NCBI RefSeq assembly: GCF_964204645.1
Contig: NC_134026.1
Span: 23,020,650 to 23,084,649, forward strand
Length of the DNA stretch: 64,000 nucleotides
Direction of reading: 5' to 3'
From: Tubulanus polymorphus
Lineage: Eukaryota; Nemertea; Palaeonemertea; Tubulaniformes; Tubulanidae
Shown here: in pieces, positions 1 through 64,000 of the stretch
Position numbering within the stretch: position 1 is the stretch's first letter
How the letters are laid out: every line of letters starts with the position of its first letter
The notes under the pieces: model-generated
Told to the model about the DNA's origin: nothing
The model's input: the letters and a program-made list of their open reading frames with translations, nothing else
The model's database searches: none
Translations under genes and position numbers: made by a program

Positions 1-3000
1 AGAGCAAGCAAAACAGCAGGATATTACCCATTCAAATGTACGTATCTAGCGTACTAATGAAAAGACACATGGCTCGACCGGTTAAAGATTCGAACATGTA
101 GTCCACACTAGTCAACGACCAACGTCGAATAAGCGAAAAAACCATAAAGTTCCATTTCACACACATAGAAGAATGTTTGCCGCATTGCATTTGCTATTAG
201 GAAACAAAAAGATAACTCAAAACGTTTCAGCTTCAGTAATGAAAGAAACGGAAACCATGGCAACCGTCACATCCATAGAATGACTATTTTCTGCGCCAGT
301 ACTCGGGTGGCATACTCAGCGATTTGCTATAGCGCTACGTGTTGATTCCCACATCGGCTACAGATCGGTTACAAATTGGTTAAACGAGCAAAAGATGATA
401 GCCATTCATGGCATTTATCAAATCAGTTGAGATTCTGAAATTAATCGAGCCGATATACGCTGCGACTGCATATTGAAATGTTTAATTCGATAGATGCTAA
501 TTGTAGAAATAAACAACGCCGATTTACTGAGGAGACAAAGCAACTATCAGTCATCGGTGTCAGGAGGTCGTTCAATAAACGTCAAAGAATTATAATTCAA
601 TTAAAATTTATAATGCACGAAACAGCCAGTTTACACTTAACGAATGCGACAAGTAGAACTACGTATGAATAATGCCAGCATTTTGTTTCACCATTTACGA
701 TGCAAATGACCCAATATTTAGAACTGTTGTATGCCTGGCATACAGAAATATTAAGTTATAACACCGAGTCATTTCATATTTCACCACATAATTGAGACCC
801 AATGACATTGCCATTGAGTGATAAACGCTTTGCAGCAATTTGCCTACGAGCACCAACGACCCCTTGTTCACTGAGTAAACATTTCGCCATTGATTTCAAA
901 AAATACATTTGCGTAACCACACTATTTATTTAGACTTAATCAAAAGAGTAACAAACTCTGAAAAATAAACAGCGTTTCTAAAATGAATTTCATTTTCATT
1001 CCTTGGACTAATCGTTAACAGCTTTCACGTAGGCCTACTTACTTCGGTTTGATTATTTCCCCATTACCCAAAGAACCATACTGGGTTATGAATTTTCAAT
1101 TTAGTTATTCGTATGACGTCACTGCAAAAATCTCAAAATCTTTAAGGCATCATGCTATTCTATGGTGGCTGATAAGGGCCATAGCGTAAAATTCCTGGTA
1201 TGTAAATGAGGGCGCCAGAACGCCAGAACGCCAAAACGAAAAAAAAACGTCCAATTTTCTCTAAAAGTTCGTTTTGCCAAAACAAAGAAAAAACGAACTT
1301 TCGTTTTGGCGCCCCCGCCAATTTTCGGAATTTTCTTTGTTTTGGCGCGCCAAAACGAACTTTCAGAGAAATTTGGACGTTTTTTTTCGTTTTGGCGTTC
1401 TGGCGCCCTGATTTGCATACCAGAAATTTTTCGCTATGGCCCTTATCAGCCACCATACTATTCTACATATTCTATATATATTAATGTAGCCCATGCCGCG
1501 GCCTTCATTCTTAAATTGTTAAATGTTCCTCCGGTTTGAGTTTTGAATGTATATACATGTATATGTAGACGTCTTCAAGCGATAGCGGTCAAAATACGAC
1601 CGATGAGCGTCGCCTGGCGGTTGTTTTTAAAGGGAGTATTACTGCGCCTTTTCTTATTGCGAATATAGTCACGTCATCGAAACGCGTTAATTATGTCGCG
1701 AAAGAAGTAGAAATAACATCCGAGTCTCACAGGAATTAACCATTAATCCGGCTGTCATTCTCAACACGTTTTTATACAGAAATGCTGGTACAAACCAACC
1801 ATGTACTAAATGTAATGTCTTAAAAATTTTCAGTGGAAGCCGACCAGGTATAGTGTGTCCATGAAAAATAAATAGATCAGCCGTGCTGGGCCAAACAGGC
1901 ATATCTTTTTCGCCAATACTGAAACACCAAAAACAATTTAAATTTTACTATGTATTGACATTTTTGACAGCAATTTATCAGGAGGTTTCTTAATCGATTC
2001 AAATTAGTTTGAATCATTTGATATGATAGAAATGTCTATGATTGACGTGTCACTATAATGTAAACGTACTACGGCGCCTAATGTGCTTTATCTGTGTAAT
2101 TTGTGTTCTCAACTAAATTTTTTAGTATACGAACTACTCATCAATCATTCCGAATTTGCTGATTTGTCAGCCAGTCGTAGTTAAGGATACCTTACCAAAT
2201 TATCTATGCTTACACTCCATAGTTCTACGTGTTGTGGCCTTAACATCGAATGGCCATCAAGCAATGCAATTTGAAAAAAAAATCACTCCAGAAACCAGAA
2301 CATGAAACCTCCTTTTTATCGACTGCTCCACATCATCCGTATTCATATGTAAATATTAAACAGTCCATGACAGTTTCTAAACATTTGTATATCGTATAAT
2401 TTAGTTTGTTGACGGGATTAGGCTTACAAAATCATCGTTACTATGTATATGTCGAAAGGGCGAGCCTTGTTTTCTTCGTGCAAATGTTGTCCATATATAA
2501 TGCAAACTTGTTGTACCACTCTGATAGGTATGTACACTATGACGGGGAGTAATGTGTCGCTGCCATCAATAACATCTATAGTTAAAGACTCTTACCATGG
2601 ACTCTGAAGTTCGTTTTACAGTCCACGCTCTTACATAGTAATTTTTCGATTGTGTACGTAGTGAAAACAATGTATGCACCGTTGAAGGATCTATATTTGT
2701 TTCAATATTCGCCAATAAAATCACTCTGATATTAACTTTCTCTGGTATCTCAGTGACGGTTCTTTTTTTTCATTTTGCATTTGCTAATGAGGCGAATGAA
2801 CAGATTTTAGGACCTTCCTCTCATCGCTCTAAGCATAATCTATAATTCGACTGTATTATGGAGATGACCTTGAAGCTGTCAACTTAGTGCGTGTGACATT
2901 ATTTGCACTAAGCTCTGCTTACCCGTTTTAGTAATCATTTTCTGCGAAATCTGGAATGAATATGACATGCCACGAAAATATATATATATCAGTTGACCTG

Positions 3001-6000
3001 ATCATTTTGGCATCAGCTGTACCAGCTGGTTAGATTTATAATCATAGAATTAGTGGCCCGCTGGTAATATTTCAGGGTCATCGAAGGGATCAGAGAATAT
3101 TTCTATGAATCAACTAATTGACTAAAGTATTCAAATTTCACTTAGTGAGAGTGAAAAATATGTGTATGTGTATGTGCTTTTTCATGCACATTTCATCGAA
3201 AAAGCTTGCGTGAAGAACAACGGATAATCCGTTCGGATTTGGAAAAGGGCAGAAACCAGAAAAATGAAGTAGAATTATAGATAAGAAAAGAAAAGCAAAG
3301 AACTGTTTGTCTCTTAACGTTTCGGCTAAGTATTAGTTTCTATTGATAACCCCTCCTCACTCACGTGGAACGAAGTAGCCAAACTCAACAGCCTGGCGTA
3401 CTTCACAGACTTGGTTGCGAGTGTTTCATTAACATGATTCCATCTTACTGTAATTATGGACTCTAAAATGAGTTCGTGTGGTGGATTTGTAATTTTTCTC
3501 CATCCGCCTTGTTAGTACATCGTTGTTAGTACATCGTACATCAACTATGAATAAAGTATATAATATATTTTGTTGCTAAGACTATATAGCAAAGCATATC
3601 TTCCACTTTAATACGGTTGTGATTCATACTATAAAGGCTACGAACACTGATATCGATCATCATATCACTTCGTTCAATGACTGATCACTAAATCCATATG
3701 ATACGGACCAATCCGTTACTCTCTGACAGGACAGTACATTACTGAAACGAAACGAAATTTTCAGCGATGGTTTATTGCACTGGGGATATAAGGCGGCCCA
3801 ACTAAACACCGAAGAGTAGCTTTGGATTGGTATCATGGCATACACTGTGGAAATTTTTTATTTTCGAGTGATGCTAAAAATAATCAACTATAAAACAACG
3901 CATAGACCGAAACATAAACTCTTGACTATGCGTCTGGAATATTTGGTACTAAATATTAGGTATATACAGTGAGCTACATCTGGCCACCGACGAAAAAGTT
4001 GCGCGTGTAATAAAACGACGAATTTCTGACGGATTATTCTAAGACCTCATTTCGTTTCTCGAAAAGCTCCACCTAACTAATGCCTACGTAAATTTGAATT
4101 TTAAATCACCAACCTATTTCGTCCCGTGAATTCTACTGGACCGTGGGGAAACAGATTGTTGGGCATGGCGGATGGAATCCGCGTCAAACTTCCAAGGTAT
4201 CTGTATTCAAATATGATTTGGCCCAGTCGAGGTGCAAAGATGCGCGCCTTCTCATTTCGTAATGATATTTCTATAAAAAAGGGCAGCTGCAACGAGATAT
4301 TTTCATTGAAGTACGTCTATCGTCCTCTGAAGCGATCTGAAATAGACTACTATAAATCGTAATTATAATCATAATGTGGACTTCATTCGGGAGAGGGGAA
4401 CACTGAATAAAATCTTTGAAAGGTGTCCCGTCTGACTGATTCGTAAAGTCTTTCTGAACGAAGTTTTTACCTTCGATTTATATATATTTACTTATTCAGA
4501 AAGATTTGTGATTCTGTATGCATTGATGAATTGATTTATCCCCTTCGTCACCGCGCGCCGCTACGAAGCAGTTGTCATGGAAACCGTATTCTTTTTTTAC
4601 CACATCTGTACCGTCGACGTACTGGTTATAATCAGCAGATACTGATGGCGAACTGGCTGATACCATAATTGTAGCACAGTAAAACACGTTGTAGCCGATG
4701 ACTGCTTCTCATTTTCGTTATAAATCAAAGCATTTCCCGTGACATCGGCGATTCCTTACAAACATTCACAGAGATTCACCATTAATTATCAAAATATATA
4801 TAACTCGTCCTATATATGTCACCAGCGCCCGAGGCTTTAATTATAGCGAAATGACATAACCTTATGCATAACAATCAACGTAATTATTAACAACAAAAAT
4901 CATATAAATAAATATACATGCATAGTTGGGCCAAGTTGGAAAATCTAGTTTCTTTTCTTCCGTGTCCCAGTTAACCGTGGGATATCATGATATCGGCGAT
5001 GATTCATGGTTACTGATACGGTACATCAAAAATCTTGTCACTGGCTTTTCGTTTCTTAGTCAAATCAATGAAGCTTGTACATGGCGACTCAGTATACACA
5101 AGAGACACTCATCTCGACGAATTAGAAAATAATCCGCGAAATCAAAAGGATGAACTACTAACTACTGATAGCTATACTACTCACGCTATTATTGATATTT
5201 CTGAAGGACCATTTTTTCAAAAAGTCGTACGAAGTGGACTGACCAGTTCAATGCCAAATGGGAGGCACCCTCGTACAAAAAAGCTCAAATAGTGCGAATA
5301 GATACGACATGTCGGCTCGAGGCCACTTCTTTTCTTCTTTAAAAGGAGTATTTGTGGTGTATTATTCTTTTCATTAATGGGATGGATTCGAGGCATCCGG
5401 TTTTTATAATAGCATCGCCCAGGCTTGCAACGCCAATCGCTGTATCCAGGGTAACCGGGTTCACGCTACGTATGGCTCTAGTAGCGTTGAGGCATTCCAT
5501 TACGGAGAGTCAAATAAAGTAAAAGCCCATTAATTCAAGATTTACGACATAAGTCTCTCAATATATACTCTTGGATAAGCATTTAGATGCATAGATACAT
5601 TTCATTTGTTAATCTGTTGTATAATACGTGGTCGAAGAAGTCAATTCGGACCACCGGACACCTTGTCGATGAGTTTCGATACGATACGTCATATATGAAA
5701 AATGCTATATATGGGCATAAAAGCACGCGTTAATCAAATTTATTGCAATGAAGTAATTTCTAATTTCCATGCAATACGAACTGCTGTCAATAGGTTTATT
5801 TTATATTGGATGTAACAATAATGTCCGAACGTGTTTCATTTAATTTAAACTTATCATATTTTGCATTTCATCTCGCACGCCGCACCAGCATCTCCACATG
5901 TTTTGCCAACGCTCTGATAAGTTTGAATTTCTTTAAGAGACATTGATTCAAAATTGTACATAAGTCCTCTATTATACGATATATTTACTAATGAAAGATA

Positions 6001-7456
6001 TGTATACAGGCTAGTATTGCAATATACTAGTCGATCTCTGTTTCGTGACTGGATCGGGTAATTAGAGGAAATTTGCGTGCCAAAAAAGGATAGTACAGCG
6101 CATTGAAATCGGCAACGAGATCCTTGGTAACCGTCACGCTGTCTCCCAATAGAGCAGTTACCTTCGTATTTTATGTCGCCACTTTGCAAGTACCGGTTAA
6201 ATGCTTGATGCGTATCGCTTGTTAAAGCCGTATATGTTTCGAACTATCAGAATATGATACTGATATAACAATCTAGCATATCATGACTGCAGATCATGCA
6301 ATCAACTATAGATTCCAATGAGACAAGATCAAGGCCTGTCCTTTAGTATCAGCATTTCTGGATTCACACCGTATAGAAATGGAGAACAGACATTTCTTAT
6401 TTTGTCATTCCCTATAAATTCGACGTACAGAGTCTTATCTTGATCATCGACACTAATTCATCTACATTTGCATGCATAAAATCATTCATTAACATACAAA
6501 AGGTATCAACGCTCGTATTGCCCCTAGAGTTTTCATTTCCAATCTAGAAGCTAGGGTGGGATATGATTTTCAAGACCCGCGACCGTACATATACTGAGCC
6601 AAGGCTTTTTATAGATGTTGTCATAAAAACGTGTTTTATGTCATGCATATTGTAATCATGTGTACAAATTGTAAAGAAAAAAATTACGATTGTACTTGGT
6701 TAACTGCCGAACTGTGCGCGGAGATTTACTGGGTCACTATTACGCTATTAACCACAAAATCCCCTTTTCAGTGATATTGATACGTTTTTTGTATGTAATA
6801 AACTCTAAATTTGAATAAGCTGCTAAAAGGCAATATTTCATTTTTCATTTTTCCCCAGAACTCACCCATATAAATAAAACCTTGTTTGGCATTGACGTAT
6901 ACTGCATTTATATATAACATATAAAGTCAACCATACGCCTTTTTCCTTTTCATTAAAAAGCCCATTTCTATTCTACCATTCATGTGACCTATTTAGGGTT
7001 TTCTGATCATTCGGCAGAAAACTCTATTGTAATTCCCTTGATTATTATCATGATGCATATTTTCCTTCACTGGACACTTTTCACTTAAAGTACATAGTCT
7101 TTCTTTCGTTACCGCCATTTTCGATAACATCTACTTATGATCACTTACAAATGCCGCCGATAGTATTTTGACGAATCAACGTTATAAAAAGCACAATCAA
7201 GCCGTAATCATCGTAAATTTGGCCGCACTGATTAGTCCACCATTCTGGTGAATCGAGGCATGTTTTGCGGCCATGCATAGACGGCAGCACCAATTCCGAT
7301 GTAGAGTGGGGTTATCGACAACGATTCGGACAAATCAATTCAATAAGGACTTATTGCTTCCAAGTAGCAGAATCATTAATGCAGGAAAGCTGTTATCGCT
7401 ACTGTACAGCTTTAGTTCTGAATTGCTATTTTCAGGCTTTCTGTCCTTCATATCAG
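1..7456. other. Intergenic or first-intron DNA, no gene supported
   Basis: This AT-rich stretch lies upstream of the Ig-domain gene. I saw open frames of at most about 110 codons (for example 5854-6189 on the minus strand, 5035-5292 on plus), with no recognisable domain and no neighbouring exon that splices to them in phase. The missing signal-peptide exon of the Ig gene probably lies here, but I could not identify it. The only clear structure is the foldback element at 1163-1455. Confidence 0.6.
1163..1455. mobile_element. Foldback MITE with TA target duplication
   Basis: The 293 bp segment begins TGGTGGCTGATAAGGGCC and ends with its reverse complement. The two halves stay complementary well into the element, through arms rich in GCGCCA and CAAAACG. 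TA lies directly outside both ends (1161-1162 and 1456-1457), as expected of a TA target-site duplication of the Tc1/mariner type. There is no transposase frame. The open frames seen on both strands here result from the palindrome. Family assignment is inference; the inverted-repeat structure is seen directly. Confidence 0.85.
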
Positions 7457-10400
7457 CTACGGAAAAACCCCCCATCGTAACAATAGAAGGAAAGCCAGGA
7501 GAGGTCATCCCATCTGTAAATGATAATGTCATCGTTAAATGTAAGAGTTTCGTGGCCAATGGAGCCAAACCGAAGCTTTCTGGAACAGCAAACATGGTCA
7601 CCTTAATAGTCAATGATAAGACACAAATGGAGAAAATTAACACGCGTCGCTATTCCAAAGTTGCTGGAAAAATGTCTGAAATAAAAATCGCGGGTGCGTA
7701 TTCTGCATTATAAACTTTATTAATTTCAAGCTGAGTAATGATGTGATGAATGACCTGATGACCTTTTAACAGATTTTGGGCAACTTATGATATTTGTATT
7801 TAATTCATAGGCATCAAACCAGCCGATGGTGGTTTCTACGCATGCGTCGGTGCTCCACATGAAGGTTTTGGTGTTAGCCCATCTATTGAATTAACTGTAA
7901 GAGGTAAGCGAAATAAGTTAAACGAAATATTAAATATGAACGTGTTCGACAAATTCAAACCGATTTCCTAAAAACGTTGTTTTCTTCTAGATTCGCCAAC
8001 GGTTACGATGGAAGGAGTGAGAGAAGGCCAAGTGATTAAAGTAAAAGAAATGGACGAGCTTCCAATTGATTGTAAAGCTAGCGGCAAATATAAAAATACA
8101 AAGTTGACTGTGAAGATAGGCGAACAGGATGTTCTTCCAAAGCTGAACAAAACCAGCTCCTTCAATTGGAATCCGACTTCTTCTGAAGGTCCAACTCAGA
8201 TGAACCCACGCTGGACCGGTTCGGCGAAAGGCAAAGTCGAAATTGGGGTCAAAGACCACGACATGAAAGTAGTCTGCAAGGCGAGCGTCGGTTCACCAAA
8301 ATTAGACAAATCATTCTCATTTACATTGAATGTAGAAGGTAAATCCATCAATATTGATCTCTAGAACATGATTTCACTGTACGCTTCTGATTTATAGCCC
8401 CAGAGGATTGAAATGCTGCTCAATTAATTCTGGTAATGTCATTAAATATTCTTCCCTTGAAAACAGCCATCGACTCTATATTGTGTAAAGGAAATAGGGC
8501 TATTTGGGTACTGTGGGCTTGATTCACGAATTTAAAACCCCTGAGGGGATTGTCACGCAACTGTGCCTCACCTATTTCACCATACGCAAATTCAAATTTC
8601 AGCTAATCCGAGAAAGATGAATTGCACTGTGGACAAAACGATTATCGAACTGGGCGACAAGGTGACCTACTCATGTCGGTTCGCTTCGAAACCCGTGCCG
8701 AAAACTGTGCTTTGGAATTACAAGTTGAATGACGGTGAGGTATTTAATTTGACTTCACCGGGCATAAATGAAAAGAAAACTATGACTACAAAGCAAATGG
8801 AGGTATGAATATTGATTTTATATAGACTTAAAATTGCATAAGATCGTGCCATTGATATATGAATTTGACATATATACCCTGGCGGGGTTTCGGGTATATT
8901 CACATGAATTTGAATAAAGATATACCATGTGTGATTCAACTAGCTCAAATTTCCCCTCAAATTTTTTCTAAATCGTCTACTGGTTGCTGTTTTAAAGATC
9001 TGGGGTCGTTAACTTATCATTTTTTGTCTTTCAGTCGGGAAAGACGCACATCGAAGCTACGCTCTCGATTGAGTACAAATATAGGTACATGTTAGAAATG
9101 GAAGATGTAACGCTAAAGGTTGTGAACTCCTATGGACTTATGGACCATGTTTTCCCTCAGTTAACGATAAGTAAGTCAGTTACTGATACGTACTACTTTT
9201 ATCGACAATTTTAGGCTCATCTTCACCTGAAAGTACGAAGTATATTGTGTCTCCTTTGTTTGAAAACCTTTCTATAATTGACATATATCATATTTGTGGG
9301 GGGCTTTGCCTTAAACCTGTCGAGAGGAACATAAGAAACCAGCGAAAGTGTGTAATTTGATTTTAACTATCGTTGTTTACTTCTCTTTGTAACTCCTTCA
9401 TATACTGGGCATTCTGTCACACATTGCTTTAGTTTTTCGAACATTTTTTTCTGTTTTTTTTTTTCAACTCGAGTATTATTATTTATTTCAATTATATCTG
9501 TCAGCCTCTGTTCACACTCTTAAAAGTTAACGTCAATGTTGTGTGTTTTTTTAAAAGATTTGCCGGATAACATAGGTAAGTATATTTGTCGATTGCCGCT
9601 TAACAATTCAAAGATAAATTCACTGATTACAGTGCGTGAATTAGCAAGAAATTTGATGCGTAATGACATACACCATGAACAAATTTACATTCGGGTTTGA
9701 TGATTTTTGTTTAGTTTTAGTAATTTTGATTTGTAATCCATCTTTATTGAAATAATGATTAAAATGCACCGAACATTGCAGATGAGTTTTGTCTCTTTAA
9801 ACGTTATATGTGTTGCAACACTCAGTTAACAACTTTACAGCAATGGTCGTGTCTATAATTCTTGCAATTACAACGCATTTTAGTGTATTATATAATCATC
9901 TAATCTGAGATGGACTATCGTACAATAAATACGCTACATTGTGCTCTCTAATCCCCGTTTAATTAGAACACAAATACCGAATGATTATTTTCAAGACAGG
10001 TATATCTATATCACACTATAATTTGTAGTTCGTTTTATTCTGCCTTCCCTAAGTCTAATTTTATATGGATTTATACATTTAATTCAACATTGTGTATTGT
10101 ATCGTTATTTTACCCGCATGAGTAATTATCGCGAAAAAAGTAAAACAGATAATTTTGTGGCTTGCCAAATGACTTAAATTGAGAACTGCCAGAGGCGTAG
10201 CAAGGGTTTTTAATCGCTGATCCAACTAGAAAAGATTGGAAATCTAGGTTAATTGAATTTCACCTAACCGCTTGATCTAACTATAAAAGAGCTTACTTAT
10301 TTATCGCAATAATAACTTGAGAAGCACTTCAACGCAACGCATTTGCACTGCTGGCAGGTTGAATAACCTTTCTCCACAAAGGAGCTCTGGCTACGCCGCT

Positions 10401-10545
10401 GATTCATCTATTGATATCTATCTATAAGTCCTAACTCAATTTGTTAATTCCCATTTATATTTCAGAGGGAAGTGCCATGAGTCTTCGCATATCTTTAGGC
10501 ACAGTTCTAATATGCCTACTCGCCGTGGTGTCTCATCGTTTCTGA
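7457..10545 (+). CDS. GPI-anchored immunoglobulin-superfamily protein (5' partial)
   Basis: Exons are 7457-7693, 7811-7903, 7991-8338, 8603-8802, 9035-9170, 9558-9575 and 10466-10545; all junctions are GT..AG and in phase. They encode about 370 residues. Ig1 spans the first two exons, with cysteines in VKCKSF and in the D-G-G-F-Y-A-C signature. Ig2 is one exon with cysteines in IDCKA and VVCKA. Ig3 spans two exons, with YSCRF and a tryptophan (LWNY). The C-terminus is a short polar stalk, then a hydrophobic segment ending at the stop with no cytoplasmic tail, which suggests a GPI-anchor signal. The protein would sit on the outer cell surface, probably in adhesion or recognition; the partner is unknown. 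Phase-1 borders between Ig domains are typical of the family. The signal-peptide exon is missing. An alternative start at 7273 reads straight into 7457 and has a hydrophobic stretch before ATEKPP, but it would need about 40 extra residues in front of it. Gene-family identity is sure; the orthologue is unknown. Confidence 0.85.
9558..9575 (+). other. 18-nt microexon of the Ig gene
   Basis: Between the Ig3 exon (ending 9170 in phase 1) and the GPI-signal exon (starting 10466 in phase 1) there is an 18-nt segment. It is preceded by a T-rich tract ending TTAAAAG and followed by GTAAGT. It enters and leaves in phase 1, so it can be included or skipped without a frameshift. It would encode L-P-D-N-I plus split codons in the membrane-proximal stalk. 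Inclusion is inferred from splice signals only. Confidence 0.55.
10189..10402. mobile_element. Small MITE-like inverted-repeat element in the last intron of the Ig gene
   Basis: Left end TGCCAGAGGCGTAGCAAGGG and right end GCTCTGGCTACGCCGCTGA form an imperfect inverted repeat built on GGCGTAGC(C)AG, about 210 bp apart. There is no coding capacity. GGCGTAGCCAGG-type termini are common on non-autonomous DNA transposons in animal genomes. Exact ends and target duplication are unclear. Confidence 0.5.
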
Positions 10546-13500
10546 GGCCCCAGCTCCATCTTTGAAACGCGCGTAGTACTTCGATGCCTTGCAGATTACA
10601 ATAGATAACAAACAGGATCGTATGAACCATCCACCGTATCCACGATATCACCTTCATGAGAATCTTATATTCCAGAGGAAACAACAACCAAGGATCGAGA
10701 GAATGTGAAACGAAATTATTGTTAGAAGTCTATGATCTCTAAAGACAATACTGGACTCGATATGTCATACGACGATGAATTTAACGAAATGAATAGACTT
10801 CATTCTACTCCATATTTAAAGAATACATACTTAAAATCCATTTTTGTCTTGGTCACCCAAGTGGAACACGATTGAAAACCCACTCATTTTTTCGTGTTTG
10901 AAAATATCGAATGTGTTTGCTATATACTTATGTTGTAAAATGTCGTTCGTGCCATACCATTCGACTCGAGACTAGAGAGTCTGAAGTCATAGAGGGTGTT
11001 TCATATAACTGATATATGATGAATAAATTGAATTGAAAATTGAGGCATTTTGTTGATAGTATGGATTCACTGCTGATTTTATGAATCCTTCAGTCAAATT
11101 GGCTACGAGCAGAACTCTCAATTTAAGCGGCCAATTCTTGATTTGGGACTTGATTAAAGCTACACGAACAAATTATTAGCATCACCAACCAGTTGCCATA
11201 AATTGCCCCATGACGAGTTCCAACAGAATTTGCCCATGACAACTACTCAGATCTGCTAAAATCACTTGTTCAATATACAAAACGATGATATTATTCAAGG
11301 TTCAACGAGATGAAGTTTTATGCAAGTCTTAATGTGCCATACGAGTATTTCTAATGTTCGTTTCACCGGTGAAATAGATAAATTAAGGCGAAACGATTTT
11401 CAAAAAAGTCTTCGCCGCATGAGTGAATCATCGTTCGACTTACGAAATCAGCAAACACTATAATAAAATATCTGAGTTGAAATTAATGTGCTTTTTATAT
11501 TTTAGTTTCTATAGCATGTCCCTTTATTATCAGAATGGTATTCGAAATTAAGTAATTGAATTTTGCAGTCAAATTAGTGAGTTGGATACTGCTAAAATGT
11601 TAAGACTTGTAAGATGTCAGCAGCTCATCCATGACCAGGTTTTATCCAAAAAATCCAATTTCGATTGGATCGCTAATTGTGTCAATGTCAATATTTCTAG
11701 AAGTGTGAAAGTATTTTTCGATCGAATTCGAATTCAAGGACCGAAAAACTTACGCTCGGGCTAGAAATTTGGCGACTAGAATAAAAAATTGTCGCGATGT
11801 AGTGACAGACATCAAAAGAAATAAATATAGTATGATATCTCGAATTCATAAGTAGTCATTATGTATTTGTAGATTCGATATGTACGTATAGTTATTTCTT
11901 TCTCATCTTATGAAAAACCATCAAATTCATATACTTGTAAATATGCATAAAGGTATGTGTATACTGGAAAAGACTCAGGAAATGTTAATACTATGAAATG
12001 CGTGTATGATAATTATATTGAAGGGACAGAGTGTATTCATTTATATGCATTTACTTATTCACTAGACTATCATAGCCTATATATGTTATAATACGTACGT
12101 ACGTTGGCATAGAAAAAGTTACCGAAGAAGAAAAGTATGTCGTATTAAAAAAGCCTTCTCAATGTGTATGTTTGGTAATGGTTTTCATCTATGGAATGGG
12201 GAAGTATCCAACTATAATGTAGTAAATGCGACAAAAAATATATGAATAATAGTTCGTAATCATGTTAGTTAATTATGACCTATTAATACCGTATCGTACA
12301 GCTTCTTAACAGAGAGTGGCTACCCATAAAGCTTCTCGTAGTAAAAGTAGTGTATAGCAATGTTTAGTCTTCGAATCACCGGAGCTATGATTAAAGATGT
12401 TGCGCTACCTGCACCAGCTCATGTCTTAAACGCGATAGAGAATGTCTCGAATTGGCGGTTGATTCCCAACCGCAATCGTGTCGAAAAAACCCAGATGAAA
12501 TCTTATATATACACCTAAATCATTGTAGTAGAGTGTATTCGGGGATATGTAACTGAACCACTTTTCCCAATGGCGTATCGTTTATTATACATTATTATCA
12601 ACAATGATTAACTATTTATCATCATTTTATCGTGTGAAATGATCTGGTTCTATGTATTTTGATATGCTTGCTGGTTACCATGACAATTTTGCGCCACTTC
12701 AGCTTCCGAGATGGCTAATTTGAATAAAGAATTATCGGCTAATATTTATTTTTCCTAAACAATTCCAAGTGTTTATGCTCTCCTAAATGGGTGCACATGC
12801 ATACATTATCGACTGCATTGGTATTAATTTAGTTGTAATAAGTTTATTTTCGTTATAGAAAATAGCTTATACTCTTCTACTCTCTACTTCAAAAATAATG
12901 AATGCGCTATCTCCTTTCAGTCAAAATTAACTACACTTTGCATTTCTCGGCTGAATCGCTAGAACCTCGTCAGATTCAATAGGAGCGACGTTGACTTAGA
13001 AAACGAAAATAATATTCAAACAGTAGAAGAAATATTTGATGGTGGCATTAAAGATATAGAATCTATGTATTTATTTGGAAACCAGTTATTTTTGCCTTTT
13101 CATTGCAAACGGGTGTATATCATTATAAACTTCAAAGAATGTATCCTCTACCTTCCCAGACATGTATGCATGCCTATTAGTGTTAATGTTTAGTATTGTG
13201 TAAAGGATGATACATACATATTATTTGGATTTAGAAAAAATATATACCTCTAGAAATCAATGGAAATAACTAGATGTGTATAGTATAAGTTGCTCTAAGC
13301 AGTGTGGTAACTTTCTAATCTCATATTGATGACTACCCCCAAAGAATGATTGGACCCAACAACCTTGGCCTGTCGTTCGCTTGACATGTGACACATGTGT
13401 GAAACTGTATCAATTATTCGTGATTAGATGGGCATCGTACAACTATCGGGACAACTTCCCTGGCGATACAGCCTATATATGTAAGCCATACATCTTGCCC

Positions 13501-14875
13501 TGGGACGTAATGATCATAATATGTATGATGATAATCATATCATGATTGTTGTCATTATTATTACGTTTTGTTGCCATTGTCTCACTGCTAGATGAGCACC
13601 ATCCCCAGTGTTGTCACTATAAACATCATAATTTTGTGTTTTTCTTAATTGCTCGATCCTGATTTTACAAAAACTTTATATCCCACGCAAAACAAAAACC
13701 GATGCTCTAAAAACACAACGCGCTTCTATTTTTTTTGATAGACTTGTGAAAATGTTTTGAATGTTTCACATAGTACGTGGCATTCCATGCTGTTAATTGC
13801 ACCCCTAAAACTATAACTATAGGTGTGGATCTTAATTTGATGAATGTATTTTATGGAATAAGTGTGACATTGTATTCGATAACTAAATATAACTTGTATC
13901 CAGACATATATGCGGCATCCTGCTAAAGCTTCTAGCTATTCTTCCTAAAATCGGCACGCATTCGGTGTAGCGCGTTGTATCGATCAACTAGATCATACGT
14001 TGCTTTTGATTCGTAAGTTTATTTTGGTCGCGACGCATGAATTGAAGAATCTTTTAACAAGCGAACGCTCTGAATATTTGACTCTACTGAACGCTAAACT
14101 ATGAACTCATCATTTCGTTGTTTGTTTTTTTTCCTTCTAATACGTGAATTGAAACTTTGTTTCCCCCGAAAACCTTTTCCAATTCGAATCGCTACGAAAT
14201 TGCACACACGTCGAACGGTGTCACAATTTCTCATGTACAAAGACTTTTCCAAAAAAATGATACTTTCCTTGTTCTTTTTGTACGAATATTTCTCAAATAC
14301 TTCACAGATCTAATCTACGTAATCTAATGATGAATTTTCCACCTTAGAATAAAAGACAAATTTACTATAATGAGCACATCGTTGTTAATTCAGAATATTT
14401 ATGTAGATAGAACCATGTCTTCTGCGTTCGAATTGTTATCTAATGAATTCTTGCATGACTAGAAAAAACTGCAAATTCAAACTTTATCATGTTTTCGGTA
14501 ATAAAAATTCACTTTTTATATATGTGGTAACGACCTTGTTTTGTTCGTGTTCCTAATATTTTGGGATCTGACTTCGTTTTTCGTCCAATCCGCAAAGTTT
14601 CGGCTCAACTGAGATGTGTGCAGCGAGATGGAATTGCACTGAACATAGAATGGCTTCTTGACCGAGGCCAACATGGTTACTGCAACTGTTTTTCTGATTT
14701 TGGAGTGAGGATTTTGCCTTTTAAAAGAAACGCCGGTAAGACATTTTCCATTTTTAATCCGCAACTCTTGAATGGTAAGCTAATAATCTAACAAACAATC
14801 AATAGCCATCTGAATGCCATATTTATTCATACCTAAACCTTATGGATAAGAGAGAATCAACCAATTGGAAAAAAT
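10546..14875. other. Convergent intergenic region, no gene supported
   Basis: This lies between the stop codon of the Ig gene (+) and the stop codon of the annexin (-), so it should hold both 3' UTRs. An AATAAA at about 11022 could serve the Ig gene, and TTTATT near 14822 could serve the annexin on the minus strand. The open frames present (for example 11582-11764, 14561-14791) have no recognisable domain and are not flanked by matching splice sites. Confidence 0.6.
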
Positions 14876-16948
14876 TCAGTAACCGTCAGCTTCAGCCGTT
14901 TTGGCATCCAGTAATCTTAACAGCAGTCGTCTATAATTACCGGAAGTGTCATCTCTGATATAGTTGAATAACGTATCGTTGTAGGTGCTGTCAAATAATG
15001 CTCTTATACTCTGTAGATCGATCTGTAGTAAAGTAGATATAGTATTTGATATCTCAATCTCTTTCCTCTATCCGAACCGAAAAATCTATCTATTCAAAAT
15101 GTAGCATTTTGAGTAAATAAATTCATATGTCTTTTGATAATAGTATAATACTTATCAAAATGCTCACCTCACTTCTGGAGATCAATGTTCTAGTCAACGT
15201 TCTTTCATCAGTTCCCAAACCGTTCATTGACCTATGCAATACGCCGCTGAAGTATCTCGTTCGGCTGTCAACACATTGGGCTGAAAGTACAAAAACAGAT
15301 TTAAAGGATTTCCAGCTGCTATACTTACGTACAACTTAAATATTGAAAATATGATAAAGTAGTAACAACATGCATATAGTGCATCACACAAAATACATAC
15401 ATATCGCCATGAGGCCATCTCTAAAGCCCCCAGATGCATTTTCATCAATCATATCCTCAATTGTCATGCTAAACGATTTGTGGTAATCCTCAAACACAAC
15501 CTTCAGATGGGCCATACTTCTACGACAGAATACAGCGTGAAATGTTATGACATCTGGACCATCGCCATCCTACAAGTTATAAAATATGATCTTACTTCAT
15601 AGTGTATTAATTGTCATTACTCCTCAGACGATACTTACATTATAAAGTCTCTTAAGATCCTCCTCAACTATGATCTGGTCAATAGGAGATTCCTCATCTT
15701 CACGATCTGCATTAGCCAGCGAAAACAGAAGACGACCAAGGTCACCACCAGTTTTGTCACTTACGTCATCCATAAGATCGGTGTTGAATTCTGTAATCAC
15801 GTAATCATTTAATGAGAGCAGTTCACGATTAAACGGTTTTTACTTTGATGTAAATATTGAGCGAAATGATTGAAACTATATTTTATAATGTATCCATTAC
15901 TCTTGTTGTAGAATTCGGTTATTTCGCTCATTTCCTCATTCGTTCTACTGGCGAAGATTTGAATCAAACACCTGTGGTCAGTACAACAGGCCTGCAATTG
16001 ATATCACCTATGTGTAAATGGATCAGTAATTTTTGACGAAAAGATGCGAATATTTTCGTACCGTAAGTGCGTCTCGAATTTGATAGGCATCATATTCCCG
16101 TGGTTCGTAACACAGCCCTACTACAGCTTCCTTGTAATATCCACTTAATGCATTAACTATCTCATTCGGCAATCGCTTAGAATAAAATATCAAATAAAAC
16201 CATATTGTAATCAAAATAGAGAATGTATATATAGATACACTATTATATCCATGCACGATTCTCACACATATCTCCAAAATAGGGGAAATTTTCAATGATT
16301 CCAAAAAATTCCAAATTGAGATGCAAGAATAATAATCATAACAAGTAAAGATATATCACAATACCCTTCCGTAGATGGTCTTGTACGCCCTTCGTATTTC
16401 TTTACGTAGCGCGCCATCGCTTTGAGTGAATACTTCAATGATTGAAGTATTTGGACACATGCAATCACTTAACGGTATTACGTTTCCTTTAAACGACAAA
16501 AGGAGGAATACATAATGCAAACAGCACCCTACAGGAAAAAGCTTTTATTAATGATTATCGGATAGAGTGAAAATTCTATCGACTGCACTTACGCCAAAAT
16601 CCTGGTAGATTATCGTGTATTTTCGAACACGCGCTATTAACTATTTCATTATCCGCGTTCGTTGCCTACAATGACACATTTTTGTTGACTATAAAATGCC
16701 ACATTTAATAGATCCGATGGTGAGGGATAAATAACGTTCCAAATGCAGCATACAACATGTTACAAACGCGTTAGGCCTATAAAACTATAATCTAGTCCCT
16801 GCACCCTGGGCATTTCAAATTACAAATTTCATTGCAATTCCAAATAAACCTTGATGTTCACCTGTAGCCTTTTCCGTAGTTATTGATTCAATTTGAGCCT
16901 GGAATTAAGTCTTACCAAGACTCGGTACAGGAATGCACGAGAAGACAT
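14876..16948 (-). CDS. Annexin (four-repeat calcium/phospholipid-binding protein)
   Basis: Nine exons on the minus strand, in gene order: 16916-16948, 16593-16665, 16365-16486, 16062-16175, 15901-15991, 15639-15790, 15401-15569, 15168-15280 and 14876-15022. All phases agree and give 337 aa, the normal annexin core length, with only a short N-terminal head. Four annexin repeats are visible. Typical signatures include the IRRAYKTIYGR helix of repeat 1, EYDAYQIRDAL after it, IFASRTNEE in repeat 2, TGGDLGRLLFSL, RRSMAHL in repeat 3, and GLGTDE with LISRSE and DDTSGNYRRLL in repeat 4. Annexins bind acidic membranes in a calcium-dependent way and act in membrane organisation and repair. Repeat 4 (G272-G274 plus D314) and probably repeat 3 (G197-x-G199 plus E238) keep a calcium-loop pattern. 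Repeats 1 and 2 have lost GxGT (M45-C-P-N-T and A115-C-C-T-D). The start was chosen at the ATG just before the phase-0 donor at 16916. The gene is head to head with the SLC43 gene. Confidence 0.93.
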
Positions 16949-17945
16949 TTTCAGGTAACCGATAGAACGAAAGAGTTTGGATTATTGTCCCAGATTTGAA
17001 ATCTGAGATTCAACATAATATCACCTATTGTATATGATAAAAATAAAGGCAAGCCCATTAGAGAACAAACTATAGAACAGTAAGCTAACGGTTCGTGTGT
17101 AAAAAGAACAGCTCTGAAGAAAACTTAGGTTGCACCCTGTTATCCCTTATCCAGCACCCATATGCCATGATTATCAACTGAAAGCTGCTTATATTGATAA
17201 TGGCCGTGGCATCTTGGTCGTTAATGCGAGGGCAACAAATTTGCCTGAGTCCCAAATCAACTTTTTATCTAATGATCGTTTGGTGAGGAATTCTTATACT
17301 TACCGACAACATGTTTGTATATCCACAAGGGAATTACCGATACGTATGCTCCAGGCGGCTGGTAGCGCCTGTGTTGTATGGGAAACTTGCGGATTGGGTT
17401 GAAATAAATTTATTCTGAATAATCCGGATACGAAATCGCGCATAATGTATACCGGATAGAACTATACGGGAGGTATCTGTTGCACCAGATCGAATGCTAC
17501 GTATATGAAAAATATACAAATAAAAAATTAATACTAAAATAATGAATCAAATGAACTTCGTAATAATGTTCTTTGCATAATTGTAAAACAATTATGCAAA
17601 GAACGGTCTTGGATACCGACATAAATATTTATTTAGTTCATGAATTTTGATGTTAGAGGCACTCCATCGTGACTTTAACAAACATTACACCAGCAAATTA
17701 CACGATATATAAGCCTTTATAAGCCTTTATATACGTACTGTAAGATCGTATGACCTAGCCGTGATAAGAGATTGATCTTTTACCCGGGCGTTCCTAACTT
17801 GCACTGTCGGTGCTCATCTAGACTTATTATATGTCATACGAATAGCGATATCATTTGCAAACATTATTCAGGCGTTTATTTTCGTGTAGGTCTACGTATA
17901 TTCCGCTTTCTACTGGACGTGACATCAAGAAGCAACACTCCGATC
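16949..17945. promoter_or_regulatory. Shared upstream region between annexin and SLC43 genes
   Basis: About 1 kb separates the two divergent start codons, so both promoters and 5' UTRs should lie here. It contains a perfect palindrome at 17568-17604 and a short direct repeat of TATAAGCCTT near 17709-17730. The 90-codon open frame at 17130-17402 resembles no family I know. The promoter role is inferred from gene orientation. Confidence 0.45.
17568..17604. repeat. Perfect 17-bp inverted repeat with 3-nt loop
   Basis: GTTCTTTGCATAATTGT is followed by AAA and then by its exact reverse complement. Each arm carries ATGCAAA or its complement, which resembles the octamer bound by POU-domain factors. 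It lies between the divergent annexin and SLC43 genes. The structure is seen directly; any binding role is inference. Confidence 0.8.
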
Positions 17946-20507
17946 ATGGGGACGTGTCGAGCAGTCTGTGCAATCATATTCTGTACTCTGGAAACTATTC
18001 TAATCTCTGGAATGATTTTCGGCTGGGATTTTGTACTCCCGTTATTCCAAAAGGACTCCATATTTATCAATAAGAATTACTGCCCCAGTGGCACGAGCAA
18101 AGGAGTAGCTTATAATGCACCGGTGGCAGTCCCAAATAGTAATTCCACCTCTGCAACAAGTAACAGCGCGTATTTGCAGTTCTACGGAGTTGAATACTTC
18201 TGTCAGAGAGAAGCCGAGGAGTACGATTTAGTCTATATGTTGTCTCTTTTCATGCCGTATGTTCTAATTCTTGTAATCGGGGTTCTCTATGATTACCTGG
18301 GCACACGAATCATTCGCATCGTAGCAATGTGAGTATACGTTCAGTTCTGACATTGATACTTGCTGGACTCCATGGTAGGCCCTACATATCAAGCAGGGTT
18401 CATATTTACATGCTGAAATAGTCACTATTTGAACTGTTTCTGATTTGTTTCAGTATTTTGTTTATTGCTGGTTGTATGCTTATATCATATACGACGTCAG
18501 GTATGTTCATACTTAATCGAATCTTGCCATGATATAGCAGAATATTTTTAACTTCAACTAATCTAAGACAATATCTTCTGTCGAATTATTCAGACACGGA
18601 TGTACTGTTGTTTATTGGAATGCCCTTTATTTCGGCTGGCGGAGGGTTGATACTGTTGACGAACCTCCAAATATGTAATTGGTTTTTCCCCCAGAGGAGC
18701 ATGGTAATAAGCTGGTTTATCGGCTGCTTTTGCTCCAGTTGTGGAATGTTCTTACTGATAAACGTAAGCTTTCAATGTTCAGTACTCAATATTCAACTCG
18801 TTACAAATCGGCTCTCGATTTTCAGCTTCGAATAACAACTTGTAATTCAGATAATACGCGTATGTAATGTATAGCTTAGATTGTCAGGTTACGACGAGAA
18901 AAGTCATTAAACTATTTATTCTTTTAGACGCTAGAATGTTCATTCACTGAAATCACTACCCGATATCTGTTTTGGGGACTAGCTGTATTGGCAATAATTC
19001 CTATCATTACAACGCTTGCCATCTTGCCATTGCACCATATCACAGAGGGTCAAGGCAGTCTAGAACAATTCGGCAGTTCTGACACGCACATCAGAATGAA
19101 TTCGAAAAAAATCTATCGACAATCGCGATTAGAAGGGCTGACTATGGACCCGGATGATTCAGGGGATCTGGACGAAAGGCGTTCCTCTGCAGCTGTCAGC
19201 ATCGTCATTGATAAAGATACGTATTGTAAGGTATCATGCAACGCTACCTATATTATACATGTATTTTGGTTTGCCGTTATGCAGTTACAGTACTGGTGGA
19301 TGTATAGCAGAAGTCGCGAAGAGATATACGGTATTGACGAAAAAAAAAATCCTACAGGTAAAGGGCGAGGTTTTCTCTTTCACAAACCAATTACAAGGAG
19401 TATATTCAAACATGAATCTAACCAGTATTTTCTTTTGAACTTAACAGCAGTCTTCTTGACTTATCGGTATGAGCTATTTCATTACGCTCCGATAGCAATG
19501 ATACCTGTGCCGTTAATTTTTGTCGGTGTAATCATGGATGCAAGACGATACGCCATTGGAAAATCATATCCTGATAGTTAGTATTCCGATTCGTCCAAAA
19601 AGAACTGTGAAAAGGTTGTTACCATTTAAACCAAAATAGCTTAAACCTAAAACATCCACTCTATTAAAGGTGAAACGATTCACGTTAGAGCAGCTCTAAT
19701 TCCCGTTATCCTGGTGACGATAATTGCAGTGACATTAGCATGTTTTGTGTTTGCTCCGTGGCCAGAAGTTAAGTACGCTTTGGACGCGCTGATCATACTT
19801 CACAAACCGCTAGTTTTAGCAACATCGGCTTGTTTCATCTTCCAAGTGTAAGTGTATTCACTAATCCAAATATTGCCTTCGCTAACTCCATTTATTATGA
19901 ACTATCTATATTAAGATTTATCTATACCTGTAGAAATGTTTAGATCTTACCCGTAATTATTAACCAAACTGATTTTTTGTTCCGTTTCTCATAACACGTT
20001 ATTTCGTATTCCGGTATAATGTTCCGTAGATTTCCGGAGGAGTTTTTTGGTCGCCTCGTCGGCGTTGCTATGATGGTTGGCGGAGTCTTCGGTGTCAATT
20101 ATTACACGCTCGATATACTCCATGAAACTGTCGTATCAAAAGAAAGCATCCATTGGGTATGTATGCGGTATTTTAAGACTAATTATTTGATACCATTTGA
20201 ATAACTCAATCAAACTTCGGGGCCGCGTTGCAGAACCATCATTGCGGTATTGCTCACCGCAGGACCTTATCCAAGGTAGACACATTGGCATGTATTTCCT
20301 TTTCAGATTAATGTCGGTATTGCTATTCTAGTAGGGTTTTCTATTGCTCATCCCATCCACTTGATCGCAAGAGGAAAACAACTTGAAAGGGAAACGGAAC
20401 GCAGGACGATGAACGTAATATGGGCAACGGACAACGTCACCTACCAGACGATGGAGAGTATGAAGAATAACGGCTCGAAAAACAATTGGAAATCAACAGA
20501 ACTATGA
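17946..20507 (+). CDS. SLC43-like major facilitator superfamily transporter
   Basis: Seven exons: 17946-18328, 18454-18500, 18594-18763, 18928-19576, 19670-19847, 20030-20156 and 20307-20507, in phase throughout, giving 584 aa. The first in-frame ATG is at 17946. The order of hydrophobic segments and family motifs matches SLC43 amino-acid transporters. TM1 carries GMIFGWDFVLPLF followed by a cysteine-bearing extracellular loop with several N-x-S/T sites. GVLYDYLGTR is the MFS loop 2-3 motif. The segment GGGLILLTNLQICNWFF follows. A long charged cytoplasmic loop (GLTMDPDDSGDLDERRSS) lies between the two six-helix halves. FPEEFFGRLVG matches the conserved FPSEHFGKLFG-type motif, and a last helix leads into a polar tail. 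Known SLC43 members move large neutral amino acids, or nucleobases in the case of SLC43A3, across the plasma membrane. Which substrate applies here cannot be told. The segment at 20534-20828 is 3' UTR. Confidence 0.9.
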
Positions 20508-21613
20508 ACTGCAAGCCTTATATCGGAAAACCACCAATTCCAGAAAAGCGCCGTGTAGCACATGGACTCCAACTCAAAATTCCCCGAAGAATCAAAATTC
20601 TATAGAGATGGCGAATGCAATTGTCATTTGGGAGATATTGAGGAATTTGAAATAGGCAAAAGCGGCATACATATGTATATACCTTTACATCTGCTGATGC
20701 TGTGTCAGGACGAACGTACCTTTTTACAAAACATATTTGTTCTGACTAGACTTTATGATAATATTGGAAAATCAGATCCGAAATTATGCCGATATTCTAT
20801 CTATAGCATATTCAATCTTTGTACTTAAAACTACGTAACTGAACATAAACGAATTCATCATACATATGGATGAATCTATTACATTATGTACACACAATCA
20901 TTATTCAAAAAAGATTTCACTCTACATCTTGTTCATTGTTAATTACTGCAGAACGACAGGTAAGATTGTTCGATATTTTTACAATATTCCAATGAAATGA
21001 AATGAATCCACGAGTTATAACGTTACTTAATGTGCATTATATAATAAAGATAAATAATGAAATGGATGAAGCTTTTGTAAATTTTTGACATTTAGGTAAA
21101 CAATAGCCGCACTTGAAAACATTCATAAATGCACCATTTAAAACAACATGCAACAAAAAGTCAGGTAGATCTTTAGTAATTTCCGGATATATGTCGATGT
21201 GCTATCAACAAGTCACCCACGTATCCTAGTTATAATTCATATCAAGGACGAACTTTTTAACTGATATTCACGTTTGTTGTTTGTTTGAAGAACATCTGTC
21301 GAAATATCTCGAATCAATTATATTACTATTACGAAGCCTTGAGCGGTTACACGTCATAAAATGGAAAACAAAGGTACAGTACTTACATATATATTTGATT
21401 ACCAATAATATGTTACAACATAACACTTTTATAGGAATTAACATGTTATCCTTACTGTAATTTGGACTTTGTTACAGTTATCACTATAGAATCACAGAAG
21501 CAAACCGTAACCGCTCATAAAGTACGTGATTGAGGAAACATCATCATGAGCCAGTGTCCTGAGATACCTGAATGGTTTGAATTTAGGCGAATTAACATCA
21601 TGCAAAGATTTAT
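20508..21613. other. Convergent intergenic region between SLC43 and P450 genes
   Basis: It should hold the 3' UTR of the SLC43 gene, with an AATAAAG signal at about 21043, and the very short 3' UTR of the P450 on the opposite strand. I see no coding exon or element; the 88-codon frame at 20562-20828 has no recognisable domain. Confidence 0.6.
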
Positions 21614-24115
21614 TCAACGTTGAATTGCTCGCATCAAATAGTCCTGAGGACCTAAACTGAGTCGTTGAATCCCCTTTAATGGTGGAAGTTCTATGTGATC
21701 CGGTACATCCAATTTGAAACACTGTAACAAACTCGTAAACATAAGGAAAAGTTCACGTTTTGCCAACTGATCACCGAGACAATACCTTGGCCCTGAAATC
21801 GAAAGCAAATCTTATTCATCAATCATTGATAATGATGAATTTTTTGTCGATACCAAACAGATGTCAGATATTCTTATTGTTAAGGTATATATACTAAAAA
21901 AAGCAAAGAGCATGAAAGGGTGGATGGTTAAGCTCACCCATTGAAAATGGAAGAAAACCCTTGTTTGATTTGACGAAATTTCCCTGCTCGTTGAGCCATC
22001 GCTCGGGTTTGAACGCATGCGCATCGGGCCACAGTTTTTCATCCATGTGGATACCGTAAAAGTTGAAGAAAACCATCGTGTCTTTTGGAATGTAGAAACC
22101 GTGAAATATGACATCTTCGTTGGCTGCATGTGGTGCTCCGAGTGGGGCTGGAGGCAAGATCATAATATAGAATCAATTTCGAGTCGTGTATATAACTTTA
22201 TTACATTATAATCTGACGGAAGGTTTTACGAATAGTATATACCTATGTTGCAGTGTCGGAGTAGTTCGTGTATTGTTGCCTGCATATAAGGCATTCCATC
22301 TCTATGCGTAATTTTCGGTGGGCGATCTTGTCCAATAACCTGTGCATATCAAAGTGAAAAGTCGTTTAAGAAAAAAGTCTGGCCGAGGAAATTCTACAAT
22401 TCGGCAAGTTATATTTCAAGTTTCGCTTAGGTTCTGCGTACAATGTAGGTATCGGGAACATAAAATACCTACCTGGTCAATTTCGACCTGACACCTGGCC
22501 TGGGTGTCGGGATAATGCAGCATATATAAACAGAACCATCGTAGGGCAACTTGAGTGCTTTCTATTCCCGCCATGAACAAACTATGTATCATAGTTTTTA
22601 AGGTTTCATCTGTATTTCAAAAACAAGTAGAAAGGGAGAAATAAAGAATAGAGTGTTATGAGTGTTTCTATTTTTCAATAACATATGACGTGTGTACTAC
22701 ATATGTGTGGGTAGATAATTACCTACCTCCGTAAAAACCCGAATACTCGTGTACTTTAGTGAGTTATAAACACGTATTATGTAAATGTCAATGAAACCAG
22801 TTTTGAGAGTGGCTCTTAGGGCATGGATTCGAATCGGTAGAATTAACCGTTTTTATTTTGATTTCGTCAGAGTAGTTATTTGTTATATGAAACGTTACGC
22901 ATACCCGAAAATACTTGATTATCTGCGTCTGTCTTCTGACGTAGGAGAAACACATCGATGAAATCACGAACTTTACATGCGTCGAATGTTGCCTTGTGAT
23001 CTTCTATGAATTGGGTGATTATATCATCCGTATCTTGAAGAACTTTCATCAAAATATTTGTCTAGAATTAATAATGAATTGTTTTTATGTCATTTCGTTT
23101 CGTTGATAATGGCCATTTATAGGTGTCTTATTCTTTTGTCGAGTAAACAAACCTTTGAAAATGGGTTCACAAAACCCAGGACAGGTATGTAATTCTCGAA
23201 CAGGTCTACGTGTAGAAAATTTAGGAACTTGAAAACTAACGAGATAAGCTGATTGAACTGTTTATCTTCATAATCAAATCTGAAACGAATTGCAAATCGA
23301 AGGCATTGAGATGAAATGAATTTTTTTCGAATCAAGAATACCCTTGATTAGGGCATCTGAGTCGTATTCGTGAGAGTCATAGGGACTTTTTGTTTTTTGT
23401 TTCGCTCACCTTTTCCCTAGCGTTATGGAACAAATAACATTCGCCAACGATTTCAAAGCGAGATCATTGATCATGAAAGGTTGACCAGCCTTCTTTTCAA
23501 TTTCATTTTTTAGAGCACTCATTTCGACGTTCATCCGTTCGTTGAAGAAGGCGGAACCGTAACTGAGGTTTCGAAGCGCAGATTTTGTTGCTCTCTTTAC
23601 TGTTTCTAATTCTTTGCCTCGTAACATGCCCAAGCCTAAAAATGTCAATGACGTGACGATGATTTCTAATAATATCAATCGGTTTGAAGTGAAAGAATCA
23701 TTTAGAATGGCAAATACGAACCTTTTCGTTTGAACAATTTTCCCCATATGCGCATTGCTGATTTGGGCCTGGTGCTGAACATGTGGCCATGGTCTACTAG
23801 GGCATCTTTGACAGCGGCGTTACCGTTTATAAACACAGCCAGTTTGTTTCCGAAATATAGCGAGAATATGTTGCCATGAACTCGACGGATGTCTTCAATG
23901 ACGAGATACATTTCCACGGGCCGCCGGGCTATCGTAGCGAGGTTACCGATGATTGGCCAGGAGAATGGTCCTGGTGGGTACTGATACCGGCTGCGATCCT
24001 GACTGATGTAGGCTAGATAGAATGCTAATCCAACCAATGCACACAAACAAACTATTCGAAATATCATTTGTAGGTAAAGTGAATTGACTGCAATGATTAA
24101 ATCTTCGTCGAACAT
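21614..24115 (-). CDS. Cytochrome P450, CYP2-clan type
   Basis: Eight exons in gene order: 23722-24115, 23410-23635, 23153-23279, 22905-23061, 22473-22609, 22243-22339, 21938-22147 and 21614-21792. All phases agree and give 508 aa, the usual microsomal P450 length. There is an N-terminal membrane anchor (about residues 18-36), then the proline hinge PPGP (47-50). The I-helix oxygen-binding motif is AGIEST (314-319), and the K-helix ExxR is ELLR (372-375). KPERW is present. The heme loop FSMGPRYCLG (447-456) has its cysteine ligand at 454. The protein should be an ER-bound monooxygenase using electrons from P450 reductase. CYP2-clan membership follows from the hinge sequence, the exon layout and RFDYEDKQF. 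The substrate is unknown. The stop codon overlaps a polyadenylation signal (TGAATAAA on the minus strand), so the 3' UTR may be very short. All catalytic residues are intact. Confidence 0.95.
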
Positions 24116-25267
24116 CTCGACCTAAAAAAATGTAAATAATTCATTTAGGCAAATATTAGACATATCGAATGATATTTACCAATATATTCAAATGCTCATA
24201 TTTCATGATATGCTATCCGTTCGATCAAATCAAAACAAAATATTTTTCTGTGAAGTGTATTCCAAAGTATTTGAATGATCGAAAAAATCGATATTCATGA
24301 CTCGAAAACAATTTGAAAAGGGACAACTACATTCAAACATCTTACCTCGTTTCCAGCTTGCGTGGTTCGATTACAGAGTGCATGTTGCTCGCCTTGCCCA
24401 CGATATATATGCACGCTTGCAGGTGTTAATTGAAACGATTGGATAATAAGTGGCGTTTTCAAAACAGCCGAACGAATCATTTCATCTTTTCATGTTATGA
24501 ATTTGGTTTCACAAGAGCCACTTTGGGGCGTCCGGATTCTAATACGTCCTCTCGTTCATACTGACAACTTGAAATTACCAAAACTGGACCAGGGTCGAAA
24601 TACAATCGAAAATTCATAGAAAGTCATAATCTTTCCTTATGGTAAGAAATTGTCTCGATTCTTTCAATTTTGGCATGGTGTTGGATCGTACTAGGGAACA
24701 AGGAATCTATCCTTGGAATGGTAACCATTATGGTTTACTCGATTCATCGATTCAAAGGCCTGAACCCTGTCTGTTTGGCCGCGGTGTAATCGCGTAAACA
24801 GCACAGCCATATCCTAGCTATCGCTATAGACTGATGTAAATCGTTGTCCACGCTGCGTCATTCAAGCCTTTGAGTAATTACTCCAAGTTCAAACAATGTC
24901 GATACTCTAGAGCAGTGTAAAAATGGCAATAGAAACAAGTTGTTGCATGTTATGCGTTGTTTTCTTCGTATGCCCCATTCCTCGGCACATTTGTGACCTT
25001 TCCCAATATTTCAATCCGTAACGAAGGATATGCCAAATTCATGAAGGTCTGTTGATCTGTTGATAAGGCCCTGAATAAAATGGTTTCACTGAAAAATATT
25101 ATCTCGGATCCTTGTCCATTATCAGCTGTTTCGAAAAGGAAGTTATATCTACATGGGATGCGGGTATACAAAATCAGTTTAAATCGAATTCCATCGAGCT
25201 TCTAACAAGCAGGCAGTACGCTGAATAATGGGTACATACCTTACTGGTGTTATCACATGACTGAGCG
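24116..25267. promoter_or_regulatory. Divergent upstream region between P450 and mucin-like genes
   Basis: About 1.15 kb separates the P450 start (minus strand) from the mucin-like gene start (plus strand). I see no exon or repeat of note. Both promoters should lie here, but no defined site is recognisable. Confidence 0.4.
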
Positions 25268-27003
25268 ATGGACTGCGCGATGCATTTTAACGGTCTTTTA
25301 GTTTTCATCGCCTACCTTTCGATTCTTAAAATGACCACAGTATCAACAGGTAGGTAATTTTTGTAATGATAAATTCATTCAATAAGAACTAAGGCATTCA
25401 TATGAATCCAGTTTTTAAATAATCTGCGTGAGTTCGATCTGCTTGACGTATTTCTATAAGAGATCTTTCTTTCCCCGTATGATTCAAGTTTTTCCATCCA
25501 AATTAACGGACAAAGAAATGACAAATAGTAAAAAAATTAGAACGTTTTCACAGGCAACTTAACGACAACCAAAGAACCTGTGGTTGAAACTCATCAGAAT
25601 AATACAACAACGGATGAAAACTTATCTTCGAATGAAATAGCGAATGTGACTAGTCTAAAACCCCATAAAGCCACTCAGTCTCCTAGCTCTACCATATCGA
25701 CAAGGTCATCTATCGCACAATCAACGTCCGCTAAAATCAGCAGATCTTCAACCGTGAGCACATCTTCTAGGCCACGTTCTACGCACTTTTCCGTGACATC
25801 AATTTCGTCGTCCATAACTACTCATAGTAATATACCCACGTCGTTAAAATCTACAACAGTTAGTCCTTCAAACAGTACAGTTCCAATGGTAGACACGGGT
25901 GTGCACATTTTTACGGTTCTCGCTTATGGATGCAGTATTGGACTAGGCGCGGTGTTGTTAATAAGTGTATTGGTCTTAGCATGCTTTGCTCGAAAAAAGA
26001 GTAAGTATCCTCTATGTAATTGCAATATTCTAGATGTCTTATAAATCATGATTAGAAAATCAGAAAAATCTTGAAAAAGGATATAATGACTTATATATAC
26101 ATTATAGACAAATCCCAGGGAAACCGAACTATAGGGAATACAGATATTGCAGGAGTTAGGCGAAGAAATCCTATTCTCGACCTAGACAGAATAGCCAAAG
26201 TATGTATATCGGTGAGTCACTGATACAAAAGCTGTCAGGATTGTGAAACATATTTACCGACGCAAACCCGGAAAAGCAATCACAATTTGCTTATGCTTCA
26301 TAAGTAAAAATAGTTTCAGATTTCTGTGTAGGGCCTATCATTTGATCGTCCTGTAAATCTTGTTTATTCCAGCAAAGGTCGGCAGTCATAAACGAGTCAA
26401 CTTCGTCAACGTCGATGGCCTGCATCCCGCCGAGCCCGCAGCCATGGGACTACGATTCGCCGGTGCGTGCTCTAGTCAGCTCATCTGATAGGTCGTCGAG
26501 CCTGCCTCGGCGGAATCATCACAATTCCTCGCACTCTAGTACAAATACTAACCGCTACGTTAACCCGATCTATCAACTCGACTGCTCGGACGAAGAAGAT
26601 AATGCCGTGGTAGGTTTTTTATATTCTATAGAAGAAACTTTTCCAGAATGGTACATTCAAATATACGTACAGAATCGATATAGACTTTACATAGACGAAA
26701 GAGAAAATGTTACTTTGTCATTTAATTCAGAATCATTTTGTCGTTTGATGCCGAATCGAATCAATTATGATTCGACCAACTGTTCAATATTTCTTTCGCG
26801 ACATTTATCCCACACATTTATTCAATTTCCAGTGTGTCGCACATGATGGAACTATCTACCTTAGACTCGGTTCGTTAACGTCTGAACCGAAAATAGTGTT
26901 AGGCGATAGCAGCGGAGATTATGCCGAAATAGACTTTACAAGACCGGGACCAAGCCTGCCGTTGACTGAACCCTGGCATATTGGCAGTATTAAAGAGAGT
27001 TAA
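25268..27003 (+). CDS. Mucin-like single-pass membrane protein with tyrosine motifs
   Basis: Five exons: 25268-25349, 25554-26000, 26108-26199 (or to 26211), 26373-26609 and 26833-27003, giving 342 or 346 aa. Exon 1 is a signal peptide (FNGLLVFIAYLSIL). Exon 2 encodes about 115 residues dominated by serine and threonine, with several N-x-S/T sites. This is a likely O-glycosylated stalk with no folded domain. A hydrophobic transmembrane segment follows (about 145-172), ending in ARKK as a stop-transfer signal. The cytoplasmic tail of about 165 residues is Ser/Pro-rich and carries RYVNPIYQL, which contains both a YxN motif (Y269, Grb2-SH2 type) and an NPxY motif (N271-Y274, PTB or endocytic type). 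It also has DYAEIDF (Y316), a YxxI motif near the C-terminus. The layout resembles signalling sialomucins. The orthologue is not recognised; function in adhesion or phosphotyrosine signalling is inference. It is head to head with the P450 gene. Confidence 0.8.
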
Positions 27004-28806
27004 GGAAACAAATGAAAAATAACGAAACATAATCGTTTATTTGATACATAGTTAAATCGGACTAACATAGTCAATACGAGCAAAATAATATCCAGCTTTA
27101 GACATGGAACTCGAAAAGCAACGTTTCTCAAAGCAGTGCCGGTCTATCCCTCGGTGATAACGCGATTTACTGCACTTTACTTTTGACTCCGCATGAATCG
27201 CGGAAAACCAGAGTAATTCCAGAAAAGAGCGTTACCACTTCACGGGGATTAACTGTCCAGTTATTGTGCGATCGGTCTCTTTGTAAGTAGTAAACAAAAA
27301 TCTGCTAATTTCAACAACTTACGTATTGTAACGAAAAAAAATGTTACATTACCAATTGATTTTACTATTCCCAGAATTGGTGAATCTAAATTCTTAATAC
27401 AAGTTTCTTGTTTCAGAACAAAACCTTTGATTTGCATTTATCGTTTTTTAATGAGATATAAACTGTGCAAAAAAGGAAAAAAACTTAATTTGATTTACAG
27501 TAGTACAATATAATCCTTAAAAGATTCATGATTTGTGGCTGCTACCTCAACTTCAAGATATGCCATACGGGCTACAAACTTCACACCAGATAAGTGTTGG
27601 TGTTGAGTAGTAAAAAAGTATTCAGCTTTTTTACGCGTGCATAAATACATCTATATAATAAATGAAATTTACATAGCGCAAGAATCCTATTCAATACAGT
27701 TCAAATGCGCTCATTCACTGCTTTTCAGGTATTATCATACACACTCTTTCGTATTTGTCACAGAATATCACCTTACATTATGCAATTTGGGAGATCTTGA
27801 TCTTCAGTATTTAGCTTAGAAACCTAATCCCAAAACTGAAACTACCGGTAACAATATTAGAGCGTATGTTCAGCAATAGAAAACAATTCAATATTCTCCC
27901 TTCTGCAAAACAAAAAATTCCACATTTGAGTGCTGAAATTCTAATTCTAATTCCTACATAGTAATTATGAGTGTATTGTAGAAAGGAACATTAGCAGCTT
28001 TTTGTAGAAAACAATTGAGAGGAATCTTTGATCACCAGTTGCAATAAAAAAGTATCAAGCAGTAACCGATTTCTATGTCCATGGAAATTTTTAAGCACAT
28101 AAATATCTACATATACATATAGCATGATGTAAAAAGCAGATTTTCCTGGGGTTTTCAATGGATTAGAATCCGTCAACTTGTTAAAAACTAAAACTACACA
28201 TTGAAAACAAATACTATTTTTTCAACATACTTCAAACGAAATATTGAGTAGATTTTTAGGAACAACAATCATAAAAATTCACACATGGATTAATCATTAA
28301 TCGATATCGATAGCAAGAACGCCGCTCCTTGCTTTTTAGATCAGATTAGTTCAACAGAAAACCAGGGTAGACATAGATAATATGGCAACAAGGGAACTTT
28401 GTTGGAACCCTGAACCTCATTCTAAATTTGACTCATTTGGAAATGACTCGAGTCTTATCTGTAAGAACGGTGAACAATTTTATTCTGTATTTAAATAAAT
28501 GGGAGCTTGGTTATCAATCTAACATATGTCATACTTTTCTAAGCCTCCACGTAAGTCAGTTTAATCAAATTTAGTAGTAAACACTTCCATGATAGAAAGC
28601 TGCTTTAATGGCATAGTTTGAAGTACCCCTGATTAAATACCTATGATTATTCACCAGTTAGGCTTTGCCACCGAACAAAATAAAAGCAAATCCTCTTGCA
28701 ATTTTTCAATGACACACTAGGACTTCAACGCAGCCATATTTCCATATTTTTTGGAGGAGACTTTAGAAATTTAACTTAAGCTATAACCTTACAATAGAAA
28801 TGATAG
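27004..28806. other. Convergent intergenic region, no gene supported
   Basis: It lies between the stop codons of the mucin-like gene (+) and the NACHT-TPR gene (-) and should hold both 3' UTRs. A TTTATT at about 28478 could be the minus-strand polyadenylation signal. Short frames such as 27637-27819 show no domain. Confidence 0.6.
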
Positions 28807-31800
28807 TTACGATATAGAATTGTCATTGTTTTGATTGTCCAGTTGAGGTTGACCGGGACTATTAGGAGTGTTGGGACTATTATCACTACTAGTACCCGTA
28901 TAAACAGTCGGCTCCTCAATACCGTCCTCGTCAGACGGGAATTCACCGAGCGGTCCGTCCGCATCTAAATCTCCGTAATAAAGTTCATCCATATAATCAA
29001 TATCGGCATCGTCATCTTCATCATCATTCCCTTCATCGTCGCTGTTACTCCACCAGTAATCTTCATCTTCATCCTCCTCGATTTCTTGCATCCCGTCGAG
29101 TATGATCACGGGATTATTCTCGGCGGATGTATCTGGTATGTTTGAATAGTAATTGTCAGCGGGTGGCTCAGACGACTCCCCGAGTTGCTGCGCTATCCGG
29201 CGATATCGCTCCTCTTTCAGAACGCCTTTCGCGCGTAGAGTCTTCGGATGCGAAGGGCCCAACACGATTTCGCTAACTTGCGCCCATTTTTTGAAATATT
29301 CATATGCTTTTCGAAAGTTTTTGTTGTCCTCGTACACGATACCAATATTTATATATAAACGTGACACTAGAATGTGATTTTCACCGTATAGCTGCATACA
29401 GATATCCATTGCTTCATTATAATACTGAAATATGAAAAAAATAAGGTACAGAATACAGTATTGCTCTATCGATCTTCTTAAAAAGCTCACATCCTGGTAC
29501 AGAAATTACAATTGCTAAATAAAATTGCTTAATCAAATTGCTAAATAATGATTGATTTATCACAGCGTATCATAGCTTCATAATCTCAGAAACCCATTCA
29601 AAAAAAAACAATGTTTAAGTATATGACCTCTAATTGTTCCTTGCTTCCTCGGGTTGCCAAAACACCCTTCGTCATCAATGCCTCGGCATAATGGCCTTCG
29701 TCGTTCAATTCCTTGAATATATGCAAAGCTGTTTTGATGTGTTCATTGCCTTCTTTGAGAGCATCAGCACCTGTCAAAGTTTCATCTGCACCACACGCCT
29801 CCCAACTTTCTAAACTGAATGCTAACTTCATCAAGCTCATTCCGAGTTTGAACTAAAACATAAATGAACAAAAGTATTCAATCAATGCCGAATCAATTTT
29901 CGAGACATATTTGATTTCTCTCGATCAAAACCAATTTATTCAAATTGCACACATTGAATATATATTTGTTACCTTGTGGTAGTCACCAGATAGAGTCTTC
30001 CTAATCGCAATGGACTGTCGATTGAATGATATAGTCTTCTTCAGGTCGGGTAGCTGAGTCGGTGATACAAAATCATTCAATTTCAATTTCTGTAAGAAAA
30101 TAATTACTGTCAGTAAAATGGCTAATCGCTGCCAGTAGCTTGACAAATAAGAAAATTAGCAGCATACATACTTCATCATAGATTTCTGCCATAAGACTGA
30201 ACAATTCAACCATACGTTCTGAACGACGGCCTAATTCTTGCTCTTCCAGTTTGAGGGCATCACGTGCCAACTCAAGGGAATGACTGTATTTACCAGCTTG
30301 CAAACTGAAATAAGAAAGTAAACTAATATCCAAGAGAAATAACATGGTTTATTCATTAAGTTTTCTTCGCTGATTTCATTGCTGAGTTCTTAACATTGTT
30401 CATCATCTGCTGAATGATCGGATAAAACTGACGGACTGACAGATCAGATAAAACTCATCATAAAACCTGAAACCAAGTGTATTACATGAAAATATCAAAA
30501 CACAAAAATATAATCACATTAGATCAACTGTAGAGAGATTAAATAGTTATATATAATTCTATCTTCAATTTCGTTAATATCAAAGTGATTTAATATTAAC
30601 ACATCCCATGTGTTTGTCTGATTAGCTCTTTATCTGAGACACCTCCCCTACGTATAACACCTACCTACAACATCGCAACACTTTTGAGTCAGAAATTACT
30701 TACTAAATTCTTGCAACATGCTGATATCTCAAAGCAACAATAGATAAATCTTGACTAGGGGAGGTCTCCAGCTGTTTTAATGCATCGGTGTAATTAGTGA
30801 CAAGATCCTCGGATTCACCAACCTTCAATAGAAAGAGCACAGACCAATAATCTCCATTTGATTTTTTCAAGAAGATACAATCATAAAATACACGATTCTT
30901 ACCTCTCTCCAATATAACAGTAGTTGAGCACTAAACTCTTCATTGTAGAGTTTGTCAAACACACTCCAATCTGTTAGACAGCGAGCCAAACGACCGGTGT
31001 CACCTAATTTTTTCAACTGATGTGGATATTCCTATAGAAAACAGATGATCTATTGGTTTTGATGCGATTGGGAGAAAATCAAATTAATCGATTAAAAATA
31101 TTCTTTAAATGTCAACAGTGTCGAAACAATGAGCAATTACTGTAGATATATTCATCTCATCAATCCGGGCAATAAGCTAGGTTCGTGGTTTCTTTCAGAG
31201 GAGGGGACCGCAAAGTAAGACGCATCAGTTCAACATTTATAAACTTCATTCATCATACTGAATTCCATTTTCGAATTTATAGTCTGGCTCCCAGATCCGA
31301 ATTTTCAGTAAAATACTGAATATTATGAGGATTGTATGAAATTTTCAAGGTTTGATAGTAACATATATGGCTCCAATTTCAGAATTTGGATTCTGTCTAC
31401 GTACAGACCGAAAATTCTCACAATCAGCAGTATCATTCTGTGTGGGAGCCAGACTATTAACAGTGTTAACTGGCTTAATATTTAAGTTGTACACATTAAA
31501 CCATGAGGCTTTACTGTGGTACACAAAGGTGATTAATTACGGTACACATTAACACATGAACTCACTTCAACTTTTCTGTCAATATTTTTAACATTCTCAA
31601 AGAAATCAGCCAACTTGCTATGCCACCAATAATGCGTATTGACCGATATGTCATCTTCATCACATGAGCCTTGTCTAAAATATCTGCATGAAGAGATATT
31701 TATTATTTTCAAGTTCATAAATGAAACAATACTTAAAAGCAAATATTACGAATTCAAATTCAAACTTATGCCTGAAAGTTGAGTAGAATGAACCAGAAGA

Positions 31801-34800
31801 GATTTAATTTTCTACACAAATGTTATTAAAATGGCTTACTTTGTGCGAACAGCTTTACTGACAGCGCGGTGATGAAAGTCAATGCGTCCATCACTGCCAT
31901 CCCCGTATGGGCGCACGAATGGTTTTATACTTTGAAACACAGATACCCAACGTTTCTCAATGTGAGCTTCGTTCTGAGAAGACTGGGACTTTTCCTTTTC
32001 AGAGCATTCCAGCTCATCTGAAATTACAAACAACACACAAACATATTGCAACGTTCATACCACTATTTCTAGAATTCAGCACTCAATTAGTTTCTGTACC
32101 TTTTTCTTCGTATGGTGAAGGAGGCATCAAATTTCTATCAGCCGAGAGGATACTGACAAGTTCACATTCGAGAAGGCCTGCTGCAGACGCTTCCAGCAAA
32201 CAAAGTGTTGCTTGGATTAAGTGTCCATCAGGCTCACTTTCAAATCGTGACAAAACCTCTTCCAACAAACTGCAATACATCATAGATAAATCATATTAAA
32301 ACGTTGATGGCGCCAATTTTCATTTACGTGAATCATTTCTATCATGAAATATTAAAATAAGTAAGTAAAATTTAATATTTTCATTGTGAAAACTGTGTCA
32401 TATTTTGATTAACTATTCAGTAGTCACTGTTCATTAGTAAATCCATTAGTTCACGCCAAGTGCAGCGCCTACGTATATCAAGAATTTCGAAGAAATTTAT
32501 GATGTGATAATGAGCACGGGAAAGGATTAAGGAGCGACAATATGATTAACTTACAATGAGGATATATTAGTTAAACAAGGATGCATTCATCATCAACAAG
32601 AAATGCCAGACTAACTCATATAAACGAGAAGGTTATCACAGTACACTTTCTCAAAATCAGTTTGGGAAAGTTCAAAACCAGTTCTTTTAGCTACAATTAC
32701 ACATTCTTTGCGATACATACTTCAGAAGACCTTCGGGAAGACTTTCAATCTTTTCAGTCAGGTCTTGTGTATCTTCAACTAGTCGAAGTTCCTCGCAAGC
32801 AAATGAAAGCCAAAGTGGATTCTCCGATGATTGCTTGCGTAATAATGTAGTCAGTTGTGGTAAGGTCAATACACGGTGGTAACGACTTAACATTTCTGTT
32901 ATTATTTCCTACAAAAAGCAACGAATTAAAACGAATGCATACTAGAATTCAATAATCAGTCATTGAATAATTTGATGCGATTAGAAAGGTAGTGCTAACT
33001 ATACCTTTCGGGAATTAATATCGAGAGGTGATATCTGTAGTTCTTGTGGTTTTGTTTCTCGCGCCACAAGCATTTTATGGTGCAGCGAATCATGAATCAT
33101 AGACAACACGCAGCGCATGTTCGGACCCAGCTTCCTTGGTAACCAGCTCAACTGAACCCCGTCTTTACCATCGGTGAACTACAAAATAATAAGTTGCAGT
33201 GATAATACCTGTAACATACTACAACTCCTTAATATGAAGAACACAGTTATGCATGTCTTATGTATTTTTGTTACCTGATTAACATCTTCTATGAATAGAA
33301 CAGTAGGAGGTGAAGCTGGATTAGCCAAATAATGGCAGCACATCTGACAAGCACCTAACAAATCTTTCGGCATAGAAGATTCCTATTAACAGAAGTCAAA
33401 ACAAAATATCTTATCTGATACTATTACCAAGACATTAGCAGGATCCATTAAGAAAACATGGCTGCCTGCAAAAAAATTATCATCATGAGAGTCATTAACA
33501 ATTAACATATACTAAAATAAGTAAAGTAACATTGATGATGTTAGAGGGAGATATGAAAGAGGCAGCCATGTTTTCTGGAAGACTTTTTCTATGATTATGA
33601 AGCATTATGCTATTGAATACGTACGGTTACAATATCCATTTCGCGTAGAAAACGTTTCAGCATTCGTTCAAGGTCGGTCGATCCCGGAATGGCACCGACA
33701 AAATGATAAAATACACGCCATACTTGTGCACCGACCCTGTCAATATTTACGGCACACAATTTTAGACAATCCAATAGATATTATGACGACAATTCTAAAG
33801 CCATTCACATTACTGACCCTGGTAATCGACGATCTTTAGCTTTGTTCATAGTAGTATCAACGATCTTAGACATGATTGACGATTTCCCGGATCCTGCCCC
33901 TCCCAGAAGAAGCAATGGAACATCTTTTTCACCTTTCACGATATAATCTTCGATCTAGAAACGATAATTGAGTAGTCCGAGATTTATAGATCAGGGCACA
34001 AAGGCTTCCAAGAGACTAATGAGCACTCTGGTACATCATGAATACATCATGAAACATGATCAATTAAAACACAGTTCTAACGACACTCACCTGTGACAAA
34101 ATATCATCGCGTCCCTTTATTAGAGCGCTTTTACTTCGCATGAAATTTTCATGAAGCTGACGAGCTAACTCGCATGGAGTTTGCACTGACTCGGTGACCG
34201 GGTTAGACTTAAAATTCATCTTAGAGCGGAAAAATTCCATTATCTTAAAAATTCAGAATACACCAAATCATACGAGGTTAGACTTAAAACTCATCTTAGA
34301 ATGTAACAATTCAATAATCTTGAGAATTCAGAATATACAAAGTCAGAACACCACTGAAACTGTTGGAACAAACAATGATCTGAGTTCTACACTTACCTGC
34401 TCTCTGAAAGTGTCATCAACTCGAAATGTTTCAGCCTCTGTGACTTCATAACCAAATTTCTTCACTTTATCCTGATAAAGAAATATACCGGTACTTATGA
34501 AACAGAATTTGTATATTTTCAGGATATGCAAAATACTTATTTGAAAATGTCAATACAAATGGTACCTGAAACTTTTCTAAAGATGGCGTAACGACCTTTC
34601 CTTTTAATCGCTGTTTTAACGTTTGGTTGGTTATGTAATGACTCGTATCGCGATCCTCAGAAGTTAAATATTCAAGAAACTTATCCTCTCTAACAATGAA
34701 CAACACTGAAAATTTGAATACGAAAATCAATCAAATCTGGACTTTGAGAAATAATTCTTCATGTTCCATATCCCCAAAATCTTCAGAAATATTACTTAAA

Positions 34801-35793
34801 TATAAACCCTCCGAAGACAGACCTTTAAGAATTTTAACATGTATGCCTGGAGCAGTATCTTTTCATTGGTCACTAAATTACATTCCACTATTCCATGGAT
34901 AACCTTGTTTAACCTATTTTTGTTATCACTTACCATTATCATTGTCTTCACGATATGCACCATACAACAAATCTAAATCAACATCAGACACATTCATACC
35001 CTCCTGGTAATGTTTTACTACGGATTCCTCATGATCTCCCCACAATGGTACGAGTTCCAAGGTGCAACTATCAATAAATACAATTTCAGGATTATCAGAT
35101 GAATGATCCATCTGAATGAAATTAACAAATAGTACGTATGTTAGTTCAAATATCTTTCATTTTAACCTCGTAATATTAATGAAATATGGCATCAGATTGT
35201 GGAAGTATAGGTCTTGGATAACCTTTGATGTTTTAGCCATTAACGAAGGATCTTGGGTCTTTCCTCCATCACCCTGCGACAAAGAAAAACATGCGTTCAA
35301 AATGAATAAACAACGTAGACAATCAGCATTCAGCTATAACCCTTTTGAAAGACTCAAACACTATAAAATGCTTACCCATCTGATGTCATATTCCTGCAGC
35401 AACATACCCCGACTTTCTATCCATGCTCGTAATTCTGGCAAAATCTATTGGAAGCAAACACAATATTCTTCTATATCGGCAAACACAGTAAACGTATAGA
35501 CTCAGTCGAACTCACTGACTAGGGACTGACCAGATTAAGTAGAATCCGAATTATGAATGATAGTTTACAATGGTTCTAAGTGGACCAAATATTTCATTCA
35601 AATTAAGTGAAAATCTGGATTGAATAACCCGAGTAAAACAGTTCTACAGTAGGTCTATAACAGTCCTACAATTCAGTCATAAAGCATAGAAGATTACCTG
35701 GTTGAATACGACTTGTCTTTCAGCATGGAAGTCACCACTGTATGACGTGACGAATACATGTACATGTGAAACATCGAGGCTAAATTTCGGCAT
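28807..35793 (-). CDS. DUF4062-NACHT-TPR protein, TTC41-like
   Basis: 21 exons in gene order: 35698-35793, 35376-35444, 35223-35273, 34934-35111, 34566-34705, 34397-34471, 34091-34207, 33818-33954, 33625-33736, 33275-33382, 33005-33178, 32721-32908, 32100-32269, 31840-32017, 31566-31674, 30903-31031, 30704-30822, 30172-30304, 29973-30089, 29628-29852 and 28807-29424. Every phase agrees, giving 1080 aa. Residues 1-140 form a DUF4062 domain (VHVFVTSYSGDF, HAERQ, YDIRWG). A NACHT-type ATPase follows, with Walker A GGAGSGKS (260-267), FYHFVGAIPGST and Walker B TVLFIED (352-358). Next comes a helical region with LPEGLL and the winged-helix-like segment after it. Tetratricopeptide repeats fill about 690-960. 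The tail (about 988-1060) is strongly acidic with DED runs. The architecture matches vertebrate TTC41. Members of this STAND ATPase class are switch proteins that oligomerise on a ligand; the ligand here is unknown. Donors at 35223 (GTTATC) and 29628 (GTCATA) are weak, so those borders are less sure. Confidence 0.88.
31281..31457. mobile_element. Short MITE with 14-bp inverted repeats and TTA target duplication
   Basis: TAGTCTGGCTCCCA at the left end and TGGGAGCCAGACTA at the right end are exact reverse complements about 175 bp apart. TTA directly flanks both ends in the same orientation. A 3-bp TWA duplication is typical of PIF/Harbinger elements, so a Harbinger-type MITE is likely. It sits in the intron between the 31566-31674 and 30903-31031 exons of the NACHT-TPR gene and has no coding capacity. 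Confidence 0.75.
34201..34341. repeat. 75-bp tandem duplication at a splice acceptor
   Basis: GGTTAGACTTAAAATTCATC at 34201 recurs at 34276 with few changes, and the similarity continues to TTCAGAATACAC / TTCAGAATATAC. On the minus strand the first copy contains the 3' splice site of the 34091-34207 exon (TTTTAAG before TCTAAC). The second copy, upstream in the gene, carries a duplicate of that acceptor inside the intron. Confidence 0.8.
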
Positions 35794-36444
35794 GTTGAAA
35801 TCATTCTATCAAGTTACATTCACTGAAATAACAATGACAAACGCATCATCAACTCAGTACTACTAAATAGGAAAACCAATTTAAACATAGCCTAAATAGG
35901 CTTAGGCCTACTAGGTAAGTGAATACATGCCTATCTGAGGATTTTTAACTGCACATAGCATAGACATTAATTAAGATAAACATGTGGGAGGTTTTGATGT
36001 AACTCCTCAATTTTCATCTCTTTCGTCCTTTTAACTTATTATAACTAATTATCTTTTTATGCGACCCTTTATTTAAAATTTGACTATTGACTATTGATAT
36101 TAATACATTTCCTACTAAAACTGACATCAACAGATAACAGCTTAAATGTTGTTTGTGCTAATTAAGGAAAGAACTTTTAGGAAAGAATAGTAGGTGCCAG
36201 GTTTATGGTTAGGTATGTCTTGGAAAGGACAGAATAAACCCAATCTAAGATTCGACACTTAGTGCGCAATGCATAAGCCACATGCCTACACAATTGGATG
36301 TTCACCTAATGTAACTATGAAAGATGGTACCGGTACCTGAATGAAATATTATATTGAATCTTAAGCCCTTAAGGATCACTAGCTCTCGTGACAAGCTCCT
36401 GTGACTGATGTTTGTAGTAGTTGGGCTTTTTTTTTACTAATAAT

Positions 36445-36530
36445 CAGGCCTCTCGCTAAGCCTAAAAGCCAAGGCTAATAATAAGTAGGCCTAGGCTAGG
36501 CCCCTCTAGGCCTTAGGCCTACTGTCAGAC
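36445..36530. repeat. AGGCCTA-rich palindromic segment
   Basis: Several overlapping copies of AGGCCTA and TAGGCC in both orientations lie close together, including TAGGCCTAGGCTAGGCC. The same word occurs singly elsewhere in the window (about 1031, 35897, 63906). It may be the remnant of a repeat family. Confidence 0.5.
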
Positions 36531-37699
36531 TTTTTGTCCCGAATATTCAATTCAATTCGATTGGATTTGCCATTAATCGTTCTTACATCGTTATATGGGG
36601 CGCTTCACCAGGCCATATTGTGGCCTAAGTTATAGTAGAATACGCAGAATAAAGGCAAAAACTCAATGTATTGCTGTATTTTCAGAGATTTACGATTTTG
36701 ACAGATGATTTTCGTGAACAACGCCGTCTAGTGGCGGCAGCACTGTCCGGTGCTATTTCGCCTTTGCGGCCCCAGGCGCCTCCGGGTCGTCCCAAAGTTA
36801 TGGATTTCAAGTTTCTTGGCGTAGGGAGGGGTTTTAAGGGTCAGATCCCCGCGAAGTGAATTTAGTGTGCAAACATGTCATTTTTTTCTTTGAAAACAAA
36901 CACGTACGGCATTCAGTCACGCGCGCTGCCGCCGGGCCGGCAAGACCTTCCAACACTAACAGTGCGCAGCAGAACCGGGCGATGGACTCGGGTTAGGCCA
37001 CCTCTGAACCCCTCTTTACTCTAGGCAATATACGAAGGACATTGAATTTGAAAACTATATAAATTGGCCTGATGGCGACTTAGTGACCAGTTTATTCCAG
37101 TTCAGGAGGGTCTTATCTCACCTGTAGATAAATTAGTGCCTGTGTGAAATCTCAAGAACGCCCGGGCTCCGCAGTCGCCCCATGACCTACCGTAACACTT
37201 TAGGCGACGAACTACATTTCGTTTTTTACTGTAATCAACTTACTTACCGAAGTCCGTAAAGAATAATTAAATTCAAATTCCTTTTGGAACCTTGATGTTT
37301 TAAAAAATCCAACTTTTAAACTGGCTAAATTTATAGATACCCGCTAGATGTATAGATCCCTCCGGTAACTAGTACGTAAATAGTATGTTGTAAATAACGT
37401 TTGTGTTAATGTTTTGAAGTACCGGTACTTTCATTTCGTCTTTTTGTAAATAATTGTAAATACTGTCTTTCCTACATATACCATGGAAGGTTAGAGTGTA
37501 ATATTCGTATTCGTGAACTGTCGAGTTAGTTAACAAATTCACCGCTTATGATATACATAGGGGCAGAGCACCTTCGAGTCAAAGACAGATTGGACGATCT
37601 CGTCTCCGGCGTCTGCTGATTCTCCAGAATTCTGATTGACTGAGTGTGTGGCTCTTATATCTTTTTTTGACAAATTCCTTGACAAGTTCAATTATCTCA

Positions 37700-38045
37700 T
37701 ATCTGGTGATTACTGATACTGATTCAGAGTGGTCCTGATGCTGAATAGAGGACAGGGCTGTCCCGGTCTCGAATCTAGTAATCACTGACTACGGGTGTGC
37801 TGATGCTCAACAGAGGGTGAACAGGGGTGTCCAATTGCAAAAACTGATTCTGAGTGGTCCTGATACTGAATAGAGGATGAACAGGGGGCGTCCAGGGTAT
37901 TGCTGAGAGTGATTCAGAGTGGTTGATGCGAACTAGTGATGCAAAATAGAGGCTGTACAGGGATGTCCCGGGTTCAAACCAAGTGAATACTGACACTGAT
38001 TCATAGTGGTCGATGCTGAATAGAGGTTGTTCTGGGTTAGCACCG
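37700..38045. repeat. Degenerate minisatellite (units about 65-90 bp)
   Basis: The phrase CTGATTCAGAGTGGTCCTGA and the phrase TGCTGAATAGAGG, followed by (A)CAGGG-TGTCC, recur at about 37709, 37846, 37910 and 37999, with a further diverged copy near 37790. Unit length varies. Repeated peptide-like frames on the minus strand are a by-product. Confidence 0.75.
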
Positions 38046-38272
38046 ATTCAAAACAACGACCAAACAAATCTATTCATTTTTCTTGACCATACAACAGACA
38101 TATTATAGAAATTGTTATCCAATGTACAATATGTGCACAAAGATGCTCTATTTTTTGTGCAATGAATTTTATGAATGATCTCTTAGTCTTCTTCATTATC
38201 CTCAGAACAATAAATATTCTCATGCGTGAATGGGTGGGCGCTATTTCAGTGCAAGCTTGATCTTTCATCAGT

Positions 38273-38394
38273 AGTTTAAAGCATTCTATCATATCATATC
38301 AGATATTTTTCTGTGTCTTTTTAATTTAGTTTTGGTTTATGGATATTTGTTTGTTTGTTTACAACTTACTGAGCTGATAGAATGCTTTAAAACT
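38273..38394. repeat. Inverted repeat, 19/20-bp arms
   Basis: AGTTTAAAGCATTCTATCA and TGATAGAATGCTTTAAAACT are reverse complements with one extra A, about 80 bp apart. A small MITE or foldback remnant is likely. I see no clear target duplication. Confidence 0.6.
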
Positions 38395-40114
38395 AAAAGC
38401 AGAATAGATCTCAAGTTTTTGGCTAGTCCGCATGACCCCCGCCCAAAAGAAATGAAATGTAAGTAAGGATTTATGATTCATGATTTATGGGCACAAAACA
38501 TGAGATATCTAAGGTCACAGGTCTTTGTTTATCTTAAACCATCTTTTTATATTTTCTGAGGAGGGCCTCTTGACCGCCCCAAGCGTTTGACACTTCTGTT
38601 TCCATGAATGTGGCAGCTCTACTTCTTTCAAAAATTAACCCTAACAGAAAATCCTGGCTACACCCCTGCCATAACAACTGGTATGAAATATTCATCAAAC
38701 GTACATAATGAGATGCACTTGTAGATTACTAAAGATACGACTCCCTAAAACCGTTATCTTACAGTCGTTGCTCTTGACGTTCATGATAACGTAAGACATT
38801 AATAATGTTAAAACACCTGTTTAGTCAGTGATGTATTCCATTTCGCGAAAGGCTCTACATGATAGACTATGATGTATTCTATGAATGGACAGTAATTCCC
38901 TGTACTATAGAATTTACTATATCGAGGATGATTTTTAATCAGCTCGATGACACTCAGCGGATCGAAGTGAGAGTTGTCGATAAGCACTTAGACATTTGCA
39001 CATACCAAACCCGAATCAATAACTCTTCACAGTTGCCTGGGTAATCCTAAACTACTGATAATCACGTCTATAATCTCAACGTGCACTTTATGGCGATTGT
39101 TGATAAGTTATGGTGGTAATTTGCTGCGACTCGGTGAAAAACTACTACAACAAGAGCGGCCATTGTATGCGCCCTATGCATTATCTCAGCCACAAGCTAC
39201 ATAATACAATCCATATCATTTAGGGACTAACGCAAATTTATTGTCGCATGTTATCCGATTCGACATCATTCATGGGATTGCTCTCGCTTTTTTGCGTAAG
39301 CGTCGGAGCCCCGATGTTCGTATTGTATGACTAGAAGGAATCACAATTTTCTTCTCATAAAATTTACTTTCGGAGACACACGACCCGTTACTGCTATTGA
39401 ATACTTCGCCCAGAGTCGTCACTTATACTGTGTGATTCTTGCTATTGATTCCATCTGATATCATTCAAAATTTCCACCAGAAAAAATTGAAACCACCGTT
39501 TTTCTTAGTAAATTATCTCTCGATTCTTTATTTTTACAAAATAATGTTCTCTTCGAATTATAAACATCATAGATGACATATTTATTATTGTCATGAGTAC
39601 AACGTCAATCTCTACACATTTCATATACGTGCATGTGGACAAGCGAAAAAAAAACAAACTTATGCGAACTGTATAGACTGAAGAAACATGGCAGGCCTCT
39701 TTGCGAATATATACCGTATGGCATATACATATTGTTTATTGTGCATCGTTTTTCAATTGCTACATTCGACATATCTCCAAAAATAACGAAAGCACATTCA
39801 ACTAAAAACAGGGTCTTCTTCTTGGCTTTTATAACTTCGTATAATACGTTCAGTACACTTTGCAAAAAAGATATAGATATATTTGCTATTTAACAGTGAC
39901 TTAGACGATGCTAAACATAAATGATAAATGCAACCAACTTGAAGCATAACGAACGTATCTAGATCTGTTAAATATAAAATATATTGCTAAACGATTTAAC
40001 TGAAAACAAGATCATGGACACTTGAGGCAAGAACCCTAGTAAGTAATGACTGATTGTCAGGCGTGATATAGACGATACACAGCGCAGTTAATATGTTTAT
40101 TTTGATTGATATCA

Positions 40115-41371
40115 TCATCTTGCCTTGCCGTGGTTATTTTTCTGGTAAGGATGGGCGACATTTGGATTTTCATTGACGTAGCCGGTGATGTCATAACCGT
40201 TGTACAAATGCCGTCTCTTTCGCTTGCAGCCGAGCAACGCTCGGAACGCATTGCGAAACTCACGATTGAAAAATGCATAAATAATCGGATTCAGCGAAGA
40301 ATTTAGATAACCGATCCAAAAAAGTACGGAGACAAGCAGGTCCGAGTGAGGGCAGGATTTTCCGCACATAGCCACGATGAAATACCACAAGAAAAACGGC
40401 AACCAACATGCAATAAAAGCGCCCATAATGATGCCTAACGTTTTGGCGGCTTTGTGTTCGCGTCTCATTTTCTTGCGATCTTGACGATTGTGCAGGACGA
40501 GGGTGTTCTCATTGTCGGTGGAACCCTCGTCAGTGGTGATGTGATAACTACCGTTACTGTTATTGCCTGTCGAATCCAAGCTATTCGTTCGCACCGGGGG
40601 CACCTGTCGCAGTGGCACCATCAATCGTTGCATAGCTTTGATTTGTTTCTCTTGTCGTTTCGCCTCTTTGAATATTTTCACGTACACGAATACCATGATC
40701 ACGGCCGGTATCCAAAACGAAACCGTCGACGAAATGCCTGCATATATTTTGTTCACGACGAAAATGCATAACTCCGGATTCTCGGACATTTTCCCAATGC
40801 TGTCAGACGTTGTGTACAGGTTAGAATGGATGGGAATCTGAGACACCAGGGCGCTCGCACCCCAAGTTACGCACAGCATAATGATAACTTTTCTCTTGGT
40901 CATTTTTGCCTCGTACTGCAGCGGCTTCGTAATCGCGATGTAACGATCCATGCTGATACAGCACAAATGCAATATCGAAGCCGTTGAAAATAGAACGTCA
41001 TTGGCGTTGAAAATATCGCACATGATTCGCCCAAAAAGCCACCGTCCATTCGTCAGCTCGATGCTCGCGTTGAACGGCATTACGCAAGTAGCCACCAGGA
41101 AATCCGCAAACGCAAGCGACACGATGAAATAACTAGTAATTCCACGAAGTCTTTTGAATCTAAACACGCTTAGTATAACTAAAGAATTTCCGAACGCAGC
41201 GCCAACCATTATGGCCACCATGGCGAACCCTTTGAGAATAGCTATCGCGGTTGATTGGTCTTCATTTTCAGCGTCACTGCCACCGACGCCGCTGCGGGTA
41301 CTGTTTACCAAATTCGTTTGGTTAGATATTCTATCCGATGATGATAAATTCCACGCCCGTCCATACTCCAT
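40115..41371 (-). CDS. Beta-adrenergic-like octopamine receptor (class A GPCR)
   Basis: An intronless frame encodes 418 aa from the ATG at 41371. The extracellular N-terminus has NLS, NQT and NST glycosylation sites. Class A landmarks are all present: LAFAD with D90 (2.50), C118 paired with C202, DRY at 142-144, W170, CWLP at 322-325, NPIIY at 361-365 and C382 as a palmitoylation candidate. The aminergic pocket is complete: D125 (3.32) for the amine, and S214, S215 and S218 in helix 5 for the ring hydroxyl. STASILHLCCISMDRY and VLFWIGYLNSSLNPIIYA match insect and annelid Oct-beta receptors closely. Such receptors sit in the plasma membrane, respond to octopamine and usually raise cAMP through Gs. 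A tyramine, dopamine D1-like or other amine ligand cannot be fully excluded. The region upstream of the start is the 22.6 kb without genes. Confidence 0.92.
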   Translation of the reverse strand: MEYGRAWNLSSSDRISNQTNLVNSTRSGVGGSDAENEDQSTAIAILKGFAMVAIMVGAAFGNSLVILSVFRFKRLRGITSYFIVSLAFADFLVATCVMPFNASIELTNGRWLFGRIMCDIFNANDVLFSTASILHLCCISMDRYIAITKPLQYEAKMTKRKVIIMLCVTWGASALVSQIPIHSNLYTTSDSIGKMSENPELCIFVVNKIYAGISSTVSFWIPAVIMVFVYVKIFKEAKRQEKQIKAMQRLMVPLRQVPPVRTNSLDSTGNNSNGSYHITTDEGSTDNENTLVLHNRQDRKKMRREHKAAKTLGIIMGAFIACWLPFFLWYFIVAMCGKSCPHSDLLVSVLFWIGYLNSSLNPIIYAFFNREFRNAFRALLGCKRKRRHLYNGYDITGYVNENPNVAHPYQKNNHGKAR

Positions 41372-44300
41372 AATAAACACGAAAATTCGTATCGGATATC
41401 ATCGGTTACATTTTTGCCGTGCTTTAAACGTTCGACCCATCGTGAGAAAGATGCCCTGAAATGAGAAAATAGAATAAAATCGACTAAATTTTACTGTTCA
41501 ATTCAATATGTGGTTTGATATATCGTGCACAGCGTGATGGTCAAGATGGTGGCGGATGCTGTCTAACAAGTGTATTAGACATAATTGACTGGAGATAAAC
41601 CAAATGTAATTGTATATCCAATGAGCAATGGTCGTGTGAGCTAAATGATAATTATTGCTAACGAGGGAAAGCGAGTCAAGGCAGTACACACAAAAAAAAA
41701 TCATCCATTCAGTATAACCGGTGGTGAGACCGCATCCAACACTATTTTCACGCGTAAAACCAGGAAACAGAAAATTTAGACCTGACAGAATGATACGACG
41801 AAGGTTATAACGAGTGAGGTGCTTGGGATACAAAGATATTTAGATGAAACGATTTGATCCAGTTTGTTGCCAATATGAAGTAATAAAGCCTGCAGTGAGA
41901 TTTGATCAGGGAATATTTGTATGTAGATAGTCATACCTTCCACATACATATTATTATACACACAAAGGAAGGAAATTTCTGTTTTCTTCTTATTTACTCC
42001 CAGAATATTAATCGGTAAAATATGTATATAATATATGATATTCAGTCGCCACGGAATTCGACATCTCATTAATGCATCATATGCCATTTAAGATCTACAT
42101 CTCCGCCTCGATATGAATAATTTGTTTTCATATAAAAGGAAACGTGTCCAACCGATATTTCGATGATTGTAACATATACTAATAATTAATGGAGCTGTGG
42201 AATGTACTCGGCTGATTAAAGTTTCAAATATCATCTAATGTCAATTTTAATACACAGTGATAATATTAGCCTAAACTTTCAATGAATCAGTCAATTGATC
42301 GCCATTTTCAAGAGGTTTTATGCAAATCAATTGACAGGTGATTATCGTTTGATTAAAGAAATAAAATGAGGACCCTTAGTTTCATGCGTTAACATTTGGA
42401 TGAATCATTAAATTTCGCAGACACCGTTTTTAAAGATTTTCCCATTGTTAATTATTCTCAAGTGAATCAGTTCATCACACATCATTCATGAATTCGGAAT
42501 GCACGACTTAAAAGCAATATACGAATGTCTTAGATGTTAAAACTGAATAGATCGAGAGATAGTACCATACGCATCTCATTTTTCATTACATGAAACCAAA
42601 TAAAAATCAAACCATGTAGGCTAGCTCACGGAGAACAAAGAATGATTTAAATGTCCACAATCTTTGGAGATATAATCAACCGTGGAGAGCGGGGAACACG
42701 CAAGAAATTGATAAGTATACGGCAAATATCGATGAATACAAACGATCACCGGCTTGCAAATACATAATACTGTAGTACAAGATAATTTCCTGCTGTTAGG
42801 TGGCAAATGGCGTGTCCGTGAAGCCCATACGCGCCATACTTGAAACGAGTTATGTTGCGTATGGAAAATCGATAGATAACATTGATGACTGAGATTCGAA
42901 GATCTCCGTCATTCATGAACGAAGCGATTTCTCTACGAATGTAGAAATTCTAATTTTTAACCCAACCCATCCTTAAAGCTGAAAGAACACTCGACTGCGT
43001 GAGCTTATTTTTGGGGAAATAGATATCTTCACAGTAACTGAAAAACATATTCGCTACGCTCGACGAAGTGAATGTTTTGCAAACTGCAGTTTCCTGATGT
43101 CATCTAGTCCGGAAATGCGTTGGCTTTGTTAAGAAAGGCTTCAGATACATTTGGCGCCTTCGATGGTAGGATGAGAAATTTTGCTGAACTGAAACCGACA
43201 TCGCCTTTGGCTATAAATGTGACCCGACAAATCGTTCGGAAGTTTCGGTTCTTTGATTCTGGCCTGAAACAACATCCAGGCTCAATCACCGCATAACTCA
43301 AGTAGCTATTAAGCCGTCGTCTGCGACGACAAGGCACGAACAGTTCGCATCCATTCGCTTTTACAAATTGACGATGAATCTCGGAGATAAGTTTTAAGAG
43401 ACATCGGCGCAATGGCATTTCAACGATTAATTGAATTTTGCCTCCTTGAGTGTCAGGTTTCAATTGATTAAACGGCTTGATATGAACGTTCAACAGTCTC
43501 CGGAATGCCGTTTCAACGGGAACGCCTAGCATCGACCTTTGCGTCTTATCATATACTCTCCCAAATGCTTGTTTATACAGACCCCAAGCTACCAAATAAC
43601 GAGAATGGTATTTTGATAATTAACGGTGCAAAAACCATGCGCAAAATACCTAAAATGTGGATTTAAGAGGGATACGAATAGGGATATGTTATGTTATGTA
43701 ACTGTTAGAAGTACCATATTGATCGAACAAACATCTCACAAAAGCATGTTTCCTATTTTATGACTGGTCGACTGTATTGCGATAAGAAGCAGTGTGGTAT
43801 ATATAGCCAAAGATAAAAAAACTACGCCAAATCTGAACGTCGTGTACCATAGTTACCATTCCTCTGGTGTGCGAACGTATTATCATAACACTCGTTAGTT
43901 AGCGTAATGGCTATAAAAGTTAGACATGCCCACACCACTACCTACACAACGAGACATATATTACCGGCACTTGCGAATATACCCGTAAACGAACAAAGTG
44001 CCACGGATAACAATATCAATCATACGAAGATACCAACAGATGGACACGTAAAAAACTTCAACGCATGCTCATCTCTTCATTGTTTCACGAATTCAGGAAT
44101 AAATCAATAGCGAATTGGCGAATACCCGGAAACGGAACTGTCATTTCCGGTTGATTATACTGCATAGAACCTTTTTAAAGGCTAAGCTTCGACTGCTTTG
44201 ATGTGCAACAGTGAACCAAAAATTTTAAAGATACCTGGAGTGATTGGAGAGTTCTTCGCCGGGTCACCAAGACGAAGGCGAAGATCTTAAAAAGCATCGC

Positions 44301-46350
44301 TTAAAAATGATTAGAAGCGGAATACATTAAATTTGTTACCACTTTTTTTCGATGTATCGACACGAGTAACAGAAGAGGAGCAACCTGGGGTATCGTGCAG
44401 TTCGTTCGGTTTCTAAGAAAACATCTTGTTTTGAAACATGTATTAATCAATCGTCAGCTAAACGGACACTTCGCTTATCCACGCTTCCAGCGATTCATGC
44501 TTGTAAAGAAGTTTTAGAAGTGAGATCCTGGATGAAGTTAAGCTGTCAGCTCTTTCCTCCAATATTATACGCGTGATACAACTGAGGAGCAGAGAAAAGC
44601 CTACCGGTATACATGGATTGAGCTTGATGTCACTCGATTTTGGTCTGCTGAGATGCGAAATAGATAAACCCTTAATGTCACGCGTGATACGAGACATCAG
44701 TGTTGTAGTTAAAACTTTACGAATCAACAAAGCTTTAATAATACCCGCTATTGAAACGATTTGTCAAAATATATAGATCATTACCGAAGATATCATGGGT
44801 TTTTTAGTAATCCGCTTTAAGTGAAAAGTGCGTTAATCCTCGCGTTGGCATCGAACATGTACCTCTAGACTAGTCAGGTTTCTAAGCTGTCACAACGCGA
44901 TAGAGCTGGAATACATATCTATCCGGCTTGTCGTTCGGTATCGTGACACCCGGGCAAATAGCCTGTCATAGTATGATAACAGTTTAACAATGGCGGTGTA
45001 AGCGCGGAAACTCTGGCAATTTATCTTCCCTTTGTCGCATAAATGGAGCCAAAACCTTGTCAGTACCGAACGAATACAAATGAGATCGAAACATCATCGA
45101 TTCATTTTCCCATCCACGGCTACTAGAAGGGATCACGTCGGGTCGGTGAATATCATACACGTTTTCAAGTCGGAGGTAACAAAAATGCATATTTCTCGAC
45201 GAAAATAAGTGTCAGCGCGTTATGCACGTTTCAGCACGTTTCAAGAATTCTTCAACTATCTACTAACAGAAATGTTTTCGATCGTTATTCACGCACATGG
45301 ACGTGTTAACGACTCCACATGAAGTGGAGTCTGAGACACTTTGCGATGAACGATCTGTAGTCGTTGGCGCACTTAGTTGCGCTTTTGTTAAGTTGTAAAT
45401 GTGCAATTTCCGTATCCGTCCAAACCGCAATTTCGGTAAAAGCCAATTAATGTCGAAAAATAGGAAAATATTACCAAAACACCAATGAGCACAGAAATAA
45501 CTAGTGCGGAGTATGATGTTGCCGTAACTGAGTACAACCAGTTGCTCAAAGGTAGAACATGGGCAACTGGCTGGAACTGGAGATAGATCGTCGCTTACCA
45601 GTCGTAAATCGACACATTCATGCAACTGGTTAGAGTTAGGATAAGGATTAGAGTTCTATCCAGCCAGTTCTTCTCTTACGCCCAAAACTGCCTTGAAATC
45701 ATACCATATGATAATCATGAATAAAATTGCAATAAAAAGGGTTCACTTCCGCACGGCCGACACTATATCATCATTGGATTAAACTTGAGCCACGTGTACG
45801 TGTATCTTATTTTCTAGCCGTCAATTAAGTATCTAAACTTAGGATAAGACGTTCTTCAAAAAGTAGAGGTCGTCGATGTTGCGGTTAATAGTAAAATTAG
45901 TTGTTCGAAAGCTAACTAAATCGACGATAAAACACCATTACCGACGCGTCGTTGTGTGAAATTAATGCATCGCTTGCGTGTTAAGCCATCAATTTCACCG
46001 CCGAAGAATAGAAGCATGAATAAAAATGATATCGAAATTGCTTCTAATCCCGTTCGATTGCCACGATTGACACTAGATGGGATTAATTTTCTGTAGTTAA
46101 GTCTCATTTTGTTGCCAAATGAAATATATGTCAATTCGTTTCTGTCAAATCAGGCGTGATTGGTGTAGACAATATTGTCTGGACGAGCCATTTATGTCGC
46201 TAGTACGTTCCATCGTGGACGCATAAAATGCTGAACATACACAGAAACCAACGACCTTGAAACTCACAAAAATCACAGCCATGAGCTACACAAATTTACA
46301 AATAATCGTGTGAAATTACCATGTTTGAAAATACCAATTTGTAAACTAGG

Positions 46351-46453
46351 GTCCAGTTCCACAGTTCTGAGTTAGAACTATGGTTAAAACATTGAAAATG
46401 AATTGACTTTAACTCTGAGTTAACTCTAACTCTAACAACTGTGGAACCGGGCC
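46351..46453. mobile_element. Short MITE-like element with CCxGTTCCACAGTT ends
   Basis: The left end GTCCAGTTCCACAGTT and the right end AACTGTGGAACCGGGCC are imperfect reverse complements. The inner parts (TGAGTTAGAAC and GTTAACTCTAACTC) also tend to pair, giving an element of about 103 bp. GGGCCCGGTTCCACA-type ends are common on short DNA elements of marine animals. No target duplication is clear. Confidence 0.6.
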
Positions 46454-49400
46454 TGTAATGTCAAATGTTAATCACAAATGATCTTATTCCTTCGGAGTCT
46501 TCTCGCGTCCTTGCTCAGGAACGTGAACGTCTTATTTACGATCGCATCCGTTCTAGACTTGACGATATCTCACGCGACAGGATTCAATTCATTTTATCAA
46601 CGCACCTCAATCTTTCAACTATACTGTAATTTTTAATTCGACCCCTGATTTATAGGTGACGTTAATGAACGTAGAAATGAAGTGTATCTAATGGCACGTT
46701 ATCAGCCGGAAATAGGTGACTATCCTACACCGCTTAATGAGGGTTCAGATCCACGAGCACTCAGCTGCATTTTTTTTGGTTCGGTTTTTTCAGATCATTT
46801 CAAGATATTGTTTAATAAGGCATTTTTTTAAATTTTAAGTTGTATTACGGATTTGATGGACATGAAATAATCGGGGAGGGGAACAAATTCAAAAAAGATC
46901 ATTTTTTTCTTAAATCATTGAATTCATTACTAATTAAATGATGGGGGAGGGGATTTGAAAAAAGAAATTATTTAAAAGATAGTTTTAAAAAATAGCATTA
47001 TTTTGGAGGTCGTTTTGGGTAAGCTATTGTAGTTTAGGTAACTAAGGTAACCACCTGTGCAGTAATTTGGGTAATGATACCCGAAAATTGTCTACTTATT
47101 GCCTACACACACATAGCTGACGCCGCCATTTTTGCACGCTATTTACTGAACGAACCCGACAAATATATCCACCGCCCGTGTGTGATGTGGCCGTGGAAAA
47201 AATTATAAATGCTCATTTTATTTTCTAGTATAAGCTTAGAAATATGGTTGCGCTAGGAAAAAAAATAAAGAAAGCTTTTTCTTATTCGGAAAAGTTCTTC
47301 GGCTGCCCCGTAATCCAACTTTAAAAAAACGGCCTAATGCTAGCACTAAGTGCGCTAAAACTATTTTATGGAAACAGATTTGTTGATCAGCTAACCAGGC
47401 TCTTTCAACACAAAAACAAAATCCGCTGCTATCTTTGCAAATTGTAAATCTTCCTGACGTTATTTGAATACGTTTATATCAGTTGAAATTCAACAGCTGA
47501 AAATTGCTCACATATCCCATATTCTATCTGCTTATTCTCCATCTATTGGGTATGATTATTTTATGTTAGAGTATCCACTGGAAAAATGTTTACGTCACCC
47601 CCGCTTACACTGTATATGAGAAAAAAAGGAACATTATAAGTTGATATGTACATATTGCACTTCGAAAAGACAGAAATTTCTATTTTGAAACGATGAGTTT
47701 GTGCGTATGATAGGCCTAAGCATTTTTTAATTTTACTGCGATACCCATGAGGTTTATGAGACCTCTCCGACTTCGACGAGACGGTGACGTCGTGAAGGAT
47801 AGAGAGATTGATACGTATCTCTCACGAGACTTTATAGAAGATGCGTGAGGCATCATTCAACAAACGAAAATCAGCTCGGTTGACACGTTATCAGATTCAC
47901 AGTCACAGATGTTAAAGGATCTCTTTGACGGCACTATTCGTCAATAAGAAGATAGCTTTGTGATATTCGATATGATATTCACGCTTTCATCAACGCTACG
48001 GTTCTCGCTGTACTGTTTCTCAACTTAAGATAATCGGTTGAAAAAAAGAACGATACATGGGGAATCGTATGACGTCGTCAAAATTATCTCGCGTCATGCC
48101 CGCAAAACTGCATTATATATCCCTATGCTAATCGCATGTGCACTTATGAATCAAGCGTATTTTACTGAAGCAACAGTTCAAATTCCATGCATGTATGCAA
48201 TAACGTGTTTGAGATATCGGTACAAGTTGGCAATAAACAAAATTCCGAGAGACAAAAATAGTGTCCAAGACACAGGAAATGTATCGTAAATGACCATTTG
48301 CAGCGATATATACAGTGGCGGTGCCGATACTGTGGATACGGGATTATCAATCATTGCCACCGAATTAATGGCCGGTATACGGAATTCTTAATTTGAACAT
48401 CCATCAAGATTTGTTGAGTTGGTGCTCACCTTCCGACTTGGCACATACGCACCAAATATTCCCGATTCATTGTAGGCTGTTTTTGAGTGCGCTATCGAGA
48501 ACTTTGAAATGATATTGAAACCCGGCTACCAATTTTAAATGCATTAACAACTGATTGCCTTTACATAGCAAAAATTTTCCAACCGCATGGATGCAATTCA
48601 GAACTATCTCCCAAGCACGTATAGCATAATGGGGAATATGACAAATTATGATGGTAAATATGAAACCGCATTCCATATCATATGTACGCTGCTATTTAGG
48701 TAATGACTATTGGTTGATCAAGGATTCAGAGTAATCAATGCCCACGACACTATTTACTAAAGTCGATATGCAAACATTCGTGTTTAACTATGAAATCAAA
48801 ATTTACGAATTAATCAAAGTGTGGACTTCATTCAGAACCCCGGTTTCACGAAGAGATTTAGCTGCTGTTTACTGCATTATATCTAATAAACAAGATTAAG
48901 ATGGAAAAGCTTGCGAAACCCCTGTCGTGAAACTATTCTCGTATCTAGTAAAATCCAAATGCACTTGACACCGAGTAAGTACCCCAGTATCATCGGAATA
49001 AGATGGGCAATGATTTCCAAGTTAATATTGAGTCGATATTGATACTGCACAAAAGACAATATCATTTTCACTCGAGGCAATCCGGTGGCCTGATCCCGTG
49101 GTTTCTGATGACAACGAACAAATAAAAGAAGAAAGTGCTTCATATCACAGTTCCACGTCCTCGGGCAATACGTACCTTTATTGATGGGTAAGTTTCAGTT
49201 GACCGCATGATGTTCAGAAACCGAAACCCCTTGTCCCTTTGGTGTATAATATACATATTTGAAGAGCTTATTGGCATCGATATTGGTATTAATACCATCA
49301 TCTGCAAATGGCAGTTCTGACGTCGTGCTGAATTCAAAAGTTGAATAAAATACGTGCATGATGTCGTCAATCATCCACTGCATCCTGTCTATATAAAGTG

Positions 49401-52400
49401 GATGTAACCCTGCGATGAGGGCACTAGATCGATATGATAATGTGCATGAAAGCATGTACTTGGCATAGCATGACCCTTATTGCTTTCAAGACAAGAGACC
49501 CGTATCGAAATAGTGATCAGTACGCAAAACGTCAGACCATATAAAAGATTTATGGTCTAATACGGATATTTGTCATGCACGAAAATGTAAAAGGAATTGC
49601 TGAAGCGGTTGTTGCATACTTCCTTGATTCTTTGGTTTTGTCCTTAAATGACATCAAACTTCTTCTCGAAGGTGGTTGTAAAACTCTCCGACACACTTAA
49701 CACTGGGTCGTGACTAATCGGTTTATCAAGCGGATGTAATCAACTGGTTTTTGTATTTATTAGCAATAAGTTTGACCATAGCAGGGATCAGGTTGGTTAG
49801 CGTTATCTTACACACACCGCATTGATCGATCCTTACAATGTACTTACTTATTCGGAGGACTAATACAAAGAATTTTCGATTGATTCTGACGAGGCGATAC
49901 GACTCGTAAATGCCCAAAGAAAGTATGACCGATAGGTCATAAATTATAACGGATAATGAGTTATCGATTAGCTTGCAATTTCAAGTATTTGTTCTGCTTG
50001 TTCAAACGAAGACGTTTTCGAGGATGATAATTAGCCCCAAGAGGTCCATGATTACTTGGCTCATTCTTAAGACAAACACGAAATCGACGAGAATCGCTAT
50101 ATGTAATCATCTGTAATGACGATGTCTTCTTCAGATCAAGCAACAACAACACTACTGCTATAAACTTATCTGACCGGCTATGGGGAAATAATTAGTGAGT
50201 ATAGAATTGAGACGCAGCCATCTAGGAATTAACGGAAAAGGGATAAAAATGACGCATATATAACTGATGCCGTGATTGTCAGACCTCATTTTGCCCTTAT
50301 CTCGTTGTTTTCCCGGATATGTTCGGCAGACAAACTTCGGTAGATGTGCGATGAAACACATGTACAAAGTCGAAGAATGTACAAAGCGTAATCCGACTAA
50401 ACATTGAGAACATTTAAGTGGCTTCCTGATTTTCTATTCCCCATAGAATAGAAACAGACTGCAGATCTAAATCAATGGAGAAAACTGCATACCTTGCATC
50501 GGGTTGCGTGGCAGGTCTGATGAACGTTACGTCAGTTGTATCTTAAAAAAAGGATTTCATTTTTTATGAGATGCATCTGCCTAACTAAGAATTTTTTTTG
50601 AGGAATGTAAGACAGTCAATGCTACATAGCCCCAAATAGTAAATAATCATAAGGTGAACGAGTTACGGATGAATTACATTCTTCACATAAGAGAAAATCT
50701 TTCGGATTTCTTCTTTCCTGCTTAAGAAAATAAATATTGTAAAATCGCCTACGCGCGATTTTGGATAAATCTCTCTGCCATCATTACGTTAATGATATCG
50801 ATAAACGAGTGCCAGTCTATGATGTCTCATTTATAACCATTCGCAGATTAAATGCGTTACATTAGTAATTGCATTTCACCATTTGACGTATTAGCGTCGT
50901 GTGTAGGCTGTCATTTTTATGAAAATGTAACAAACAGTCAGTGACTGAAAAAACTGTGCGTTTCGCATTGTACAGGCTCAGTGACGATCGCAAATCGTGA
51001 CCACATTGCAAACAGGCACAGCAATTAAAATGTGGCCACACGCTCGAGATTACAGAATTTACGAGTGTTGAATCAAACTGTAAAATTCTGCTTCGCATGC
51101 AAAGTAAATGCACGGTATGAATCAGTATATCAGTATCAGTGAATCAGTATCACAATATCTGTGATGAAACAATAAACGTAAAATCCCGCAATTGTTGAAA
51201 GACTAAAAAGTTAAAATACTAGAAATATTTCAGGTGGTTCCTATACCGGATTCTTCAGTCTAAAATGATATGTCAAATAAATCCATGGTAGATATAAAAT
51301 ATCATAGCATATAGTTAGGTTATGAGTACTGAAATATTTTGAAAGGAGTTTATCATGAGAACTAAACCTTTTATTAAGGTTGACAGAGAGGAGTGACTAA
51401 AAATCGAAGCGGGTTCAATTAAATATCGTTTTGACAGATTTTTGTCAGGAAATATAATTTTAGCTTCCTGAATTTATTTCTATGATAAAATGTGTTGTAT
51501 GATTTACATACTTTGCTAATTAAAATCGGTAGATTTATTTATGGGAAAACGCAGACAGTGATATTTAGACGCGATATTTACGCTGCAAAATATCCGTTTT
51601 GTATATTCTTTTTAAGGCTATGACCAACCTATATCAAGACTGCCACGGGCGCTACTTTCTGCATATTAGTACGCACAGGTGACTTCACTTTCTAATGTAA
51701 ATATCAATCTCTTGCTTGGTTAAGTCATTTGTCGATATCATTCGTTTTGCCGGACAATCAAACTAATGGCAAAATTCGGCGCCAGGCTGACGTAGTGTGT
51801 ATCACCGAATAAATCCCATCAATATTGGCCATCAAACGTTCACGCCTCGATTCTTCTGGATACATCCTCGATGATGTATGCCCATCGTTCTTCTGTGCGG
51901 TATAAGGCTTGCAGTATATACACACGATGAAGAGAAAACAGATTTCATTTTTTCTTTTGAAGCTTGGATGGGTTTTATTCGAAGTGCATCTGCTCAAAGC
52001 ATTTCCAATCCTACGTAATTCGAACATACGCTTTCAAACCACGTGTAGCGCTAAGTGAATATTAGTGGGATGAATCGCAGAATTCATCATTTTGTCGACT
52101 TTTCATCGATCGTCTATTTCTTCTTTCCGATACATTCAAATATGCATGGGCCGATGGTAACTGAATTAGATATACACCGTCACCGAGTCCATCGTATATG
52201 TATATATAGAGATCATTGGAGGAAGGTGAAATTGACGGCAAACACTGGTTTAATGTTGATCCTTAGATTAGAATCGTGTTGCCATTCGAACGCTTTAGAT
52301 GACGTTTAATTATTTATGGCATTATTCAGCGCTGCGGAGTATTTGACGTAAAACCTATAGCTAGGTTGATTACAAAAATCATTAGCTTATCGAACGAACG

Positions 52401-55400
52401 CATAGGCCTTCAGCGCTGGTATCAGGAATCCAATTTTATTTGGTGGCTTCAAGGTCATTGAAGGTGACATTTGACGAAAGATCGATTGATGAATCTCAAC
52501 CTCAATTATCAATTAGATTCTACTTTCCCGGAGTTAATCAGCCGTAAGAGTACATTTTGCTTTTCAAGCTGCTAATAGTGAAACGTATGAAGATGGAAGA
52601 TTCTACTGGAACTCGAAGAAAAAATCGAACTAACTCATTCCCTTGCAGCTAATGGCCTAAAATGAACCAGCGATGAGTTACGGAACACGACAAAGCAGCG
52701 CGGAATCTATTATAATATCAATGATAAATTGTGCTTCACATCTGCTAAATTCAGGATAGCGGTTCCACAAGGAGGTCAGTTTGAAGGCAGTTAATTTTGC
52801 ACCCAGTTGGTTGTAAAACACCGACTAATTGCTCTGGATACTGAATACAAAAAAGCATTTTCATTGGTTTGATCCTAAGTCAAATTCGAACGTTTAAGAA
52901 GATATTGATAACGCCTTCAAAATCAAGTGAGTTTACTTTTCCACCGCATTACCACTCAGAAATTTACATATGAATGGAGAGAACAAAATGCGAAACTGCT
53001 TCAATGATGCGAAAATTCTTCTCGGTCATTAGACGCAATTACGGCGATTCGTCGCTGATCCCAGTTGCGCTGTTTATAAAGTAACACGGAAGAACGAAAC
53101 GACTTATAGTGATCATCGACGTAAATTGCTGACCAGGCGTTTCATCCTCGGTGGCATTTATTGCAGGAAACATTAATTGGCTATAACCGATTGGACAATG
53201 ACGACATATCGTTGTTAAGAGCACGATGCATTAACACGACTAATAACGTTCAAGAGCCCATTTTCGAGACTCGAATACTTTTTGGTCTCTGAAATCGGAA
53301 CCTTCATTACCAAGGACTTTCAATGGAAGTCAAATACTTGACGATCAATGTTTGAACACTGTGAGAGGTATTAATTTGACATCTAAATTGAACAGGGCAT
53401 ATGATGAACAACCTCTGCCTTTGCACTTAATACTCTACACCATTTCCATTGTATTCCTATTCGAGACCAGCTCGGATAAACCATGCCACAAAAACAACAA
53501 AGCGGTCATTTTGACGACTGATGCATAGCGAGGGACATCTTTAGAAATTTGTTCGGAAATTCGATTATATTCTCGTGGTCAGTACTCGAACGTGTGCATA
53601 TCAGCATGTGCAGATAAAGACCTTTTAAGAGATAATGAATAAACATTCATTAAATCAGGGACCTCGGTGTAAAATAGCTCATTAAGATAAACTGTGTACG
53701 AGCAGTGAGAGTTTTCACGTATATGCTGCAACTTATTTCTAAAAAGATCATCGACCAGTTCAATTTTATGCCAATCGCGTTCCACCTAAGTATGGTTGAA
53801 TTGGTGCACATCAAACTCGCATTGAAATGTTAGGCGATATATTTAATTCGCTTTTGTGACCATACGTAGTGTGGCAAATGCCCAATTGCAGGAAGCACCT
53901 GTTTCAACAACGAAATCTAATGCTATATTTGGTGAATAATTCAAAACTTTTTTTCATTTCGATTGTCCTTATATAGGCAGCTGCATCATAAATAATGAAA
54001 CATTCATTGATCATATGTACATGGCAAAGTAACCGTCCCATTGCGAGCATTTCACTGCGAATGACATGCATATCAATGGATCAGAGGGAACATGCGCTGT
54101 TAACCAATTTGAATTCGATAAATATTATATGTCTTTTCCGCAGATTATCAAATTACCGATTATCTATGTGAATGTTCTCGGGTATCTTTTATCGAGGTAT
54201 AGACGCATGTCAGCTGTGTACAAAAACTGTAGCTGGCCTATCTTTTGGGCTATTCTGAAACATGGTGTGAGATATTCTATTTACAGAACCTCCAGATCAA
54301 CCCGTTAGACAATCCAATTAGAGCGCTAGTTTAAAACGTGCAATGGATCTACGCACCTTCAGTTGAAGAATCTAGTAGTGCATTAGAAAAGATGAAATCA
54401 ATTAAAATCCAAGCGTGCGTTCAGTATATGAGTCCATCTGTAGTGCAATGACTCTGAAAAAAAACACAGAATGATCTTTCAGTAATAATCGACAGTTGTG
54501 TTTTTCCGGATTGTTGAAACTATATCTATGATGAATAGATTCGTGATAACGCCTACATTACTAAAGTTATTAATTGCGATTTTACCCATTGTGGAAAATA
54601 TACATATTATACATGACAAATTCACATTAGCCTAATTCTTGAAAATCTTCGAAAGCCATTCATTCTTTTGAAAAAATACAATGAAATAGTAGTTCAATCA
54701 TGCATGGAATCCAACATACATTCGTCGTTGATTCAATGTTATAGCGAATATACGAATGTCATACTCACTACTGATTACCAATCTCAGACAATTTGCCGAA
54801 ACAGAGAAAAAATAATAATCCAGATTATCATGATATTAAACATTGATTAAACTCTCACTTCCTCGATATTAAAGTAAAATGAATCCGATTCTAAAACATG
54901 CGTTTCGCCGATGCAGCAAAACCAACATTCCCCGACGGTGCGACAGACTGCTAATGCCAGGATCTCTACTGATCGCTACTTCAGCCAATGGCTGATGTCT
55001 GAAGTGGCGCGGAGACAATAAGTACTTACTTTGCTATCGCAAATGATGGTACTGTTACGTATGAATTAAACGAGCAACACGAAGTCGTCCTATTCTACTG
55101 TGAACTATACCTGTTGCGAACGTCATTTTCCATGGTTATGCACGGAATCGTTGGAATCGAGCTCTGTCAAACAGCGATCAAATCACTGAGCAAATTTTAC
55201 GTGTCAACGGTAGATCGCTCATATTCCATTAATGGCTATTTAATTAGCATTGGTTTTATTCTACGTGAGATAATCTCTTGTTGGTCAGGTCGTTTTGTTG
55301 TTAACTATGATGTCTGGAGTTGGGATTATCTTGCATCAGATAAGTTACGCGTCATCAAAAACTGAATAGACCAATTCTTATTGACTATTTGAAATGTTAT

Positions 55401-58400
55401 CTTGCGATGCTTCATAATTTCTCTCTTGATTTCGGTATCATTGAAGTTGGTAAAATCATCTCTGTTTACAGCGCCAAGAGAAATAATGGGCTGAGATTTT
55501 CCCTGGGGTATCATTTGCGGTGACAGAATGGCAACTTCAGTTCGGTTGATTTCATATTGTTTATGCCTGGTAAAACCCCAGGAAATGAGAAAAATGATCC
55601 CGAGAGATTACTGATAGTCTCGACAAAGTCTACCATAACGATGCAAACATCTAATCGCAACACAGACCGTTTAAAACTCATATCGAACGATGACATGAAA
55701 ATCCAAACAAATCAAGTGTCAACTCCAGCCGTCGTGTCGTCGTCGCATTATAGTTTCATCAGTAATGATACATACTCATGCGTTCCCTAATGAGATTAGC
55801 CTGTTTAGCTGACGAAGATTCGATTGTGAATGGTTTTCTGATTTATAATCGCACACGTAACGAGCATTTTATTACTTCTATACAGAACTATTCCATTCCT
55901 AGCCATTTTTTCGCTACAGTGGATATGACCAACGCTCGTTTGCACCGAATGACTCGAAAGAGAATCATCTTTCAGTCACGTTCCGTTATTATAATTGTAG
56001 TTCAAGTTTGATCATTTTCTGACAGTAGCAAACTCAAGTGTGCAGCATATTGGACGTCTTGGTGGACGAACCATTAACGTACAGCATCATTGAAGATCAT
56101 TGAAGACGTTGCCACAGTCCATATTCGAGTGCAATAATGGGTTCAGAAAATATCTCCCCTCTACATCAAAATCGAAGAAATTTATGATGCCACAATCACG
56201 CACAACAAAACATAAAAGAACTCACCCATCATTAGATATTGATATCCTATACACTTTTCATGCTTAATCATTTTAGTTAACTGCGAGAATGTATAACATA
56301 ATGCGTTAATTATGTTTGACAGACAATCCATTGCAGATACGGTCAGCCAATGTCATCGAATAGGAGCCGCCGAACATGATGGATTGATGCGGTAGACAAA
56401 TTTTTAGATCATCGATACCATGGATAATATCGTAATTCCAACGAACATGATCAAAGACCCTAGAATATAGGTTTTGCAACTAAATGTACACATACGGCAT
56501 TTCATTACTGCTACGAGCAACTCGTAGATTACTGTAAAGCATATGACATGAAATGAACGCATCACAGAACTGTATAACAAAGTACTGTTTCAGCTTTTAG
56601 AAACGAAATTACGTTTCTCTCAAGTAGAAATATCAAGTAAGCAGACTTGACTAGGGAAAGAGCGAATCTAAAGGGGATCTTTGCACAAAAATTGCTACAC
56701 GAATATCTTGTCGCTTCAATAAAACAAAAAATGAGTTTTCGTGTGAGGAGGTTTCCATCAGATATTTTCATGAAATCTTCTAACGAACGATAAGAGTTCT
56801 GAGGGTTATTCTGCAATAAGAGCCACCGCAGACACTTTCACTCTGCCTGTTATTCGCCTTGCTTGAAATAATTTGTAGCTTATCACTTTCTGCTTCAATT
56901 CAATTTACAAATCACAATCGTATTTTTTTAAAGCAAAACAGACAGGCAGATGGTAGACACAAATATACTTCAGGTCAATTTTTTCCCTTCATCTCAATGA
57001 TTTGAATACGTAATAGAATTAAATTTGATTTGATGTTTCTGTTAAACAAAATGATAGTAATACTTCATTGGATGATTTGTATGAATTTACATGATCAGTT
57101 GCACAGCGAAATAGCCTAAATTTCATCTTGAAACCATTGCGTTTAAATTCGCTCCAAAACAATAGACCCAGTCAGCCTGCGGCTGGCAAGAAAGTTGAAC
57201 TTTTTTGTTCACGAATGATCACAGAAACTGCACACAGCTGACGATGAAGCCAGTTATGTGTTCATTTTCCTTTCGCCAATTCCTTAATAAAAAACGGAAA
57301 TAAAAACTACGGTTTTCAGGAGAAAGGAAAACACGCCACTGCGCGGAATCAAGTCATCCGAGAAGTGCGGTTTGATGGAATTTGTCAACGTCGTTAATTC
57401 GCGGCTGGGAAGACTTCATATTTGTATGCCACCGATACGTGTCCGTTTTGCAGATCCATTCGCAGCGGTCAGAATGAAAACGACTGAAAGGTCGGGGAAG
57501 AGAATTGATCAAGCCTCGCTGCATAACGAATATCCAAAAGGTAGAACTAATGCTTACTCTGGCAATGATTCAACGGCCTGATCGGATCATCTTTTATTAG
57601 CTAGTCATCGTATGATTGAGGAACGCGAATGATTGAATGACAACCTTTCCTTAATTGGATTCAGAAATACAGTCGACTCCAATCTTATCAAAAAAGAGTC
57701 GAGTTTTAGTAACTCGATCCGCCCTTCAATTTCTTAACTCAACTGCTTTTAGGAGTCGGTGTAGTATCAATTTGTTTTCATTTTTATTTTTTAAGCCATA
57801 AATCCTTGAATTCAGAACTGGTGCTTCTGCATTGAAGGAAATGGTTTTGTCAAGGAATAATCAGTAATTTAGGAATCAGTTTCTTCCGTAATCATTATTC
57901 ATTATACGTTTATGGATACCGCCTACATAAATGACTCTTAGGCACGGACCAAAGACAATTATTCATCTTTTGATGCGATACTTCGATGAATATTGCAATT
58001 TATGTCAGGCACGTATGGCAATATTTTCTACATTTTCGTCGTAAACTTCATGTGGCATGAAATAAAATCGCGGAGTTACCACGTCGTGTAGTTGAAGGGA
58101 GTAAACTGTTACCGCCGTATCGCGGGCTCTCACACTATCTGTAATTACTTCCTGAAATGGTATAATTTTCCATGAAATATTTATTAATGCCACGAGTTCA
58201 TCGATCATCGACGAATTGAGCCCAGTGCGACGTCAACGGCTTGTGGAAAAAAGCAAAAATTTCAAATTGAAAACTGATCTATCAATTAATATTTGTGTCA
58301 TTTTCCGGCAACATTGCCGGTCTTGTCGTTTTGAAATTTTAATAATAAACCAGAAAATCCACTCAATTTTCTGCTCTAGGGATTCATCAATATTAATGAC

Positions 58401-60932
58401 AGCCATCTTGCGGGTTTACGGCCTTCTTTCTATTGTAGTTCCATCCACAAGTATCATCAATCATGGTGAGGTCCCTAGAGACATATAACGTGCTTAACAT
58501 CACATTCAGTCCGCGATCTAAACCGTGCATGAATCGTGCGCGGTCATCCACGTAGAAAACTCATGTTCCCAATAAAAAGGTAAGTTCGATACACGGCAAA
58601 TGATATTGTAGCCCAAGTCTGGTATAAGTAGAAAACAGTGCAAATTAGATAAATGCGCGACAATTACATAAATCTAGAAAAAAATTATCGGCGAAGATGT
58701 GCCCTATTGGCAGGAAAGACAGTGGGTTGATGGCAGGTTGACAGGTAGCCACGTAGTCAAGTCAGAAATACGGGAGGCCAGAGAGACGAGTTAACAGGTT
58801 GACATTTGTAGTATGCTCACTTAAACCAACCAAATCATTCATAAGTAGATAAATGAGATAAGTGATCAGCATTCATTTCTTTTTTACATCCTGCTCCGCA
58901 AAGTCTAAAATGCGAACTCGGTGGGAAAAAATCCAACAGCAGTATCAATCGCCCGTTCACTGAGATCTATAATCAATGTATTGAGTGGGCAAATTAATAG
59001 TGATTCCTTCGACACGCAGGAATTGCCATTCTCATTCATGGTCGTCGATGCTTTCGCGCAAAAGCAATCGACTGGAAGGATTTTTCAATTGCGGCAACTT
59101 TCATTCTGCCAATCAAAATATCATTGCTGAGCATCAGCATGCGGCGATTCCGCAAATGCCGAACGTTTACGATAGAATCAGTCATACTGAGGATACTGAA
59201 TACAGTTAATTCTGCTAGAATCAAATTAAGATGTTTTCTGTAGATTTTATTAGTACTATACATTTCTGCTCGTTCAAAATCACCATTTATGATGAAATGT
59301 CTCTATATAATTCTTCGCCGAAATCTTGCCTACCGTGCGTTACCAATTATATATTAGATTTCATGAGAAGTTACTTAAGAAGATATAAATCATTGAAATG
59401 TCGCTTGGAACTAAAAATGCCTGCGAAACAGCCACTGCCGGCGGGATGATCTGACAGCAAATGTAAATCGATGTTCACAGAACGGGAAATGAAGCATCTT
59501 AAGCGTAAAAAATATGGAAACTCAATCCAGTATTGGATTTCGGAAAAAAATACACTTTCCATAAATGTTTTCCTTGTTGATGGCGCATCAGGGCATGGAT
59601 TCATCATTTTATATTTCCGCCATTTGATAACATGTCATATTATTAAAATAAACTGATATCGCGGGAAGTTTTAATATCCGTTCCGAGTCGGTAAACAACA
59701 TAAAATCTGTTCCAATACAATTTCCAGTATAAATAAACCTATTACGACCAGTTCCCACATGCCTACGCCCTGGCTCAATTGGATTTTTGGAAACATGGGA
59801 GATGAGCTTTAGGAGAGTTATCAGTGGAAACCGGACAACAACCAGCTACGTAGTAATACATGGTTTATGGTTCTAAATTTGTTATCATCTATATGTTTAA
59901 AAATCTAAATTGCGTTTGGTCTTAACATAAAACTATTAAGATCACACTCTTATTCGCCCAGGAAAAATTTAATTAAATGAAGTACACGCCATTGAACTGA
60001 TTGGGTCCGATAATGATGATGGCGTTCGTCAGTCGTTAGGTAATCCATTTTAGCGTGTTGATTATAGGCGGAATTTTACCAAATCAGTCGCCACCTGTGA
60101 CTCGATACATGGTTTATCTTCGGGGTGACGTTTATTATGCGTGTTGTAAAATCGAAATCATGAGCGCCTTCGGGCGATTATGTCAAGCAAAGCAATATGT
60201 TATCTGCATTTGACGTGCAGACGCATTAATCTATTTATTTTCTTGAAATATCAACTCATTGCGGAGTATTTTCGGTTCGAAATCTATGAAGCGGATATCA
60301 TATCCATGATCATACCGATCGTGATGTATGCACATTAATCCAACGCTAACCGACACAGAGCCTTGAAAACCCCATCCTCGCTCGTCAGCGCTTGGTTGCC
60401 TCTCACCGAAGAAGCTAACACCAAATTTCTTATTCTACGATCGTAAAATGTATCATTTTTGCTCTGCCAATAACTTTCACGAACTATCAAACAGTGAGTG
60501 ATTTCTTTGTATTACATGTGGTATTGTAGTAAGCCTACCTGAAGAATCTTTCTGCGGTGATACTTTTGATTAGTTAGACGGTTAAGATATTCGATATATC
60601 CAATTTAAAAACAACATCGCGCACTTCGACATTCCTTCGATCCAAAACATCGCCGGAACTTGCAGTCTAATCAGATTCTATTGAGACGTACACGTCGAAT
60701 TAAAATTGAACGCGTCTGATTGGGGTCGTTGATTTACCGGAGTGCAATGCTTCGTCAGTAAATCAACTGTCAACCTTCATAGCGATGGCTGCAGGCGAGT
60801 GCGACTTTCCGAAACGATGTAATACACTTCCGAATCTTGGGGCAGCCTGAGGATGGAGGAGCGACCAGTCGATGAAATAGAATCGTCCGTGTGATGATGG
60901 ATTGCTCTAATACCATAATTCATCATAGCTGA

Positions 60933-60934
<2 letters not shown>

Positions 60935-60982
<48 letters not shown>
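60935..60982. repeat. AT dinucleotide microsatellite
   Basis: An uninterrupted (AT)24 tract. Confidence 0.98.
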
Positions 60983-60983
<1 letters not shown>

Positions 60984-60985
<2 letters not shown>

Positions 60986-61005
60986 GTCATTTAGGTCATA
61001 GGTCA
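60984..61005 (+). promoter_or_regulatory. Three AGGTCA half-sites (DR3 and DR1 spacing)
   Basis: AGGTCA occurs at 60984, 60993 and 61000 on the same strand, separated by TTT and by T. These spacings are the DR3 and DR1 arrangements used by nuclear-receptor dimers such as VDR/RXR and HNF4/RXR types. The cluster sits between two AT microsatellites, so slippage or local duplication is an alternative origin. Binding is inference. Confidence 0.4.
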
Positions 61006-61030
61006 TTTAAATAACAATCATTATAATTTG

Positions 61031-61053
61031 TATATATATATATATATATATAT
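61031..61053. repeat. TA dinucleotide microsatellite
   Basis: An uninterrupted TA tract of 23 bp, about 50 bp after the larger AT tract. Confidence 0.95.
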
Positions 61054-61312
61054 CATCGGTTCTATCCCGATGAATGATGTTCATAATGATGCTGCGCGAC
61101 TTTTTCGTCAGGTATGATATCTTGGTATGATATCTCGACATGCCAAAAGTGATTCATGAGTTTGAGCGCGCACGGCTGTGACATAATGCATTTTCTCGGA
61201 CAAAAAATGTTCTCTGAACATCCTAGTATGGATCCAGGAAGAAAGACACTCTAAATATTTGGATGGGTATATGAAAGCTGTGGGTACTGGAGTTTGTAAT
61301 GGGTAGTGTAGT

Positions 61313-61349
61313 GTGATCTGTGTGCATTTGTGGCCAGCACACAGATCAC
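61313..61349. repeat. Perfect 13-bp hairpin with 11-nt loop
   Basis: GTGATCTGTGTGC, then an 11-nt loop, then GCACACAGATCAC. The stem is short for a miRNA precursor, and pairing does not clearly extend outward. No function is assigned. Confidence 0.7.
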
Positions 61350-64000
61350 ATTGTTCAATGGGGTTTGGTCCAGGACTCGCGAGATTTTCAACAACACGGA
61401 AGTAACGTGTAATAAATGATGACTTGAATTGCATGACTACCTACCACCCCTCATTATTGTTGGAAAACTAAACGTTCGGCACTGACTAAAAATTAGTAAT
61501 AACATTTTAGAAATGGCCAGAATTTTAACTTAGGTTCTATCTCATTTTTATTTTACAATTGCGATTGGTATAATTTTTTTTTAAACGGCCGTTAAGGCTT
61601 CATGTTTCGTCTGCAATTCACTGCAAATAGTTACGCAACTACGCACATTTCAGTGTTTTTGGCAGCTGTACACTCAATCGGCACCGTTCGTGACTAGCTT
61701 CACTGCGGAATTATCATTAATTAACATCGCCATATCACATCATCAACTTATATTGTGCCTTAAAACCCTAACAGCCGAAATAATTGAAATGCACACACGA
61801 TTTCTATCATTGAAAATTGAGAGAGTGGCCATGTTTGTGTTTGCTGCTTCGCGTAAATCCCGCACGGTGGCGGAACCGCGCGGAGTGGGGCCGATACGTC
61901 CAGACACATTCAAACTCCGACTAAAACCAAATAGACCTTGTCGATCTAGGTGTTTATATTCATTCATCTTTCCCTAAGAGTCATTATTTGTTCCGATCAC
62001 AGAAAATTGCATGGCTTACTGAAATTAGTTTCGAGATGTTACGAATAAATACGAGCTAGCGCTGAAAACTAACGGAAAGGACTTTTCTCACATCTTTTTC
62101 GTTGTAGAAATCTTCATAAGTTTAATTCCCCTGAGTATGGTTAACGATTTCGGCGGGTTATTTTCGGGGACTTGAGTTTGTAATGCTTCACCTTAAGTCT
62201 CAAGAACATCAGTCAATGATTACAAGCAGAGGATGATAAATTGATAAAAATACATCAGCTCCATCTAAGCATGATCAAAGATGAAATACGGAAACACTAG
62301 CACTAGCAATTTAGATGCCTTGATTTGGGTATTCTCGGAGCTACCCCTTTCTCGTCCAGTATACCTTGGCGTGCAGTCAGTTGATCTTGGCGTCATCTCA
62401 CCTGTCTATTCAAGTCAAATCAGAGCCATATCTCAACCAACGTAAGGAATATCTTCCCACACCCTCGCAATATTCCAACGAATTTTACACTTGGGCTGAA
62501 AGGTCAATCAGAAAATAATGTATATCATGTCAGCCTACTGTTAGACATTGAGATGTTTTTCAGAAACAAATAATGCGCTTTCATCGAAAAAGACCAGGTT
62601 AGATTTGCACGACATACGCAAGTTTTGCAAGTTTAGTCGACCTTAGCGGAAACATTTAGATATATCCGTAGACTTTGAAGGAACAAAATGGCTATTGGTA
62701 CGGCAACGTGGATATTCGGTTTCCATGTCTCGGCAGAAATATGGAGAACAATGTCTACCAAACGAATCAGACGTTTAAATGATAATTCTATATTGTTCTG
62801 CGCTAAAATCGCGTTTGGAGACAATTTAGCAATGGTTCTATCTGCAGCTCTAAAAAAACAAACGGCTCGAAGCTTTTTCATCTAAAACCCCTTGAATTCG
62901 ATTCATCGAATCTTTTAGGCCCGTTTGACAATACCATTGACGGTTGAGAGGTGTTTATGTCGAAAACTCAAAAGGCAGAATGCACTCTGCATAGAAAAGC
63001 TTTTTGTCTCGGCATCTCGATTATCAGCACGAAGGTTTCCTGCACATGAGAAAATTAATTACCGACCGATGACAAATTTATTTCCCGACTATATATAATT
63101 GGTCAATAACTCGGACATAGATCATGCTAATTGAATCGAGACGGATTCGTTCGATAGATCCTATATGTCGAAGGTAATAGACTGATGAAGCGAACAGAGA
63201 ATATATATATATGCAACTTAACCGGTGGTTTATCTGAAATGATGCGAGCATGATTGATTGTATATTAAACCATGGCAATGACATACGTCCCTTGTTGTTA
63301 TTACTACTAAAGGTTGGCATATATATCCATTGAGGTCGTTTGCAGCGACGGATCCGGGAATTAATGGGCGCCGTGGCCGGATACAACGGATTTAATACAT
63401 TGTCCAGAACTGCAGCCGGTTCAGAGAACCGTGGCGAGACAAAGTGGTGCTGTAGCAGACTAAAATGAACGTGGCAGATATCACAGAAATGATGTCAGTG
63501 GCGATCGCGGGGGCAATATGAGCTTGCAGCAACGTTACACGTATATGCGTAGTTGGCCATGACACGGCAAGCAAGCATTGCTGGTTTTTGAAAGGACATC
63601 CATCACACCGCCTCATCCGTCATTACTCAATGGTTAGCGCATATGGAACCTTTGACAGATACATCGAAAAATAAATGCAACCTCTAATATTAGCCTACGC
63701 ATAGGGAAGATACGAAATATGATTTTATCATTTACATTTTACGAGTAAAAAGTTATCATAGCTGGGATAGAATGTAGCATGTTTGAATCGTTCAGAATTT
63801 ATCACTTTCACCAATTCGCAGAAGTTCGATTTCTATAACTTATGAATATCCTATCTACTGATGTCTACGTATTGTATGATTTTACAAAAAAACAAAATAT
63901 ATAATAGGCCTCTACTGATAATGAGTTTGGAATTGAAAATGACCGAAAAACCAGCCGTTGGTTTTTTATTCCATTGCCAACATGCAATTTCCGCTGAGAC

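What the first reader, a model, noticed from the sequence alone, without database searches (positions are those of the whole stretch)
28807..35793. Complete DUF4062-NACHT-TPR gene with an acidic tail
21 exons chain in phase into a 1080-aa STAND-type ATPase with intact Walker A and B. It has a DUF4062 N-terminus, TPR repeats and a strongly acidic C-terminal tail of about 70 residues. DUF4062-NACHT proteins with TPR sensors are poorly understood, and the human relative TTC41 is a pseudogene. The acidic tail has no match that I know. An innate-immune or ciliary sensor role is speculation.
Basis: partly seen in the sequence, partly recalled or inferred. Interest (0 to 1): 0.6.

Follow-up and report, generated by a model that had tools for sequence, protein, structure and literature searches.

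The report
Immune-type ATPase with decayed NADase domain
This animal gene makes a sensor ATPase of the kind used in innate immunity, but its front domain, which in relatives can destroy the cell fuel NAD+, has lost its active-site residues while the rest of the machine stayed under constraint, so it probably works as a regulator or detector and not as a killer enzyme.

Summary
The gene is real: 21 exons chain in phase on the minus strand (35793-28807, 1099 aa). A full-length sister gene on another contig shares 17 of 20 intron positions and has exons of exactly 107 and 134 nt there.

It is not the TTC41 orthologue. That gene lies elsewhere in this genome, about 12.5 kb from GRP94. The NPHP3 and TEP1 orthologues are also separate genes.

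Architecture: DUF4062-like, NACHT, winged helix, TPR, acidic tail. The same DUF4062-NACHT-TPR layout occurs in bacteria (8 of 8 long proteins scanned). DUF4062 has been reported to be a TIR-like NADase (PMC13174449). Here it is degenerate: Pfam does not detect it, the catalytic Glu is Asp123, the active-site Arg is Thr93, and four more columns invariant in 25 relatives are broken, including Walker B (Asp to Glu, residue 373). Excess change is confined to DUF4062 (37 window-only against 3 sister-only changes). NACHT and winged helix evolve at the sister's rate, so this is not a decaying pseudogene.

Best reading: a STAND protein with a dead TIR-like effector, acting as sensor or regulator. The two paralogues checked lack the acidic tail.

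The parts
28807..35793 (-). whole coding gene, 21 exons, 1099 aa
   Evidence: 17 of 20 introns shared with sister gene
   Evidence: sister exon 107 nt, same phase and residues
34934..35067 (-). exon 4, corrected (134 nt; acceptor after GATAG)
   Evidence: sister exon 134 nt; local acceptor score 6.4, within the range of the other acceptors
34403..35769 (-). degenerate DUF4062 / TIR-like domain, residues 9-205 (exons 1-6)
   Evidence: alignment A1; relative-rate test; no Pfam DUF4062 match
34971..34973 (-). codon of Asp123 at the catalytic Glu position (TEP1 E1008)
35061..35063 (-). codon of Thr93 at the active-site Arg position (TEP1 R976)
32864..34117 (-). NACHT ATPase, residues 250-450 (exons 7-12)
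   Evidence: AAA_16 30.0 bits and NACHT 25.1 bits, each just under its curated cut-off; aligned to paralogues
33880..33903 (-). Walker A GGAGSGKS, residues 276-283
33275..33301 (-). Walker B region VLFIEDVNQ, residues 369-377; Asp to Glu at 373
31011..32863 (-). helical / winged-helix region, residues 451-660
   Evidence: HTH_NWD1 18.7 bits, below cut-off; conserved with paralogues
29227..30923 (-). TPR region, about residues 690-960
   Evidence: TPR_12, TPR_10; kinesin light chain TPR in PDB, E 7e-5
28912..29121 (-). acidic tail, residues 996-1065 (32 D/E, 0 K/R), then a tail rich in N, P and S
   Evidence: absent from sister and C10 paralogue

Best explanation
The gene encodes a cytosolic STAND ATPase of the DUF4062-NACHT-TPR group whose TIR-like NADase effector domain is inactive, a pseudo-enzyme. 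Proposed working: TPRs bind a ligand or partner; the NACHT, slowed by the Asp-to-Glu change in Walker B, exchanges nucleotide and oligomerises; the TIR-like domain keeps its fold as an assembly surface but cannot cleave NAD+. Output would come through a partner, most simply the catalytically equipped sister protein or another DUF4062 protein, so the gene acts as a sensor subunit or a brake. Shown: gene structure, domain order, loss of active-site residues, and domain-specific acceleration with a constrained ATPase. Inferred: loss of NADase activity, oligomerisation, and the partner.
For: DUF4062 is reported to be a TIR-like NADase with catalytic E1008 and active-site R908 and R976 in human TEP1 (PMC13174449). 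With the solved chain 11gz numbered from 894, all four residues named in the paper fall on the right letters. In the window protein E1008 is Asp123 and R976 is Thr93. In 83 prokaryotic DUF4062 domains the Arg is kept in 83 of 83 and the Glu in 79 of 80 with a letter; the five animal relatives in the tree set keep both. The window protein breaks six columns invariant in 25 relatives (T18, R93, G95, T120, E123, D373) but keeps the structural ones F14, S17, R26, D52, R54, W55 and S118. Relative-rate test: DUF4062 core 37 window-only against 3 sister-only changes (p 2e-8); NACHT 22:11 and winged helix 19:12, not significant. Full-length human NWD1, NWD2 and NPHP3 also showed no NADase activity (PMC13174449), so inactive DUF4062 STAND proteins have precedent.
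Against: Asp can sometimes replace Glu in catalysis, and one prokaryotic homologue also has Asp there. No assay, expression or structure is available. Partnership with the sister is inferred from paralogy alone; the two genes lie on different contigs. NADase activity of the sister is not shown either: its R908 position is Lys.
Confidence: 0.62

Rival explanations
1. It is still an active NADase with altered chemistry or substrate, Asp123 replacing Glu.
For: Acidic residue kept; core positions R26, D52, R54, W55 and S118 kept; one prokaryotic homologue has Asp at this position.
Against: The invariant Arg, Gly and Thr of the pocket are lost together and the excess change covers the whole domain.
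Confidence: 0.1
2. It is an early pseudogene or a gene under general relaxation.
For: Long branch: 1.2 against 0.3 changes per site in the sister; Walker B Asp lost.
Against: No stop or frameshift in 21 exons, all splice sites GT-AG; NACHT and winged helix keep 28 of 37 and 33 of 36 conserved columns.
Confidence: 0.1
3. It is a ciliary scaffold like NPHP3, with TPR and acidic tail as binding surfaces, and no link to immunity.
For: Best Pfam hit is TPR_NPHP3 (63.7 bits, below the cut-off of 100).
Against: The NPHP3 orthologue is a separate intronless gene (334.9 bits) that lies far from this gene in the tree. Bacterial homologues also match TPR_NPHP3, so the hit says nothing about cilia.
Confidence: 0.15
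4. It is the TTC41 orthologue.
For: Shared DUF4062-NACHT-TPR layout.
Against: A different gene with that layout sits about 12.5 kb from GRP94 on C3, the known mammalian neighbourhood of TTC41; the window gene is outside that branch.
Confidence: 0.03

Closest known systems
TEP1 TIR-like domain (human, PDB 11gz; PMC13174449)
   Same: DUF4062 fold family placed before a NACHT
   Different: TEP1 has catalytic E1008, R976 and R908 and is an active NADase with WD40 repeats; here Asp, Thr and Gly stand at those places, and TPRs replace WD40
Swarozyc and other prokaryotic DUF4062 proteins
   Same: 8 of 8 long prokaryotic proteins scanned have DUF4062-NACHT/AAA-TPR in the same order
   Different: they keep the active-site Glu and Arg nearly without exception; the described Swarozyc system uses a different auxiliary domain
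NPHP3
   Same: NACHT followed by kinesin-light-chain-like TPRs; human NPHP3 inactive in the NADase assay (PMC13174449)
   Different: NPHP3 has an N-terminal coiled-coil-like region and a far diverged TIR-like domain; its orthologue here is another gene
TTC41 (Gnn, GRP94 neighbour)
   Same: DUF4062-NACHT-TPR layout
   Different: different gene; likely orthologue found near GRP94 on C3 and outside this gene's clade
Plant NRC-dependent sensor NLRs (PMC6944444)
   Same: N-terminal executor motif decays in one branch while the ATPase stays (analogy only)
   Different: coiled-coil MADA motif, LRR sensor, no homology of the effector

Membership tests
DUF4062-NACHT-TPR STAND group | N-terminal domain homologous to DUF4062 | tested here: met
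   Aligned over its length to paralogues (30% identity to sister, invariant F14, R26, D52, R54, W55, S118) with shared introns; the Pfam model itself is not reached
DUF4062-NACHT-TPR STAND group | NACHT with Walker A and Walker B | tested here: inconclusive
   Walker A intact; Walker B Asp is Glu373 where 25 of 25 relatives have Asp; NACHT 25.1 bits against cut-off 26.7
DUF4062-NACHT-TPR STAND group | C-terminal TPRs | tested here: met
   TPR_12 46.3 and TPR_10 37.8 bits, above cut-offs
DUF4062-NACHT-TPR STAND group | phylogenetic placement | tested here: met
   sister to C1 gene 100/98; four-gene clade 100/100
TIR-like NADases (active) | catalytic Glu (TEP1 E1008) | tested here: not met
   Asp123
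TIR-like NADases (active) | active-site Arg (TEP1 R976) | tested here: not met
   Thr93
TIR-like NADases (active) | NAD+ hydrolysis | not testable with these tools
   needs an assay
TTC41 | orthology / GRP94 neighbourhood | tested here: not met
   separate gene beside GRP94; that mammalian TTC41 neighbours GRP94 is from general knowledge
NPHP3 | TPR_NPHP3 above curated cut-off | tested here: not met
   63.7 bits against 100; the orthologue scores 334.9
NWD1/NWD2 | NWD1 winged helix above cut-off and WD40 repeats | tested here: not met
   HTH_NWD1 18.7 bits against 27, no WD40 match
TEP1 | orthology | tested here: not met
   TEP1-like gene on C2 at 19.80-19.83 Mb with SSTFRDMHGERD

The most novel reading that the evidence does not exclude
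An animal sensor-executor pair built on TIR-like NADase STAND proteins: after duplication, one copy (C1) kept the NADase residues and the other (this gene) lost them, gained an acidic tail and became the detector or regulator that must assemble with the active copy, as in plant sensor and helper NLRs.
Probability: 0.15. Interest if true: 0.7.

Novelty: new variant of a known kind. Interest (0 to 1): 0.42.

Why it matters
DUF4062 was only recently reported to be an NAD+-destroying TIR-like domain. An animal paralogue pair in which one copy keeps and the other loses the catalytic residues, while the ATPase stays constrained, is a natural experiment on whether these proteins act by NADase activity or by assembly alone. 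It also shows that animals carry the same DUF4062-NACHT-TPR architecture as bacteria.

Tried and rejected
TTC41 identity: tested through GRP94; the HSP90 near the sister gene on C1 is the cytosolic one (ends in MEEID), so that linkage means nothing. NPHP3 identity: rejected. PADLOC search: no specific hit for the window protein, and a weak Avs1b match for the sister. Literature for TTC41 or DDB_G0287407 gave nothing useful. A pseudogene reading was tested by relative rates and found unlikely.

Full report
The window lies in an unnamed animal genome of 267.8 Mb in 77 contigs (G000:C2:23020650-23084649). That it is an animal is inferred from orthologues of NPHP3, TEP1 and TTC41 and a rhodopsin-type GPCR. 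I rebuilt the gene from the minus strand. Twenty-one exons with GT-AG borders read through in one frame from ATG 35793 to TAA 28807, with an in-frame stop shortly upstream of the ATG.

A genome search found a paralogue on contig C1 at about 548.5-556.6 kb. The two genes share 17 of 20 intron positions and phases, and the sister's exons 3 and 4 are 107 and 134 nt, with MPYFLNMT/S at the junction. The window has MPYFINIT/S with exons of 107 and 134 nt if exon 3 ends at 35167 and exon 4 starts at 35067. The protein is therefore 1099 aa. The other weak donor, 29628, matches an intron of the sister at residue 894.

Pfam finds TPR repeats and weak NACHT and AAA_16 matches, but no DUF4062. The sister does match DUF4062 (26.9 bits) and matches the solved TIR-like domain of human telomerase protein component 1, chain 11gz (72 bits, E 5e-19). 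A 2026 preprint reports that DUF4062 is a family of TIR-like NADases, with TEP1 E1008 catalytic and R908, R954 and R976 in the active site, and that full-length human NWD1, NWD2 and NPHP3 did not hydrolyse NAD+ (PMC13174449). If the 220-residue chain is numbered 894-1113, all four named residues fall on R, R, R and E, which fixes the columns.

At these columns the window protein has Gly20 (R908), Thr93 (R976) and Asp123 (E1008). The R908 column is variable among relatives (the sister has Lys). The other two are not: in 83 prokaryotic domains fetched with patterns that do not include these columns, the Arg is present in 83 of 83 and the Glu in 79 of 80 with a letter. Over 25 relatives (5 from this genome, 20 prokaryotic), six columns that never vary are broken in the window protein: T18Y, R93T, G95E, T120V, E123D and, in Walker B, D373E. 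F14, S17, R26, D52, R54, W55 and S118 are kept.

The excess change is confined to this domain. Against the C10 paralogue as outgroup, the first 127 aligned residues hold 37 changes unique to the window protein and 3 unique to the sister (p 2e-8). The NACHT gives 22:11 and the winged helix 19:12, neither significant. Other outgroups agree. Of columns conserved in at least four of five relatives, the window protein keeps 26 of 58 in DUF4062, 28 of 37 in NACHT and 33 of 36 in the winged helix. A gene decaying as a whole would not show this, nor keep 21 exons open.

Orthology: in trees the window protein is sister to the C1 gene (100/98) inside a four-gene clade (100/100) with C10:12.03 Mb and C1:28.45 Mb. 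NPHP3 is a separate intronless 1349-aa gene on C10, TEP1 is on C2 near 19.81 Mb, and NWD1-like genes are elsewhere. TTC41 is most likely the DUF4062-NACHT-TPR gene at C3:22.5537-22.565 Mb. It starts about 12.5 kb from the gene identified as GRP94 from its sequence; that TTC41 neighbours GRP94 in mammals is general knowledge. No vertebrate TTC41 sequence was available, so this rests on synteny and architecture.

Eight of eight long prokaryotic relatives scanned carry DUF4062, NACHT/AAA and TPR in the same order, so the architecture is widespread and probably old. I do not claim direction or time of transfer.

The acidic tail (residues 996-1065, 32 acidic and no basic residues) continues the last exon. 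The sister gene stops soon after the same TPR and so does the C10 paralogue. It is therefore specific to this gene against the two paralogues checked; orthologues in other species could not be searched.

Mechanism. Shown: structure, domain order, loss of active-site residues, domain-limited acceleration. Inferred: no NADase activity, a slowed ATPase from Walker B Glu, assembly through the kept fold, and output through a partner. In plant NLR networks the executor motif decays in sensor receptors that rely on helpers (PMC6944444); this is an analogy, not homology. The verdict is a new variant of a known kind, with no functional data.

Noticed in passing
window 34201-34270 and 34276-34345: A 70-nt tandem duplication (83% identical) of the intron 6 / exon 7 border, with a second acceptor-like site and a partial copy of the exon start that runs into a stop.
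   Followed up: partly
G000:C3:22535000-22565000 (L040-L043): A TTC41-like gene lies about 12.5 kb from GRP94, apparently the same neighbourhood as in mammals, which would be a very old gene pair.
   Followed up: partly
L030, G000:C10:9493200-9497249: The NPHP3 orthologue is a single open frame of 1349 codons without introns, which may point to a retrocopy replacing the original gene.
   Followed up: no
L031, L032, L036, L037, L038: Several NWD1-like genes (winged helix plus WD40-like repeats) have very long single-exon frames of about 700-1800 codons, a possible lineage expansion.
   Followed up: no
L045-L124: DUF4062-NACHT-TPR proteins of 1000-1500 aa are common across bacterial phyla and occur in archaea; their active-site Glu and Arg are almost invariant.
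   Followed up: partly
window 40115-41398 (-) and 23406-24121 (-): An intronless rhodopsin-type GPCR (7tm_1, 235 bits) and the first exons of a cytochrome P450 gene.
   Followed up: no
window 33440-33590 and 31270-31460 (-): Introns 9 and 15 seem by eye to carry imperfect inverted repeats (AGAAAACATGGCTGCC and AGTCTGGCTCCCA with their complements), like short mobile elements; the repeat finder did not list them.
   Followed up: no
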